Notes under the pieces: model-generated
The model's input: the letters and a program-made list of their open reading frames with translations, nothing else
Told to the model about the DNA's origin: nothing
Database searches by the model: none
Part shown: positions 1 through 64,000 of the stretch, one piece after another
How the letters are laid out: every line of letters begins with the position of its first letter
Numbering within the stretch: position 1 is the first letter of the stretch
Position numbers and translations under genes: made by a program
Origin: Bacillota bacterium
GTDB lineage: Bacteria; Bacillota; SHA-98; UBA4971
Reading direction: 5' to 3'
DNA: 64,000 nucleotides
NCBI GenBank assembly: GCA_030024085.1
Contig: JASEJE010000009.1
Location: 1 to 64,000 of the forward strand

Positions 1-70
1 CCCGTCGTGCAAGCACCGGCAACCCGGAATCTTCTCCCAAACCGGCATGGATTTCCGAACTCACACTTAA
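1..70 (+). repeat. 3' fragment of CTAAG-bounded structured repeat (truncated by window edge)
   Basis: cccgtcgtgcaagcaccggcaacccggaa...ctcacacttaag matches the right half of the copies at 1935-2126 and 40951-41144. Confidence 0.8.
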
Positions 71-178
71 GGGGCAGCCACGCGGCCCTGACTGACCCTT
101 CCGGACGCGACGCTGCTGTGGTATGCTCAAGAAGGTGCTGGGGGCGCTCAGCCGCAGCGCTTCCCCATCCACCAGGGA

Positions 179-907
179 TTGTCGAAATGCGGTGGACCCG
201 GCCGGTGCCGCCAGGCGCCGTGCCACCTGCGCAGCAAGGAGGAGATCACCATCAAACGTAAGCCGAAGTACAATGACCACATCACCTACCTTCTCGAACG
301 CGGAATGGCAGAGGTACTTGTGGCGAATACGGGATTGATGGGCGTCGAAACGGCGGAGAGCACGTTTCACACGGTGCTTGAAATCGACCCGGGAAACATC
401 GAGGCGCTCAACCTGCTAGCCCAGATCTGCGCTCAGACCCGGAGGCACAAAGAGGCCCGCGAGTTTCTTGCGTGCGCTGTGGAGAGTGCTGGCAGCGAAA
501 AGGACCCGGAGGTCGCAGTCGAACTTGTGAAGAACCTCGCGGAAATCTACGAGGGGGCGCATAGATTCCAGCTTGCAGCCGGGATCTACGAACTCGGGCT
601 CGAGCGCATCGATAGCGCAGTGTTTCATCACGGTATCGCGTACTGCTACGCGAAGCTCGGGCACTACCGGAAGGCCCTGTCCCATTCGAGGCGAGCTGTC
701 GAGATGGATCCCAACAACTCCGTATTCGTGAGCGACCTTGGATACACGCTCCTAGAGACGGGAGACCTCCATGGGGCAAAGTCCCTGTTCGAGCGCGCCA
801 TTGAACTGGACCCGGCCAACAAGCTCGCCAGGGGGAACCTTGCACATTGCGTCGAACTGATGGAACAGGGAAGAGCAGATCAGGACGAGCGCTCCGGGCG
901 ATCATAG
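179..907 (+). CDS. TPR-repeat protein (start uncertain)
   Basis: TPR-like repeats, e.g. YRKALSHSRRAVEMDPNNSVFVSDLGYTLLETGDLHGAKSLFERAIELDPANKLARGNLA. Confidence 0.75.
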   Translation: MSKCGGPGRCRQAPCHLRSKEEITIKRKPKYNDHITYLLERGMAEVLVANTGLMGVETAESTFHTVLEIDPGNIEALNLLAQICAQTRRHKEAREFLACAVESAGSEKDPEVAVELVKNLAEIYEGAHRFQLAAGIYELGLERIDSAVFHHGIAYCYAKLGHYRKALSHSRRAVEMDPNNSVFVSDLGYTLLETGDLHGAKSLFERAIELDPANKLARGNLAHCVELMEQGRADQDERSGRS

Positions 908-979
908 ATCATAGGAGAAAGCGAGAGAAAGCGGACTGCGCCTGTCGGCTCACCGCGCGGGGGCGCGGACCAGCGAATC

Positions 980-1660
980 GTGCCCGCTCGTATGGACGAG
1001 TCCCACATGTGCGAAAAGGGGGCGGGGGAGATCGAGAACAGCGCCACAAGCCCCACCAGGCCCAGGGCGAGGGATATCGGGATAGAAATCGGGGTGTTCA
1101 GGCCAGGGAGATCGAATGCCATCATCGACGTGGCGGGGGTCGGGGTCGGCCACTGCACCCTGGTGAGCGGCGACGGGAAGCTGGTGCCGGGCAAGGGGCC
1201 CGTGAGGACCGGCGTCACAGTAGTGGTGCCGCACGCGGGGAGCCTGTTCGAGGAGAAGGTGCCCGCCGCCGCGTTTGCCCTGAACGCTTTCGGAAAGGCC
1301 ATCGGCCTCGAACAGCTCAACGAGCTTGGGAACCTTGAGACCCCAATAGCGCTCACCAACACCCTGAACGCTCCGCTCGTGGCGGACGCGATCATCGAAT
1401 GGTCGCTCGGGCGAAACCCGGACATCGGGATCGCCACCAGCACGGTTAACCCTGTGGTGGGTGAGGTAAACGATGGTTTCCTGAACGACATCCAGGGGCG
1501 GCACGTGCGCAAGGAGCATGTCTTTGAGGCGATAGGCCGCGCCCTGGAAATGGCCGAGGCTGCAGCCGAGGCAGAAGCCGGGGCCGCGACCGGGGCCAGG
1601 GTCGGGGTCGGAACCACGACCACAGCGAGCCTCGCCGCCGACGGCTCGTCCGTCGTCAGC
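980..1660 (+). pseudogene. Truncated P1-family (DmpA-like) peptidase, N-terminal part only
   Basis: GRSNAIIDVAGVGVGHCTL, VRTGVTVVVPH, LETPIALTNTLNAPLVADAIIEWSL, STVNPVVGEVNDGFLNDIQGRHV are P1 peptidase signatures; homology stops near 1650 and the C-terminal domain is missing. Confidence 0.7.
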
Positions 1661-1937
1661 GGCGCGCCTTGTTCTTGTGCTTGTTGTATGGCTCTTGCCA
1701 GTTGGCGCACGAGGGGTCGGCAGGGAGGTGCTCATCGATGGAACGCGTGGAACAGCGTATACCGGATGCGCTGAGGATGTTGCCCGAGAGCGAGAAAGGT
1801 ACATTCTCGAGGGCGATAACGTCCTCGCCGTTATACGTGCAGGCCCTGTCCATGCCCAGCGCCCGCATCTGAGCCACCAACCAGGCGTCGAAGATATCTC
1901 CGCCCGCTGCCCCCCTCTCCCAGACGACTTCCGGCAA
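1656..1937 (-). pseudogene. C-terminal fragment of a PIN-domain (VapC-like) protein
   Basis: GGDIFDAWLVAQMRALGMDRACTYNGEDVIALENVPF resembles the C-terminal half of VapC/PIN domains; N-terminus cut by the repeat at 1935. Confidence 0.5.
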
Positions 1938-2126
1938 GTGTGGGTGCAGAGTCTACTGCCACTTTTCCAGGGGTTGCCGGTGCTGCACTCCGGGGACGGC
2001 GCGCTTGCGGCGCGCCTCGTTAGATTTGGCGCTCAGGCTTGCCAAATCGAGAGCGCCCCGTCGTGCAAGCACTGGCAACCGGGAAGCTCCTACCAGACTG
2101 GCACGGATCTCTGAACCCACACTTAG
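1935..2126 (+). repeat. CTAAG-bounded structured repeat, full copy
   Basis: aagtgtgggtgcagag...ggttgccggtgctgcactccggggacggcgcgcttgcggcgcgcctcgttagatttggcg...cccacacttag; near-identical to 40951-41144. Confidence 0.9.
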
Positions 2127-2450
2127 TCGCAGGTCCAGATCCTCAGGACTAAAGACAAAGACCGTCAGTTTGACCTTCTTGACCGCACCATGGCCATTGC
2201 GCACGAAACTATTACGCCCGTCAACCGCCTCGATAACAATCTGCTCTGGTCCGCGCACCTCCGGCTTGGAGAGCAGCCATCGATTCATCCGAGAAGCCAA
2301 AAGCCTGGCTTCGGTCTCGCTCATCCCCAGCTCGCTCTTGAGTTCCGCGGCTACTTGATTCTCCAGAGTCTTCTTCCTTGCCGAGGTCACCTGATTCGCT
2401 CTGCTGATTACCGAGCCTCTGTCGCCTACGCGAAAACCCACGAACGGCAT
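1953..2450 (-). CDS. Hypothetical protein whose C-terminal part is translated from the repeat element
   Basis: ORF runs through the repeat boundary at 2126; N-terminal part (VISRANQVTSARKKTLENQVAAELKSELGMSETEARLLASRMNRWLL) looks protein-like. Confidence 0.4.
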   Translation of the reverse strand: MPFVGFRVGDRGSVISRANQVTSARKKTLENQVAAELKSELGMSETEARLLASRMNRWLLSKPEVRGPEQIVIEAVDGRNSFVRNGHGAVKKVKLTVFVFSPEDLDLRLSVGSEIRASLVGASRLPVLARRGALDLASLSAKSNEARRKRAVPGVQHRQPLEKWQ

Positions 2451-2519
2451 CCCACGCCTGACGTATACGGCGTAGCTCGTTGCCGGGTTGCCCGGCCGCC
2501 AAGACAGTCCGTTGCGAGA

Positions 2520-3335
2520 CTACGGCTTGATGCCCGCTTTCTTCTTAATGAAGGCTTGAAAGCTCTTGTAGAAGTCCGCCAGCTTCTGGGCGTTCGCCTT
2601 TGCTCCTTCCATGAGCCGCTTTATCTCTTGTTGACTGGGCGGGGTACCTTGATTAGCGCCCTGCCCTGCCCCTAGACGCCCCCCGCTTGCCTGTGGAGTG
2701 AGGCCGTACTTCGCAGGGTCGAAATCAAAGTTGTCTACATATGCGATCTGCTTTGCCGAAAGAGCCTTCTCTATCTTCTCGATCGCCTGACGGAGCGCTT
2801 CCTCGTGGGCCTCGCGTTGCCTGCGAAGCTCCTGCATCCTAGTGTCATCTCTCTGCACAGTGCCTTGGCCTGTCTGACCCTGGCCCTGCCAACCAGGACG
2901 ATTTCCGATTTCAAATTGGGCCGGATCGACCTCGAGCCGGATAAGGCCCTTCTCAACCAGGGACTTGAATGTAGGCCATATGCTGGTCGCTTGATCTCGA
3001 GTAAGAGCAAGCTTCTTATCGCGCTCCATGTCCATGATTCCTGCGAGAAGCCAGACGAGATCTTGCTCAGCAGACTGCCTCGTTACCCACTGGCCGCCCG
3101 CCGGCAGCTGGCCACCCGCAGCTCCGGCCTGAGCAATCAGGAAACCAGAATCGCTGTTCTTATCACTCGTCGACGCGCCCGTCGACGCGCCCGCCGGCGC
3201 ACTCGACAGCGCGCTTGCCGCCACCGCCACCAGGATCACGACCCCCAGTGGGAGCAGCAATCCACCGACCAGCCCACCGGCCAGCCCGCCAACTAACCGT
3301 TTCCCGAGTCCCAGGCTTATGCGCAGACGCGTCAC
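2520..3335 (-). CDS. Spy/LTXXQ-like exported protein
   Basis: N-terminal hydrophobic segment, LTRDQ and LSAKQ motifs, helical charged C-terminus. Confidence 0.5.
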   Translation of the reverse strand: MTRLRISLGLGKRLVGGLAGGLVGGLLLPLGVVILVAVAASALSSAPAGASTGASTSDKNSDSGFLIAQAGAAGGQLPAGGQWVTRQSAEQDLVWLLAGIMDMERDKKLALTRDQATSIWPTFKSLVEKGLIRLEVDPAQFEIGNRPGWQGQGQTGQGTVQRDDTRMQELRRQREAHEEALRQAIEKIEKALSAKQIAYVDNFDFDPAKYGLTPQASGGRLGAGQGANQGTPPSQQEIKRLMEGAKANAQKLADFYKSFQAFIKKKAGIKP

Positions 3336-3366
3336 CTCGAGTCCCTCCCCTCACTCACCCACTCAC

Positions 3367-4575
3367 TCACTCGTACCGCAGGGCCTCTACAGGGTTCAAG
3401 CGCCCTGCTCTGCTTGCCGGGTATATGCCGAAGAAGAGCCCAACAGCGAGCGAAAAGCAGAACGGAAGTAGTACAGCGCCCAGGGAGACCGCGGCAGGCC
3501 ACCCTGCGACCCGGGCCGCAATCCTCGAGCCGGCGCTCCCGACGATGATGCCGATCACGCCACCGACAACGCTCAGCACAACCGATTCGATCAGGAATTG
3601 CATCAGGATATCCACCGTTCTTGCGCCCAAAGCCTTTCGCAGCCCTATCTCTCTTGTCCTCTCGGTCACGGAGACCAGCATTATGTTCATGACCCCGATC
3701 CCGCCGACAAGAAGCGACACGCTGGCGATGCCCGCGAGAAGGAGGGTGAACACCCGGGTGACGTCCTGGGCAGCGCCCAGGACATCGGCCTGGTTTCTCA
3801 CGTAAAAGGCGTCGGTGCTGCCCAGGCGGGCGGCCAGAGCGGACACTATCTCGTCATTGGCGGCGTCCATGGATTTCGCGTCGTGGGCCTGGGCGTAGAT
3901 CGTCCGCACGTACTTCGTCCCCAGGATGCGCTTCTGGGCAGTTGTTATCGGAACGTAAATCGCATCGTCCACGTTGGTCATGCCGCTCTGACCCTTGGAC
4001 CCCATGACACCGACGACCCGCAGGCGCACCTGACCGACCTTGAGCTCTTGCCCGATGGGATCCGCACCCGAAAAGAGTTCATCGATGACGCCCTGGCCCA
4101 CCACGGCGACCTTCGCCGCCGATAGAACATCCTGCTCTGTAAAGAAGGACCCCGAGGCAACGGTGAAAGCCCTTACCGACAGATACTCAGGGGTTGTCGC
4201 CACAACCTGCGTTTGTATGCTGCTCGACCCGTACCTCACAGTGGTACCTCTCGAGATCTCCGGGGCCACGGCACCGACGGACGGGCACTCATCGCGTATC
4301 GCCTGGACCTCGTCCATTGTAAGGACATCCATACTTCCAAATGCACCCATGGTCCGCGCGCCCGGCTCCCGGGTCCTGCCGGGCATGACGATCAGAAGGT
4401 TAGAGCCGAGCCGCTCTATTTGGGACGATACCTGGAGATTCGCACCCTCGCCGATCGCCACCATGATGACGACTGCAGCAACTCCTATGATCACGCCCAG
4501 CATCGTGAGGCCCGAACGCATCTTGTTGCTTGTGATACTCGAGAGCGCCGTGCGAACGCCTTCTAGCAGGTTCAC
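3367..4575 (-). CDS. MacB-like ABC transporter permease (FtsX domain)
   Basis: MNLLEGVRTALSSITSNKMRSGLTMLGVIIGVAAVVIMVAIGEGA; VGGIGVMNIMLVSVTERTREIGLRKALGA. Confidence 0.93.
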   Translation of the reverse strand: MNLLEGVRTALSSITSNKMRSGLTMLGVIIGVAAVVIMVAIGEGANLQVSSQIERLGSNLLIVMPGRTREPGARTMGAFGSMDVLTMDEVQAIRDECPSVGAVAPEISRGTTVRYGSSSIQTQVVATTPEYLSVRAFTVASGSFFTEQDVLSAAKVAVVGQGVIDELFSGADPIGQELKVGQVRLRVVGVMGSKGQSGMTNVDDAIYVPITTAQKRILGTKYVRTIYAQAHDAKSMDAANDEIVSALAARLGSTDAFYVRNQADVLGAAQDVTRVFTLLLAGIASVSLLVGGIGVMNIMLVSVTERTREIGLRKALGARTVDILMQFLIESVVLSVVGGVIGIIVGSAGSRIAARVAGWPAAVSLGAVLLPFCFSLAVGLFFGIYPASRAGRLNPVEALRYE

Positions 4576-5387
4576 CCCGCCTTCACCTCCTCGGCGGTGC
4601 CCTCTGTGAGGCCGGCGATCAGGGCATCCAGCGATTCGTCTCGCTCTGCGATTGTCCTCGAGGACAGGGTTTCATCCGCAACTATGAGCCCATCGCGGAA
4701 GCGGACGATTCTCTTGGCATACTGGGCAATATCGGCGTTATGGGTAACCAGGACTACGGTGATCCCGCTATCGTTTAGTGCCTGGAAGATCGCCATGATT
4801 TCCACACCCGACTTCGTATCCAGATTGCCTGTGGGCTCATCTGCGAGGACGATCTGCGGGTGCGTTACCAGGCTTCGTGCTATGGCGACCCGCTGCTGCT
4901 GGCCGCCTGAAAGCTCCGAAGGTTTATGATGAAGCCGATCCTTGAGCCCCACCGCCTCCAGTGCCCTCACCGCGAGGAGTCTTCGAGTACGCCTGGGCAC
5001 ACCCCGATAGATCAACGGTAGCTCGACGTTGGCAGCCGCGTTGAGCCTCGGCAGGAGGTTATACGTCTGAAAGACAAACCCTATGCGCCGATTTCTCACG
5101 CGGGCGAGCTCGGTGTCGTCCATCTCGCTCACGAGCACCTCATCGAGAGAATAGGACCCTTCTGTGGGTTGGTCCAGGCAACCGAGGATATTCATGAACG
5201 TGGTCTTGCCAGAGCCCGAGGGACCCATGATGGCGACGAATTCGCCTTCGTCGATGCGAAGCGACACGCCTCGCAGCGCAGCAACCTCAATGCTGCCAAC
5301 CCTGTAGATTTTCCTCAACCGATCAACTTCGATCACGCTCGACTCACCCCGTACGACGGCCGAGTCGGGGCCGGGACCAGCTCCCAT
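4572..5387 (-). CDS. MacB/LolD-type ABC transporter ATP-binding protein
   Basis: GPSGSGKTTFMNILGCLD (Walker A), LSGGQQQRVAIARSLVTHPQIVLADEPTGNLD. Confidence 0.95.
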   Translation of the reverse strand: MGAGPGPDSAVVRGESSVIEVDRLRKIYRVGSIEVAALRGVSLRIDEGEFVAIMGPSGSGKTTFMNILGCLDQPTEGSYSLDEVLVSEMDDTELARVRNRRIGFVFQTYNLLPRLNAAANVELPLIYRGVPRRTRRLLAVRALEAVGLKDRLHHKPSELSGGQQQRVAIARSLVTHPQIVLADEPTGNLDTKSGVEIMAIFQALNDSGITVVLVTHNADIAQYAKRIVRFRDGLIVADETLSSRTIAERDESLDALIAGLTEGTAEEVKAG

Positions 5388-5497
5388 GAACCCACTCTTC
5401 TAGTGGACCCACTTCACTCGTGGACCCACTCCTGTGTAAGCCCCGTGAGAACTCGTCGCTAGAGCCCGGCACCCGCCTCGCTATCTTGCCGTCCGTG

Positions 5498-7063
5498 TCA
5501 TGGTCTGCCGCCGAAGAACGCGCCGCCTCCGAAGGGCATCATGGGGTTCGTACTCTGGCCTCTGGTGCCTCCGGCGCCTGCAGACGCGCTATTGGACCTG
5601 CGGATCGCCACTATTTCACCTGCCTCAAGCCCGGAAATAACCTCCGTGATGCTTCCGTCGGTGATGCCCAGCTCGACACGCTTGAAGAAAGGTTCCCCGT
5701 TTTCGTCGAGGGTGCGAGCCATTAGCTGCCCACGACGTTCCTCCAGCGCTGCATTGGGGATTGTAAGCACGTTAGCGCGCCGATCCAGGATGATATCCAC
5801 GTCAGCTGTCATGCCTGCCTTCAGGATTCGGCTATCATCGGTGACCCCGACCGTTACTTCGAAGTAAACCACGCTGCTGATGACCTTCCCCTGTTCTGCA
5901 ACGCCTTCCACGACTCCCCTGAAAACCCTTCCGGGAACCGACTCCACCTTCACATCGGCCTGCTGACCCACCCTGACACTGTGGACGTCTGTTTCATCGA
6001 CGTTCGCCACGACCTCGAGGTGTGTGAGGTCCGCGACCACCGCAAGCACGCTGGATTGCCCTGCGAGTTGCCCCGGCTGGGCTGCAACCTCGGTAACCGT
6101 TCCGTCTATAGGTGACACGATCCGCGTGAGGCTCAGGTTGCGCTCCGCCGCGCTGACGGCGTTTCTGGCCTGAGCCACCTGCGCTTGCGCAGTGAGAAGC
6201 TGTTGCTGGACGCTCGTGGCTTCGGCGTTCGCCTGCGCCACGCTCAGGTTTGTCCTGGCCTGGGCCACCGCCGCCTCGGCTGCCGCAAGCTCGTCAGGAT
6301 CGGGACCGGCGAGCAGCAGGTCCAGCTTTTGCTCCGCAGACTTCAGCGATTCAACCGCGGTGAGGTACTTGCTTTCAGCGTTTTCCAATTGTTGACGTGT
6401 CACCGCGCCCTGTCCGAACAGGGTCTTGTTACGCTCATACTCCTTCTTTGCGCTGTCGACAGTGAGCTGCGCCTGGCTGACCTGGGACCTGGCCTGCTCG
6501 ATATCCTGCGGCGTTGCACCCTCTTTAAGCTGGGCCAGCTTTGCCTCGGCGTTGAGGAGGTTCACCCTGGCTTGCTCTACCTGGAGCCTGTTTTCGGTCG
6601 GAGCAAGCTTCGCCTGCGTCTCTGCCTCTGCGAGCTTCGCCTCCGCAACGGCCAGGTTGTCTCTGGCTTCCTGAAGGCGCTCCCGGGCGTCGGTGTCATC
6701 GAGCCGGACGAGCAACTGACCCTTCTTGACGACGTCCCCTTGCCTGACGAGGACCTCGGTGACAGTCCCGCTGACCTTCGGCACGATCTGGTATGTTGAC
6801 CCTGGCCTCACCGTGCCGGAGGCTGTGACCTTGAGCGTGATCGAGCCCGTCTGCACCGGAACAAGCTGGTAAAGCTCTTCTGAGCTTGCAGCCCCCCGGT
6901 TATTGAGCACGAGTGCCCGGTAAAAGGCATACCCGGCTATCCCAACGGCGCACACAATAGCGACCACGACGGCTATGAGACGCCGTCTGCCCCTGCGCCG
7001 CCCGTTTGCGGTCTTGCGCGCATTCGTCCCACCGCTGCCAGTCGTTCCACCACTGCCAGTCAT
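5498..7063 (-). CDS. Periplasmic adaptor subunit (MacA/HlyD family)
   Basis: TM segment followed by lipoyl/HlyD hairpin (GTVTEVLVRQGDVVKKGQLLVRLDDTDAR, IDGTVTEVAAQPGQLAG); ATGA overlap with the upstream TolC gene. Confidence 0.92.
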   Translation of the reverse strand: MTGSGGTTGSGGTNARKTANGRRRGRRRLIAVVVAIVCAVGIAGYAFYRALVLNNRGAASSEELYQLVPVQTGSITLKVTASGTVRPGSTYQIVPKVSGTVTEVLVRQGDVVKKGQLLVRLDDTDARERLQEARDNLAVAEAKLAEAETQAKLAPTENRLQVEQARVNLLNAEAKLAQLKEGATPQDIEQARSQVSQAQLTVDSAKKEYERNKTLFGQGAVTRQQLENAESKYLTAVESLKSAEQKLDLLLAGPDPDELAAAEAAVAQARTNLSVAQANAEATSVQQQLLTAQAQVAQARNAVSAAERNLSLTRIVSPIDGTVTEVAAQPGQLAGQSSVLAVVADLTHLEVVANVDETDVHSVRVGQQADVKVESVPGRVFRGVVEGVAEQGKVISSVVYFEVTVGVTDDSRILKAGMTADVDIILDRRANVLTIPNAALEERRGQLMARTLDENGEPFFKRVELGITDGSITEVISGLEAGEIVAIRRSNSASAGAGGTRGQSTNPMMPFGGGAFFGGRP

Positions 7064-8532
7064 AGCTTCCACCTCTCGGTTCCCAGCAATCCGACCGCCT
7101 TGCCCAGGCGCGCCCGGGCCAGGTAGCAATCGAATAGAGCCTGGACTTCCCCGGCCTTTGCGTTGGCCAGAGACTGGGTAGCGTCGATGACCTCGGCCAC
7201 CACCCCTGCACCTGCCTCAAAGCGCGCCTCCGTCACGCGGAGCGCCTCTTCGGCCTCGTCCACCGCCTTCTTTGCGAGCTCCAGTTTTAGCAGGGCTTGT
7301 TTCAGTCCCACCGATGCCGCGTAGACATCTTCAACTACTGTCTGCTTCTGACGCTCCAGTGCAGACTCTTGTATCCTCAGGCTCGTCTCTGCTTGCCCGA
7401 GTTTCTCGCGGGACACGCCTCCGTCCCAAAGCGGCCAGGATACTTCAATGCCCGCGCTCGATGTGGACGTGGACTTTGACGCGGCCGGAGCCCCCGGTGC
7501 CCCGACTGTGGAGCGAGAATCCTCAGCCCCTTCGTTCGCGAGCGTAAGTGTCCAACCTACCTGTCCGGATGTGAGGTCAAGTGAACCTGTGGCGGAAACC
7601 GAAACGTCTCCCTGGTTCGAATACGTTGCGGAAAGGCCCACGGAGGGCCACAGGGACCTCCGTGCCGTTTCCAAGGCGGCGCGTGCCTTTTGCATCGATA
7701 AGCTTGCTTGCTTCACTTCCGTCCGGTTTTCGAGGGCAAGCTTCACCAGTTCCTCGAGGTTCTGCTCCTCCTGCTCCACCTGGAAATCGTTCACGAGGTC
7801 GAACCTCGTCTCCGCCGGTAGGCCCAATAGCAGCGCCAGGGAACGCATGGCCGCATCCAGGTCGTCCCCGGCCTTGAGCTGATTGAACCTGGCCTGGTCA
7901 AGCTGGCTCTGAGCCTTCATGAGGTCGAGCTTGGTTGCCACACCCAGGGACAGCTTGCTGCGCACCTCGTCCAGGAAATTGCTCGCCCCTTCAAGGGCGC
8001 CGTCGTTCAAGGACTTGATCTGCTGTGCTTTGAGAACGTTGAGGTAAGCTGAGATTACGTTGAACATCACGTTCTGCCTGGCCCTGGCAAGATCGAGCTC
8101 CGTCCCGTCCAGGTCGATGGCGGCAAGTTCGGTAGGTGAAAGCCCGACGCTAAACGGTGCCGGAAGGATGCCCGGCAGCGTCTGACTTGCCGTCACGCGC
8201 ACGGAAGAGCTGGTATCCGACGTCAAATCTCCCGCCAGGGAATAGACCGAGGTGTCATAATACGAACCCTGGAGAACGACCTTCGGCTGCCGAGACCCGC
8301 TGCTTTCCCGAAGCCTGGAGCGGCTCAGCTCGAGCGCCTGCAGGCTGCTGACGAGTTCGGGACTCTGCCTGGCAGCAAGGTCAAGGGCATCGGCCAGCGT
8401 CAAGCGAACGGGTAGCGATGCCGTGGCGTCCGCCGCTTCGATTCCCCGCGGCCATGCTATAGCTAGGATCGCCACGCCCGCCGCGAGGACGAGGGGTTTT
8501 AACCGTCCTGTCGTCATTGCCCTGATCATCAC
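7060..8532 (-). CDS. TolC family outer-membrane efflux protein
   Basis: Signal peptide, LTLADALDLAARQSPEL, repeated helical hairpins, ARFEAGAGVVAEVIDATQSLANAKAGEVQALFDCYLARARL. Confidence 0.92.
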   Translation of the reverse strand: MMIRAMTTGRLKPLVLAAGVAILAIAWPRGIEAADATASLPVRLTLADALDLAARQSPELVSSLQALELSRSRLRESSGSRQPKVVLQGSYYDTSVYSLAGDLTSDTSSSVRVTASQTLPGILPAPFSVGLSPTELAAIDLDGTELDLARARQNVMFNVISAYLNVLKAQQIKSLNDGALEGASNFLDEVRSKLSLGVATKLDLMKAQSQLDQARFNQLKAGDDLDAAMRSLALLLGLPAETRFDLVNDFQVEQEEQNLEELVKLALENRTEVKQASLSMQKARAALETARRSLWPSVGLSATYSNQGDVSVSATGSLDLTSGQVGWTLTLANEGAEDSRSTVGAPGAPAASKSTSTSSAGIEVSWPLWDGGVSREKLGQAETSLRIQESALERQKQTVVEDVYAASVGLKQALLKLELAKKAVDEAEEALRVTEARFEAGAGVVAEVIDATQSLANAKAGEVQALFDCYLARARLGKAVGLLGTERWKL

Positions 8533-9647
8533 GAGGCGGTACCTCCCGTTTCCCGGCTGGTATCGCCGATGGCCCGGTTGAACTGCGACCTTGCTACGTT
8601 GTAGTCATATATGGCCTGGAGCGCGTCGATTTGGCTTTGAGTATACTGGTTCTGCGCGGTGAGGACATCCAGGTTCGTGGCCATGTCCGCCTCGAAGAGG
8701 AGCTGGGTCACCCGCAGGTTCTCCTGTGCCTCACCAACCTTCTTGGCCGTAAGTTCCACTTTGGCCTCGGCCTGTTTGAGTGCTACATAGGCCTGGCGGA
8801 CCGCCAGGGCTATCTTGTTCCGCTGCTCCGCAAGCTTCACCCTGGCGTCATCGGCTGCGAGCCTGGCGCGTTCGTACGTGAGCCTCGGCGTGAAGTTGTT
8901 GTCAGCCAGGCTAACGTTCATGTCCGCGACCTCGACGGCCGATTGTGCCTGCGCGATCTCAACCCGGTTGGCGAGAGCGAACTCGATGCTGGCTTCAAGG
9001 TTGAGGTCTCCTGTCTTTTCATAAGAAAACTCGTCACACAGGCGAAGGATGGTCTCCGGAGCGAACCCGATGGCCTGATTCAGCGCGACCATTGCAAGAT
9101 CCCTGTTGAGGATGGCACTTGCGAGGTTATTACGTGCGGAGGCAACTTGGTTCTCCGCCCTGATAAGGTCGAGCCTGGTGGCCATGCCCACCTTTTCCTT
9201 GGCCATGGCTATCTCGAGCTGTCTCTCGGCGAGGGCAAGCGCCTGTTCGGAAATGGACACGAGATGCTCGGCCTTGAGAAGCGAGTAATACTGCTGGTCT
9301 GTGTTGAGGACCACGTCCTGTTTGGCTATCTTGAGGTTCTTCTCAGCGACCGTTAAGTTCATGCGAGCCTGGTAAACCGACGTCGGAGATGGTTTTGTGA
9401 GGTTGGTGGCCTCCGTTTGCGCCAGAGCGAGCTCGGCATCCTTCACCGCGTTGGCAGCCAGGAGCACGCTCGCGCTGTGCTTCAGCGCCAGCTCCCGACA
9501 TTCCTCGAGGCTCACCTCTCTCACCGCAGGTTCACCCGTGTTGTCACTCGCGAATGCAGCAGAGGAAAACGCTGTTACGAGGGACAGCGCGACTACCGCC
9601 ATCCAACGTAACCTCAACACGTCTAGACGACGTCTCCACAGCGACAT
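8529..9647 (-). CDS. TolC family outer-membrane efflux protein (second paralog)
   Basis: Signal peptide; KVGMATRLDLIRAENQVASARNNL, FEADMATNLDVLTAQNQYTQSQIDALQAIYDYNVARSQFNRAIG; start at MSLWRRR has a good RBS. Confidence 0.9.
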   Translation of the reverse strand: MSLWRRRLDVLRLRWMAVVALSLVTAFSSAAFASDNTGEPAVREVSLEECRELALKHSASVLLAANAVKDAELALAQTEATNLTKPSPTSVYQARMNLTVAEKNLKIAKQDVVLNTDQQYYSLLKAEHLVSISEQALALAERQLEIAMAKEKVGMATRLDLIRAENQVASARNNLASAILNRDLAMVALNQAIGFAPETILRLCDEFSYEKTGDLNLEASIEFALANRVEIAQAQSAVEVADMNVSLADNNFTPRLTYERARLAADDARVKLAEQRNKIALAVRQAYVALKQAEAKVELTAKKVGEAQENLRVTQLLFEADMATNLDVLTAQNQYTQSQIDALQAIYDYNVARSQFNRAIGDTSRETGGTAS

Positions 9648-9948
9648 CCTGAACCGTTCCTCCCTCCAGTACCCAAGACTTCCGACTATCTTCCCGCAAA
9701 ATCCCTCCATAAGCTGCACTTAAGAGAGGCACTTAAAAGAGGGGGGATGCCCGGAGGCAGCCCCCGACAGATCTGGTGACCGACTACTGCAGTTCGATCC
9801 CGGGTCTGGCCGCGACTGTGTCTGGACCTAGCTACGACCGTGACACGGCCTGCTGGATCTCGTGCCGCAGTCCCTGTTCGTGTTCCGCGTGCAGCCTTCT
9901 GGTAGACCGCACACCCGCTCGTGCTGAATGGTGCTGCTCTCGCTTTCC

Positions 9949-10012
9949 GCAGCCTGTGCAGCCTGTGCAGCCTGTGCAGCCTGTGCAGCCTGTGCCGCCT
10001 GGGCCAGGCTGG
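9949..10012. repeat. 9-bp tandem repeat (GCCTGTGCA, about 5 copies plus degenerate unit)
   Basis: cagcctgtgcagcctgtgcagcctgtgcagcctgtgcagcctgtgccgcc. Confidence 0.95.
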
Positions 10013-10376
10013 CATTGGCCATGGTTGTGCGGATCATCATCCCAGCTACGACGGACATACAGGGCGCGGCAGCCCTCCAGACCAGCCTTTTGGCCCTGAC
10101 GATCCCCACCTCCTCTCACACCGAGCCCGTTTGGTGGCCCAGCCCTGGCCATGTAGGTGGCCCCGGTTCTGTGGGACCCTGGATCTGTGCCGCGAATCAC
10201 CGGTGCCTCCTGTAATGGTGTGTCCTGCGAGCCAGGGGTCGGGAGAACTGGATTTTCTCCCTGACTTTGGATTCTTTACTATGTATAACGCGCGGTATGT
10301 CAAGAAATTGTGACAGAGAAGGTAACATTTTGTGAACGCGGGCCCACCAGGGTGCGCGAACGGTCTACACAACTCC

Positions 10377-10575
10377 AAGTATGGCGCCATGAGTTTGCCA
10401 CACTTTTCCTGGCGGTGTTAGGGTTGCCGGTGCTTGCTAGGGCGGGGCGCCTGGAATTTGGCTAGCCCGTACGCCAAATTCGAACGAAGCGCGCCGCAAG
10501 CGCGTCGTCCCGGGAGTGCAACACCGGCAACCCTGGACAGGAGTTGCGCACTGGAAAGCAGCGCAAACTACTTAG
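10377..10575 (-). repeat. CTAAG-bounded structured repeat, full copy
   Basis: Reverse complement CTAAGTAGTTTGCGC...GGGTTGCCGGTGTTGCACTCCCGGGACGACGCGCTTGCGGCGCGCTTCGTTCGAATTTGGC shares the core with the 1935 and 40951 copies. Confidence 0.9.
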
Positions 10576-12389
10576 CAACGACCTGCGTCGTATCCTGTGC
10601 CAGCCCCGTCCGCTTCGTCTAGCGGCACTGCTGGCAGTGTGAAACTGAACGCTGAGCCCTTGCCAGGCTCGCTCTCCACGGCAACACGTCCTCCGTGGGC
10701 TGCTACGATCTGCTTCACGATGGCGAGACCCAAGCCAGTGCCGCCGAGGGCGCGCGCACGCGACTTCTCGACCCGATGAAAGCGTTCCCAGACGTAAGGA
10801 AGGTCTTCAGCGGGAATGCCCGGGCCGTGGTCTTCGACGCTGATGGTGACCTCGTCTCCAGAAGACCGCGCCCGGATCATGATCGCACCGCCGGGCGGGG
10901 AGAACCGGACGGCGTTACTCAAGAGATTAATCAAGACCTGCTCTACACGATCCTCATTCGCGAGTATGAGCGGGAGATCTTCAGGGATGTCTCTTTCCAC
11001 TTGAACCTGATGTTCCTGCAACTGCGGCGTGAGCTTGAATAAAACACGAGCTACCAGTTCGGAGGCATCAATGGGATTGAGGTCCCAGCTTACCTGGCCC
11101 GACTCCATCAGCGCAAGATCCAGGAGGTCATGAATAAGACGGTTCAAACGCAGGGTTTCCCTGTGCATTACCTGAAGATACTGCTTTTTGACAGAGTCGT
11201 CCGAGATCACCCCATCCATCATGGCCTCCAGGAAACCCTGAATAGAGGTCAGGGGGGTACGGAGCTCGTGGGACACGTTTGCGACAAAGTCGCGGCGAAG
11301 CTGTTCCAGTTGGCGAAGCTCGGTAATGTCCTGGAAGACTCCGACTGCTCCATAGATCCTGCCTTCCGTCCCCTTCAGTGGAGCCACATGCACGAGGACA
11401 AACGTCTTGCCGTCAACAAGCCTGTGTTCCGCCGACTGTTCCTGACCCGAGTCGAGGACGCCGCCGAAGAGTTCTGCGAGCCCGGGACATGCGGAAAGAT
11501 CCGCAAGCGACAGGCCGAGCAAACCCGTGTCCTCGCATTTCAACATGCGCGCGGCCGCGGGATTGGCCAGGATCATTCTGCCGTGCTGGTCCGTGGCGAT
11601 AACACCTTCGGACATGTTTGACAGGATATTCTCGATCTTCTGCTTCTCCTGATGGAGAGTGCCGATGGTCTGTTCAAGGACGTCGGACAGATGATTGAAA
11701 CTGTCAGCAAGCTGTCCCAACTCGTCTCGCGACGCCACGGTGATCTTCTGCGCGAAATTGCCCCTCGCCATTTCCAGGGTGATTCTGCTCATCGCCCTGA
11801 GAGGACGGGAAATCGAGCGGGAAAAGAAGTAACCCAGAAGGGTGGAAACCAGTATCGCAATGCCTGCAGCATACACAATCAGGCGCTCGACCGCTCCAAC
11901 CGTGGCTGCAATATCAGCAACAGGCGTAAAGAGTAATAGGCCCCCGACCACCTGTCCTTTCGCTCTTATGGGTACAGCCACCGAGAGCATGGTCTGATTG
12001 AAGCGAGGATTGAAATCGCGCTTGGAAACCACCTCTCCTTGCAGAATGCGGCGGTTTTCATCCGCCTCGAACTGCAGGTGCGGCGGGCCTGGCAAGCGTG
12101 CGCCGCCTGCCAGTATAAAACCACCCCGATCTACTACTGCCATGCGGATATTCTGCGCATAACCCATGGTCCCGAGCACACGGTCAAGAGAAGCGAGACT
12201 CTCCCCTTGTTCAAGGTATGATTCCATCAGCTCGCCGATGGCCTTGCCCCTTTGGATAAGCTGGCGCTCCCTTGCAGAATAGTAGTAGTTGGCGAAAAGC
12301 TGCGACATGACGACGCCCACAGCCAGCAGAGTCAAGAGCGCTACGATCAGGTACGACCCCAGGAGTTTTGCAAAAAGGCTTCTGCACAT
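10572..12389 (-). CDS. PhoR/WalK-type sensor histidine kinase (HAMP-PAS-HisKA-HATPase)
   Basis: FVANVSHELRTPLTSIQGFLEAMMDG, NLLSNAVRFSPPGGAI, DHGPGIPAEDLPYVWERFHRVEKSRARALGGTGLGLAIVKQIVAAHGG. Confidence 0.95.
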   Translation of the reverse strand: MCRSLFAKLLGSYLIVALLTLLAVGVVMSQLFANYYYSARERQLIQRGKAIGELMESYLEQGESLASLDRVLGTMGYAQNIRMAVVDRGGFILAGGARLPGPPHLQFEADENRRILQGEVVSKRDFNPRFNQTMLSVAVPIRAKGQVVGGLLLFTPVADIAATVGAVERLIVYAAGIAILVSTLLGYFFSRSISRPLRAMSRITLEMARGNFAQKITVASRDELGQLADSFNHLSDVLEQTIGTLHQEKQKIENILSNMSEGVIATDQHGRMILANPAAARMLKCEDTGLLGLSLADLSACPGLAELFGGVLDSGQEQSAEHRLVDGKTFVLVHVAPLKGTEGRIYGAVGVFQDITELRQLEQLRRDFVANVSHELRTPLTSIQGFLEAMMDGVISDDSVKKQYLQVMHRETLRLNRLIHDLLDLALMESGQVSWDLNPIDASELVARVLFKLTPQLQEHQVQVERDIPEDLPLILANEDRVEQVLINLLSNAVRFSPPGGAIMIRARSSGDEVTISVEDHGPGIPAEDLPYVWERFHRVEKSRARALGGTGLGLAIVKQIVAAHGGRVAVESEPGKGSAFSFTLPAVPLDEADGAGTGYDAGRC

Positions 12390-13073
12390 TTACTCTGTCG
12401 CCTCGAATTTGTAGCCGCGCCCCCATACGGTCTTGATGTATGTAGCCTCACCATTTGCGTGGAGTTTCTCACGTAATCGCTTGATATGAGTATCGACCGT
12501 GCGTGCGTCGCCCAGGTACTCGTACCCCCAAACCTCTTCGAGAAGCTGTTCACGGCTGTATACGCGGCCTGGGTGGCAAGCCAGAAACCACAGCAGCTCG
12601 AATTCTCTTGGGGCCATCGCCACCTCCCTGTCATTCACCGTCACGCGGTTGGCATCACGGTCTATGGTGAGATCTCCGTAGGTGAGCACACGCCCGCCGG
12701 CTCCGGGGCTCGCGTTGGTCCTTCGCAAGACCGCCCTTACGCGCGCGACCATCTCACGGGGACTGAACGGCTTGGGAATATAGTCGTCAGCACCAAGCTC
12801 GAGGCCGAGCACGCGGTCAAACTCCTCCGTCCTCGCACTGAGCATGATGATGGGTACACTCGAGGTTTTCTTTACCTCCCTGCAGACAGTCCAACCATCG
12901 AATTTGGGCAACATGATATCCAGGATGATAAGGTCAGGGGTGTTGGCCTTGACCTTATTGAGCGCTTCCTCGCCGTCACTCGCAGTTTCCACGCGGAAGC
13001 CGTCATTCTCGAGGTACATGCGTACCAATTCGCGGACCGATTCCTCGTCTTCCACTACCAGAATGGTACTCAA
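12390..13073 (-). CDS. OmpR/PhoB-family response regulator (TTG start)
   Basis: STILVVEDEESVRELVRMYLENDGF, DLIILDIMLPKFDGWTVCREVKK, winged helix YSREQLLEEVWGYEYLGDARTVDTHIKRLREKL. Confidence 0.95.
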   Translation of the reverse strand: MSTILVVEDEESVRELVRMYLENDGFRVETASDGEEALNKVKANTPDLIILDIMLPKFDGWTVCREVKKTSSVPIIMLSARTEEFDRVLGLELGADDYIPKPFSPREMVARVRAVLRRTNASPGAGGRVLTYGDLTIDRDANRVTVNDREVAMAPREFELLWFLACHPGRVYSREQLLEEVWGYEYLGDARTVDTHIKRLREKLHANGEATYIKTVWGRGYKFEATE

Positions 13074-13209
13074 TGCTGCGAACGCCTCCCGGGAAACGAC
13101 AATGATCCTGGTAAGCCTGCAGCGCCCGGAGCGGGGGCGTGACCCCCGCCCGGACGACTGCAGGCTGTGCTGTAGAGATGTACACTTGCGCACGGTGCGT
13201 GCGGTGGAC

Positions 13210-13420
13210 CTAAGTGTGGCGCCATAAGTCTCCGCCATCTTCCCTGACGGTGTTGGGGTTGCCGGTGCTTGCTAGGGCGGGGCGTCGAGAATTCGGCTAG
13301 CCTTGAGCGCCAAATTCGAACGAGGCTCACCGCACGCGCCGTCCCCGGAGGGCAGTACCGGCAACCCTGGACAGAACTCACCCGCTGAGAAGTAGCGCGA
13401 ACTTGTGGCGATCTACTTAG
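13210..13420 (-). repeat. CTAAG-bounded structured repeat, full copy
   Basis: Both ends CTAAG (ctaagtgtggcgcc...gatctacttag); core ggttgccggtg...gaattcggctagc...gccaaattc...taccggcaaccc. Confidence 0.9.
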
Positions 13421-13905
13421 AACCATCCGCACGGGCCCATTCTGCCGGGCGCACCGTGCCTGCCGCGTCTACCACCACCCCAAGGGGTTGTCATCTTCGC
13501 CAGTTGTTCCTGCGTCAGGATGGACTTCATTTGCTCTTGGTTCTGTTGACCGATTTCGTAGAGTTGCTTGCGCAGGTTGTTCAACTGCTCGGTCTTGGAG
13601 TTGATGGCAGACTGATCTGGATTCTTCTGCAGTCTGAGCTGTCTTAGCTCAAACATGAGGTCCTGAAGCTGGATTCTCAGGTCCTTCGTCTTGTCGTACA
13701 TGGCTTTTTGAAGTTCCTGGAGCTTCGCTATCTGCTCGTCGGTGAGTTGAAGCTCATCCACGGGGTTACGCCAATTATCACGCGCAAATGGCATAGTGGC
13801 GCCAGCTCCCCAGAAACCCCAACCACGCCCGCCGGCCGAAGCCGTAAACGCCAGCCCGAGCACCAGCAACAGGGTTAGAGCAGGTAGCAGGATTTTGCCT
13901 CTCAT
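13417..13905 (-). CDS. Spy/CpxP-like LTXXQ periplasmic protein
   Basis: Signal peptide, LQLTDEQIAKLQELQKAMYDKTKDLR, ILTQEQLAKM. Confidence 0.8.
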   Translation of the reverse strand: MRGKILLPALTLLLVLGLAFTASAGGRGWGFWGAGATMPFARDNWRNPVDELQLTDEQIAKLQELQKAMYDKTKDLRIQLQDLMFELRQLRLQKNPDQSAINSKTEQLNNLRKQLYEIGQQNQEQMKSILTQEQLAKMTTPWGGGRRGRHGAPGRMGPCGWF

Positions 13906-13994
13906 GTGTCCACCTCCTTTCGGCGTCTCCTTCTCGAGGGTATCCGCGGAAGGTCCGCGATGTTACCCTCAAGAATGATTATATCCGCCTCTTT

Positions 13995-14345
13995 TCAGGA
14001 TTCTATGAAGAAAGTGTGGCGAAAGATCGAACTATTGCACCATCGTTCCGTCAGAGGAGATTGACCCGCTTGACAGCGGATCGACAAGATCGACGAGTTC
14101 CTTGGCCATTTCGGGCCGGGCGCGCTCCAGCGCCGCACGCAGCCTGCGCCGTCCTTCACGGAGCATGGAGACCGCGCTCCGCTGGGCGGCGTTGGCGACG
14201 ACCTTCTTGCTCTTCCAGATTTCTTCTTGGTGTGATATGCTGACACTGGTGGTTCCCTCCCATGAGTTCCTACAGCTCCGTTTTACCACAACGCAGCCAG
14301 GAGCGGGTACCTCAAATTCCACGAAGTTTGGGTCATCCGCCCGCT
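13995..14345 (-). pseudogene. Second IS256-like 5'-end remnant
   Basis: MSAYHTKKKSG... and its leader (ctcaaattccacgaagtttggg) parallel the IS256 N-terminus/leader at 15123-15185; frameshifted. Confidence 0.5.
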
Positions 14346-14386
14346 TGAGAGGCGGCCATAGTTGAAGTGGTTGGGTTAGGCTCTGT

Positions 14387-15123
14387 CTATAGGTTCGTGA
14401 GCAGCCCTTTGCACACCGAAGAATTCTCAGTGGCGCCCTCCCACAAGCCGAGCACGTATTTCTTACCCTCAATATCAATGCCGACCGCACAGACCGCCGT
14501 ATGCTCTGCCACCACAATCCCGTCGATGTATAGAACCACCAGGTCAACTCCATCTAATGGTCTGGAAAGGAGCTCAGCGAGCGCCGCTTGAGTCATTCGG
14601 GCGAACCTGCGGCTTATCGCGCTCTTGGAGATGTCCGCCGCTTCTACCTCACCCACATGCTCAAACCCAAAGGCATAGTTACGCGTCGATAGACCATGCA
14701 GCATCGTCTCAAGTGCATGGCGCGCCAGGACCTCACTACTCTCGAACGCCTCATACGTCCCGAGCGTAACCTCTTTGCCGTCGACCGTGCAGGCCCGCGG
14801 CTTTGACACCTCGACCTTACGCCCCCCAGTACTACCTTTCTGGGCTCGTGGCTGTGCCTGTAGCTAGACCGCTCGGCGCTGTGCTTGCCCTTCTTGCCGA
14901 TCTTCTCCTCCAGCTCCTCCTCAAACATCATCTCGAGCGTGTTGAGTCCCACCTCTACGCACAGCGCAAGCAGCCCGTCTTTGACCCTCTGGCGTATCGC
15001 CTCCAGGCTCAGCGCCACCTCGCGGGAGATTGGTGTTTTCGTTGCGTCTTCTTTCCTGTCGGTCCTTCCAGTCTTGATCTTCCTGTGGTATGCTGACATT
15101 GGCGGCTCCCTCCATTCTTCCAC
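14387..15123 (-). pseudogene. IS256-family (mutator-type) transposase, frameshifted and 3'-truncated
   Basis: LEMMFEEELEEKIGKKGKHSAERSSYRHSHEPRKVVLGG then, in another frame, ISKSAISRRFARMTQAALAELLSRPLDGVDLVVLYIDGIVV...VGIDIEGKKYVLGLWEGATENSSVCKGLL. Confidence 0.8.
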
Positions 15124-15715
15124 AGCTCCGCTTTATCACAACGGAGCCGGGAGCCGCTACCTCAAATTCCACGAACTTTGGGACATCCTCGTAAGCAGCT
15201 TCTCGTATGCCGACGCCGTGATGCTACGCAACCCAATCACCCGATATTCACTGCCAGAACAGGGGCTTTCAACGGAGATACGGCTTATCCTGCTTTATGG
15301 TAGGTGCAGTCCACATGTAAATAGTCCCCACATAACCACAGCTAGCCAGAATACCTGGTAGCTAGTGGGAGAAATCAACGGTCTCATGAAACCTTACTTA
15401 GCGCTTCTGAAGGTTCCGGGCAGAGGCAGCCCGGGAGAAGAGCCGACGTACTGCCTGGCTGACGACGGGGGTTTTGTGATGGCATCAACCAGATATCACC
15501 ACAGCGAGATGTTGGCGTACGCTGCATTGCGTCCGCGTCACGACATGGATAAGGAGGAATCAGACGAGAATTTGTGGTGGGACGGGAGGAATTATCGCCT
15601 CGGTGACGAAATAGCAACTCACAAATCTACTCAGATACCACCATGACAGTTACCATGAAACCACCATCGTTCCCCAGTTGATGTGGCTGCTTGGCCTTGA
15701 TGGGGGTGTCTAAGC

Positions 15716-16486
15716 GTGCTGCCGGAGGAGAGACGTCAACAGATCCTGCGAGTGGTGATGTCGAAAAAGAGCGCCACAGTGGACGCACTTGCCATGATGC
15801 TCGGCATCTCGGCAAACACAGTCCGACGAGACCTGAATGCTCTGGCGCGCCAGAACCTGCTCGTGAGGACGCACGGCGGCGCTGTAGCCAACTATGTGAG
15901 CACCGGCATCCTCGATTCGAACTACATGGAGCGTAGCCAGCAGTTCATTGAGGAGAAACAAAGGATCGGTTCTGCGGCCGTCAGGCTGATTAATGACGGT
16001 GAAACCGTTATCCTTGATTACGGGTCCACGGCGCTCCAAATCGCCAAACAGATGCGCCAACTCAAGAAGTGCACGGTACTGACAAGCTCCCTGCCAGTAG
16101 CCGTCGAACTGCTAAACGCCCCGCAAATACTGGTTTATCTGAGCGGCGGCATTATCAACCACTCAACCTACGGCCTGATCGGGCCTGACGCGGAAAGCTT
16201 CTACGACGGCGTCAACGCAGACAAGGGCTTCATTTCTGTAGCAAGAGTCGACATCGAACACGGGCTTATGAGTTCCAACTGGTTCGAAGTAAACGTGAAG
16301 AGGAAAATGATGGAGCGATGCAGGGAGGTCATCCTGTTGCTCCCGCACTATCGCCTCGACACCAGAGGTATGGTTGGCTTTGGTCAACTCAGTGCTGTTC
16401 ATAAGGTCATCACTGACAAACTGTTACCACCCAGCTATCAGGAGTTCTTCGATCGGCTCGGAGTGCAAGTTATTGTGGCGACATGA
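15716..16486 (+). CDS. DeoR-family transcriptional regulator (GTG start)
   Basis: MLPEERRQQILRVVMSKKSATVDALAMMLGISANTVRRDLNALARQNLLVRTHGGAV. Confidence 0.92.
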   Translation: MLPEERRQQILRVVMSKKSATVDALAMMLGISANTVRRDLNALARQNLLVRTHGGAVANYVSTGILDSNYMERSQQFIEEKQRIGSAAVRLINDGETVILDYGSTALQIAKQMRQLKKCTVLTSSLPVAVELLNAPQILVYLSGGIINHSTYGLIGPDAESFYDGVNADKGFISVARVDIEHGLMSSNWFEVNVKRKMMERCREVILLLPHYRLDTRGMVGFGQLSAVHKVITDKLLPPSYQEFFDRLGVQVIVAT

Positions 16487-16501
16487 AAGGTCGGGAGTGA
16501 C

Positions 16502-17452
16502 GTGAACCGGACACCGAATGTGGTAGTTATCGGAAGTCTGATATTTGATTTTGTAGCGTTCACCCAGCGGATGCCCGAGCAAGGTGAGACAGTGGAAGGG
16601 TATGCTTTTGGCATGTATCCGGGAGGGAAGGGCGCCAACCAAGCGGTCCAGGTAGGACGTCTGGGCGGTCTTTGCTACATGATAGGCATGGTGGGCAACG
16701 ACTTCATGGGCAGGACTATCATTGAGTCCCTGCAATCTTCGAACGTAAACACGGACTACATCGCTCAGACCGAAAGCACGCATACCGGCTCTTGCTGCAT
16801 CTTCGTGGACGCATCAGGCCAGAACAGGATAGTGATGGTGCCCCAGGCCAACCATTGCTTTAGCTGTGCGGATCTGGATAGGGTGGAACACGTGGTAGCA
16901 CAGTGCGATATAGTTCTGATGCAGTTGGAGCTGCCCTTGCCCGTTGTGGAGTACGCCGTCTGCATGGCCAAGAGGCATGACAGAATCGTGATCCTGAACC
17001 CGGCGCCGTTCCGCGAGTTCAGAAGCGAGATCGTGCAGCAGGTGGACGTCATCACCCCGAACTACACCGAAGCGAAGGGTCTGGCGGGCCTGGCCGCGCG
17101 GGAGCCTTCACTGACCGAGTTGGGGGCCAGGATGCGGTCAATCAAGAAGCACGGATGGACGGTGGTAACCCTCGGGTCAAACGGGGCGTTGGTCGTTACG
17201 GAGACCGACATGGTCCATGTTCCGGCGTACAGGATAGAGGCTGTGGATGAGACGGCCGCGGGCGATGCGTTCAACGGAGCGCTCGCCTACGCGTTGGCCG
17301 CCGGGAAGGCGCCGTTGGAGGCTGTCAAGTATGCTAACGCCGCTGGTGCACTTGCTGCGATGCGCAGGGGCGCTCAGCCGTCGATTGGGACGCGCCGTGA
17401 GATAGACCAGTTGATTACGGAGCAAGGGTACTTGAAGGAGATGACGCTGTGA
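16502..17452 (+). CDS. PfkB-family carbohydrate kinase, ribokinase/deoxyribokinase-like
   Basis: GGKGANQAVQVGRLGG; VDETAAGDAFNGALAYALAAG. Confidence 0.9.
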   Translation: MNRTPNVVVIGSLIFDFVAFTQRMPEQGETVEGYAFGMYPGGKGANQAVQVGRLGGLCYMIGMVGNDFMGRTIIESLQSSNVNTDYIAQTESTHTGSCCIFVDASGQNRIVMVPQANHCFSCADLDRVEHVVAQCDIVLMQLELPLPVVEYAVCMAKRHDRIVILNPAPFREFRSEIVQQVDVITPNYTEAKGLAGLAAREPSLTELGARMRSIKKHGWTVVTLGSNGALVVTETDMVHVPAYRIEAVDETAAGDAFNGALAYALAAGKAPLEAVKYANAAGALAAMRRGAQPSIGTRREIDQLITEQGYLKEMTL

Positions 17453-18171
17453 TCACGAGTGAAATAGCGAAGTACATCGACCACACGTTGTTGACTCCGT
17501 ATGCCACCGCAAGTGACATACGGATGCTATGCCAGCAAGCTAAGGAGCACCGGTTCGCGGCTGTATGCGTCCCTCCCTGCAGGGTGGGGCTGGCTGCCAG
17601 TTGTCTTCGAGACTCTTCTCAAGTTGCTGTCTGCACGGTCATCGGGTTTCCCCTTGGTTTCAGCTCCACAGCAGTAAAGGTGATGGAGGCCCGCACCGCC
17701 GTGGAGCAAGGGGCGACGGAAATCGATATGGTCATGAACGTGGGAGCGTTCAAAGAAGGCGATTTTTCGCACGTATCCGGCGAAGTGAATGAAGTGGTCA
17801 AAGCCGTCCATGGCAGGGTGGTCAAAGTCATAATCGAAACGGGGCTCCTCACGCGAGAGGAGATAGCCGCTGTCTCACGGTTGCTGATGGAGACTGGGGC
17901 CAATTTCATCAAGACCTGCACCGGGTACACGGAGAAAGGCGCGACGGTCGAAGATATCAAGCTGATCAGAGACATAGTCGGCGATAGGCTGAGAATCAAG
18001 GCATCTTCAAAGATAAGGGATTACAAGACTGCTTTGAGCATGATTTCAGCCGGCGCGGACAGGCTCGGCACGGTGCAGACCATGAAGATACTCCGGGAGG
18101 AAGCCGAAGCATTGGCGGCAGAAGCACCGGCGGCAGAACCGTCGGTGGCAGAGCGCGGGTCAAGGCGGTAG
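17449..18171 (+). CDS. deoC: Deoxyribose-phosphate aldolase
   Basis: IDHTLLTPYATASDIRMLCQQA, KVIIETGLLTREEI, FIKTCTGYTEKGATVEDIKLI, IKASSKIRDYKTALSMISAGADRLGT. Confidence 0.95.
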   Translation: MITSEIAKYIDHTLLTPYATASDIRMLCQQAKEHRFAAVCVPPCRVGLAASCLRDSSQVAVCTVIGFPLGFSSTAVKVMEARTAVEQGATEIDMVMNVGAFKEGDFSHVSGEVNEVVKAVHGRVVKVIIETGLLTREEIAAVSRLLMETGANFIKTCTGYTEKGATVEDIKLIRDIVGDRLRIKASSKIRDYKTALSMISAGADRLGTVQTMKILREEAEALAAEAPAAEPSVAERGSRR

Positions 18172-18200
18172 CCGCTCTGCCGCGACAATGTCATGATGCC

Positions 18201-19121
18201 ATGGATCAAAAGGCGCTGGTCTTCGACATTCAACGCTTTTCATATCATGACGGGCCCGGAATCAGGACCGTGGTATTCCTGAAGGGCTGCAACCTGAGGT
18301 GTTTCTGGTGCCAGAATCCTGAAAGCCAGTCGGCCGTTCCTGAGATCATGTTCTGCCCTCAGAAATGCATAGGGTGTGGCAAGTGCGTGGAAGCATGCCC
18401 CAACGGCTGCCACGGCGTCACACGCGAGGGTGTCAGGGTTTTTCGGCGGGAGGCATGCATAGGTTGCGGGAGGTGTGCGGCCGTCTGCGCCTCAGAGGCT
18501 CTACAACTGGTCGGGAGGAGCATGTCGGTGGATGAGGTTGCCGAGACGGTTCTCCGCGATATCCCGTTCTACAGGCTATCCGGTGGCGGTGTGACCATTA
18601 GCGGGGGCGAGCCGCTCTTGCAGGACGCGTGGTGCCGCGCGCTGTTGAAGTGCTGCAGGGAGGAGGGCGTCAGCACCGCGGTGGAGACCGCAGGCAATGT
18701 GCCGTGGAAGAACCTCGAGAGAATTCTGCCGGTGACTGATTACGTGATGTACGATGTCAAGGTCCTCGATGCTCTTATGCACAGGGAGTGGTGTGGTTCC
18801 ACGAACCTGCGAGTGCTGGAGAACCTCAGGCTCCTGAGGAATACCAGCGTGAATCTGATCATCCGAATTCCCGTCATTCCGGGCGTGAACGACACTTCCG
18901 AGTTTGTCGCGGAAGTAGGGAACATGGTTGATGGTTACCCCAACCTCATGGGCATCGAATTGTTGCCGTTCAACAAGCTCGGCAAGGCGAAGTACACGGC
19001 GTTGGGCAGGGAATACGAGGCAGAGAGACTGGCCGAGCTCCCATCTAGAAAGATGCAGGAGCTTCGCCGGTTCCTGGGGTCACGAGGCGTGGTGCACAAT
19101 GACGGCCGAGACCCCGGATGA
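18201..19121 (+). CDS. Glycyl-radical enzyme activating protein (radical SAM)
   Basis: GCNLRCFWCQNPES plus two ferredoxin-like clusters (CIGCGKCVEACPNGC, CIGCGRCAAVCASEAL). Confidence 0.95.
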   Translation: MDQKALVFDIQRFSYHDGPGIRTVVFLKGCNLRCFWCQNPESQSAVPEIMFCPQKCIGCGKCVEACPNGCHGVTREGVRVFRREACIGCGRCAAVCASEALQLVGRSMSVDEVAETVLRDIPFYRLSGGGVTISGGEPLLQDAWCRALLKCCREEGVSTAVETAGNVPWKNLERILPVTDYVMYDVKVLDALMHREWCGSTNLRVLENLRLLRNTSVNLIIRIPVIPGVNDTSEFVAEVGNMVDGYPNLMGIELLPFNKLGKAKYTALGREYEAERLAELPSRKMQELRRFLGSRGVVHNDGRDPG

Positions 19122-19250
19122 GTGCCGTCACGCAACCGGCGAGAGGAGGTGGTAGCCTGGTGATCTCATTGACATGAGGTGCTCGGTGCCGACGTTTCGA
19201 TTACGTGCAGCTGCGTGCATGACTATGTGCAGCGAGGAGGTAACAGCAAG

Positions 19251-20180
19251 ATGAAAAGGGTTCTCGCAGCAGTCGTGTTGGGCATGCTACTGGTTCTCTC
19301 CCTAGGGTCAAGCATGTCTGCGGCTCAGAAGTCCGTAGGGATAGTGATCTCCACCCTTAACAACCCATTCTTTGTGGTGCTTGCGAAAAACGCGGAGAAG
19401 AGAGCCATCGAGTTGGGGTACAAGCCCATAGTCCTGGATTGCCAGAATGACCCCATTAAAGAGGCCAGCAACGTAGAAGACCTGATTGCCCAAAAGGCCT
19501 CTATCATCCTCTTGAACACCAGTGAGGCAAGTTCTGCGGTCAACTCGGTCAAGAAGTGTAACAAAGCCGGCATACCGGTCATCTGCCTCGACCGTGCGAT
19601 ACCCGGCGGCGAAAGCGCGATGTTTATCACGTCTGACAACGTCGCGGGCGGTCGTATGGCCGGAGAATTCCTCGCAAAGAAGCTCAACTACAAGGGGAAC
19701 GTTGTCGAGCTTGAGGGGGTCCTGGGAATATCCGCGACCAGGGACCGCGGCGAAGGCTTTGACAGCGTGATCGCCAAGTATCCCGGTTTGAAGCTGATAG
19801 CGAAGCAAACCGCCGATTTCGACCGCGGCAAGGGGCTTCAGGTGATGGAGAACCTAATCCAGGCGCACCCGAGCATTGATGCCGTGTTCGCTCAGAACGA
19901 CGAGATGGCCCTTGGAGCGATGAGGGCTCTCGAGGCTGCCAACCTCCTGAAGAAGGTTATTGTGGTTGGTTACGATGGCATTGAGGACGCGCTGGTCGCA
20001 GTGGACAGCGGAAAGATGACTGCAACAATCGCTCAGAGGTTCGATGAGCTGGGGATAAAGGCGGTTGAGTACGCCGATAAGATCCTCAAAGGAGAAAGCG
20101 TGCCCAAGCACGTCGCGCTTGACGTCGCCCTCGTAACCTCGGACAACGTCAAAGAGTATCTCAAGGCCATAGGCAAGTAG
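19251..20180 (+). CDS. RbsB-like sugar ABC transporter substrate-binding protein
   Basis: Signal peptide; STLNNPFFVVLAKNAEKRAIELGY; FAQNDEMALGAMRALEAAN; VVGYDGIEDAL. Confidence 0.93.
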   Translation: MKRVLAAVVLGMLLVLSLGSSMSAAQKSVGIVISTLNNPFFVVLAKNAEKRAIELGYKPIVLDCQNDPIKEASNVEDLIAQKASIILLNTSEASSAVNSVKKCNKAGIPVICLDRAIPGGESAMFITSDNVAGGRMAGEFLAKKLNYKGNVVELEGVLGISATRDRGEGFDSVIAKYPGLKLIAKQTADFDRGKGLQVMENLIQAHPSIDAVFAQNDEMALGAMRALEAANLLKKVIVVGYDGIEDALVAVDSGKMTATIAQRFDELGIKAVEYADKILKGESVPKHVALDVALVTSDNVKEYLKAIGK

Positions 20181-20247
20181 CACGACCACAGGTGAATAGC
20201 ACACAGTTCTTGCGAGGCGAGAGCGCGGTCGGGGGAGGGCCCAAGGC

Positions 20248-21756
20248 GTGAGCGAAAGCGAACTCCTAATGGAAGCAGTCAACCTGGAAAAGCACTTCCC
20301 AGGGGTCAAAGCGCTGGACAAGGTCAGCCTGCAGGTGAAGAGCGGCGAAGTCCTGGGACTGGTCGGAGAAAATGGAGCTGGCAAGTCGACGCTGGTGAAG
20401 ATAATCGGTGGAGTGTACCCCAAGGATGCAGGGGAGCTCCGCCTGAACGGGAAACCCCTGACCCACCTCTCGCCTGGTATTGCCCAGAGGTTGGGCATCG
20501 CCATCATGCACCAGGAACTGAACCTGGTGCCGTACCTGAGCGTTGCGCAGAACATTCTTCTCGGCCGAGAGTCGACACGCGGGACCGGCATCCTGGATCG
20601 AAGGGCGATGGACCGGAGGGCGCAGGCTGTTCTCGCGACCTTGGGTGTGTCTCTGGACACGAGGAGACTCGTGGCCGAATTGAGTATAGCCGAAAAACAG
20701 CTGGTAGAGATCGCAAAGGCCCTCTCCCGCGACGCCAAGATAATCATCATGGATGAACCTACAGCAGCTCTCACGCGCAAGGAGGCCGAGAACCTCTTCA
20801 GGATAATCAAGGAACTCAAGAGGCAGAAGAAGGGCCTCATCTACATAACGCACCGCATAGAAGAGCTTGTAAAGGTTGCGGACCGCGTGGTCGTCCTCAG
20901 AGACGGCAGAATCGTCGGTGAGGGCCAGATCGCCGAACTTGGCCCGGCCCAGATAATCAAGATGATGGTCGGTCGGGAGATTAACGAGCAGTATCCCTAC
21001 TGCGCGGGTACTCCTGGTCGTGAGGTCTTGAGGCTGGAGAACATTCGCAGGGATGGCGTATTACGCGACGTGAGCCTGTGTCTTCGGGCGGGTGAGGTTG
21101 TGAGCATATTCGGACTGGTTGGAGCCGGGCGGACGGAGCTCGCCAGGGCGATCATAGGCGTCGACAAGATCAGCGGCGGTCGCGTAATCGTCGATGGGGA
21201 AGTCGCAGGCGGGCTCACACCCCAGAGGGCTATCAGCAAGGGTATATTCTACCTGCCTGAAGACCGGAAGAATCAGGGCCTGTTCTTGGAGAGGTCCATC
21301 AGGAGCAACACTATCGTGTCTTCGCTGAGGCGCCTCAGCAACTGGGGCGGAGTGATAGACTACGACAAGGCCAATCGGATGGTTGTCGATTACGTGCAGA
21401 GATTGTCCATCCACCCCCCGGCGATCCTCAGAGTATGCAAGCACTTAAGCGGCGGCAATCAGCAGAAAGTGCTGTTGGCTCGGGCCGTGATGACCAAACC
21501 CTGCATACTCATCCTGGACGAGCCTACGAGAGGCATAGACGTGGGCAGCAAGACAGAGATCTATAACCTCATCAACAAGTTGAAGGCTGACGGCGTTGGG
21601 ATCATCGTCATAACGTCTGACCTTCCTGAAGCTTTGGGGATCAGCGATCGCCTGTTCGTGATGCATGAAGGCAGGATCACAGCCCAGTTGGCTCATTCAG
21701 AGGCTGATCAAGAGAGAGTAATGGAGTTTGCCCTAGGGACTGGAGGCAAGTCTTGA
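20248..21756 (+). CDS. RbsA-like sugar ABC transporter ATPase (two ABC domains)
   Basis: GENGAGKSTLVKIIGGVYPKDAG; LSGGNQQKVLLARAVMTKPCILILDEPTRGIDVGSKTEIYNLI. Confidence 0.95.
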   Translation: MSESELLMEAVNLEKHFPGVKALDKVSLQVKSGEVLGLVGENGAGKSTLVKIIGGVYPKDAGELRLNGKPLTHLSPGIAQRLGIAIMHQELNLVPYLSVAQNILLGRESTRGTGILDRRAMDRRAQAVLATLGVSLDTRRLVAELSIAEKQLVEIAKALSRDAKIIIMDEPTAALTRKEAENLFRIIKELKRQKKGLIYITHRIEELVKVADRVVVLRDGRIVGEGQIAELGPAQIIKMMVGREINEQYPYCAGTPGREVLRLENIRRDGVLRDVSLCLRAGEVVSIFGLVGAGRTELARAIIGVDKISGGRVIVDGEVAGGLTPQRAISKGIFYLPEDRKNQGLFLERSIRSNTIVSSLRRLSNWGGVIDYDKANRMVVDYVQRLSIHPPAILRVCKHLSGGNQQKVLLARAVMTKPCILILDEPTRGIDVGSKTEIYNLINKLKADGVGIIVITSDLPEALGISDRLFVMHEGRITAQLAHSEADQERVMEFALGTGGKS

Positions 21757-21757
21757 G

Positions 21758-22702
21758 ATGACTACGAGTCCGCATTACAAAACCTATCCGGCCATAACCG
21801 TGGAGAAGCTGAAGCCGCTGGTAGGCTTGTTTCTCCTGTCATCGATCCTGACGTTCCTGAACCCCCGGTTCCTTACCCTGGCGAACATCATGAACGTGTT
21901 CAGGCAGACGTCCGTTAACGCAATACCGGCCATTGGTATGACGTTTGTGATCCTTACCGGCGGGATAGACCTCTCAGTGGGCTCGGTTCTCGCCCTGACT
22001 GGAGCGATAGTCGCCTACATGCTGCGAGCAGGTGTCAACGTCCTCGTTTCCGTGGCTGGCGGAGTTGCGCTTGGTGTTCTGCTCGGAGCACTTACAGGGC
22101 TGATAATAACCAAGCAGAAGGTCCCACCGTTCATAGCGACGCTTGCCTTCATGGCCATCTACAGGGGGGCTACAATGGTCCTTACTGGAGGGCAGCCGAT
22201 AACCGGCCTCGGGGATAGCTTCGCATTCATTGGCTGCGGGTACGTCGGCCCCGTTCCTTTCCCTGTGTTGCTGCTCGCCGTGATCAGTATCGGTGGTTGG
22301 TTCATCTTGGCCAAGACGAGGTTCGGCGAGCACATATATGCGACCGGCGGTAACGAAGATGCGGCCTACCTGAGCGGGGTGTCGGTCCACGGGGTCAAAG
22401 CCTCTGTCTATGCGATCAGCGGACTCCTTGCCGCTGTTTGCGGCATGGTCGTGGCGTCGCGGCTCGACTCGGCTCAGCCGGTGGCCGGGCTCGGCCTGGA
22501 GCTGGACGCCATTGCTGCCGTCATCCTGGGAGGGACGAGCCTGTCAGGAGGAAAGGGGCACATTCCCGGCACCCTCATAGGCGCGCTGATCATCGGCGTC
22601 ATAAACAACGGGCTGAATCTTATAGGGCTTTCGTCGTTCTACCAGCAACTGGTTAAGGGAGGCGTCATTCTGGTCGCGGTGCTGCTGGACAGGAGAAAGT
22701 GA
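21758..22702 (+). CDS. RbsC-like sugar ABC transporter permease
   Basis: AIGMTFVILTGGIDLSVGSVLALTG; GGTSLSGGKGHIPGTLIGALIIGVINNGLNL. Confidence 0.95.
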   Translation: MTTSPHYKTYPAITVEKLKPLVGLFLLSSILTFLNPRFLTLANIMNVFRQTSVNAIPAIGMTFVILTGGIDLSVGSVLALTGAIVAYMLRAGVNVLVSVAGGVALGVLLGALTGLIITKQKVPPFIATLAFMAIYRGATMVLTGGQPITGLGDSFAFIGCGYVGPVPFPVLLLAVISIGGWFILAKTRFGEHIYATGGNEDAAYLSGVSVHGVKASVYAISGLLAAVCGMVVASRLDSAQPVAGLGLELDAIAAVILGGTSLSGGKGHIPGTLIGALIIGVINNGLNLIGLSSFYQQLVKGGVILVAVLLDRRK

Positions 22703-22792
22703 TGACCAGTCCGCCCGGACTTTCAGGTGCCAGGCTGTTATGGACTGTTACGCGGCGGGCTCTCAGGTACCGCCTCAAAGGAGGGAAGGCCA

Positions 22793-25060
22793 GTGCTACC
22801 GCAGAGGATACAGAAGCTCAGGGCGATAATCATGAGATTGGAGGAAATAAAGAAGTATGTTCCGCGTCAGGTCATCACTTACGAGCCCGACGAAAGCAAG
22901 AGTCCGATCTTGAGGCACGCGGAAGCTTACGCTCAGGTTCTGTCTCGGGTGAGTGTCAACCACCTCCCCGGGGAGCTGATCGTAGGCAACAACCTTGACA
23001 AATTCTCGCCGCGTCCGGGGCACCTTACCGAAAGCGAGTTGCGCAAGATCCGGGATTATCCCAGGCAGTGTCCCGCCGAACTCCTTGCCGCGATGCGAGA
23101 GGAGATCTTCTATCTGTGGGCGTGGTCCGACGGGCACATACTTCCAGGCTACGAAAAGGTACTAAAACTGGGAGTGTCCGGAGTAATCGACGAGTTGCTC
23201 TCTAGGTTAGAGGATCCTGGACTTGACGGCGAACAGAGGGAGTTCATTGAAGCTGCTCTAATCGAGTGGAATGCTGTTCTCTCTTACGTGGATCGCCATT
23301 ACAGGCACTTCCTTGAGCTGGCGCTTGGGGCGGCGGATCCGAAAGGGCGAGAGTACTTGCTGGATCTTGCCAGGATTTGCACGAGAGTCCCTCGCAATCC
23401 TGCATCATCTTTCCGCGAGGCTCTGCAATCCATATGGTTTACTTTCATCGCGGCCCAGTTCGACGACTGCAGTAATCACTCTCTGGGAAGGCTTGACCAA
23501 TACCTCTATCCTTACTACTCGCATGATATCTCAACGGGCGTACTCGACGCCGAGCACGCAAGAGAGCTCTTTCTGGAGTTCTGGCTCAAATTCAACCTCG
23601 GTTATAGGCTCCAGGAGATGGAGAGAATCCGGGTCGAAGGCAAGGGCGTGGGAGGCGCCCTCGACGTTGAAGACGGGCTGTCCTGGCTCGTCCTGAGGGC
23701 GATCGACGACACGCATCCTGACATAGGCCAGACGATCGATATTTGCGGACTGGACGAGAACGGCGAGGACGCCACTAACGAACTGTCGTGGCTCATAATC
23801 GATGCTGTTGACGAACTGAGGACGTTCGAACCCAAGCCGGTCGTCAAGTTCACCGACAAGACCAATAAGGATCTGCTGAGAAAGTGCTACGCAATAAACG
23901 CTACGGGGTTCGGCTTGCCGAGCTTCAGCTTCCATGAGGCCGGAGCGAAGGGGCTGAGACGCTACGACGGGCTGTTCGATGAACAGGATATCCTTAACCA
24001 CAGTCACATCGGGTGTGTTGAAGTCGGGATCCCCGGAAAGTCATACACCGATCCCATGAACGCGTTCATCAACCTGCCCAAGGTAGTGCTCATAACCTTG
24101 AACAACGGCTATTACAACGGCAGTAAAGTCGGCCTCGAACTGAAGGCGGCCGACACGTGGGAGGAGTTCTCGGACAACTTCTATCGCCAGTTACGGTACT
24201 TTGTGAGTTTATACGCTGCCGGCATGAACGAGTGCTATCCCTTCTACTCTCAGTGGTTCCATAGACCGCTTGTCTCAACGCTCATAGACGGCTGCGTGGA
24301 GAAAGCCGTCCCGGTGGACAGGGGAGGAGCCAAGTACTGGGTAAAGGGCGTAAACTGCACCGGATTCGCCACCGCCGTGGACTCGTTGTACTCAGTGAAG
24401 AGCGTAGTCTTCGAACAGCGTAAACTGTCTCTTGACGAGTTTGCAGAGCTGCTTGCACCGGACTACGCCGACCACGAATACCTGAGGCAAGAGATCAAGA
24501 ACAGGATCCCGAAGTACGGCAACGGCCACGCCGAAGTAGACAGCCTTGCGCGGGAGGTGGCCGAGCGGTACTGTTCGGTCGTTAGAGAATGCAGGACGTT
24601 CAATGGCGGAAGATACCGCCCCGGGCTGTACAGTTTCTACGGGCCCGTGAAGACAATGGGTAAAGTGACCGGGGCCACCCCCGACGGCAGGAAGGCGGGG
24701 CAGGTGCTTTCGCTGAACGGTGCGCCCTCGCACGGCAGCATAAGGAACGGTCTTTCAGGCGCTCTGGAGTCCATGACGGCGGTTGACCACAGCCAGTTCG
24801 ACAACGCCGCCGCGGTAGATGTGCAGCTCAGCCAGGGCGTTCCCCCCGAGGTCATCGGGTACATCGTGGAGTACCTCTCTACGAAGGGCATCCTTTACGT
24901 CCAGTTCTCGGTCGTAAGTCGGGATGAACTGGTGAAGGCACAGAGAACGCCTGAACTGTACCAGGATCTGGTAGTAAGAGTCACCGGTTTCAGCGCGAGG
25001 TTCGTGTCGTTGTCCAAGGAGACACAGGACGAGATCATCAACAGGTCCTGGTGGAGTTGA
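22793..25060 (+). CDS. Glycyl radical enzyme (PFL-like/dehydratase superfamily), substrate unknown
   Basis: GTG start after aaaggaggg; active-site motif HIGCVEVGIPGKSY; C-terminal glycyl radical motif VRVTGFSARF. Confidence 0.92.
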   Translation: MLPQRIQKLRAIIMRLEEIKKYVPRQVITYEPDESKSPILRHAEAYAQVLSRVSVNHLPGELIVGNNLDKFSPRPGHLTESELRKIRDYPRQCPAELLAAMREEIFYLWAWSDGHILPGYEKVLKLGVSGVIDELLSRLEDPGLDGEQREFIEAALIEWNAVLSYVDRHYRHFLELALGAADPKGREYLLDLARICTRVPRNPASSFREALQSIWFTFIAAQFDDCSNHSLGRLDQYLYPYYSHDISTGVLDAEHARELFLEFWLKFNLGYRLQEMERIRVEGKGVGGALDVEDGLSWLVLRAIDDTHPDIGQTIDICGLDENGEDATNELSWLIIDAVDELRTFEPKPVVKFTDKTNKDLLRKCYAINATGFGLPSFSFHEAGAKGLRRYDGLFDEQDILNHSHIGCVEVGIPGKSYTDPMNAFINLPKVVLITLNNGYYNGSKVGLELKAADTWEEFSDNFYRQLRYFVSLYAAGMNECYPFYSQWFHRPLVSTLIDGCVEKAVPVDRGGAKYWVKGVNCTGFATAVDSLYSVKSVVFEQRKLSLDEFAELLAPDYADHEYLRQEIKNRIPKYGNGHAEVDSLAREVAERYCSVVRECRTFNGGRYRPGLYSFYGPVKTMGKVTGATPDGRKAGQVLSLNGAPSHGSIRNGLSGALESMTAVDHSQFDNAAAVDVQLSQGVPPEVIGYIVEYLSTKGILYVQFSVVSRDELVKAQRTPELYQDLVVRVTGFSARFVSLSKETQDEIINRSWWS

Positions 25061-25118
25061 CCGCATTGAGATTGAGCGAGGGTTACGCGTTGAACGAGGT
25101 TGAGGGAGGGTTTTCCGC

Positions 25119-25631
25119 ATGAAACGAGGACGAATACTAAACTATGAGCTAAACCAGGCCATCGCCTCCATGGGGCATTACGATTTGATGATCATCGCTG
25201 ACGCGGGCTTCCCAATCCCATATTCGGTGAAGAGGGTGGATCTGGCGCTCGAAAGGGACGTGCCGGGGATACTTCAGGTGCTGGACCTGGTGAGCAGCGA
25301 CCTGGTCTACGAGAGGGTAGTGGTCGCCGAAGAGCAGAAGCTGTACAACCCGTGCCTGTTCAAGAAGATCCAGGAATACTGTGCCGGGTGCGTCCTGGAG
25401 ACCTGGCCCGCTATAAGGATCGTGGAGGAGCTCGCGCCGAAGGCCAAGGCGGTCGTGAGGACGGGTGCTTTTGACCCCTGGGGCAACGTGTGCCTGTTCT
25501 CAGGGGTGGATGCCGCCCGTTGGTTTGACAAGGAAGGAGTCATCGTGCCGGACTTTTACGCCGAAAGGGTGAGACGGGGGGCTGCGGGCGCTCCTGGCGC
25601 TTCTGGGGTTTCTGGGGCTACTGGGGGCTGA
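25119..25631 (+). CDS. rbsD: RbsD/FucU-family sugar pyranase/mutarotase with Gly/Ala-rich tail
   Basis: LNYELNQAIASMGHYDLMIIADAGFPIPYSVKRVDLALERDVPGILQVL; tail GAAGAPGASGVSGATGG. Confidence 0.88.
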   Translation: MKRGRILNYELNQAIASMGHYDLMIIADAGFPIPYSVKRVDLALERDVPGILQVLDLVSSDLVYERVVVAEEQKLYNPCLFKKIQEYCAGCVLETWPAIRIVEELAPKAKAVVRTGAFDPWGNVCLFSGVDAARWFDKEGVIVPDFYAERVRRGAAGAPGASGVSGATGG

Positions 25632-26346
25632 GAGCCTCACAGCAGGATCCCTTTTCAAGCCACTTCGACAGGCACGCTAATGTGCGCCGGGACTCCACCG
25701 GCTGCCGTGAGTGCATGGCCTTGGCGGGGACGTTGGTTCCCCTTGAGGTAGGTATCTCTCGGGTCGTCGCACGAGGTGGGGCGGTCCGCGCGACCGTCCC
25801 GCTCGTGGCGCCGAGCTTGGCCGTGGTGGCGCTCATGAGCTTCTCGGGGAACTAGACCAGCCTCTTGCGGATGCCCACTGCGACGCTATACACTGCCTGC
25901 TGCGATGTCATCCTGACACGTGAGGACCGTCGGACCGTCCGACACGCACCCGACGGATATCGCAAGTGCCTCCAGAGCATCAACAAAGCGTGTTTAGGCG
26001 GAATGCGCACCATCTCCGCGCAGCGCAGAGCTTGCGGGTTTAGCCTCACTCCTCGAAACTGAAAGCCTCTGGGGAGTGTGCCAGAGAAACACGTAACAGA
26101 AAACGAGCGATGCCACGGCAAAGAACTCGAGGAACTGGGGCGTTACGCGGAGTGGTTGATTAGCCGGAGGAAATGGCACTCTTGGTCAAGGGCTTGCTAG
26201 CCCCGACCGCGAAGCCGGGGCTTCTATACTCCTGCGTTAGTCTCATGGCGCTCACGGCCGTAGTTTCCTCTGCTTGGCGGGGGTGGGGCGTTGAACTCAA
26301 CCCAGTAACAACTTTATCTAAGCGGAAGTTCCCGTGGTGTCGAGGC

Positions 26347-26720
26347 CTAAATCCGTTGGGGCACTTGGTTTCTTGAGGAGCAGGAGTTTTCAGCCTCGTG
26401 GCTACGGCAAAGGTAGGCCCAGGTGAGCGAAGATCCGGCGGTGCAGTTCGTCGGGCTGGGTGGTGAGGTTGACCGGATGTCCTGCTCTACGAACTTCAGC
26501 GACTTGTAGCCCCTCACGGCCGCCTCCGCAGGAAGCTTGTCCGCGCCCACGTCGGTCCTGATCACATAGATGCCATCCAGTTCGGCCTCGCGGGCGACCT
26601 GCTCTTCCTTCAGCCGGTATTCGAAGCGGCCGTCGTCAATGGCCAGCTCGATGTGCTTCTCCTGTATGTACGCCTGCTTGCGGCGACATGCATCGCCGTG
26701 GCTACCCGTCTCATCAGAGC
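26347..26720 (-). pseudogene. IS1634-like transposase remnant
   Basis: FEYRLKEEQVAREAELDGIYVIRTDVGADKLPAEAAVRGYKSLKFVEQDIRS; no complete ORF. Confidence 0.6.
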
Positions 26721-27321
26721 ATTATACCACTCGTGCCATATTTGTCACCACCACTGTCGCGCGTTGCGTGGCTACACAATTCAGACAAAACGAAGGCGCA
26801 AACCCGCGCCGCTATTAAGCCTAGGCCCCTTTCAGGAGCGGGGACTTGCGCTTAACCACGCCACCGGATATCGCGATCACCCCGGCGGCCATGCCGGCCC
26901 GGCCGGAGGTTGACCAGCGGGCCGCGGGCTGGTTTGCAGTTCGGGGCGCGGCCTGCGTCGCGCACGCCGCGCAGTTGACAGAAGGGAACCCGGGTCGGTG
27001 ACGAAGCTAAGAATCCCACGGCATCGCGGGTTTCCTGCCCCAGACGCCGCTTGCCTTCATGGCGGCCACCCTGGTGGCAATTCTGCTTCACAAACTCGGT
27101 TATCCCGTGGGGCGTCCAGAAATACCATTTGTTTGACATATCACGCCTTCTCAGGCTCGCTGGCGTCAGCAAAACCGCCTATACCGAGCCGCGCGGGAGC
27201 ACGTAGGGGAGGCCGACGAAATTCACATGCCGGCAATGCTTACATGCTGAATGTGCGCGACAGAATTGCTGCAGAAGGGATGTGTGGTGAAGGGCGTCTG
27301 ACCGGAAACCCGCATAAAAGC

Positions 27322-27397
27322 TGGTGAGCCATGCAGGATTCGAACCTGCGACACCCGGATTAAAAGTCCGGTGCTCTACCACCTGAGCTAATGGCCC
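27322..27397 (-). tRNA. tRNA-Lys (anticodon TTT)
   Basis: GGGCCATTAGCTCAGGTGGTAGAGCACCGGACTTTTAATCCGGGTGTCGCAGGTTCGAATCCTGCATGGCTCACCA; full cloverleaf, CCA encoded. Confidence 0.97.
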
Positions 27398-27562
27398 ACC
27401 CAAAAGAACCGTGCTATGCAACTGGCATGCCCGCCCGCGGCCCTGGCCGTCGGCGCACATCATCATACTACCACAAGTGCGGCGTCCTATCAAGGGAGGG
27501 GCGTTTCCAGGGAGGGCGTTTCCAGCGGTGGAACGGTTTCGGGATCCCGTGAAGTGGCTGGG

Positions 27563-27679
27563 CTAGAAGTCCGCTCCAAAACCCGTCGCTCTTCAGTGGA
27601 CACCACGCTAACACTCCGCGCATCAAGGCGTACAGGACGCCTTGATAGGTTCAGGAGGCGTTCTGGAGCAGGCTTCTAG
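27563..27679. repeat. ~117-bp imperfect palindrome with internal 10-bp perfect hairpin
   Basis: CTAGAAGTCCGCTCCA...TGGAGCAGGCTTCTAG ends; inner ATCAAGGCGT-ACAGG-ACGCCTTGAT at 27622-27646. Confidence 0.75.
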
Positions 27680-28284
27680 TACTACTTTGTCAGATACGAA
27701 ATGCCACCCGGCCTCGTGGGCCTGGCGGGCTTGTCTGGCATGGCGACTCCTCGCCCCGGTGGTCCTTGACCGTGCACTCCCTGGAGGACCCGTGATGTAC
27801 GGAACGCGTAAGGTGGAAGTAGTGATATACGTCAGCAGTTGGATTCGACGCGTGACGAAGAGAACGCGTAATGCCAGGACCAGTGATGTACATCAGTCGA
27901 TCGTTCCCAATGATGACGTAGGGAACGGCTCAGGAGGAATCCGTGATGTGCGTCACTCGTCCCGGCTCGACGAGTGACCTATGGAACGATGCATGGAGAA
28001 CCCGTGACGGAGGGAACGGATAAGGCGGGAACGATGACGCACGTCACCGATTGGCTCCTGATGCGTGACGTGCAGAACGGGAAGAGCCTGACGAGTGACG
28101 TAGGTCACGCGTCCCCTGGCACGTGTGACGTTGGGAACGGGTAGGGCCGTGACCAGTGAGGTACGTCACCCGATAGCCCTCAATGATGACATAGGGAACG
28201 CTTAACGAAAAACCCGTGACGTACGTCAGCTGTCAGCTCAAGCGACGGCAGTACCAGGAGATCCATACGTAACAGAGTAGTACT
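27677..28284. mobile_element. ORF-less element with short terminal inverted repeats and phased palindrome array (copy 1)
   Basis: Ends AGTACTACTTTGTCAGATACG / rc AGTACTACTCTGTTACGTA; TGA-motif starts at 27793, 27823, 27853, 27884, 27914, 27944, 27975, 28005, 28035, 28066, 28096, 28126, 28157, 28187, 28217. Confidence 0.8.
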
Positions 28285-28483
28285 GGGTGCGAGTTCGGAA
28301 AGGGGCGCCACTTTTCCAGGTGCTCGTGGTGCTCGGGCGACGGGGCCTTTGACGTTTGACGGAGGACCGCAGAGCCGGCGAGCCGGAACACGCTGACGAA
28401 ATGGCGGAGACTAACGAACCTGCACTCGTCCGCACGAAAGCCGGCCGCGTGGCGCACGCCTCGACGGAGAAGGCCGATGGTTG

Positions 28484-28725
28484 GCCCGGCGCCCTGGATC
28501 ACGGGCCGGCCTTTCCCGCTTCCGGCCTCTCGCATGGTCGCGCATTTGCACTGTGTGTCGCACGTCAGGCGTTGGGCTTCGCGCGTGGCGGGCCGCACCG
28601 CACACGTGGGTGGCCCGGCGCCCGGAACCATCGGCCCGCCGCATTACGCTCCGGGCGCCTCGCGCCGTCTTGCATTGCGCTTTGTGCGTCGCACTTTGGG
28701 CGCCGCTCGTCGCCCGGTTCCGCCC
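28484..28725. repeat. Diverged tandem duplication, about 128-bp period
   Basis: ggcccggcgccctggatcacgggcc...ttgcactgtgtgtcgcac vs ggcccggcgcccggaaccatcggcc...attgcgctttgtgcgtcgcac. Confidence 0.6.
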
Positions 28726-28765
28726 GGCCCCGCGCCGCGCCGCGACCTGGCTCGTCACGTGGGGA

Positions 28766-29575
28766 TCATCGTGGCAGCCCTGGGAGCCCCGGCCCCGGCC
28801 CTGGTGCTGGCCCCGCGGGACCAGTCCCGCCTGGCGGCGCACCTCCTGGCGCGGGTGCAGGCGGCACCGGCCCGTGCCCATGCCCTGACGCGCCGTGGGA
28901 CTGCATTGGCACCTGCGCCGCCATGGCAAGGCGCAGACGCCTTTCGACGTCAGGCCAGTTCACCACGTTCCACCATGCCCTGATGTAGTCGGCGCGCCGG
29001 TTCTGGTAGTCCAGGTAGTAGGCGTGCTCCCAGACGTCCAGCACCAGCACGGGTATCGTGCCCCATTGCGTCAGGTCCTCATGCCTCCAGGCCGTCAGGA
29101 TCTCAAGGCGCCCCCACTGGGGCTGCCAGACGAGCACGCCCCAGCCGGAACCTTCCACGTCGAGAGCCGCTCTGGAGAACTGCTCGTGAAACGCCAGGAC
29201 GCTGCCGAAATGCGCGACGATATGGTCTCTCACCAGCCCGGTGGGCTCGCCGCCGCCTGACGGGCTCATGTTCGTCCAGTATATGCTGTGGAGGATGTCC
29301 CCTGAGCCATTGAAGGCGAGCTCCCGCTCCCAGTAGCGGACGAGCGAGAAGTCCAGGCGAGCCCTCTCGTCCACCAGGGCCAGCTCGGCCGCATTAAGCC
29401 CTTCGACGTAAGCCGCGTGGTGCCGGTCGTGATGGATCCGGAGCTGGGTCTCGCTGATGTACGGTTCGAGCGCGTCGTATGCATACGGCAGGGGCGGAAG
29501 CCGGTGCCCGCCCGGCGGCACGGGCACCACCGCTCCTGAGGTTTCCGCCCCCGGTTGATTGCCCTTCGGGGTCAC
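28766..29575 (-). CDS. Fe/Mn superoxide dismutase with Gly/Pro-rich C-terminal tail (GTG start)
   Basis: LPYAYDALEPYISETQLRIHHDRHHAAYVEGLN, VLDVWEHAYYLDYQNRRADYIRAWWNVVNW; tail GHGPVPPAPAPGGAPPGGTGPAGPAPGPGPGLPGLPR. Confidence 0.93.
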   Translation of the reverse strand: MTPKGNQPGAETSGAVVPVPPGGHRLPPLPYAYDALEPYISETQLRIHHDRHHAAYVEGLNAAELALVDERARLDFSLVRYWERELAFNGSGDILHSIYWTNMSPSGGGEPTGLVRDHIVAHFGSVLAFHEQFSRAALDVEGSGWGVLVWQPQWGRLEILTAWRHEDLTQWGTIPVLVLDVWEHAYYLDYQNRRADYIRAWWNVVNWPDVERRLRLAMAAQVPMQSHGASGHGHGPVPPAPAPGGAPPGGTGPAGPAPGPGPGLPGLPR

Positions 29576-29878
29576 AATGGTCGCCTCCCTATCAGGGGCC
29601 CTCCCGTTTCTCGAACGGTGGTGCTGGGAGGGCCGACAAGTTTCAGGCCTCTGGACCCCCACTTAGCCAAGTGGCTGTATATCTTATGCAGCCTGTGTAG
29701 GCTATGAGATGGCTGCGCCCCGCCGTTCAATAGGAGAATACGCGACGCGCTCAGCAAGAGGCCGGGAGAAGGATTCTGTCTGCTGGCGTCGAATCCAGAA
29801 GTGCCGCACAGGCTTCCGGTGGCACATATGTCCGGTGGCGCGGCGGTAAGTCAGCGAGAGTCAGGGAAGGTGAAGTCG

Positions 29879-30193
29879 GCCATGGACATCAGAGAAGAGC
29901 GTGCAGCAATGGACGAGAGACGGCTGGCCGCGCTCGAGACGCTGGCCTCTGTGGTGAGATGGCTCAAAGAGACGAAACCGTCGGAGATATTCTATGTTGA
30001 GGGCGAGGGCAAGGGCAAGGCGCCCGCCCCCACCATGAGCGACGAGCATCTCAGGGTGATCTGGCAGCGGTGGGTCGCCAAGGCGAGCGACGTCATGGAG
30101 AGGAGCGCCATGATCCCCGACCTGCTCCTGTCGGACCTCGAGAGCCTCTTCAAGGAAACGAAGAAGGATGCCCAGGAGACAAGAGCATCTTAG
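29879..30193 (+). CDS. Hypothetical protein
   Basis: MDIREERAAMDERRLAALETLASVVRWLKETKPSEIF...; plausible protein composition, short overlap with the next ORF. Confidence 0.5.
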   Translation, partial: AMDIREERAAMDERRLAALETLASVVRWLKETKPSEIFYVEGEGKGKAPAPTMSDEHLRVIWQRWVAKASDVMERSAMIPDLLLSDLESLFKETKKDAQETRAS

Positions 30194-30479
30194 GGCGGCC
30201 AGCGTCCTCCTGGGGCACGCGGACCCGCTCGTCCATAAACTGATGGACCAATCAATGGAGAGGCTCGGCCCGAGGCACAGGTACGTTACACATAATATGG
30301 AGTACGTGCGCGCCATCCGTCAGTTGTTCGGCGACGAGGCTGCGCTGGAGGCTACCCTCCATCTCCTTCAGGACTGGGGAGTCATAGGCGAAGAGGATTA
30401 CGCGTTTGGCGTGGCGAGGCGCCCGCTGCGGCAGAGGCCGGCGGCGCCTCGCCGGGGTGCGACTCTCGCAAGACGATGA
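30168..30479 (+). CDS. Hypothetical protein
   Basis: HADPLVHKLMDQSMERLGPRHRYVTHNMEYVRAIRQLFGDEAALEATLHLLQDWGVIGEEDYAFG. Confidence 0.5.
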   Translation: MPRRQEHLRAASVLLGHADPLVHKLMDQSMERLGPRHRYVTHNMEYVRAIRQLFGDEAALEATLHLLQDWGVIGEEDYAFGVARRPLRQRPAAPRRGATLARR

Positions 30480-30579
30480 CTGACTGTTTTTCGGCTTGTC
30501 TCGGCCTTGCGGGTTCAGCTCTTTGGGATCGCGTCGGGGCGCCGCTCGGGCAGATCGGTCAGAGGTGGGGTGTGACGAG

Positions 30580-31539
30580 ATGATGGGTCCCGGCGAGTCG
30601 AGACCGCGAGTGCTCGAGTATGTGGAGCTGAGGCTACCCGACCTGCAAGCGCTTGACCGAGCTACGACGGTGTTCCTCATGAGCGTTAGCCCCATCGAGG
30701 TCCACGGGCCGCACCTCCCTGTGGGCACAGACGTGTTCATCTCCGAGGAGCTCCTCCGCCGCTACGTAGCCGCGCTTGCCAGCCGCCACCCTGAGTTGAC
30801 CTTCGTGAAGCTGCCGCCGCTCCACTGCGGGTCCGACGCGCTGCCGGTGCCTGGCTCCCTCTCGGTGCCGGCGCCGCACCTGGAGGGCGTGCTCGTGGCG
30901 TACGGACGCGGCCTTGCGAATCAAGGGTTCCGCTACCTCTTTGTGGCGGACAACCATGGCGGCCCGCGCCACCAGATGGCTATCGAGGCGGCGGCCCGCA
31001 CGCTCTGGCGCAGGCACAGGTTCTATCTCATAGACCCGTTCGGCGTGGACTACCGGCTCATGGTGCAGCACGACCCGGATTTCCTTCGGCGCACCGGCCT
31101 CGGCCCTGGGACGTGCGGGGACGATGCCGACAACCACGCGGGCACCAACGAGACCTCGCTCATGCTCGCGTGCGACCCGGCGCGCGTGTCAACGGACTTT
31201 CACGAAGTCCCGCCGTCTCATTTGCCGCAGCGCCGCACGGGGGCGGCGGCGCTGGTGGCCGGGCTCGGGCACCTTCTTCGCGCCCTGGGAGCGCACGTCA
31301 TCGGCCGCGACCTCAAGCATCTCGCGAACACCCTTGCCTGGGTCGGGGACCCCGCGATGAAGCCCTACATGGGCGATCCTGGCAGGGCAAGTGCGGAGGC
31401 CGGGGAGGCCATGCTATCCGCCCGCGTCGCAATCGGCGTGGACCTTTTCGAACGTGCTCTCGCGAGCGCCGGACGCGCGCCTGTGCACATCACGCCGATG
31501 CTCTGGGGTGTACGCTTCCTGCGCCGCCTGCCCGAGTAG
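30580..31539 (+). CDS. Creatininase-family amidohydrolase
   Basis: SPIEVHGPHLPVGTDVFI; NHGGPRHQMAIEAAAR; DDADNHAGTNETSLMLACDP. Confidence 0.85.
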   Translation: MMGPGESRPRVLEYVELRLPDLQALDRATTVFLMSVSPIEVHGPHLPVGTDVFISEELLRRYVAALASRHPELTFVKLPPLHCGSDALPVPGSLSVPAPHLEGVLVAYGRGLANQGFRYLFVADNHGGPRHQMAIEAAARTLWRRHRFYLIDPFGVDYRLMVQHDPDFLRRTGLGPGTCGDDADNHAGTNETSLMLACDPARVSTDFHEVPPSHLPQRRTGAAALVAGLGHLLRALGAHVIGRDLKHLANTLAWVGDPAMKPYMGDPGRASAEAGEAMLSARVAIGVDLFERALASAGRAPVHITPMLWGVRFLRRLPE

Positions 31540-31918
31540 CCTGTCTGCCGTTCGAGCGCGCGTTGCCCTGCTGTGTAACCGACCATGCCGTCACCACACG
31601 CCATCCGGGTGACTGGGAGACGGCACTGGGATCCCGTTGGCGAAGGAGAGTACCGTCGCGCCCTACAGCTTGTCGAAGAAGTGTGGCCCTGGGTTGTGAG
31701 CCTGATCCTGTGAGAGTCTGGCCCCGCCGGCCTCGACGGCAGCAGGACGCTGGAGTTGCCACATGGTCGGGGCGGTAGGGCCCACCCCGCGGGGCCAGGG
31801 TCGGCGGCGCACACAAAAAACGGCGGGACGGAAGGAATTTGCGACGGAGCATCGAATAGTGATGATGACAAGGCTGAGAAAACGAGCGGTGGTTCGCCGC
31901 TTGTGTTTTTCCCGCTGT

Positions 31919-31934
31919 CTGCAAGGGCTTGCAG
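31919..31934. promoter_or_regulatory. Putative LacI-family operator O1
   Basis: CTGCAAGGGCTTGCAG, near-perfect palindrome upstream of the lacI-type gene. Confidence 0.7.
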
Positions 31935-31984
31935 AAACCGGCCCTAATGCGCGCGTCAAGTGCGGAGACACCTTGTTACTTAGT

Positions 31985-32000
31985 CTGCAAGCGCTTGCAG
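31985..32000. promoter_or_regulatory. Putative LacI-family operator O2
   Basis: CTGCAAGCGCTTGCAG, perfect 16-bp palindrome, 66 bp centre-to-centre from O1. Confidence 0.75.
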
Positions 32001-32054
32001 AAAGCTGTGACCACGATGTCTTTGGCCGAAGCCGAAGAAGAGGAGCCGAGACGC

Positions 32055-33062
32055 ATGACCACGATGAAGGACATTGCAAAAGTCCTAGGCCTCAATGAGT
32101 CCACGGTGTCAAGGGCGCTCAACAACCACCCGTACGTGCGTCCCGAAACCAGGGAAAAGGTCATGGAGGCCGCCAGGCGCATGAATTACAGGCCTAACAC
32201 ACTCGCGCGGAGCCTCGCCACAAGCCGTAGCTACGTGGTTGGTCTCGTGATCTCGAACATCGCCAATCTCTTTTTCGCGGAAGTCACCAAGGGTATCGAA
32301 GAAGTGGCGGACGCTCACGGATACAGCGTGATCCTCTGCGACACCGGCAGGAACCCCGCGAAGGAGCTCAAGTATCTGGACCTTCTTGCAAGACGCCAGG
32401 TAGACGGCATCATCTTCATGAGCGGACGGCTTCCTGCGCACGTCGTGGCAGCCATAAAGCAACAGAGTTGTCCCGTCGTGACGATAAGCCGTGACGGCAC
32501 GCGCCACGGCATACCCACGGTGCGCATCAACAACAGGGCGGAGGCGGCGAAGGCCACGCGATATCTCATTAATCTCGGGCATCGGCGAATTGGTTTCATC
32601 AGCGGTCAGCTCGACGATGCGGAGTCCGGGCTCCCACGCCTTGAGGGGTATCGTGCCGCCCTCGAGGAGAGCGGGATAGAGTTCGACCCCGCCATAGTCC
32701 AGGAAGGCGACTTCCGGATGGAGTCCGGGATGCGGGCGTGCGCCAGGATCATGCAGGCCGCACCGCGACCGACGGCCATATTCGCAGCCAACGACGAGAT
32801 GGCCATTGGGGCCATGAAAACCCTGTCCCAGCTCGGGTTCAAGGTGCCGGCCGATGTCGCGGTGATCGGGTTCGACGACACAGCCTTTGCAACTGTGGTT
32901 ACGCCGCCTCTCACCACCATAGCGCAGCCACTGCGGATGCTGGGCACGAGCGCCATGGAGATGCTCCTCAAGCTGATGGCAGGGCAGCGCCTGGCGGAGA
33001 TCGAGACCGTCCTCGAATGCCAGCTCGTGGTAAGAGCGTCCTGCGGCGGCACGGGACTTTGA
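32055..33062 (+). CDS. LacI-family transcriptional regulator
   Basis: TMKDIAKVLGLNESTVSRALNNHPYVRPETREKVMEAARRMNYRPNTLARSLATSRS. Confidence 0.95.
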   Translation: MTTMKDIAKVLGLNESTVSRALNNHPYVRPETREKVMEAARRMNYRPNTLARSLATSRSYVVGLVISNIANLFFAEVTKGIEEVADAHGYSVILCDTGRNPAKELKYLDLLARRQVDGIIFMSGRLPAHVVAAIKQQSCPVVTISRDGTRHGIPTVRINNRAEAAKATRYLINLGHRRIGFISGQLDDAESGLPRLEGYRAALEESGIEFDPAIVQEGDFRMESGMRACARIMQAAPRPTAIFAANDEMAIGAMKTLSQLGFKVPADVAVIGFDDTAFATVVTPPLTTIAQPLRMLGTSAMEMLLKLMAGQRLAEIETVLECQLVVRASCGGTGL

Positions 33063-33411
33063 TCCTTCCTCCAACCCCTGACAGAAAACGGAGGCGCCCA
33101 AAAGGAGCGGGAGGCGAAATTACCCCTCCTACCTGGGGTGGTGAAGAAGCTCAAGGGGAAGAGCGCAGGCCGGGGCATGGCCGCCAGGGCATGGCCGCCA
33201 CGGCAGGGCGGCTAGGGCAGGGTGGGGGGTGAGCGCACGAGTGCGCGAGGAGCAGGCGAACACACGTCAGGGTCCTGCGGGTGGATGGATTCATGTCACG
33301 CGGCGGTGACCGCGGGTACAGCCCCGAGCCGAAGCCGACGCACAGGAGAGGATTGCGGTAAGGGCGGAGAGAGGTCGCGGCAAGAGCAGAGAGAGGGAGT
33401 GGCAAAGACAG

Positions 33412-34698
33412 GTGCACCACGGGTCAGCGCTTCCTGAGGAAGTCGCGCGCCGAGTAGCGGCGCTGAAGAAGGCGGACATTGTCATCGGAATACCAAGCTA
33501 CAACAACTCATCCACGATCGGCCAGGTCGCGGCGGCCGCCGCGGCAGGCGCCGCGACCTGCTTTCCTGGCCTGCGCGCCGTGCTGCTCAACTCGGACGGC
33601 AGGTCCACCGACGGCACGCAGGGCGTCGTGCTCGCGCAAGAACTGCCGCCCGGCGTCGAAAGCCTTGCGTTCACGTATGCCGGGCTTCCCGGCAAGGGAT
33701 CGGCTCTCAGGGCGATCTTCGAGGTCACGGTCGCCCTCGACGCGACCGCGTGCGTCGTGGTCGACTCCGACCTGCGCAGCATCAGACCGGACTGGATAGG
33801 CAGGCTCGCCGGGCCGGTCTTCGAGGGGTACGATTTCGTGGCGCCTTACTACGTAAGACACAAGCACGATGCCACCATCACCAACACCATCTGCTACCCC
33901 CTCACTCGGGCCCTCTACGGGCTTCGGGTCAGGCAGCCGATAGGGGGGGACTTCGGCTTCTCAGGCGCCCTCGCCCGGCGATATCTCGCGAAGGACGTCT
34001 GGTCTACGGACGTGGCGAGGTTCGGCGTGGACATATTCATGACGACCACGGCCGTCGTCGAGTCGGGAGAGGTGGTCCAGGCCGCTCTGGGTGCGAAGGT
34101 GCACGACGCCAAGGACCCCGGCTCCGACCTCGGACCCATGTTCAGGCAGGTCGTGTCCACGCTCTTCGGGATGATATGCGACTATGAAGCCGTCTGGAAG
34201 AATGTGACTGGCTCGAGGCCTGTCGAGGTGCGGGGGGCGGCCGACATCGGACCGGTGGAGCCCGAGCAGGTCCCCATCGACGAGAGGCGGCTTGTCGAGG
34301 CTTTCAGGGCGGGCCGACGGACGTGCGGGCACATCTGGGAAGCGGTCCTGGGACGGGCCGCCCTCTCGGCCCTCGACGCGCTGGTCGCCTCGCAGGATCC
34401 CGGGCTTCCTGCCGATCTCTGGGTGGACATCGTGTACGGCTTTGCGAAGGCCTATTGCCAAGGTGCCGTGGACCGTGCGTCCCTGGTGCAAGCGCTGAGT
34501 CCTCTCTATAACGGGAGGATCGCGGCTTTCGCCAGGGAGGCCCGGCACATGACGAGCGTGGAGGCCGAGGCCCTTGTCGAACGCCAGAGCATCCTGTTCG
34601 AGCAGAAGAAACCCGAGTTCGTGCGGGCGTGGGACACATGCCTGGGCAGGGCTTGCCTGGGCACGGCTCCGGGACGGCAGCGCAGGCGGTGTCGCTGA
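33412..34698 (+). CDS. Family 2-fold glycosyltransferase, GT81/GT78-like (glucosyl-phosphoglycerate / mannosylglycerate synthase-like)
   Basis: IVIGIPSYNNSSTIGQVAAAAAAG, LLNSDGRSTDGTQ, LPGKGSALRAIFEV, VVVDSDLRSIRPDWI; family assignment from memory of the motifs. Confidence 0.65.
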   Translation: MHHGSALPEEVARRVAALKKADIVIGIPSYNNSSTIGQVAAAAAAGAATCFPGLRAVLLNSDGRSTDGTQGVVLAQELPPGVESLAFTYAGLPGKGSALRAIFEVTVALDATACVVVDSDLRSIRPDWIGRLAGPVFEGYDFVAPYYVRHKHDATITNTICYPLTRALYGLRVRQPIGGDFGFSGALARRYLAKDVWSTDVARFGVDIFMTTTAVVESGEVVQAALGAKVHDAKDPGSDLGPMFRQVVSTLFGMICDYEAVWKNVTGSRPVEVRGAADIGPVEPEQVPIDERRLVEAFRAGRRTCGHIWEAVLGRAALSALDALVASQDPGLPADLWVDIVYGFAKAYCQGAVDRASLVQALSPLYNGRIAAFAREARHMTSVEAEALVERQSILFEQKKPEFVRAWDTCLGRACLGTAPGRQRRRCR

Positions 34699-34738
34699 AG
34701 CTGAAGCTGAAGCTGAAGCTGAAGCTGAAGCTGAAGGT
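34693..34738. repeat. Hexanucleotide tandem repeat (GCTGAA, about 7 copies)
   Basis: gctgaagctgaagctgaagctgaagctgaagctgaagctgaaggtgaggg. Confidence 0.95.
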
Positions 34739-35125
34739 GAGGGTGTACGGCCGGTCGAAGTCTACTCGGTTGCCTGATTCTGGCAGTGCTTGTGGGCCCC
34801 GCCTCGCAGGCCCGGGCCCGAGACCGCGGGCCGCGTACTGCGCCGCGCGCGTCGCCGACTGCAGACGGCAGGGTGTGCAGATTGCGGAGTGGGGAGTTGA
34901 GGCGCGGAAAAGGCTCCAGGCAGGAGGACAGGGTTACTTCGGAAGGAGGCGAGACAAGGCGCACCGACTGGTGTGCCGGCCACATGGGCGCGAGCATCAC
35001 CATGCGGGCGCAGAGCAAGCCAGGCAGAGCGGGAGAGAAGCTAGTGGCTCGAGGCGGACGTAAAACAAGCGGCATGAGTGGCACAAGCGGTGTGATTACC
35101 GGAATCGAACAGGAGGTGCAACCAG

Positions 35126-36460
35126 ATGGCAAGAGGCTGGAAGACGGTTTCGCGAGCGGCGTCACTGATCCTTGCGGTGCTCCTGCTCGGGAGCGTCGCG
35201 GCCACCGCGCCAGTGCTCGCGGCGGGCACGACCATCGAGTTCTGGCACTGCGAGGTCGAGCAGGCGCGCCAGGACACCACCAACGCCCTTCTCGCCGAGT
35301 TCCAGGCGGCGAACCCGGGGATCGTGGTGAAGGTGCAGGCTATCGAGGAGAACGACATGAGGACGAAGCTGACCACCGCCCAGGCGGCAAGGAGACTCCC
35401 CAACCTGGTGTCGCTCTCGTCTGAGCTCATCCTTCGCCTCGGCAACGCGGGCCTGCTCGACACGAAAGCCGCTGCAGAGGTCATCGACGGCTTCGGACGG
35501 AAGGACTTCTACGCAGGGGCTCTCGGCTTCGTCTCGACTCCGGAAGGCGGCCATTACGCAGTCCCCTACACAGGATGGGTCCAGGGCATATGGTATCGCA
35601 AGGACTGGTTCGAGGCGAAAGGCCTTGCCGCCCCTACCACATGGGAAGCCATCCTGGCTGCGGCGAAGGCGTTCAACGCTCCTAACGACAGAGTGTACGG
35701 GATCATCATCGGCACGTCGAAAGACCTTTATGCCGAGCAGGTCTTCACGCAGTTCGCCCTCTCCAACAGGGCGTACCTGTTCAGCGCTGACGGGAAGGTC
35801 ACGTTCAACACACCCGAGATGGTCGAGGCGCTCAGGTTCTACAAAGATCTTGCGAACTACACCCCGCCAGGCCCGGAGTCGTGGCGCGAGGCGCGCGACC
35901 TCTACCTCAACGGCACATGCGCGATGATGTTCTACTCGACGTTCATCATGGACGACATCGGCATCGAGAGGACGGGCTTCAAAGGCGCGATCGTGCGCGA
36001 CCTGGTGAAGAAAACGGGCTTCGCACCATTCGTGAAGCACGCGGTTCCGGCATCGTTCGGCGCTGTGAGCGCTTTCGGCATCACCTCGACGAGCTCCCAG
36101 GAGCAGGTGGAGGCGTGCAAGAAGCTCATAAGGTTCCTCATGACGAAGGAGGACTACATCAAGCTGATGCACATGGCGCCCGGAGGGTTCAACCCCGTGC
36201 TGAAGAGCGTGGCGAAGTCGCCGGAGTTCCTCGAGGAGCCGGTCCTCAAGGCATGGGGAGACACATACAGGACCATCGCCGAAGGGCTCGACAGCATCCA
36301 GACGTTCGCCCTGAGGGAAGGGCGGATATTCCCCGATTACGGTAACATATCGGCGCAGTTCATCATCGGTGAGGCTCTTTACAACCTGACCGAGAAGAAC
36401 TGGACGCCGGAAGAGACCGCCGAGTGGGCGCAGAAGAAGATGGAGCAGACGGTGAAGTAG
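35126..36460 (+). CDS. ABC transporter sugar-binding protein
   Basis: Signal peptide; TIEFWHCEVEQARQDTTNALLAEFQAANPGIVVKVQ; YAVPYTGWVQGIWYRKDWFEAKGL. Confidence 0.92.
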   Translation: MARGWKTVSRAASLILAVLLLGSVAATAPVLAAGTTIEFWHCEVEQARQDTTNALLAEFQAANPGIVVKVQAIEENDMRTKLTTAQAARRLPNLVSLSSELILRLGNAGLLDTKAAAEVIDGFGRKDFYAGALGFVSTPEGGHYAVPYTGWVQGIWYRKDWFEAKGLAAPTTWEAILAAAKAFNAPNDRVYGIIIGTSKDLYAEQVFTQFALSNRAYLFSADGKVTFNTPEMVEALRFYKDLANYTPPGPESWREARDLYLNGTCAMMFYSTFIMDDIGIERTGFKGAIVRDLVKKTGFAPFVKHAVPASFGAVSAFGITSTSSQEQVEACKKLIRFLMTKEDYIKLMHMAPGGFNPVLKSVAKSPEFLEEPVLKAWGDTYRTIAEGLDSIQTFALREGRIFPDYGNISAQFIIGEALYNLTEKNWTPEETAEWAQKKMEQTVK

Positions 36461-36646
36461 GCCGGAAGCAGGCCGGGACGCCGGGACGCCGGGACGCCGG
36501 TGGGCGGGGACTGGCATCGGCGGGGACTGACGCGGATGGTGGAGCGGGCTTGTGAGGGACCCTGGTGTCAGGGTCCGAGCAGGGCCCGGGGGACCACGCC
36601 AGATGGGACCCGGCGCAGGTGAGCACGACGAAGGGGGCGGTGGAGC

Positions 36647-37540
36647 ATGGCAGTAGCACCGGTCAGGAGGCGGCGACGGACGGTCGCGCAGCAAGAAGCG
36701 CTCCTCGCGGCGGCTCTCATCGCCCCCAGCGTCATCGTGATCGGCCTCGTGGTGGTGTACCCGGTCCTCTCCAGCATACGGATGGGGTTCAGCGATATCC
36801 CGCTCGACCCCAGGGCCCCCGCAGCTTTCGTCGGGTTCGCCCACTATGCCGAGATCCTCACGGACTCAGAGTTCTGGCACGCACTTGTCCGGTCGCTTGC
36901 CTTCACCGCCGCGACGGTGGCCGGGAGCACGCTTCTCGGGCTTGCCGTTGCGATCCTGCTGAACAGGCCGTTCCTGGGGCGCGGGATCGCGCGGGGTATC
37001 GTGCTGATGCCCTACGTCGCCCCTGTGATATCGCTGGTGTTTGCCTGGCAGTACATGTTCCATCCTGTATACGGGTTCGTGAATCACTGGCTCGTGGATG
37101 TCATCCCGGTTTTCGCAGGCCCCAGGGACTGGGTGGAGTCGCCCGCGTTCGCCATGCCCATGGTGATCATCTTTGATATCTGGCGCTACTTCCCGTATGC
37201 GTTCCTCATGATCCTTGCGAAGCTGCAGTCCATCCCGGGGACCCTGTACGAGGCGGCCGAGGTCGACGGCGCCGGGGCATGGGCGAAGTTCCGGTACGTC
37301 ACCCTTCCTGAGCTGGGTTTCGTCATCGGCGCCGTTGTGGTCCTGAGATGGATATGGAACTTCAACAAGTTCGACGAGATATGGCTCCTCTCGCGGAACG
37401 TGGTTACGGTCACGGTCTACACCTACCTGCGGGCGTTTCAGACGTTCAACCTCGGCCAGGCGGCCGCCGCGTCCGGGATCCTGGTGGTCGGGCTTGTCGT
37501 GTTCGTCAGCATCTATGTCAAGAAGGTGCTCAGGTGGTAG
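36647..37540 (+). CDS. MalF/UgpA-type ABC permease
   Basis: Six TM segments; EAAEVDGAGAWAKFRYVTLPELGFV. Confidence 0.92.
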   Translation: MAVAPVRRRRRTVAQQEALLAAALIAPSVIVIGLVVVYPVLSSIRMGFSDIPLDPRAPAAFVGFAHYAEILTDSEFWHALVRSLAFTAATVAGSTLLGLAVAILLNRPFLGRGIARGIVLMPYVAPVISLVFAWQYMFHPVYGFVNHWLVDVIPVFAGPRDWVESPAFAMPMVIIFDIWRYFPYAFLMILAKLQSIPGTLYEAAEVDGAGAWAKFRYVTLPELGFVIGAVVVLRWIWNFNKFDEIWLLSRNVVTVTVYTYLRAFQTFNLGQAAAASGILVVGLVVFVSIYVKKVLRW

Positions 37541-37944
37541 CACTGGATGCCGGTGCCAGTACTGCCGCGGATGGCGCAGGCGGACGCTAATGCCGGCACC
37601 GCCGCTGTCGCTGGGACTGCCGCCGTCGCGGGCACTGCCGCTGGCGCTGGAGAGAGCGCTCGCTCTATGTGTGGGTTCACTATAGATAACCAAGCTCGAA
37701 GTTGGGAATTGCGTGCGCCGCGGGGGACATGGACATCGGGCACGTTCGCTGCGCACACGGACATTGTTCCAACTTCGGAGTGGGCTACCTGTAGTCTGCA
37801 GCACTTTGCCGGTGCGCCCGGGATAGGCCCTTGCGCGACGCGATGTTGCGCACTTGGGTGGGCAAGGCGGCAGGTGCCTTTGCACTTGGACTTGCACTTG
37901 GACTTGGGGCTGGTGGATGCGTCCTTGGAAGGGGTGTTGGAACG

Positions 37945-38799
37945 ATGGGTCGTCGTTTCAGGGAACAGGCTCTGGTGAGGCTGGGGATCGGGGCCGTCCT
38001 GCTCATGTGCCTTTTTCCGTTCCTCGTGATGCTGTCTGTGTCTCTGAAACCTCCGGGTGATGAGACCACGTATCCACCCACCCTGATCCCGAGGAACGTC
38101 ACCCTGAGGCACTACGGCGATCTGTTTAATCCGAGGCTCTTTCCGTTCACCATGTACTTCAAGAACAGCCTCGTCATTGCGTGCTCATCCGCGGCCGTGG
38201 CGCTCGCCGTGGCCATCCCGGGCGCATACGCTTTCGCGAGGCTGAGGTTCCCGGGAAGAGGCCTCGTCCAGCGCGGGATACTGTTCATCTACATGTTCTC
38301 GGGCATCCTGCTGGTGGTGCCGTATTTCCGCATGATCGTCGGATTCCAGGAGACGACCGGCATTCAACTGATAGACACGAGGACGGTGCTCATCCTTACG
38401 TACCTTGCGTTCACCCTGCCCGTGTCACTGTATATGCTTGCGAACTACTTCCGCACGATCCCAGCGGAGATCGAGGAAGCCGCGCTTATCGACGGGTGCA
38501 CTCGAGCGGACGCGATCTGGCGCGTCATAGTCCCGCTGTCGGCTCCGGCGCTGGTGGCGGTGTACATTTATGCTTTCATGATCGCGTGGAACGAGTACCT
38601 GTTTGCCCTCGTTTTCCTGATTTCGCCGGAGAACCTGACCCTGCCGCGGGGGCTTTCCGAGCTGTTCAACACGGAGCACTACATATGGGGCCGCATGATG
38701 GCTGCATCCCTGCTGACCGCTGTGCCGGTCGTGGTGCTCTTCTTGCTCCTGGAGAAGTTCATGACGGCAGGCCTTACCTTTGGGGCGGTGAAGGAGTGA
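37945..38799 (+). CDS. MalG/UgpE-type ABC permease
   Basis: IPGAYAFARLRFPGRGLVQ; EIEEAALIDGCTRADAIWRVIVPLSAPALVAV. Confidence 0.92.
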   Translation: MGRRFREQALVRLGIGAVLLMCLFPFLVMLSVSLKPPGDETTYPPTLIPRNVTLRHYGDLFNPRLFPFTMYFKNSLVIACSSAAVALAVAIPGAYAFARLRFPGRGLVQRGILFIYMFSGILLVVPYFRMIVGFQETTGIQLIDTRTVLILTYLAFTLPVSLYMLANYFRTIPAEIEEAALIDGCTRADAIWRVIVPLSAPALVAVYIYAFMIAWNEYLFALVFLISPENLTLPRGLSELFNTEHYIWGRMMAASLLTAVPVVVLFLLLEKFMTAGLTFGAVKE

Positions 38800-38863
38800 A
38801 GGCGCAGGTCCGCATACGCGACCGGAAGACATGATTTGCGGTGTCAAGGGGAGGCGCTCAGGG

Positions 38864-40096
38864 ATGCGGCTTGATTCGAGCGAGAGGGAACGGCTGCGCG
38901 AGATGGTCGCTGGCGTGGTGAAGAAGCACCACGTAGACATAGGCGGCCATTCATATACCAAGCCGTCGAGCAAGGTATACGAGCAGCAGTGGCTGTGGGA
39001 CTCGTGCTTTCACGCCATAATCCACCTGGACCTCGGCGACAGCGAGCAGGCGCGGTCCGAGATCAGGGCGATGCTGTCGCGGCAGGTCGCGGACGGGCCT
39101 GACGCGGGAATGGTGCCGCACATGAACTACTTCACTGGCGGCGGCGAGGCGCTCTGGGGTACGCCCGACCGCAGCGGCATCACCCAGCCGCCGATGTTGG
39201 GGTCCGCCGTCCGCGAGATCGCCCGCCGCGCAGGTGACATGGGATTCGTGCGCGAGGTCTTCGAGCCGCTCTGCCGCTACTACTCGTGGCTTGCGGCGCG
39301 CCGCGACCCCGACGGCGACGATCTCGTGTCAATCATCCACCCATGGGAGTCGGGATGGGACAACTCGCAACGTTGGGACGAGCTCGCCGGATTCGGAGAG
39401 GACGAGGAGCGGAACAAGGCCATTCGCAACGAGATGTGCGCACGCCTGAAGGGCCTGGGGTTCGATAGCGCTGCGGCCCTGGCAGCCGGCTGGTTCGACG
39501 TGGAGCCGGTCGATTTCAACTGCATCTACGCCGAGAACCTCGCCGCACTGGCCTGGTGCGCCCAGGAGCTTGGGTTTGCCGATACGGCCTGCGACTTTGC
39601 TGAAAGGGCCCGAAGGGTGCGCAAAGCCATCCGCAGCAAGATGAGGGACCCCGCTACCGGCCTCTACTTCGACATCGCCAGGATCGGCGGCGAAGAGCGG
39701 CACATCCGCGTCGAGACCCCGGCCATGTTCTTTCCGCTCTTCGCGGGCGTCCCGACGGCCGGAGAAGCGCCGGCTCTTGTCCGCAGGTTGTTGTCACCTT
39801 CCTCCTTCTGGCCGCGCTACCCGGTTCCCACAGTGTCTATGGAAGACCCGAGGTTCGCCCCGGACCGCTACTGGCGCGGCACCACCTGGGTCAACATCAA
39901 CTGGTTTGTCATGCAAGGTCTGCTTCTGTATGGATTCCGCGAGGCGGCCGAGGGCCTCGCCCGCCGCACCGTGGACCTCGTCCTCCAGAACAGCCTCTGG
40001 GAGTACTACGACCCCCGCACCGGCCGCGGCCTGGGCGCGGAGGACCTCTCATGGTCCGGGCTGGTCATAGACATGATCACGCTCGCGGAAACATGA
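38864..40096 (+). CDS. GH63-like glycoside hydrolase (mannosylglycerate hydrolase / trehalase-like)
   Basis: KVYEQQWLWDSCFHAIIHLDLGDSEQARSEIRAML; IIHPWESGWDNSQRWDE; RYWRGTTWVNINWFVMQGLLLYG. Confidence 0.75.
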   Translation: MRLDSSERERLREMVAGVVKKHHVDIGGHSYTKPSSKVYEQQWLWDSCFHAIIHLDLGDSEQARSEIRAMLSRQVADGPDAGMVPHMNYFTGGGEALWGTPDRSGITQPPMLGSAVREIARRAGDMGFVREVFEPLCRYYSWLAARRDPDGDDLVSIIHPWESGWDNSQRWDELAGFGEDEERNKAIRNEMCARLKGLGFDSAAALAAGWFDVEPVDFNCIYAENLAALAWCAQELGFADTACDFAERARRVRKAIRSKMRDPATGLYFDIARIGGEERHIRVETPAMFFPLFAGVPTAGEAPALVRRLLSPSSFWPRYPVPTVSMEDPRFAPDRYWRGTTWVNINWFVMQGLLLYGFREAAEGLARRTVDLVLQNSLWEYYDPRTGRGLGAEDLSWSGLVIDMITLAET

Positions 40097-40127
40097 TTAT
40101 CCCATATCTCCCGAAAGGCGCCTTTTG

Positions 40128-40147
40128 TGATCCCATTAATGGGATCA
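40128..40147. promoter_or_regulatory. 20-bp perfect palindrome, candidate operator
   Basis: TGATCCCATTAATGGGATCA, 32 bp after the GH63-like stop codon. Confidence 0.5.
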
Positions 40148-40276
40148 TGACTCTCTCGGTAACGGGTAGCCCGATGACAGCAAGCCCTTATGCTCCTTGC
40201 TTTCGTTACGGTCGGCATCGCGCGGCTGTGTGGGGTGCGAGGCTGGATGGCACCCGGCTCTGTGCGCCAGTTGTGT

Positions 40277-40603
40277 CTATACCATGCTTTTCAGCCGCTC
40301 CAGCGCCTTTCTGTATCCGTCGTCACTGCCGGCCCACTCCTCGAGCCGAGCGCACGGGAAGCGGCTGCACTCGGCGCAGGACCGAAGGCCATTGTCATCA
40401 ACCGAGCACCGCAGTATCCAGCAGTCGGCCGACCAGTGTCTTGACCTGTCACCCAGGCAGCCGTCGCAGTGGACGTCTTCTTCGCGCAGTTTGAGGCCGC
40501 GTTCCTTCTCGAACCACCTCAGGATCCTCCCCATGGTTTCCGGATCACCTGGCGCCCTGAAGATGTCACACGCGCTGCAGTCAAGCCCGCACGGAGCGAT
40601 CAT
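40277..40603 (-). CDS. DUF3795-like cysteine-rich protein
   Basis: MIAPCGLDCSACDIFRAPGDPE...CDGCLGDRSRHWSADCWILRCSVDDNGLRSCAECSRFPC. Confidence 0.7.
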   Translation of the reverse strand: MIAPCGLDCSACDIFRAPGDPETMGRILRWFEKERGLKLREEDVHCDGCLGDRSRHWSADCWILRCSVDDNGLRSCAECSRFPCARLEEWAGSDDGYRKALERLKSMV

Positions 40604-40751
40604 GCGATCCTCCCCGCCCACTATCAACACCTCCCACAATGCGCGCAGTCGACCATCTGTTCCCACATTATCACATGGCTGTGGCAACGCAGCAACGGTC
40701 ATCAGTGAAAACTACGGCAGCCACGACAGGCGAGGCAGTACGCCGCGAGCT

Positions 40752-40950
40752 TCAGGACAGAAACATCGAGTATGCAAGCCTGGCTGTCCGGCTGATTGCC
40801 TCGTCAGGGTCGTGCGTGGCGGCCTTCACGATTTGTCTCGCGCGCGGCAACCCCGACTGGGCCAGGGCTGCGATGACATTGCGGCGACGCATTTCAGGGA
40901 CCCCGCTGAACGGCGCCGCCACCAAGTGGAGCAAGTCGGCAGTCTCAAGC
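40752..40950 (-). pseudogene. C-terminal fragment of a HEAT-like protein, 5' side cut by repeat
   Basis: RRRNVIAALAQSGLPRARQIVKAATHDPDEAISRTARLAYSMFLS; the reading frame enters the repeat at 40951. Confidence 0.4.
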
Positions 40951-41144
40951 CTAAGTGTGGGTGCAGAGTCTACTGCCACTTTTCCAGGGGTTGCCGGTGT
41001 TGCACTCCGGGGACGGCGCGCTTGCGGCGCGCCTCGTTAGATTTGGCGCTTGAGGCTTGCCAAATCCTCAACGCTCCGTCGTGCAAGCGCCGGCAACCCG
41101 GAAGCTCCTACCAAACTGGCACGGATCTGTGAATCCACACTTAG
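40951..41144 (+). repeat. CTAAG-bounded structured repeat, best-preserved copy (194 bp)
   Basis: CTAAGTGTGG...CCACACTTAG ends; inner hairpins GGCGCGC-TTGCG-GCGCGCC and GATTTGGC-N-GCCAAATC. Confidence 0.95.
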
Positions 41145-41223
41145 TTGGTCAGCAGGTCGGCGATCAGCCCAAGCGTCATGTGGGGTGCACCCCCTTTGCT
41201 CTCCGCACCTGCACGAGCGCTCC

Positions 41224-42558
41224 TTACCCCGGCACCTTCACGACGAGCGGCATGCCATCCAGCCTGCAGATTCGGCGGCCCTCCTTCTCCCAAGGACGGA
41301 CCTCGGCATGCTCCCCAAGGCACACCTCGACCTGGCCGGGACCATCGAGGCTGGTTCCCTCGCCGTCGGTTCCATCGTCGAGGTCAACCACCCCGCACTT
41401 GTTGGCCAGGTTGACGAGGGCAACGTAGGTCGCGCCTTCACCAGCCCACGTGATCTCAACCACGCCTTCGGCGAGCTCGACGACGGAAAACTCCGTGCAG
41501 GTGCCCTTGATCTCCCTGGCGAGCCGCACGACCTTCTCCACAAACACCGCGAACTCGCTGTCGGCATGCTCCCAGTCCACCGGGTCCTTCTCGAAGAGGC
41601 TGGGGGCGCTTCGGGCGCGGATCTCCTGTCCCGCGTAGAGCAGCGTCGCCCCTGGTAGCAGCGCGTAGAAGACAGTCCAGTTCGCCAGGGAGTCTCGATC
41701 CCGGATCACCCCGGCGGCGCGCAGGTTGTCATGGTTCTCCAGGAACCTCAGCTTCACGGCGCCCGCCGGGTAAAGCGTCTCCTGGACGTGGAGGTGGTTC
41801 AGGTAATCGCGGAGCGGCCGTCGGCCTTGAAAGTATCCCTTGAGGTACTCGAACCCGTCGTAATCGTAGGTCAGGTCGAAGGCCGCGTGCAGTTCCGGGT
41901 CGGAATGCGCCGTATAGCCCCTGTCCCGCAAGTACTTGACGAAGGACTTCTCCACGCTCTCGGCGAGCCAGATGAGATCCTTCTTCTCTGCGAGCCTGGC
42001 GCGGGCGGCGCGCCAGAAGTCGAGCGGGACCAGGGGGGCGACGTCACAGCGGAAGCCGTCCACGCCCAGGTCAACCCACTTCTTAAGGGTCGCGATCTGG
42101 TATTCCCAGAGGTCGCGGCGGCCGTAGTCGAGGTCGTACACGTCCGACCAGTCCGGCACCTTGGTAGTGAACTCGCCGCCAACATCGCGCAGGAACCACT
42201 CCGGGTGTTCCTGGAGGAGGACGCTGTCCCGCGAAGTGTGGTTGTATACCACGTCGAGCATGACCTTCATGTCGAGAGCGTGCGCTTTGTCGACCAGCAT
42301 TCGGAAAGACCGTTCGTCGCCCAGTTCAGGGTCAATGGCGCGGTAGTCCCTGATGGCGTAGGGGCTTCCGAGGGTTCCCTTGCGCCCTGCTCTGCCCACC
42401 GGGTGGATGGGCATGAGCCACAGGATATCCGTATGCAGGCTTCGGATCCTTTCGAGATCACGGTAGATCCCGGTAAACGTCCCTTCGCTCGTGTGATTCC
42501 TGGGGAAAATCTCGTAGATGACCGCGCTTTTCACCCACTTGGGAGTATCAATGGCCAT
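41224..42558 (-). CDS. GH13 alpha-amylase family enzyme
   Basis: VIYEIFPRNHTSEGTFTGIYRDLERIRSLHTDILWLMPIHPVG; MLDVVYNHTS; GVDGFRCDVA; FLENHDN. Confidence 0.93.
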   Translation of the reverse strand: MAIDTPKWVKSAVIYEIFPRNHTSEGTFTGIYRDLERIRSLHTDILWLMPIHPVGRAGRKGTLGSPYAIRDYRAIDPELGDERSFRMLVDKAHALDMKVMLDVVYNHTSRDSVLLQEHPEWFLRDVGGEFTTKVPDWSDVYDLDYGRRDLWEYQIATLKKWVDLGVDGFRCDVAPLVPLDFWRAARARLAEKKDLIWLAESVEKSFVKYLRDRGYTAHSDPELHAAFDLTYDYDGFEYLKGYFQGRRPLRDYLNHLHVQETLYPAGAVKLRFLENHDNLRAAGVIRDRDSLANWTVFYALLPGATLLYAGQEIRARSAPSLFEKDPVDWEHADSEFAVFVEKVVRLAREIKGTCTEFSVVELAEGVVEITWAGEGATYVALVNLANKCGVVDLDDGTDGEGTSLDGPGQVEVCLGEHAEVRPWEKEGRRICRLDGMPLVVKVPG

Positions 42559-42649
42559 GATGGCGACCTCCGTTACTCAGCGTCATGTGTCTCGCGTGTC
42601 TCCCGCTCGTCTTTCTTCAAAGCGCCTGAGGGCTGGCTCGCCTTGCCCG

Positions 42650-45600
42650 TCAGAACAGTCTTTGCTGTTCAATGCGGTGTTTCTTTGCCTTGCCGCCGCC
42701 GTATTCGACGAATTCCACGAGTTCGCCGGGGATCTCCCGCACGAACCTGGACTGGGCTGGGCTTCGGCCCGCCGGCGCGCCGGGCGGGCCGATGAGCACG
42801 AGCACCTCCGCCGCCCTGGTGAGCGCCACGTAGAAGAGCCTGCGCTCCTCCGCCAGGGCGTCGCCGTCCGCAGCGTCCTCCGCCGCGTCCTTCCACGGCA
42901 CGATGCCTTCGGCCAGTCCGACGAGGACGACGGCCGGGAATTCGAGGCCCTTGGCCGCGTGCATGGTGAGGAGGCTGATCCCCTCCTCCCCCGGCCGGGC
43001 GAGGTCTTCTTGACGTTCGTGGTCAGCCTCCTGGCCGGTTGCGAGGCGAAACATGAACTCAGCCAGGGACCGGTCCCCGGCCGCCCTCGCCACCTGCCGA
43101 AGCGCCCGAGAGGCCGCGCTCCTGGGGCCTGCCGCGCGCAAGAGCAGTTCCGCTGCGGTCGCCGATTCGGTCAGGGCGCCGAGCTCGGCCGCCAGGTCCA
43201 AGAATCCCCGGATTCTCGCACGCGCGCTGCCAGTGAAGCGGCCGGCGTCCAGTAGCTCCCTCATGGCGGCCTCCAGGCGGGACCGGGGGACGGCGCCGGC
43301 GTCTTCCTGGGGTTGCCGGGACCGGGCGGTCGTGGCGGCGCTTATCCGGGGGCGGGCGGCGCCGTCCTCGTGCTCTGCGGGATCCAGCCCTGACCTCGCC
43401 AGCAGGGCGAGGGCCTCGGCGCCCGGATCGAAACGGGTCCCGCGGAGCGCGATCATGAAGCGCAGGTCCGTCGGCCTGTCGATGTAGCGGAGGATGTCCA
43501 GCGCCTCGCGGACCTCCGGCGCGGCGACGAGCGCCCGTCGGCCGAGGGTTCGATAGGGGATGCCTTCGGACAGGAGCGCCTCCTCGAGAGGCTCTGCCTG
43601 GCGGCCCGTGCGAAAGAGGACGGCGATCTCGCCCAGGCTGAACGTACGGGCCATACCCTTGCCACTCTGCCGGTCGGCCGCGAGCATGCCGATCCCGCCT
43701 ACGAGACGTTCGATCTCGCGGATCACCGCCCTGGCCTCGGCCTGCGGGCCCTCTGCGGCTATGTAGCGGAGTTGCTGCCCACCTGGCTGTCCCTCTTGCT
43801 CCGCCGCCGCGCTGGCGTTCGCCCCGCCAATGATGGCATTGGCGGCCCGCACGATCGTGCTTGTGCTGCGGTAGTTCAGGGTCAGGTGGAAGCTCGCGGC
43901 GGAGGGGAAGTCCGCCGCCAGCTGCGCAAAGAAGCGATGGTCCGCTCCTCGAAAGCCATAGATCGCCTGGTCTGGGTCACCGATGACGAAGAGGTTGGTG
44001 CCGTCGCCGGCCAGAGCCTTGACCAGCTGATACTGAACCGGGTTCACGTCCTGAAACTCATCGACCAGCAGGTGTGTGGTCCATTTTCGGGCCGTCTGGC
44101 GGGCCGTCCTGTCGTTCTGGATCAGGTCCAGCGCAGACAGGAGCAGGTCGTCATAGTCGCAGGCGCCGGCTGCGGCGAGGCGTTGCTGATAGCACTGGTA
44201 TGGCTCGGCAAGCGCCGCGGGCACCCCCGGATCTTCCGGCCGCAACCCCTGGCTCTTGGCACGAGAGATGGCTTCTGCGATCCCCGCTGCTCGCATCGTT
44301 TGCACCGCTCGCACCACTGGCGCCGCCGCAACCGCTTCCGCCGCAAGAGCGGAGGCTTCCTGGGCGTCGAGCACCAGCGGTGGCGTCCCGCGCACTTCGG
44401 TGAGGAGATCGAGGCAGAAGCGGTGGAAAGTCCCGACCCGCACGCCGCCGGCCTCGGCGCCGACCGCGGACACGAGGCGCCGACGCATTTCGTCCGCCGC
44501 GCGATGGGTGAACGTGATGGCCGTGATAGCCTCAGGGCGCACGCCTTTCTGGAGCAGGAACACTATCCGCTGGATGAGCGTCCTGGTCTTGCCTGTCCCA
44601 GGGCCTGCCGTGACAATGACCGGGCCGGCCGTGGCTGTGACCGCCCGCTGCTGGGCGGGGCTCAGCCCGTCGAGCGGGGAGGCGAGGGAGGGCCTGCGCT
44701 GTAGCGGCTCTGCCGCCGCTCGTGCCGCCGGAGCCGCTAGCGCCGCCTGTGCCACCTGTTCCGCCGCGTGATCCCCCACCCCCACCCGCACCTCCACCTC
44801 CGCATGAGCCGGCGCCTCCGCCAGCGCCTGGGCCGCCTCCAGGCCGTCGCCAGTGCAGGCCGTGGTCCTCCCAGGTCTCTCAGGTCTCTCGGGTCCAGGT
44901 GCCTCAGGTCTCTCAGGGCGGCGCATGGCGGTGCCCCTGGCCCTATCCCTGGCCCCGGCCCCGGCTTCGGCCATGGCTCCGCCCGTGGCAAGGAGCCGGG
45001 GCAGCGCGAAGAGGGCGGCCTGTCCGGAGAGCTGGCGCCTTTCCTCGGGGCGGAAGATCGTCAATTTGCCGTACTCTCCGTCATAACCAGGGCGGTACTC
45101 GATCTCTCCCGCGCGGACCCTGCGTACCGCCTCGGCGACGACGGTACCGGCCACGGTCGCGATCCCATCGAGATCGGCTTCCCGAAGAAGGGAGATCTCG
45201 GGACCGAGCGCGTCCACGAGCCTCGTGCTCGTCTCCCGGACCCGTTTGCTCGCCGCGCCGACACCAAGGGCGTCGGCCACGATCTCGTCCAGGGAAACCA
45301 GGGAGGTATACATGTTCGCCCCGGGCGGGCGGAAGCCCTCAGGACGGTCGGCCAGGTCCGCCACGCGGTGCAGCACTCCGACAGTGACCGGCCGTCCGCA
45401 GACCCGGCAGATGCCTTTCGCTGCGAGGGTCTCGTCAGGGTGCCAGCACACCCCGCAGTTTCGGTGGCCGTCGTAGTGGTACTTTCCTTCCTCAGGGTAG
45501 AACTCCACTGTCCCGACGACGCGGCCCTCCTGGCGCCGCAGGGCAGCCACCATGCCCCGGTACGAGAACGGCGCCTCGAACTCGTTTGCCTCGCGGCCGA

Positions 45601-46279
45601 GCTTGTCAGGGGAATGGGCATCGGAATTCGAGATGAGCGTCAGACGATCCAGGGCCGACAGCCGCCAGTTCATCGGGGGATCCGAGGAGAGCCCCGTCTC
45701 GTAGGCCGGGATCTCGCCCGCGAGGTCCCCGAAGCATTCCTCGAGGGCGTCGAAACCGGAATTGGCGCCGAAGAGGGAGAAATGGGGCGTCCAGATGTGG
45801 GCGGGCACGAGCACGGCCGCCGGTTCAACCTCGAGGATAATGGCCAGGAGCGTGCGGCTATCGATGCCGATGATCGGCCGGCCGTCGGCCTCCAGGTTCG
45901 CCCCCCGCGCCTCCAGGGCCGCGCTCACCCGGGCCGCCGCGTCGAGGTTCGGCAGCAGGACGAGATGGTGGATCTTGCGGGTGCGGCCGCCCTGCTTGTA
46001 GATGCAACTGATTTCGCCGGTCACGACGAAACGCACCTGCGCCTCAGGACCCGCAGCCGTGCGCAGCCGGTAGAAGCCCTCCTCTGCCTCGACGAGTTCC
46101 GCGCCAAGCTCCGCACGCCATCCCGCGTGGGTGAAGTCCCCCGTGCCGACGGCGGCGAGGCCCTTGCGGGCCGCGGCCTGGGCCAGGGGGCCTGGCCGGC
46201 AGGTGTCGCTGGTCGCGCGGGAGTAATGGGAGTGGACGTGCAGGTCGGCGAGGTATGTCACGTATTCCATGTATATCAC
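42650..46279 (-). CDS. Fusion: N-terminal EndoQ-like PHP nuclease + C-terminal UvrD/Rep superfamily I helicase
   Basis: ADLHVHSHYSRATSDTC; CGVCWHPDETLAAKGICRVCGRPVTVGVLHRV; then AGPGTGKTRTLIQRI, LLVDEFQDVNPVQY, VIGDPDQAIYGFRGAD, LLTMHAAKGLEFPAVVLVGL, FYVALTRA in one 1209-aa ORF. Confidence 0.92.
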   Translation of the reverse strand: MIYMEYVTYLADLHVHSHYSRATSDTCRPGPLAQAAARKGLAAVGTGDFTHAGWRAELGAELVEAEEGFYRLRTAAGPEAQVRFVVTGEISCIYKQGGRTRKIHHLVLLPNLDAAARVSAALEARGANLEADGRPIIGIDSRTLLAIILEVEPAAVLVPAHIWTPHFSLFGANSGFDALEECFGDLAGEIPAYETGLSSDPPMNWRLSALDRLTLISNSDAHSPDKLGREANEFEAPFSYRGMVAALRRQEGRVVGTVEFYPEEGKYHYDGHRNCGVCWHPDETLAAKGICRVCGRPVTVGVLHRVADLADRPEGFRPPGANMYTSLVSLDEIVADALGVGAASKRVRETSTRLVDALGPEISLLREADLDGIATVAGTVVAEAVRRVRAGEIEYRPGYDGEYGKLTIFRPEERRQLSGQAALFALPRLLATGGAMAEAGAGARDRARGTAMRRPERPEAPGPERPERPGRTTACTGDGLEAAQALAEAPAHAEVEVRVGVGDHAAEQVAQAALAAPAARAAAEPLQRRPSLASPLDGLSPAQQRAVTATAGPVIVTAGPGTGKTRTLIQRIVFLLQKGVRPEAITAITFTHRAADEMRRRLVSAVGAEAGGVRVGTFHRFCLDLLTEVRGTPPLVLDAQEASALAAEAVAAAPVVRAVQTMRAAGIAEAISRAKSQGLRPEDPGVPAALAEPYQCYQQRLAAAGACDYDDLLLSALDLIQNDRTARQTARKWTTHLLVDEFQDVNPVQYQLVKALAGDGTNLFVIGDPDQAIYGFRGADHRFFAQLAADFPSAASFHLTLNYRSTSTIVRAANAIIGGANASAAAEQEGQPGGQQLRYIAAEGPQAEARAVIREIERLVGGIGMLAADRQSGKGMARTFSLGEIAVLFRTGRQAEPLEEALLSEGIPYRTLGRRALVAAPEVREALDILRYIDRPTDLRFMIALRGTRFDPGAEALALLARSGLDPAEHEDGAARPRISAATTARSRQPQEDAGAVPRSRLEAAMRELLDAGRFTGSARARIRGFLDLAAELGALTESATAAELLLRAAGPRSAASRALRQVARAAGDRSLAEFMFRLATGQEADHERQEDLARPGEEGISLLTMHAAKGLEFPAVVLVGLAEGIVPWKDAAEDAADGDALAEERRLFYVALTRAAEVLVLIGPPGAPAGRSPAQSRFVREIPGELVEFVEYGGGKAKKHRIEQQRLF

Positions 46280-46444
46280 CCTTGCGTTGCTGCGTTGCCA
46301 GATTTAACGGGCGGGGCGCGCGGGGCGGGGCGTCCGCGATGCGGTATCGCGCACAAATGCTGCCGAAGTTCGCATTGGCGCATTGCCAGATCAGCGGGAA
46401 GAGCGGACATTGTCCCTGAGCGGCCCTGCCACATTGCTCCTGGA

Positions 46445-47128
46445 TCACCAGTCGTAGTACTTTTCGAGGTCTCCTCTCCAGCTCTCCTGCTCGTACTCGG
46501 GGAGCTTGCCTATGCGGCATCTTGGTTTCGCCACCACTTCTCTAACCTCGAAGGCGGTGAAGAAGCTCATGCTGTATGCTGTTCTGACCACCAGCGCTGT
46601 GTCGAGACCCTTGTAGGTGCCTGCACACGATATGATTTCATCACCTTCGCTCACCTTGCCGGCATCGGTCGCCATAACCGCCGCCTCGATAGCGATCTTG
46701 GTGCCCGCGCCGAACACCTCGAGGGTCTTGTCCATGATGGCCTCCGGCGCAGGGTAGTCCCACTTGATCGCCCGGGATGGAGGGGCGAGAGGTCTCGAAC
46801 CCTGAACGATCCTTACTCCGTTTTTCGCCAGGACCTCGCGGATATGCGAGTATTCCTCGCGCATCAACCCGATTGGTATGTCACCCTTCGGCCCCCACGT
46901 GGTCGCGGGATAATGGGTGACGACAACAAGTTCTGTGCCCGTGCCCCGGAGTGCGTCCAGAGCCCTCAGGGCGCTCCTGCCGGTCTCAGAAGCGATCACG
47001 ACCGTCCGGATGCCGAGCTGCCGGCACCTTTCCCGGACTGCATGCAACACGCTTTCCGTGTTCACTTCGCCACAATACCCGAAATAGACGGTGTCCCTGG
47101 TTACGGTGCCCCTGGTTGCGTCCGCCAT
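46445..47128 (-). CDS. Stand-alone pyruvate kinase alpha/beta (C-terminal) domain-like protein
   Basis: RTVVIASETGRSALRALDAL, EAIMDKTLEVFGAGTKIAIEAAVMATDAGKVSEGDEIISCAGTYKGLDTALVVR. Confidence 0.75.
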   Translation of the reverse strand: MADATRGTVTRDTVYFGYCGEVNTESVLHAVRERCRQLGIRTVVIASETGRSALRALDALRGTGTELVVVTHYPATTWGPKGDIPIGLMREEYSHIREVLAKNGVRIVQGSRPLAPPSRAIKWDYPAPEAIMDKTLEVFGAGTKIAIEAAVMATDAGKVSEGDEIISCAGTYKGLDTALVVRTAYSMSFFTAFEVREVVAKPRCRIGKLPEYEQESWRGDLEKYYDW

Positions 47129-47482
47129 GGGCCGATCCCCCCATCCATGTCTCATCCACATTGCCTCTGACCGTGCTATCTCCGACCGTCCTGGCCGTTT
47201 CCTGTTCCCCAGTTCGCGAGCTGACCCGGCATCTCCTTCCTCTCGAAACACCTCCTGGAGCAGACTATGTGCGCAAACTCCACCTCAGTGCGAAAACTCC
47301 ACCTCACCGGGGTCACACGAACTGAGTGCAGCCCGGGAAGGGATGAATGGGTACCCGCCGCCAGCAGAGGGAAACAATACAATTGGGGCGAATATAAACC
47401 AGTGAGAAGACGCATGGGCGACGAACCCGGGTTGGATTCGCCCCCACGTCTTTCCCTACTAGAGGAACGGGAGGAGTGACCC

Positions 47483-48721
47483 ATGAATCAGAAGGCGCTT
47501 GCTGTGTTCGGTCTTGCGTTCTGCGTAGTGGTCGCCTTTGTGGTTTGTCTGGGCGTGTGTCAGCCCGGGCTCGCGCTCATGGGGCTGCAGCCGTTCGGCC
47601 CGGCCGAAGGCGTTTCCGCCGCGTCCACGGCGGGGAGCGCTACCGGGGACTCGGTCGTGGTGAGGGCGGGAGAGACCATCGACGATGACGCGTTTCTGGC
47701 GGGGAGGTCCGTAAGCGTTAAAGGGACCGTGACGGGCGACCTCGTTGCGGCCGGTGCTAACGTCGTGGCAGACGGCAACGTGAGAGGCGACGCCCTTCTT
47801 GCCGGGCGCAGCGTCACCGTGCAGAACACGGTGGACGGCGACGCCCGCCTCGCAGCGCAGGACATCACCGTGGGCGCCCAGATCGGCGGAAACCTCATGT
47901 TCTTTGCACAAACCAGCGCCATCTCCGCGCCCACGCACGTCGGGCGGAACCTCACCGCGGCCTGCCAGACGCTGGACATCGATGGCACCGTGGCGGGCAA
48001 GGCCCGCGTCGCCGGCGATGTGGTGACGGTCAACGGCAAGGTCGGCAAGGACCTCATCGTTGAGGCGTCCAGCCTCATCATCACAGACTCTGCCGAGATC
48101 GGGGGTGATGTCCGCTTCACGGGCGAAAGACCGGCCGACATAGCCCCCGGGGCCAAGATCCACGGTGAGGTCAGGTTCACCCCGCTTCCAACAGCCCCGG
48201 CCGTGCCGCCCGCGCGGCGTGCGCTGCAAGTCATCCTCAACCTCATCAAGTTTGTGGTGCTCGGCGCTCTCCTGGCGCTCTTCGCAGCCAAAGGGGTTCG
48301 AACCATCACGGACGTCATGGCTGAGAGGGCGCTCGCCAGCTTCGGGGTGGGCGTGGTGTCGGTCATCGCCGTGCCTGTGGTCCTCGTTATATTGGGGGTC
48401 GTCATCGTGGGCGCGTCCGCCGCATGGGTGCTGGGCGCAGCCTTCACCAGCGTTGGGATTGTGGCGCTGTTCGCGTTCAAGGTGCTTGTGGCGGTCCTCG
48501 TGGGCAGGCTGATACTGAAGCGCGCCCGGAAGGGCCAGGAGCCTCCGCTTCTCCACGCCGCGCTCCTCGGGACCGTCATCGTCTTCGTGGTCACGCTCGT
48601 CCCGGTCATCGACTTTGCCGTGGCCGTCCTCGGCACCCTGCTGACCCTTGGGGCGCTGCTTATCGCCCTTAAGGACAGCGTGCTCTCGTGGCCGTGTGGG
48701 CGCGGGCCTGCACAGGCGTGA
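47483..48721 (+). CDS. Polymer-forming (bactofilin-like) exported/membrane protein
   Basis: Signal peptide; beta-helix-like repeats DDDAFLAGRSVSVKGTVTGDLVAAGANVVADGNVRGDALLAGRSVTVQNTVDGDA; four C-terminal TM segments. Confidence 0.8.
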   Translation: MNQKALAVFGLAFCVVVAFVVCLGVCQPGLALMGLQPFGPAEGVSAASTAGSATGDSVVVRAGETIDDDAFLAGRSVSVKGTVTGDLVAAGANVVADGNVRGDALLAGRSVTVQNTVDGDARLAAQDITVGAQIGGNLMFFAQTSAISAPTHVGRNLTAACQTLDIDGTVAGKARVAGDVVTVNGKVGKDLIVEASSLIITDSAEIGGDVRFTGERPADIAPGAKIHGEVRFTPLPTAPAVPPARRALQVILNLIKFVVLGALLALFAAKGVRTITDVMAERALASFGVGVVSVIAVPVVLVILGVVIVGASAAWVLGAAFTSVGIVALFAFKVLVAVLVGRLILKRARKGQEPPLLHAALLGTVIVFVVTLVPVIDFAVAVLGTLLTLGALLIALKDSVLSWPCGRGPAQA

Positions 48722-48783
48722 CCGACCGGACTTGCCGGCAGACATACGCTCGGTGACATAGATCAAAAGGAGGCGGTTGAGGT

Positions 48784-49702
48784 GATGCCCTACCCGGTTA
48801 TCATGGTGTTCAGGGTGGTCCTGTGGGCGGTCGTTGCGTGGTGGGCGCTGTGGGCTGCGCTGGCCCTCTTCACCCGGGCCACGACGGTGTTTGTATTCCT
48901 GCTCCTCACCGGCCTGGTGTGGACGTACTTCGGTCTGCGCCTTGTGGCGGGCCCTGCGTTTGTGGTGTACATACTGATTCCGCTCGTGTTCCTTCCGAGC
49001 ATGGTGCGGATAATCACGGAGTACCAGCGCGGCGTGCTGTTCAGGTTCGGGCGCCAGGTGGGCGTGTTGAAGCCTGGCCTCAACGTGATCTTCCCGTTCG
49101 GCATCGACCAGGTGAGGAAGATCGACCTGCGCACGTTCACCATCGACGTGCCCAAGCAGGAGATCATCACGCGCGACAACGTCCCGGTGATGGTGGATGC
49201 CGTCGTCTACTTCAACGTTTTCGACCCGGTCCTCGCTGTGGTCAAAGTGGCGGACTTCGTCAAGAGCACCACCTTGCTCGGCCAGACCATCCTCCGGTCG
49301 GTGCTGGGGCAGCACGAACTCGACGAGATGCTTTCGAAGCGGACCGAGCTCAACACGACGCTCCAGAAGCTGCTCGACGAGGCGACCGACCCGTGGGGCG
49401 TGAAGGTTTCGGCGGTGGAGATCAAGGCCGTCGAGCTGCCTGAAACGATGAAGCGCGCCATGGCCAAGCAGGCCGAGGCCGAGCGCGAGCGGCGGGCGAA
49501 GGTCATCGCAGCGGATGGCGAGTACCAGGCGTCGGAAAAGCTGGCGGCGGCGGCGCGTGTCATCGCGACGGAGCCTTCGGCGCTCCAGCTTCGCTACCTG
49601 CAGACGCTCTCTGAGATCGCCGTGGAGCGCAATTCGACCATCCTCTTCCCGCTGCCCATGGAGGTGCTGCGGATGTTCGAGCGGCGCACGGAGGGGAAGT
49701 AG
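48784..49702 (+). CDS. SPFH/Band 7 (slipin-type) protein
   Basis: IITEYQRGVLFRFGRQVGVLKPGLNVIFPFGIDQVRKIDLRTFTIDVPKQEIITRDNVPVMVDAVVYFNVFDP. Confidence 0.95.
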
Positions 49703-49741
49703 GACGGCGCCACAGCCTCAACGACCGGCACAGGCGTTCGA

Positions 49742-49890
49742 CTAAGCCCATTTTCCGCATTAGGAGCGCGGCTAAATTGACAAATGGCCTGCTGAAGGGC
49801 CAGTTGCCGGGGTCCTCCAACTGTTTTGCGACAGGTGACCATTGCGTCCTTTAGCTGGGAAGACGTTTCTACTGCGGAAAACGAGCTAAG
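49742..49890. repeat. CTAAG-bounded imperfect palindrome (149 bp)
   Basis: CTAAGCCCATTTTCCGCAttag...ctacTGCGGAAAACGAGCTAAG; inner GGCTAAA/TTTAGCT. Confidence 0.8.
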
Positions 49891-50020
49891 TAAGGATGCA
49901 GGAGACTGTTGATTTCCTCCACTTTATGGCAACGCAGCTCGGTGGAATCCCGGAAAACGGTTGCCGTCCACGGCCAAACTGGTAGCTACTAGGGAAAATC
50001 AACAGTCTCATGCAGAATGC
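49886..50020. repeat. Second palindromic repeat sharing the CTAAG end of the first
   Basis: CTAAGTAAGGATGCAGGAGACTGTTGATTTCC ... GGGAAAATCAACAGTCTCATGCA; partial copy at 15357-15400 (gagaaatcaacggtctcatgaaaccttacttag). Confidence 0.75.
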
Positions 50021-50123
50021 TCTCGACTTTGGGAGGGGCTCGCGGTGACTCAAAAGGAAAGAGTGCCACACCGCGAGCCCTGTAGCTGCGACAAAACCCG
50101 GAGGAATTAGCGAATCCTCACCT

Positions 50124-50828
50124 AGGACTGCTCTGTCAGATACGAAATGCCATCCGGTTTGGCGGGCCTGGCGAGCTTATCTGGCAGGGCGACCCCTGGC
50201 CCTGGTGGCCCTTGACCGTGCAGTTCCCAGGAAACCCGTGATGTACGGAACGGGTGCCGCAGAAAGAGTGATGTACGTCAGCAGTCGGTTTCTATGCGTG
50301 ACGCAGGGAACGGGTAAGGCCGGGACCGGTGATGTACATCAGCGGATGGCTCTCAATGATGACGTAGGGAACGGCTCAGGAGGAACCCGTGATGTACGTC
50401 ACTGGTCCCGCTTCGACGAGTGACGTATGGAACGATTCATGGAGAACCCGTGATGCAGGGAACGGGTAAGGCGGCAACAATGATGTACGTCACCGATTGG
50501 CTCCCGATGCGTGACGTATGGAACGGGAAGAGCCTGACGAGTGACGTGCGTCATCCTTCCCCTTGCATGTGTGATGTAGGGAACGGGTAAAGCCCGGACC
50601 AGTGATGTACATCAGGGGATGGTTCTCAAGCGTGACGCAGGGAACGGTTGAGGAGCGACCCGTGACGTACGTCACCCGTCGGCTCAAGTGACGGTGCTAT
50701 TGTGCTACGTATGCATCCCTTGGCAAGACTGCGCTGTCAAAGGCCACCAGAGCAAGGACTTGGTCCATCAAATGGGCTTGCCAGACCCGCCGAATTGGAT
50801 AGCATTACGCATCTGGTAAAGTAGTATT
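50124..50828. mobile_element. ORF-less element with ~50-bp imperfect terminal inverted repeats and phased palindrome array (copy 2)
   Basis: Left AGGACTGCTCTGTCAGATACGAAATGCCATCCGGTTTGGCGGGCCTGGCGAGC vs rc right AATACTACTTTACCAGATGCGTAATGCTATCCAATTCGGCGGGTCTGGCAAGC; TGA-motif starts at 50239, 50269, 50299, 50330, 50360, 50390, 50421, 50451, 50481, 50512, 50542, 50572, 50603, 50633, 50663. Confidence 0.85.
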
Positions 50829-51183
50829 AGCACGTGGAGGGAAAGCAGGCACAGGCGAGCAAGTTCGGGCAGCAAGTTCAAGTACGCGGCTGACGCAGCG
50901 CCGCCTGCCGGACGGATGAGGGGTCAGGCGCGTCTGGGGCTCGGGGAGGACGTTTTCCATGAGGCCTTTCATCGATTACAGCCAGCCGTTTGCGTCGCGT
51001 CGCAGCCCGGTCATGGGACGCCGGGGGGGCGGCGGCCAGCTCATCTGGCGCGACTCCGACACCGGCGTGTTCATCTGCGGCTCCGAGCCTCGCAAAGACG
51101 GGTTGGCCGTGGCGTGGTAAGCAAGGAGGGGCGCGCCGTGAGGGGCTGACGCGCCCGCCCGCGCGCCGGCACCTGGTCATAGA

Positions 51184-51415
51184 TTGACGAGGCGTCCCGG
51201 GCCGACTGGCTGGAAAGTGGTCACTTTTCGCGGCGCAGGTCGCGGGTTGGTCGCAGGGCGGCCAGCCTCAGCGAGCGACTGGCTGAAAATCAGCCACTTC
51301 GTCGGGGCAACTGGACGCGGAATGACCAGTCTGACCCACGGGCGCCGCAGCGTGGCCGCGGAGTGGCCGCTCTTGCCCGCGGACGTCAGCGACTGGCCAC
51401 GAAATGGCACACCTG
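51184..51415. repeat. Degenerate repeats around a CGACTGGC motif, some hairpin-forming
   Basis: gactggctggaaagtggtcactt, gcgactggctgaaaatcagccactt, gcgactggccacgaaatggcacacc. Confidence 0.45.
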
Positions 51416-51539
51416 GTTCATCCTACCTCCTACCTCCCACCTTGCACCTTGCACCTTGCGCCTTGCACCTCGCATGTCGGATGTCGCACCTCGCATGTCG
51501 CGAAGCGAGCAACAGGGCACTGAAAGTTTATGCACACCA

Positions 51540-51567
51540 TTGACTTTCACATGCTCCTGTCTATAAT
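51540..51567 (+). promoter_or_regulatory. Sigma70-type promoter of carAB
   Basis: TTGACT-16 bp-TATAAT upstream of carA. Confidence 0.75.
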
Positions 51568-51585
51568 ACCAGTAAGGGGCCATAA

Positions 51586-51603
51586 TATGCATCACTATGC
51601 ATC
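51586..51603. promoter_or_regulatory. Candidate ArgR-type ARG box
   Basis: TATGCATCACTATGCATC fits the WNTGNATNNNNATNCANW outline, 18 bp after the -10 element. Confidence 0.45.
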
Positions 51604-51776
51604 GCTGTGGCTTGCCTGGCTTATCCCATCGTTTCGTCTTCGGGTAGACGTGCGTGGCAAGTGCGCTCGCGGTGGCGAACGGGGGGAGCGGGAAGACAGC
51701 GTAGGAGCAGCGCAGTGAAGCAGATCGGGCTATGGCAGCAGACGGCGGGTTGACCCGCTGGTGAGGTGGGAGCTAC

Positions 51777-53375
51777 ATGAGGGCCCTGATGGTGCTCGAG
51801 GACGGCTTCTCGCTTGAAGGCAGGGCCTTCGCGGGGAGCGGGGAAGCGTACGGCGAGGTCGTGTTTAACACGAGCATGGCAGGTTACCAGGAGATCATCA
51901 CGGATCCGTCGTACAAAGGCCAGATCGTTTCGTTTACATACCCCCTGATCGGCAACTACGGTGTAAACGAACACGACGTCGAGTCGGAGCGCCCCCAGGT
52001 AGAAGCGCTCATAGTCCGCGAGTACAGCCGCGTCCCCAGCAACTGGAGATCCACCCGCACCCTGCGCGACTACCTGGAGGCCAACGGGGTGCTCGGGATC
52101 GAGGAGGTGGACACCCGCGCTCTCACAAGGCACGTCCGCGAGGTGGGCGCCATGCGCGGGGTCATCTCCACCACGGACCTCGACCGCGAAAGCCTGCTCA
52201 GGAAGGTGCTGTCCCACCCGGGGCTTGTGGGGCGCGACATGGTAAGCCGTGTCACCTGCGCCCGGGAGTACACGTGGAACACCTCCGGCCGCTACCGCGT
52301 GGTCGCCGTGGACTTCGGAATCAAGCGCAGCATCCTGCGGATGCTCGATGGAGCGGGGTGCCAGGTGACCGTCGTGCCGGCCTACACCCCGGCAGAAGAG
52401 ATCCTCGCGAAGGACCCGGACGGCATCTTCCTCTCCAACGGGCCGGGCGATCCCGCCGGGGTCCCTGTGGTGGCTCGGGAGGTTGAGAAGCTCGTAGGGC
52501 AAAAGCCCATCTTCGGGATATGCCTCGGCCACCAGATCCTCGGCCTTGCGCTCGGCCTCTCCACCTTCAAGCTGAAATACGGCCACAGGGGCGCCAACCA
52601 TCCCGTAAAGAATCTCGTTACGGGCAAAGTCGAGATCACTTCCCAGAACCACGGCTTTTGCGTTCAGGCGGCCCTTTCGTCCATCCACGAAATGCCCCTG
52701 GCGGCCGCCGCCGCGTCAGGCGCCGTGCCAGGCATGCCTGGCGTGCCTGGGGTGCCGGCCGTACCCGGCTCGTCCCGCTGGTCCGGCGCACCCGGGCCCG
52801 GCACACCAGTCTGGGGGGCCTCAGCATGGCGCGCAGCCACGGCGGGGCGTGTGGGCACGGCATGGCGCGCAGCCACAGCGGGATGCGCGACCACAGCGGG
52901 GCCCACAAGCACCGCAGGACGCACGGGCACGACGGACGACGGGGCTGGCGCGGCTGGTGCGGCGGGGCTGGGGGCCTCGCGAGGGTCGGCAGGCCGCGCG
53001 GCGGCCCCGCCGTCCGATGTGAACCAGATGGTCTCCCAGCTTGAGCGGACCCAGGCAGCTATTCGCATCACCCACGTCAACCTCAACGACGGCACCCTGG
53101 AAGGCATGGAGGTGCCCGAACTCCTCTGTTTCTCCGTGCAGTATCACCCTGAGGCATCGCCTGGCCCGCACGACTCCCGTTACCTGTTCGGGAAGTTCAT
53201 CAGCATGATGGAGGGGAACCGCGGTGGTGGCGGCCACCAGGTAGCAAGCCCTACCGTCCGCTGGGGGGCCGCACGCACGGCCATCGGCCGGACCACAAGC
53301 GAGGCGATGGGCCGGAGAACGAGCGGCGCCGTCTGCACCGTTTGCCACGCCCGTCCAGGAGTGACGCATGCATAA
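51777..53375 (+). CDS. carA: Carbamoyl-phosphate synthase small subunit with a ~120-residue low-complexity insertion
   Basis: MRALMVLEDGFSLEGRAFAGSGEAYGEVVFNTSMAGYQEIITDPSYKGQIVSFTYPLIGNYG; GICLGHQILGLALG; ITSQNHGFCV; VQYHPEASPGPHD. Confidence 0.95.
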   Translation: MRALMVLEDGFSLEGRAFAGSGEAYGEVVFNTSMAGYQEIITDPSYKGQIVSFTYPLIGNYGVNEHDVESERPQVEALIVREYSRVPSNWRSTRTLRDYLEANGVLGIEEVDTRALTRHVREVGAMRGVISTTDLDRESLLRKVLSHPGLVGRDMVSRVTCAREYTWNTSGRYRVVAVDFGIKRSILRMLDGAGCQVTVVPAYTPAEEILAKDPDGIFLSNGPGDPAGVPVVAREVEKLVGQKPIFGICLGHQILGLALGLSTFKLKYGHRGANHPVKNLVTGKVEITSQNHGFCVQAALSSIHEMPLAAAAASGAVPGMPGVPGVPAVPGSSRWSGAPGPGTPVWGASAWRAATAGRVGTAWRAATAGCATTAGPTSTAGRTGTTDDGAGAAGAAGLGASRGSAGRAAAPPSDVNQMVSQLERTQAAIRITHVNLNDGTLEGMEVPELLCFSVQYHPEASPGPHDSRYLFGKFISMMEGNRGGGGHQVASPTVRWGAARTAIGRTTSEAMGRRTSGAVCTVCHARPGVTHA

Positions 53376-53390
53376 GGAGGACTCGGTCAT

Positions 53391-56891
<3,501 letters not shown>

Positions 56892-56929
56892 CGTTCGGCG
56901 ACATCCCTGAATTCGGAGGTGCCTCCGGG

Positions 56930-57110
56930 TGTTGGTTCAGGGAGCACTGCCGCTTTTCCAGGCGTTACCGGTGCTTGCGCGATGGGGCCGCTCAACTTGG
57001 CCACTCGCCCGCGGGCCAAGTCTTGAGGAGGCACCCCGCTTGGGGCGCGTCCCCTGAGTGAGAGCACCGGTACCTCGCAACGTAGTGAGAGCACCGGTAC
57101 CCCGCAACGT
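56930..57110 (-). repeat. Diverged member of the CTAAG-element structural family
   Basis: gcttttccaggcgttaccggtgcttgcgc...ACTTGGCC-N-GGCCAAGT, CACCCC-GCTT-GGGGCG, gagcaccggtacc; same order of stems as other copies. Confidence 0.65.
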
Positions 57111-57362
57111 AGTGGCAAAGTGCCTGCGACTAATGAAACCATACTGAGCAACTTGTGGGCCACTACCAGACTGGTGCGAACTCGCAAACCTACATTTGCT
57201 ACTGGGTTGCCACTCCTGAGGAGACCCCTCGTAATTTTGAGCACGATAAGAAGGAGTTTCCCGGTCCGCAGAGAACTCTATTATTAAACCTGGCCATAAT
57301 AACTCCCCCAGACGCCCTTCGCGGCCTCCCAGCTCAGTGATGCGTACCAGGACGAGGGATTC

Positions 57363-58664
57363 ATGATAGAAGGGGAGCATATCGTGAGCAAGGTAAGAAT
57401 TCTGCGGCTTATCAAGGAAAACGGACCGGTGTCGCGCGTTCAGCTTCAGCACATGCTCGGTTTGAGTTTCCCTGCGGTGGCGGCAGCGGTCACCGAACTC
57501 CTCAGCGACGGGCTCATCACGCCAGCCGGGACGGTCAGTGGCGGCCTTGGTAGAAAGGCTGAGCTGCTCGAGTTCAATACGCGGAAAGGCCATGTGGTCG
57601 GAATAGACGTCGGCGCCAGGAAGATCCGGCTTGCCGTGGCGAACCTGGCCGGCAACATCCTTCAAAGGGCTGAGATTCCCACGCTTGCGTACGAGGGCGG
57701 TCCCAGGGTTATGGACCGCCTCGTAACGCTTCTTGAGAGCGTCCTTGAGGCCGATAACATCTCCGAGTCAGAACTTTTGGCCGTAGGAGTCGGCGCGCCC
57801 GGCATAAGTGAGGAGAAGACCGAGGTAAACCTCCTGTTTCCCTTCATCCCGTCGTGGGAGGGCGTGCCCATAAGGAGCACTCTGGAGAGGCGCTTCGGCG
57901 TGCCTGTGCTCGTGGAGAACGACGTGGACGTGGCTGTCATCGGCGAGCGAACGTGGGGCGCAGGGCGGGGATGCGACAATCTGGTTTTCGTGAACGTGGC
58001 CGTCGGTGCGGCGGCAGGCATCATCCTCGACGGGAAGCTTCACAGGGGCGCAAGACGGGCTGCTGGCGAGATCGGGTTCATGGTTGTGGACCGGAGCCTG
58101 GTGCGGGACAGCTTCTCAGACCAGGGCGCGCTCGAGGACGCTATCACGGGTCCGGGGATCGTGAGGCGTTTCAAGGCCCGGCTCGGACTCGAGCCGGATC
58201 GGCCTGTACCCCTGCCGACATCGGGCCCACCCTCCGGGCCGGCCGCGGCCCCTGAAGGGGTTCAACTGGAGGTGGCTGACGCCGAGGCTGTGTTCGCTCT
58301 GGCCGGGACCGGCCACCGCGTCGCCCAGGAGGTAATCGATGAAACTGTGAGCTACCTCGCCATGGCCCTCTCCAACCTCATTGCCGTGCTGGACCCTGAG
58401 ATGGTCGTGCTCGGGGGCGGTGTAGGTCTTGCTCTCCACAGCAGTGCAGGGGAGAGGATCGTCGAGTTCATCGCCAGGCACGTCCCCTTTGTGCCGCGCA
58501 TCGTCCCTGCCAAGCTGGGGAACGACGCCGGCGTGTTCGGTGCCATCGCGGTGGCGCTCGAAAAGGCCCAGGAGAGGCTCGAGAGAAGCCTTGCGTCATC
58601 TGCCCCCGCTAGGTCGCAGAGTTGCTCGTGCAGCGCGTCCGGCGCCTCCTCCGGTTCCGATTGA
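57363..58664 (+). CDS. ROK-family transcriptional repressor / sugar kinase-like protein
   Basis: N-terminal wHTH (LIKENGPVSRVQLQHMLGLSFPAVAAAVTELLSDGL) + GIDVGARKIRLAVANLAG, VLVENDVDVAVIGERTWGAGRGCDNLVFVNVAVGAAAGIILDGKL. Confidence 0.92.
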   Translation: MIEGEHIVSKVRILRLIKENGPVSRVQLQHMLGLSFPAVAAAVTELLSDGLITPAGTVSGGLGRKAELLEFNTRKGHVVGIDVGARKIRLAVANLAGNILQRAEIPTLAYEGGPRVMDRLVTLLESVLEADNISESELLAVGVGAPGISEEKTEVNLLFPFIPSWEGVPIRSTLERRFGVPVLVENDVDVAVIGERTWGAGRGCDNLVFVNVAVGAAAGIILDGKLHRGARRAAGEIGFMVVDRSLVRDSFSDQGALEDAITGPGIVRRFKARLGLEPDRPVPLPTSGPPSGPAAAPEGVQLEVADAEAVFALAGTGHRVAQEVIDETVSYLAMALSNLIAVLDPEMVVLGGGVGLALHSSAGERIVEFIARHVPFVPRIVPAKLGNDAGVFGAIAVALEKAQERLERSLASSAPARSQSCSCSASGASSGSD

Positions 58665-58697
58665 TAGTGGGTAGTTGATGGGGGGCAGGAGGCAGCG

Positions 58698-58838
58698 ATG
58701 AAGCCGATGAAGCCAAAGACGAACCGTCGGACCAGCACAAGCACGAAGACGGCCGGAAAGATGAGCAGGATGAGGAAGAAGACGGTAGCGAAGACGGGGG
58801 CGACGACGGGACAGGAGGAAAGGGGGGGGATCTTCTGA
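58698..58838 (+). CDS. Small, very basic 46-aa ORF
   Basis: aggaggcagcg-ATG RBS; MKPMKPKTNRRTSTSTKTAGKMSRMRKKTVAKTGATTGQEERGGIF; below the ORF-track length cutoff. Confidence 0.35.
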   Translation: MKPMKPKTNRRTSTSTKTAGKMSRMRKKTVAKTGATTGQEERGGIF

Positions 58839-59146
58839 GGCATTGTGTTGATCAGGGGTCCGGTGGTTGCGGTTGACTGCGGGCTAAACCAGCTTCGGCC
58901 GGGCATTGATCGAGCTTCGATTGGGGGTTGACCGAGCACATGCATCGGGGGGTTGCTGGGGCGCGCTCAAGCGCCGCTCAAGCGCCGCTCAAGCGCTGCC
59001 CGAGCCCTTACCGAGGGCTGACCGAGGGTTGATCACGGACTGGTTCAGGTATCGGAAAAAGCCGGGTGAGTGCGGACACAGGTGTGCTGTGTGCAACTGA
59101 AAAGCCGACCGCTAGCTCGAAATCCAGAAAAGGAGGTCCCGCTGCA

Positions 59147-60421
59147 ATGAGAACGGCGAGCCTGAAGGCGTTTTTCACGGTGATGCTGACCATTACGCTC
59201 GGTCTCGGGCTATTGGCAGGGACCGTCTCTGCCGGGAAGACGAAGATACAGATCGCCTACTCCGAAGACGTGTCGGGCCACAAGATCAACCTCGAGCTTG
59301 TCAAGGCGTTCGAGGAGAAATACCCGGACATCCAGGTTGAGGCCATCAACATCCCGGAGAAGTACTGGGATAAGCTCCTGACCATGTTTGCCGGCGGCAC
59401 GGCGCCAGATGTGGTGTATATGAACTACATGAACCTTGCCGGCTTCGCTGACAAGGGCGTTCTCGAGGACTTCATGCCGTGGATAGAAAAGAGCCCCGAC
59501 TTCAACCTGCCGGACTTCTTCCCGTCGCTGATAAAGCAGGTTCGCTACAAGGGCGGGCTCTACGAGCTGCCGAAGGACTTCACCACCTCCGTGATCTACT
59601 ATAACAAGGACATGTTTAAGGAAGCGGGCCTCAAGTTCCCCGACGCAAACTGGACGTGGGATGACTTCCGCAACGCCGCGAAGGCGCTTACGAAGGACAA
59701 GGACGGCGACGGCCGCATCGACCAGTATGGGTGGGACGGCCTGTTCGACACATCGCTCAACACGTGCTGGATATGGCAAAACGGCGGCGAGATCATCGAC
59801 AGCGACGGCAAGGCCGTGCTGGATAGCCCCCAGAACATAGAAGCGTACCAGTTCGTCGCAGACCTCATCCTGAAGGATAAGGTCGCGCCGGACGAGGCAA
59901 CCTTCTCGCAGCTGGGCGGGGCGAGCGCCATGTTTGCGTCGGGCCGCCTCGGCATGCGCATCGTCGGTCGCTGGGAGACCCCGACCCTCGCGGCGGTCAA
60001 GGGGATCAACTGGGACGTGGCGCCGCTCCCACGCAAGAAGGCCCGGGGCAACACGATGTTCATAGGAGGCTGGAGCATATACAGCAAGTCTCCCAACAAG
60101 GAGGCCGCGTGGAAACTGGTTCAATTCCTGACCGGCACCGAGGGCCAGAAGCTCAACGCGAAACTGGGCCTCGCAATCCCGTCGCGTAAGTCCATTGCGA
60201 GCACCCCGGTCTTCATGGAGAGCATTCTGCCGCCTGCGAGCAACCAGGTGTTCCTGGACGCCGCCGAGTATGGCCGGGTCCTGCCCATCACCCCGTACTG
60301 GCAGCCGGTGTACCGCGTGCTGAAGGAGGCCTTCTACCAGATCAGGACCGGCAAGAAGACCCCGGCGGAGGCTCTTCACGAAGCGAACGCAAGCATAGCG
60401 AGCGCTCTCAAGGGCGAGTAG
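59147..60421 (+). CDS. ABC transporter sugar-binding protein
   Basis: aaaaggaggt RBS; signal peptide; IQIAYSEDVSGHKINLELVKAFEEKYPDIQVEAINIPEKYWDKLLTMFAGGTAPDVVYMN. Confidence 0.94.
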   Translation: MRTASLKAFFTVMLTITLGLGLLAGTVSAGKTKIQIAYSEDVSGHKINLELVKAFEEKYPDIQVEAINIPEKYWDKLLTMFAGGTAPDVVYMNYMNLAGFADKGVLEDFMPWIEKSPDFNLPDFFPSLIKQVRYKGGLYELPKDFTTSVIYYNKDMFKEAGLKFPDANWTWDDFRNAAKALTKDKDGDGRIDQYGWDGLFDTSLNTCWIWQNGGEIIDSDGKAVLDSPQNIEAYQFVADLILKDKVAPDEATFSQLGGASAMFASGRLGMRIVGRWETPTLAAVKGINWDVAPLPRKKARGNTMFIGGWSIYSKSPNKEAAWKLVQFLTGTEGQKLNAKLGLAIPSRKSIASTPVFMESILPPASNQVFLDAAEYGRVLPITPYWQPVYRVLKEAFYQIRTGKKTPAEALHEANASIASALKGE

Positions 60422-60870
60422 AAGCGCCGTTCGCTCCTACCGTCTGCCGTCCCTGCCCGGCCGCGCCCCACCAGGCCGGCGCGCGCTGCGTAGCCTGAGC
60501 TATCGTGCCGGAGGGGCGCGGAAGGCGCCCGAAGGGCGCACGAACAGCGCGCAAAACACGGGCGAAGGACGTGCGAGCTGCGCGTGCGGCGCCACGGCGC
60601 CAGCTGAAGACGGTTTGCGGGTTCCCCCAGGCGGCGGGACGCGCCTCCTGGGGGAACCTGCGGACCTCTCCGGCCCGGCCTGCCGCCCCGGATCGCCCTG
60701 CCGACCCGGGCCCGGCGCGAGGCCCCAGTCGGTCCAGACAACCGGACCACGCCCGCGCACCCCAGGCTAGGCTGGCGGACCCCGGAGTGCAGCGAAGGTC
60801 GGGTCAGATATCGGGAGCAGGCATCGAGAGCAGGCATCGAGATCGCTTTTTTGCGGGAGGGCGTGGTCGA

Positions 60871-61848
60871 GTGACCTACAGGCGACTGGTGACGAGGACC
60901 GCCGCGAGCCGGGACGAAGGCCAGGGGGAAACGCGGGGAAGGCGCAGCCCCCGCCTGTCCCTCAGAACGCAGGAGGCTATCTGGGGATGGGTGCTCGCCA
61001 TGCCTATCATCCTCGGCATGCTCCTCTGGACGTTAGGCCCGATGGTCGCGTCGGCCATTCTGAGCTTCATGAAGTGGGACCTTCTCACCCCTCCCAAATG
61101 GGTGGGGGTTGCCAACTATGTGAAGATGTTCACGGGCGACCGCCTCTTCTGGCAGGCCGTCAAGGTGACAACCCTCTACGCGCTCTTCAGGGTGCCCCTG
61201 GGTCTTGCCTTCGGCCTCCTGATCGCGCTCCTTATGAACCAGAAGCTGCCGGGCATATACGCTTTCCGGACCATCTACTACCTTCCGTCGGTGCTTTCAG
61301 GCGTGGCGGTGGCCCTCCTGTGGATGTGGATATTCGCTCCAGACTTCGGGCTGCTCAATGTGGTTCTCTGGAAGGTATTCCACATCAAGGGGCCGTCGTG
61401 GCTGTTCTCCGAGACCTGGGCGCTCCCGGCCATGGTCATCATGAGCCTGTGGGGAGTCGGAGGCGGGATGCTGATCTGCCTTGCAGGCCTGCAGGGCATC
61501 CCGACGGAGCTTTATGAGGCCGCCGAGATCGACGGTGCAGGGCCGTTCGCGAAGCTTACCAGGATAACCTTGCCGCTCATGTCGCCGGTCCTCTTCTTCA
61601 ACCTCGTGCAGGGCATCATCTCGGCGCTCCGGGTGTTCACCGAAGCTTACGTCATGACCGGTGGAGGCCCGAACTACGCAACATACTTCTACGGCCTCCA
61701 CATATACACGACGGCGTTCGCCGATTTCAAGATGGGCTACGCGTCGGCCCTCGCGTGGTTTCTGTTCCTCTACATACTTGCGCTGACGCTCCTTGTGTTC
61801 AAGTCGTCGCCTGCCTGGGTGTACTACGAGGGGCGTCCGAGAGCATGA
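60871..61848 (+). CDS. MalF/UgpA-type ABC permease (GTG start)
   Basis: TM segments; ELYEAAEIDGAGPFAKLTRITLPLMSPVLFF. Confidence 0.92.
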   Translation: MTYRRLVTRTAASRDEGQGETRGRRSPRLSLRTQEAIWGWVLAMPIILGMLLWTLGPMVASAILSFMKWDLLTPPKWVGVANYVKMFTGDRLFWQAVKVTTLYALFRVPLGLAFGLLIALLMNQKLPGIYAFRTIYYLPSVLSGVAVALLWMWIFAPDFGLLNVVLWKVFHIKGPSWLFSETWALPAMVIMSLWGVGGGMLICLAGLQGIPTELYEAAEIDGAGPFAKLTRITLPLMSPVLFFNLVQGIISALRVFTEAYVMTGGGPNYATYFYGLHIYTTAFADFKMGYASALAWFLFLYILALTLLVFKSSPAWVYYEGRPRA

Positions 61849-61955
61849 CAGGCGATGGGCGTGCTGCCTCGGTGCTCCATGCCAGGGGATCCATGCTGGC
61901 AGGCTCGATGCGGGGAACGCGATGCGGGGAGGATCGTCTCGAGGGGGTATTCCGT

Positions 61956-62858
61956 ATGAGCGGCGTTTCGGTTGACGTGGACCAGCAGCGCATCTATGCG
62001 CTCCGCCGGAGGTTTCGCCGGAGAAAGAGGCTGCTCGCATTCGCGCAGCGGAGCACGAGCTACATCGTGCTTGCCTTCGGGGCAGTCCTGATCATGATAC
62101 CGTTCTTGTGGATGGTGTCTACGTCGCTCAAGGAGTGGAGCAGCCTTTTCCTCTACCCGCCCCAGTGGATTCCGCGCCCTGTGGTCTGGAGGAACTACGT
62201 GGACGCTCTCACGCTGGTGCCGTTCTTCACGTTTCTGAAGAACACCTGCATAATCACGTTCACGAGCCTCATCGGGCAGATCCTCAGCGCGTCCATGGTG
62301 GCGTTCAGCTTCGCCCGGCTCCGCTGGCCCGGCCGCGACGTGATCTTCATCATTCTCCTAAGCACCCTCATGCTTCCTTACGAGGTCACGCTCATCCCCA
62401 AGTTCATGATGTTTAGGGCGCTGGGCTGGATAAACACTTTCAAACCGCTGATAGTGCCCGACTACTTCGGGGGAGGGGCGTTCCTCGTCTTTCTTCTGCG
62501 GCAGTTCTACATGACGATCCCGGCCGAGCTCGACGATGCGGCCCGCATCGACGGGTGCAGCACGGTCGGCATCTGGTGGCGCATCATAATGCCGCTTGCC
62601 AAGCCGGCCCTGGGGATAGTCGCCATCTTCGGCTTCCAGGGGCACTGGAACGATTTCATGGGGCCTCTCATCTACCTGAACTCGACCGAGAAGTTTACGC
62701 TTGCCCTGGGCCTGAACCTTTTCAAGAACCAGTACACGGCGCAGTACCAGTACATCATGGCGGCATCGCTCATAGTGATGCTCCCTCTCCTCGTCAATTT
62801 CTACATCGCTCAGCGTTACTTCGTGCAGGGTGTGGTGATCACAGGGCTGAAGGGCTGA
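61956..62858 (+). CDS. MalG/UgpE-type ABC permease
   Basis: MVAFSFARLRWPGRDVIFIILLSTLMLPYEVTLIPKFMMFR; ELDDAARIDGCSTVGIWWRIIMPLAKPAL. Confidence 0.93.
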   Translation: MSGVSVDVDQQRIYALRRRFRRRKRLLAFAQRSTSYIVLAFGAVLIMIPFLWMVSTSLKEWSSLFLYPPQWIPRPVVWRNYVDALTLVPFFTFLKNTCIITFTSLIGQILSASMVAFSFARLRWPGRDVIFIILLSTLMLPYEVTLIPKFMMFRALGWINTFKPLIVPDYFGGGAFLVFLLRQFYMTIPAELDDAARIDGCSTVGIWWRIIMPLAKPALGIVAIFGFQGHWNDFMGPLIYLNSTEKFTLALGLNLFKNQYTAQYQYIMAASLIVMLPLLVNFYIAQRYFVQGVVITGLKG

Positions 62859-63106
62859 GGGACTGAAGCATGAAGCAATGAGCGGTGCAGCCGTGGGCCG
62901 GACGTGGGGGGTTTTGTGCGGGCCGCCACGCCGACACGCCACCGAGGGGCCGACGCGCCGACACGCCGCTGGCAGGCCGATGCGTCGATGGGCCTCGGAT
63001 CCGCGGGCCGATGGGCCGGCGAGCAGACGCGCCCTCGCACCGGCGCACCGGCGCGCCCATGCGCCGGTCGGCAGGTTCCATTCGGCGAGGAACGGGGGAA
63101 CGACCT

Positions 63107-63802
63107 TTGAAGATCGGATGCAGCACGTTGTGGCTCTTGCGACACCCGCTGGACGTCGCCGTCGAGCAGCTGGTGGGCCTCGGGTTCGACCACGTGGAGA
63201 TCGGGTTTCAGCCCGGGGAGACGACCCCATACCCAGTGGACCGGGCCACCTTCCGGAGGCTGGAAGACATCATCGCGCGCTCGGCCGTCAGCTTGTCCGT
63301 CCACGCGCCGTGGGGACGGATATACGAGCTTACCGGGGAAGCCTGGGGCGAGGCGATGGTGCACTTCAGGCGGTGCTTCGAGTTCGCGCGGGACCTCGAG
63401 GCCGACTTCACGGTGTTCCATTACAGGGAGGAACGCTCGGACCGGCTGTCGGAGCTGTTCCGGGTCGCCCGGGAGCACGACAACGCCGTCGCCATAGAGG
63501 ACTATGACGTCGGATACCCCGTGGTGTGGGACGTTGGGCACGCCCACCTTCGTGGCGCCCTCGAGCAGGAACTCGAAACCATCGGCTGGCGCGCCTGTGA
63601 GGTGCATCTTCATAACAACTTCGGCCGGACCGACGACCATTTCCCGCTCCTGAGAGGGGAGATAGACATTCCGGCGCTCCTTGCCCGCATGCTGCGCCGC
63701 AGGTTCGACGGGATTCTCACGCTTGAGTTCGAGGAGGTCGCGTCCGCGCGGGAAGTTGAAGAGAGCATGGATCTTGTCAGACGGGTTTTGTCAGGCGGGT
63801 GA
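63107..63802 (+). CDS. Sugar phosphate isomerase/epimerase (AP endonuclease-like TIM barrel; TTG start)
   Basis: LKIGCSTLWLLRHPLDVAVEQLVGLGFDHVEIG; WDVGHAHLRGAL; CEVHLHNNFGRTDDHFPLLRGEIDIPALL. Confidence 0.85.
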   Translation: MKIGCSTLWLLRHPLDVAVEQLVGLGFDHVEIGFQPGETTPYPVDRATFRRLEDIIARSAVSLSVHAPWGRIYELTGEAWGEAMVHFRRCFEFARDLEADFTVFHYREERSDRLSELFRVAREHDNAVAIEDYDVGYPVVWDVGHAHLRGALEQELETIGWRACEVHLHNNFGRTDDHFPLLRGEIDIPALLARMLRRRFDGILTLEFEEVASAREVEESMDLVRRVLSGG

Positions 63803-63827
63803 TCATGGTGACGGAGGGGTAGGTCGC

Positions 63828-64000
63828 CTGAAGACGGCCATCTGCATCGACAGCGGCGGGACCAAGACCATCTGCCTTGTGGCCCGCGCCGACGGCACCC
63901 TGCTGGGGGCGGGGGTTGGCGGCCCGGGCAACGAGCTCCATTTGCGCCCGGGCGAGGCCTCCGAGGCCCTGGCGGAGGCGCTCCGCCAGGCCCTTGCCCC
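63828..64000 (+). CDS. BadF/BcrA-type ATPase/N-acetylglucosamine kinase-like protein, N-terminus only (cut by window end; start codon uncertain)
   Basis: KTAICIDSGGTKTICLVARADGTLLGAGVGGPGNELHLRPGEASEALAEALRQAL. Confidence 0.65.
   Translation, partial: MKTAICIDSGGTKTICLVARADGTLLGAGVGGPGNELHLRPGEASEALAEALRQALA

Follow-up and report, generated by a model that had tools for sequence, protein, structure and literature searches.

The window, i.e., the whole 64,000-nucleotide stretch of DNA of this Bacillota bacterium that we have analysed, has two copies of an element with a long array of short, palindrome-like sites, and copy 1 is located in the interval between the genes for tRNA-Lys and superoxide dismutase. 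The coordinates of both copies and their parts are listed in Table 1. As the sequence-only reading had described, the 15 monomers of copy 1 are spaced by 30, 30 and 31 bp in repetition, exactly to the base, and no ORF crosses the array. Autocorrelation of the region gave peaks at 91 (0.417), 182, 121, 61 and 30 bp. The proposed alternation of two types of site, a palindromic type (P) and a type with a different second half-site (G), was also confirmed, including the G-G doublet at 27975/28005, in the order G P G P G P G G P G P G P G P.

Table 1. Features of the two element copies in the window
Feature	Position	Strand	Basis or remark
Left target-like tetranucleotide CTAG (YTAR context), copy 1	27676..27679	.	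Sequence; equals right end of neighbouring 117-bp repeat
Copy 1 of the IS701-type MITE, ~603 bp	27680..28282	+	24-copy alignment boundary, end listing, empty site in relatives
Left terminal inverted repeat TACTACTTTGTCA	27680..27692	+	Alignment and end listing
Leader, copy 1; conserved among copies, several indels between copies	27693..27791	+	
Phased array, 15 sites (GTGA-N6-TCA or GTGA-N6-GAAC)	27792..28229	+	TGA starts 27793 to 28217
Tail, copy 1	28230..28269	+	Alignment
Right terminal inverted repeat, minus strand reads TACTACTCTGTTA	28270..28282	-	End listing
Right target-like tetranucleotide CTGG, one mismatch vs CTAG	28283..28286	.	
Copy 2, ~701 bp; inverted leader-like stretch replaces usual tail at right end	50126..50826	+	
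Copy 2 array, 15 phased sites	50238..50676	+	TGA starts 50239 to 50663, phase 30-30-31 as in copy 1

The array is not a single locus but the interior of a MITE of approximately 603 bp, composed of leader, array and tail. In the general layout, a 13-bp terminal inverted repeat (TACTGCTCTGTCA and its complement) encloses a leader of approximately 110 bp, the array and a short tail, all in a CTAG/YTAR context; there is no coding capacity for a transposase, and no ORF spans the element. When copy 2 was used as a query against the source genome (G000, 3.11 Mb), 57 matches at approximately 45 places were obtained, copy 2 itself counted in, and the 24 long copies that were aligned have sharp common boundaries and unrelated flanks. 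The tRNA-Lys/superoxide dismutase interval around copy 1 is 1,212 bp long here but measures 99 bp in G002, a sister genome; in G003 and G004, too, the two genes are close together and the element is absent. Since this site is empty in relatives, copy 1 is an insertion. MITEs of only 125-149 bp that share these inverted ends but lack an array are also present (L077:3908-4044, L080:4165-4289, L083:4195-4343 and L085:950-1087), and the array is therefore not strictly required for movement.

The sequence-only reading, which had treated the array by itself, missed that it is the cargo of a MITE, and its suggestion of a partition-like role finds no support, given approximately 45 dispersed copies within a transposable element that has no plasmid match. 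For the same reason of copy number, a unique partition or scaffold locus was rejected: a partition site is expected in few copies beside par genes, and the genes next to copy 1 are those for tRNA-Lys and superoxide dismutase. A phage or plasmid origin was also rejected after searches of viral contigs (with one exact pattern) and plasmids gave no match.

Two observations concern the surroundings of the copies. A 117-bp repeat (27563-27679) with inverted ends CTAGAAGTCCGCTCCA/TGGAGCAGGCTTCTAG directly adjoins copy 1, and the CTAG is common to both; G002, G003 and G004 have similar, dispersed copies of this repeat. Truncated arrays without leader in L048 and L046 (G000:C18 and C10) adjoin apparent ends of protein-coding genes, which suggests that deletions fused decayed elements to neighbouring genes.

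The phase is well kept and was present in nearly all of approximately 42 parsed copies. In these, 504 adjacent steps measure 30 or 31 bp, while about four single steps deviate (28, 28, 33 and 38), and the phase is retained in arrays of 15, 18 and 21 monomers, the lengths of which differ by a 91-bp G-G-P trimer; an 18-monomer copy is present in G004 too. Such evenness is far beyond chance, with the qualification that the copies share descent. Since there are also internal duplications (monomers 3-5 and 12-14 of the array have 93-100% identity at a 273-bp offset), the regular spacing is partly inherited and does not amount to 14 independent coincidences. The even phase is naively 1 in 1001 orderings, but the duplications reduce the number of independent steps, and it has not been counted as evidence. 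The 30-30-31 rule stands for this one element family, a restriction that had been missed, and does not stand as a universal rule because related arrays elsewhere run at 30 bp. Likewise, the earlier idea that the sites lie on roughly one face of the DNA is not supported: at 10.5 bp/turn, the 30.33-bp period drifts by -40 degrees from one site to the next, which adds up to -560 degrees over the array, and thus only neighbouring sites face similarly.

The ends of the element allow its affiliation. In G016, a broken IS701-type transposase gene lies between ends of very similar sequence (1,342 bp), and in G013, one such end is found beside an open transposase frame of 425 aa with a score of 396.8 bits against NF033540, the IS701 equivalog model; both genomes belong to other families of the same class, not to this genus. 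Since the ends match those found with IS701-family transposase frames, the element is an IS701-type MITE. No transposase of IS701's Pfam family was found in G000-G005, so that the partner is missing, lost or unassembled there. IS701 insertion produces a 4-bp YTAR target duplication, and exact YTAR duplications were still present for only 4 of 17 copies (p = 0.02 for matched bases). With IS701-family insertion sequences (NCBIfam NF033540), the element has in common terminal inverted repeats that are nearly identical and a target context resembling YTAR, while the transposase is absent and the interior is the array; neither GTGA-N6-TCAC nor GTGA-N6-GAAC is present in the two autonomous IS701 elements that were examined.

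Comparison of 18 copies has revealed purifying constraint on the cores of the sites. Core bases differed in 21 of 2,034 cases (1.0%) and linker bases in 363 of 2,016 (18%), i.e., the cores are approximately 18-fold less variable, where the core is defined as A at -4, TGA, and TCA or GAAC; the last three were taken from the monomer consensus and not from cross-copy conservation, and position -4 joined the set after inspection. The N6 between the half-sites is about as variable as the linker. For variants common to several copies, the values were 0.3% in cores and 14.8% in linkers (approximately 50-fold, p = 6e-86), and for variants private to one copy 0.7% and 3.2% (approximately 4-fold, p = 9e-9). 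This contrast between core and linker indicates that the sites are constrained and are not inert repeats. Among 19 aligned copies, two indels were found in approximately 435 array positions vs approximately ten in the leader of approximately 108 bp, at similar substitution divergence (17.7% and 22.7% in array and leader, respectively), although the exact indel ratio should not be pressed because of short repeats in the leader and a bias of the alignment towards well-preserved copies. Judged from these sequence comparisons, a protein-binding array, as had been proposed, is well supported, and conserved half-sites with a free N6 are the pattern expected of a dimeric protein that would contact two half-sites one helical turn apart. 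The stronger constraint on shared than on private variants points to selection for propagation more than for use by the host after insertion.

Related arrays with the same palindromes were found in two other families of the class, at about five loci in G015 (f2) and six in G016 (f3). They are mostly of the P type and spaced by 30 bp, occasionally by 31, 33 or 38 bp, and 30-30-31 was rejected as a general rule on this ground. Their cores are the same and their linkers have diverged, and IS701 ends are absent where examined. Several G016 arrays share their own flanks and therefore look like another dispersed repeat; with related arrays on this second kind of repeat, the array itself may be a module that can be transferred, although we consider the wider proposal to which this idea belongs (see below) rather unlikely. 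When 399 genomes of the phylum were scanned, phased P-P pairs were restricted to members of this class, apart from one isolated match in G058, which was taken as chance. The exact G-P pair was found, among 85,462 genomes, only in UBA6811, AS02xzSISU_21 and two Bacteroidia matches (L088 and L089), and the latter two were regarded as chance because no array surrounds them. In G015:C8 (L103:1960-2010 and 2480-2740), a related array adjoins an apparent single CRISPR repeat (GTCGCGCCCCACGCGGGCGCGTGGATTGAAAC) and has as its neighbour another array of palindromes, which are CTGCCAAGATTCTTGGCAG-like and likewise spaced by approximately 30 bp.

Concerning the protein that may bind the array, GTGA-N6-TCAC is the geometry of CRP/FNR operators, for which the E. 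coli consensus is TGTGAnnnnnnTCACA and the M. tuberculosis CRP site is similar (PMC4005916). The P monomers fit this palindrome with a free N6, and the site geometry is therefore CRP-like, but the outer T/A of the consensus are nearly absent and only about half of the P monomers have C at position 13. In the G monomers (8 of 15), the second half-site is a strictly conserved GAAC instead of TCAC, and a match of both half-sites is therefore not found in all monomers. A further difference from the operators described for CRP/FNR (TGTGA-N6-TCACA; PMC4005916) is that at least 15 sites stand here in tandem.

In every genome of the genus, a single strong CRP-family match is prominent. In G000, this protein of 231 aa contains the domains cNMP_binding and HTH_Crp_2, and among solved structures those of M. 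tuberculosis CRP are closest to it. The recognition helix in the genus, TRETVTR, retains the residues with which E. coli CRP reads GTGA, namely arginine, glutamate and arginine. Upstream of the FecR-like/crp operon, each of the six genus genomes has a site with at least 9 of the 10 bases of TGTGA-N6-TCACA; GTGA-N6-TCAC is intact in every one of these sites, among which five different N6 occur, so that the same core as in the array precedes the host crp operon. Furthermore, TGTGA-N6-TCACA occurred 26 times in four genus genomes, vs twice for a reversed control. From the helix, the operon sites and these counts, the host regulator probably reads the half-sites of the P monomers, and binding of GTGA-N6-TCAC by the host CRP-family protein is supported, though not proven. 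The GAAC of the G monomers may be explained by a second factor or by a relaxed second half-site. As for the operon itself, the crp gene comes after the FecR-like gene in the genus (L160, L155, L157 and L158), and in L160 and L158 crp is in turn followed by a gene for a very acidic protein rich in Asp and Asn.

The explanation that we consider moderately probable is a non-autonomous IS701-type MITE with a phased operator-like array, most simply read as sites for the host's own CRP/FNR-family protein, the most likely use of which is to make the element more compact and to promote its spread. Somewhat unlikely, in our judgement, is the binding of another dimeric protein, such as a transposition accessory or nucleoid protein, with only a coincidental resemblance to CRP. 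The conserved GAAC half-sites and the A at -4, which are not hallmarks of CRP, would fit such a protein, as would the location of 45 of the 46 perfect P sites of this genome inside element copies; however, half-sites and spacing are the same as in the conserved sites that precede the crp operon of the host, and both site types are lacking in the examined autonomous IS701 elements.

If the host CRP-family protein does bind, the benefit might instead be on the side of the host, with the array selected after insertion as a regulator sponge, an operator cluster or a DNA-shaping site. This would be in accord with more than 500 array sites compared with 5-8 perfect TGTGA-N6-TCACA sites per genus genome, with the rarity of private as well as shared variants in the cores, and with the related arrays that lack IS701 ends in other families. 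We regard it as unlikely, since the constraint is much stronger on shared than on private variants, no match to the element was found in G005, a genome of the same genus, and sister species vary widely in the number of copies.

An inert minisatellite trapped in a MITE, to which nothing in particular binds and whose regular spacing would be due to descent from a master copy, appears quite improbable. Shared descent, internal duplications and the 91-bp trimer expansions speak for it, and minisatellites in bacterial MITEs have been shown by BrickBuilt (PMC4596501), but the large difference between cores and linkers was observed in the same monomers and copies, indels are rare in the array relative to the leader, and the arrays of other families keep the cores despite diverged linkers. 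A structured non-coding RNA of repeated hairpins is very improbable because the palindromic sites alone produce the kind of folding by which the consensus exceeds shuffles on both strands (z -7.6 and -9.3), compensatory changes were found in only 8 of 131 consensus pairs (covariation term -2.1), and no Rfam match in the array and no promoter- or terminator-like match in a simple scan were obtained.

For the preferred reading, a MITE carrying host CRP-family sites, a mechanism can be proposed. The footprint of one CRP dimer is about 30 bp, and the array could therefore be filled end to end. Tandem binding would bend and compact the approximately 436 bp between the two ends of the element; when a bend of 80-90 degrees per dimer is assumed, the 30.33-bp spacing at 10.5 bp/turn would result in a left-handed coil with approximately four sites per turn, i.e., 3.7-4 turns in 15 sites, whereas an exact three-turn spacing (31.5 bp) would give a flat closed ring. 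Such compaction would bring the element ends together, and with the ends juxtaposed, mobilisation by a trans-acting IS701 transposase might be easier. The strength of the constraint seen for shared variants suggests that the sites are important during the spread of the element. The complete proposal, in which spread depends on a global regulator of the host, with CRP-family dimers on 15-21 sites forming a left-handed coil and transposition being tied to the metabolic state, is tentative, and we consider it rather unlikely to hold in all its parts.

Repeated sites within transposons are known from subterminal transposase-binding repeats in Tn7 ends and in plant Ac/Ds and En/Spm, where internal sites are needed for mobility. 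The present array resembles these in being made of repeated sites inside a transposon and differs in that it fills most of the element and that the likely binder is a host regulator, not a transposase. The closest precedent is the minisatellite-MITE BrickBuilt of Porphyromonas gingivalis, which established that a minisatellite, together with a leader and a tail, can form part of a bacterial MITE (PMC4596501). Both elements have a leader, a tandem-repeat array, a tail, short inverted-repeat ends and many intergenic copies; BrickBuilt has a 23-nt repeat unit without spacers, whereas the present element has a unit of approximately 30.33 bp, two alternating site types, conserved cores, variable linkers and IS701-type ends. 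Our literature search found no paper linking MITEs with CRP sites and nothing exactly like this element. New here are the phased operator-like sites under purifying selection, their two alternating types, the IS701-type ends and the related arrays on other repeats. This would be a bacterial MITE with a long, selectively maintained operator-like cargo instead of an inert repeat, with more than 500 potential regulator sites scattered over one 3.1-Mb genome. Recruitment of a host regulator for movement, swamping or rewiring of a regulon, and DNA compaction by a phased CRP array thus become testable questions.

Other repeats were also noted. Another dispersed repeat family of approximately 200 bp is present in the same genome (L077:2926-3133, L077:4760-4955, L079:1163-1369 and L080:806-1030). 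Within the window, a 9-bp unit, GCAGCCTGT, is repeated 5.9 times at 97% identity at 9949-10001, and another 9-bp unit, GGAGATCCC, is repeated 11.6 times at 54654-54757, inside a frame of 1,166 aa.

Follow-up and report, generated by a model that had tools for sequence, protein, structure and literature searches.

A dispersed bacterial MITE built around a two-motif array in which indels are depleted relative to substitutions

The window (the whole stretch of 64,000 nucleotides analysed here) holds two copies of a dispersed element whose body is a ladder of fifteen short motifs set 30, 30 and 31 bp apart. Comparison of the copies of this element suggests, at the level of DNA sequence, that evolution protects the geometry of the ladder rather than the sequence between its rungs. 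The element has the anatomy of a MITE, a non-autonomous DNA transposon, and we think it probable that it carries a helically phased array of protein-binding sites, which would build a regular nucleoprotein structure. The structure of the element, its copy number and the conservation of both the motif spacing and the motif cores can be read directly from the genome. In the window, the relevant features are:

27563..27679, plus strand: 117-bp MITE-like repeat, unrelated to the element and adjoining copy 1, with ends CTAGAAGTCCGCTCCA...TGGAGCAGGCTTCTAG; used as a neutral control.
27679..28283, plus strand: element copy 1, complete, with flanks ctag/ctgg.
27680-27698 and 28264-28282: TIRs of copy 1, TACTACTTTGTCAGATACG and CATACGTAACAGAGTAGTA.
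27792..28229, plus strand: array of copy 1, with the same 15 motifs and spacing as copy 2.
50125..50827, plus strand: element copy 2, with flanks cTAg (50122-50125) and tTAg (50827-50830) and a chimeric right end.
50126-50144: left TIR of copy 2, GACTGCTCTGTCAGATACG.
50126..50237, plus strand: 5' arm of copy 2, about 112 bp without P or G motifs, aligned to the other copies.
50238..50675, plus strand: 438-bp array of copy 2, with 15 motifs in the order GPGPGPGGPGPGPGP and a repeated 30-30-31 spacing.
50676..50827, plus strand: 3' side of copy 2, beginning as a normal 3' arm and continuing as the right half of an L059-type short element.
50808-50826, minus strand: right TIR-like sequence of copy 2, TACTACTTTACCAGATGCG.

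Two kinds of unit, G and P, make up the array. TGA and GGAAC are almost invariant in the G unit (GTGAYGYANGGAACG), and TGA and TCA in the P unit (GTGAYGTACRTCA). P is a palindrome, TGA-N6-TCA, and G has the same left half-site with GGAAC on the right. The motif starts given for copy 2 in a preliminary description of this DNA (TGA at 50239, 50269, 50299, 50330 and onward to 50663) are exact; in our family profile, which also takes in the G before TGA, each unit starts one base earlier. As was also described, copy 1 repeats the series 22.4 kb away (27792-28216), with the same order of G and P and the same central G-G doublet. The units score 18-26 bits at a threshold of 8, compared with at most 13.4 bits for scattered matches elsewhere in the window, which excludes a chance origin. 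The exact P core is almost confined to arrays.

The extra base that lengthens the third interval to 31 bp follows every third unit, P or G alike, and the true period is therefore 91 bp. Arrays of more than 15 units contain 18 or 21 and take the form (GPG PGP)(GGP)n(GPG PGP), in which n is 2 or 3 instead of 1; the array grows in three-motif steps of 91 bp. In the orthologue of locus L010 in genome G002, exactly 273 bp, or three periods, have been deleted. Arrays are also mosaics, in which pairs of units have been swapped between equivalent positions of the 91-bp frame with the rhythm kept; in L005/L006, units 1-2 resemble units 10-11.

The two copies in the window had been described as differing by substitutions without indels, and a constraint on spacing had been put forward. 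Alignment bears out the observation, and the wider family supports the constraint. All 21 full-length copies in this genome share the order GPGPGPGGPGPGPGP and are 74-100% identical (median 82%); 20 of them keep the exact 30-30-31 spacing and the remaining one carries a 2-bp deletion. Frequent indels in other copies, which would be unexpected under a constraint, were not found: only 6 of 530 unit intervals deviate across the 39 arrays of this genome. Pairwise p-distance is 0.117 in the motifs, 0.240 in the spacers and 0.221 (5') and 0.231 (3') in the arms, meaning that the spacers evolve as fast as the arms. It is 0.235 in a second MITE family, which comprises the 117-bp repeat at 27563-27679 and ten relatives. 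The ratio of indels to substitutions, proposed in the preliminary description as the measure of constraint, is 0.0017 in the array versus 0.041 in the arms and 0.049 in this independent family of equal divergence, i.e. about 25-fold below the controls.

Among non-overlapping closest pairs, indels and substitutions number 0/410 in the array, 7/220 in the arms and 3/75 in the second MITE family (array versus both controls, Fisher p = 1.8e-4), these contrasts being few and the copies sharing ancestry and being partly mosaic. The depletion of indels is seen on terminal branches too. Here, singletons (changes unique to one copy) comprise 1 indel to 175 substitutions in the array versus about 11 to 94 in the arms (p = 1e-4). 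Singleton substitutions are also 3.5 times rarer in the motif cores (0.0065) than in the spacers (0.0228). The 22-24 aligned copies were selected for long arrays, and the arms, of which the 5' arm collects indels among copies, hold short direct repeats that perhaps raise their indel rate; the second MITE family and the count over all arrays partly answer both points. Judged from these alignments, the spacing constraint appears strong but not absolute, and very old arrays in other species carry some indels.

In the genome itself (3.11 Mb in 65 contigs, 95.7% complete), a DNA search gives 54 matches, and a profile of one P-G pair adds arrays to a total of about 39 dispersed loci. The profile is present in 7 of 398 genomes of the phylum, five of them among the six genomes of the genus and the remaining two in two further families of the class, one apiece; a profile search found no arrays in the congener G005 or in the sister genus. 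The arrays of the other families are without these TIRs, have another P/G order and keep the 30- and 31-bp steps with some indels; their lack of TIRs fits decay and also an independent host function. Among 84,980 species genomes scanned for the exact P-G pattern, the single match was Firmicutes bacterium UBA6811, on a contig matching genus member G002, so that the organism belongs to a thinly sampled class of Bacillota; the viral contigs scanned gave no matches. L080, in species G004, shows 28% spacer divergence over 528 bp with zero indels, and L105, which has lost its 5' arm, shows 36% in the spacers versus 4% in the cores. The arrays of species G001 are more decayed (spacers 43-44%, cores 13-24%, several indels). 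L002/L073, the sole informative orthologous pair, has 6 differences in 438 array bases, with the full alignment of 2,111 bp containing 19 mismatches, counts by which selection in place is neither shown nor excluded. In genome G015, a solitary CRISPR-repeat-like sequence, GTCGCGCCCCACGCGGGCGCGTGGATTGAAAC, lies about 120 bp upstream of an array (L081:1780-1830).

Full copies of about 604 bp consist of a 112-bp 5' arm, the 438-bp array and a 54-bp 3' arm. TIRs, RTACTRCTYTGTCAGATACG ... and its complement, bound most of them, the right end of copy 2 being chimeric. Comparison with L059, together with the alignment of 3' arms, places the switch in copy 2 at about 50699, from where the sequence follows the right half of a related element of about 125 bp to a terminus at 50826, with TTAG. 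Short elements of about 122-147 bp with the same TIRs and other interiors are found at L057:735-890, L058-L062 and L113, and one such element has been fused into the right end of copy 2. The copies, at about 39 array loci, are many, dispersed, short and non-coding: none overlaps a predicted gene, and a coding sequence was rejected because stops interrupt every one of the six frames in the 22 array copies tested. Their flanks are YTAR/YTAR, with TA on both sides in most copies and outer bases that often differ between left and right; L002, L008 and L021 have CTAG or CTAA on both sides. Since the outer bases often disagree, target duplication is uncertain, and a 4-bp YTAR duplication was dropped in favour of insertion at TA within YTAR, which is the simplest reading of the flanks.

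The 117-bp family has CTAGAAG ends, and copy 1 adjoins its CTAG end; L021 likewise adjoins CTAGAAG sequence. These two cases suggest that insertions are nested at CTAG/YTAR sites. An inverted-repeat element of about 120 bp (window 49890-50015; GCAGGAGACTGTTGATTTCC ... GGAAAATCAACAGTCTCATGC), probably another MITE, lies just upstream of copy 2, and tandem repeats of the heptamer CACCTTG lie downstream of it (window 51425-51480). When the joined flanks of copy 1 were used as an empty-site query, they matched only another repeat family elsewhere, the left flank itself being a repeat.

A search with PF13546, PF01609 and PF13358 in six genomes of the genus, drafts that may lack identical long repeats, found no autonomous partner with these TIRs, and neither did a search for long TIR pairs. 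A TIR-like match in L116, within a reading frame, was put down to chance. A facing pair of arrays on contig C27 was rejected as a composite element, the translations of the intervening frames containing no recognisable transposase. The array was also rejected as a CRISPR array, as two repeat types alternate and the spacers are homologous between loci rather than locus-unique, and as a partition site in a single cluster, given about 40 dispersed loci with varied neighbours.

We propose that the element is a non-autonomous MITE of about 604 bp, with the array as its body, which would insert at TA within YTAR with transposase supplied in trans. Each G or P unit would be bound by a protein that is sequence-specific and probably dimeric. 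Three units with a mean length of 30.33 bp make up the 91-bp period, about nine helical turns, which would give every site a constant rotational position relative to the others and let the bound proteins form one regular structure. Substitutions in the spacers would be neutral, while an indel of one base would rotate all later sites out of register and would thus be selected against. Spacers that tolerate substitutions and not single-base changes in length over 438 bp, with RNA and coding functions disfavoured, point to DNA-protein geometry. From these patterns we infer protein binding, nucleoprotein assembly and a benefit to transposition. The structure is somewhat more likely to serve the element, by end pairing or by enhancing transposition, than the host; for a MITE, a role in transposition is the more economical explanation. 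Retention by the host is possible, since the cores are conserved on terminal branches and also in copies truncated at the 5' end.

This last point leads to an alternative that we consider possible though rather unlikely, in which the host has domesticated the element for architectural purposes. Here, nucleoid-organising sites, arranged as an array of phased bends for an architectural protein of the CRP/FNR type or of another kind, would have been spread by transposition and kept by selection on the host. Conserved cores and spacing on terminal branches would fit this, as would old copies that are without one end and keep their cores (L105, L040). The patchy spread, with the congener G005 and the sister genus free of arrays, argues against it, as does the array divergence between the L002/L073 orthologues, which is no lower than that of the flanks. 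The P unit fits the GTGA-N6-TCAC half-site layout of CRP, reading GTGA-N6-TCA(C), and a Crp homologue encoded in the genome (L151:6520-7212, minus strand) has RETVxR, the pattern of CRP, in its recognition helix. Unlike CRP/FNR sites, however, the arrays have a conserved central GTAC and asymmetric G units, and similar sites are lacking outside them, where GTGA-N6-TCAC is not enriched. Full-length strong Crp matches are missing from the array-less sister genus g2, which would be in favour of a link, but Crp also occurs in array-free genomes; phylogeny alone may explain its absence from that genus (G006-G012 versus the rest of the class). The identical 12-mer TGATGTACATCA appears in passages of a paper on E. 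coli FNR and of one on the nirB promoter (PMC4214427, PMC4216584) and counts for the host-architectural reading. We take the CRP/FNR layout and the Crp homologue as a lead only; the G units do not fit.

Another possibility, which we regard as unlikely, is that the arrays form a transposon-dispersed, helically phased, chromatin-like coil that is retained by the host and would organise the chromosome at about 40 places. In this case, the three-site module of 91 bp would be indivisible and expand only as a whole.

It seems to us improbable that the array is an orientation-dependent regulatory element, with the G units acting as ECF-sigma -35-like elements or as operator arrays toward a downstream gene. 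GGAAC hardly varies across all the G units and is what ECF-sigma promoters usually carry as their -35 core. Arrays between co-directional genes, as called by a custom gene finder, lie with transcription in 19 cases and against it in 4 (p=0.0026), or 12:3 (p=0.035) under stringent calls, which require strong scores for both neighbours. The 19:4 bias is not expected of a scaffold that serves transposition alone, and it leaves suggestive room for regulation. An initial bias (left gene on the plus strand in 14/15) became smaller once the gene model was improved and the flanks were lengthened, and was set aside. Yet eight tandem promoters need no rigid spacing over 438 bp, distances to the downstream gene range from 12 to 1632 bp, and the array has no sigma-70 or terminator signal.

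That there is no constraint at all, and that recent duplication or gene conversion (concerted evolution) removed the indels, is very improbable. Unit mosaics such as L005/L006 do count in favour of this reading. The recent duplication raised in the preliminary description does not agree with copies that are 74-90% identical and lie at many dispersed sites. Stronger homogenisation of the array is countered by spacers as diverged as the arms, with the array alone free of indels, and the second MITE family of equal divergence has a normal indel rate. Least probable is a structured non-coding RNA of repeated hairpins: the P palindrome could fold and the folding energy is below that of column-shuffled alignments, but the covariation term is about zero on both strands (-0.24; +1.7/+0.4 in a second test), an Rfam search gave no match, and RNA loops tolerate indels whereas the array spacers tolerate substitutions only. 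An association between P positions 5 and 10 (p=0.001) vanished within units (Mantel-Haenszel z -0.3).

A phased protein-binding array can be compared with several known systems. Regular protein assemblies are nucleated by arrays of the parC/ParR and ParG type, and the present array resembles these in consisting of phased direct repeats, with assembly here a prediction. Those arrays occupy one locus per replicon beside partition genes, whereas here about 40 copies are dispersed with no linked gene. Within transposons, subterminal arrays of binding sites are known as the TnpA sites of plant Spm/En and the TnsB sites of Tn7. The THAP sites of Galileo form another transposon binding-site array (PMC3688188). 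The present element has in common with all three several short protein-binding motifs (here putative) inside a transposon, some of them as inverted pairs. In those systems, however, the sites lie at or near the ends, whereas here 15-21 sites at strictly fixed intervals form one central array that fills the element, with motifs unlike the TIRs.

The closest known analogue is BrickBuilt, a minisatellite-bearing MITE of Porphyromonas gingivalis (PMC4596501), and the present element appears to be of that kind. In the passages of that article used here, BrickBuilt is likewise an intergenic bacterial MITE with a leader, internal direct repeats and a tail, no internal transposase, expansion and contraction by whole units and a limited host range. 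Its repeats are 23 nt long, strain ATCC 33277 has 19 of the elements, and their TIRs match resident elements of the IS5 family (PMC4596501). In contrast, the element described here alternates two motif types in a 30-30-31 rhythm and expands by 91 bp, and the searches for a parent IS found none. Those passages make no mention of a spacing constraint, which is measured here. For the combination of a two-motif grammar, a 91-bp module and protected spacing, a search of the open-access literature gave nothing closer than BrickBuilt.

Bacterial MITEs are usually treated as inert passengers, and here the comparison with two neutral controls suggests that the interior of such an element is selected for geometry over sequence. 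If a regular nucleoprotein complex does form, the family would offer a natural test of how the phasing of binding sites is kept up over more than 400 bp, and would be a bacterial equivalent of those eukaryotic transposons that contain arrays of binding sites in their interior. Because the array grows by a fixed 91 bp, the idea of phasing can be put to the test.
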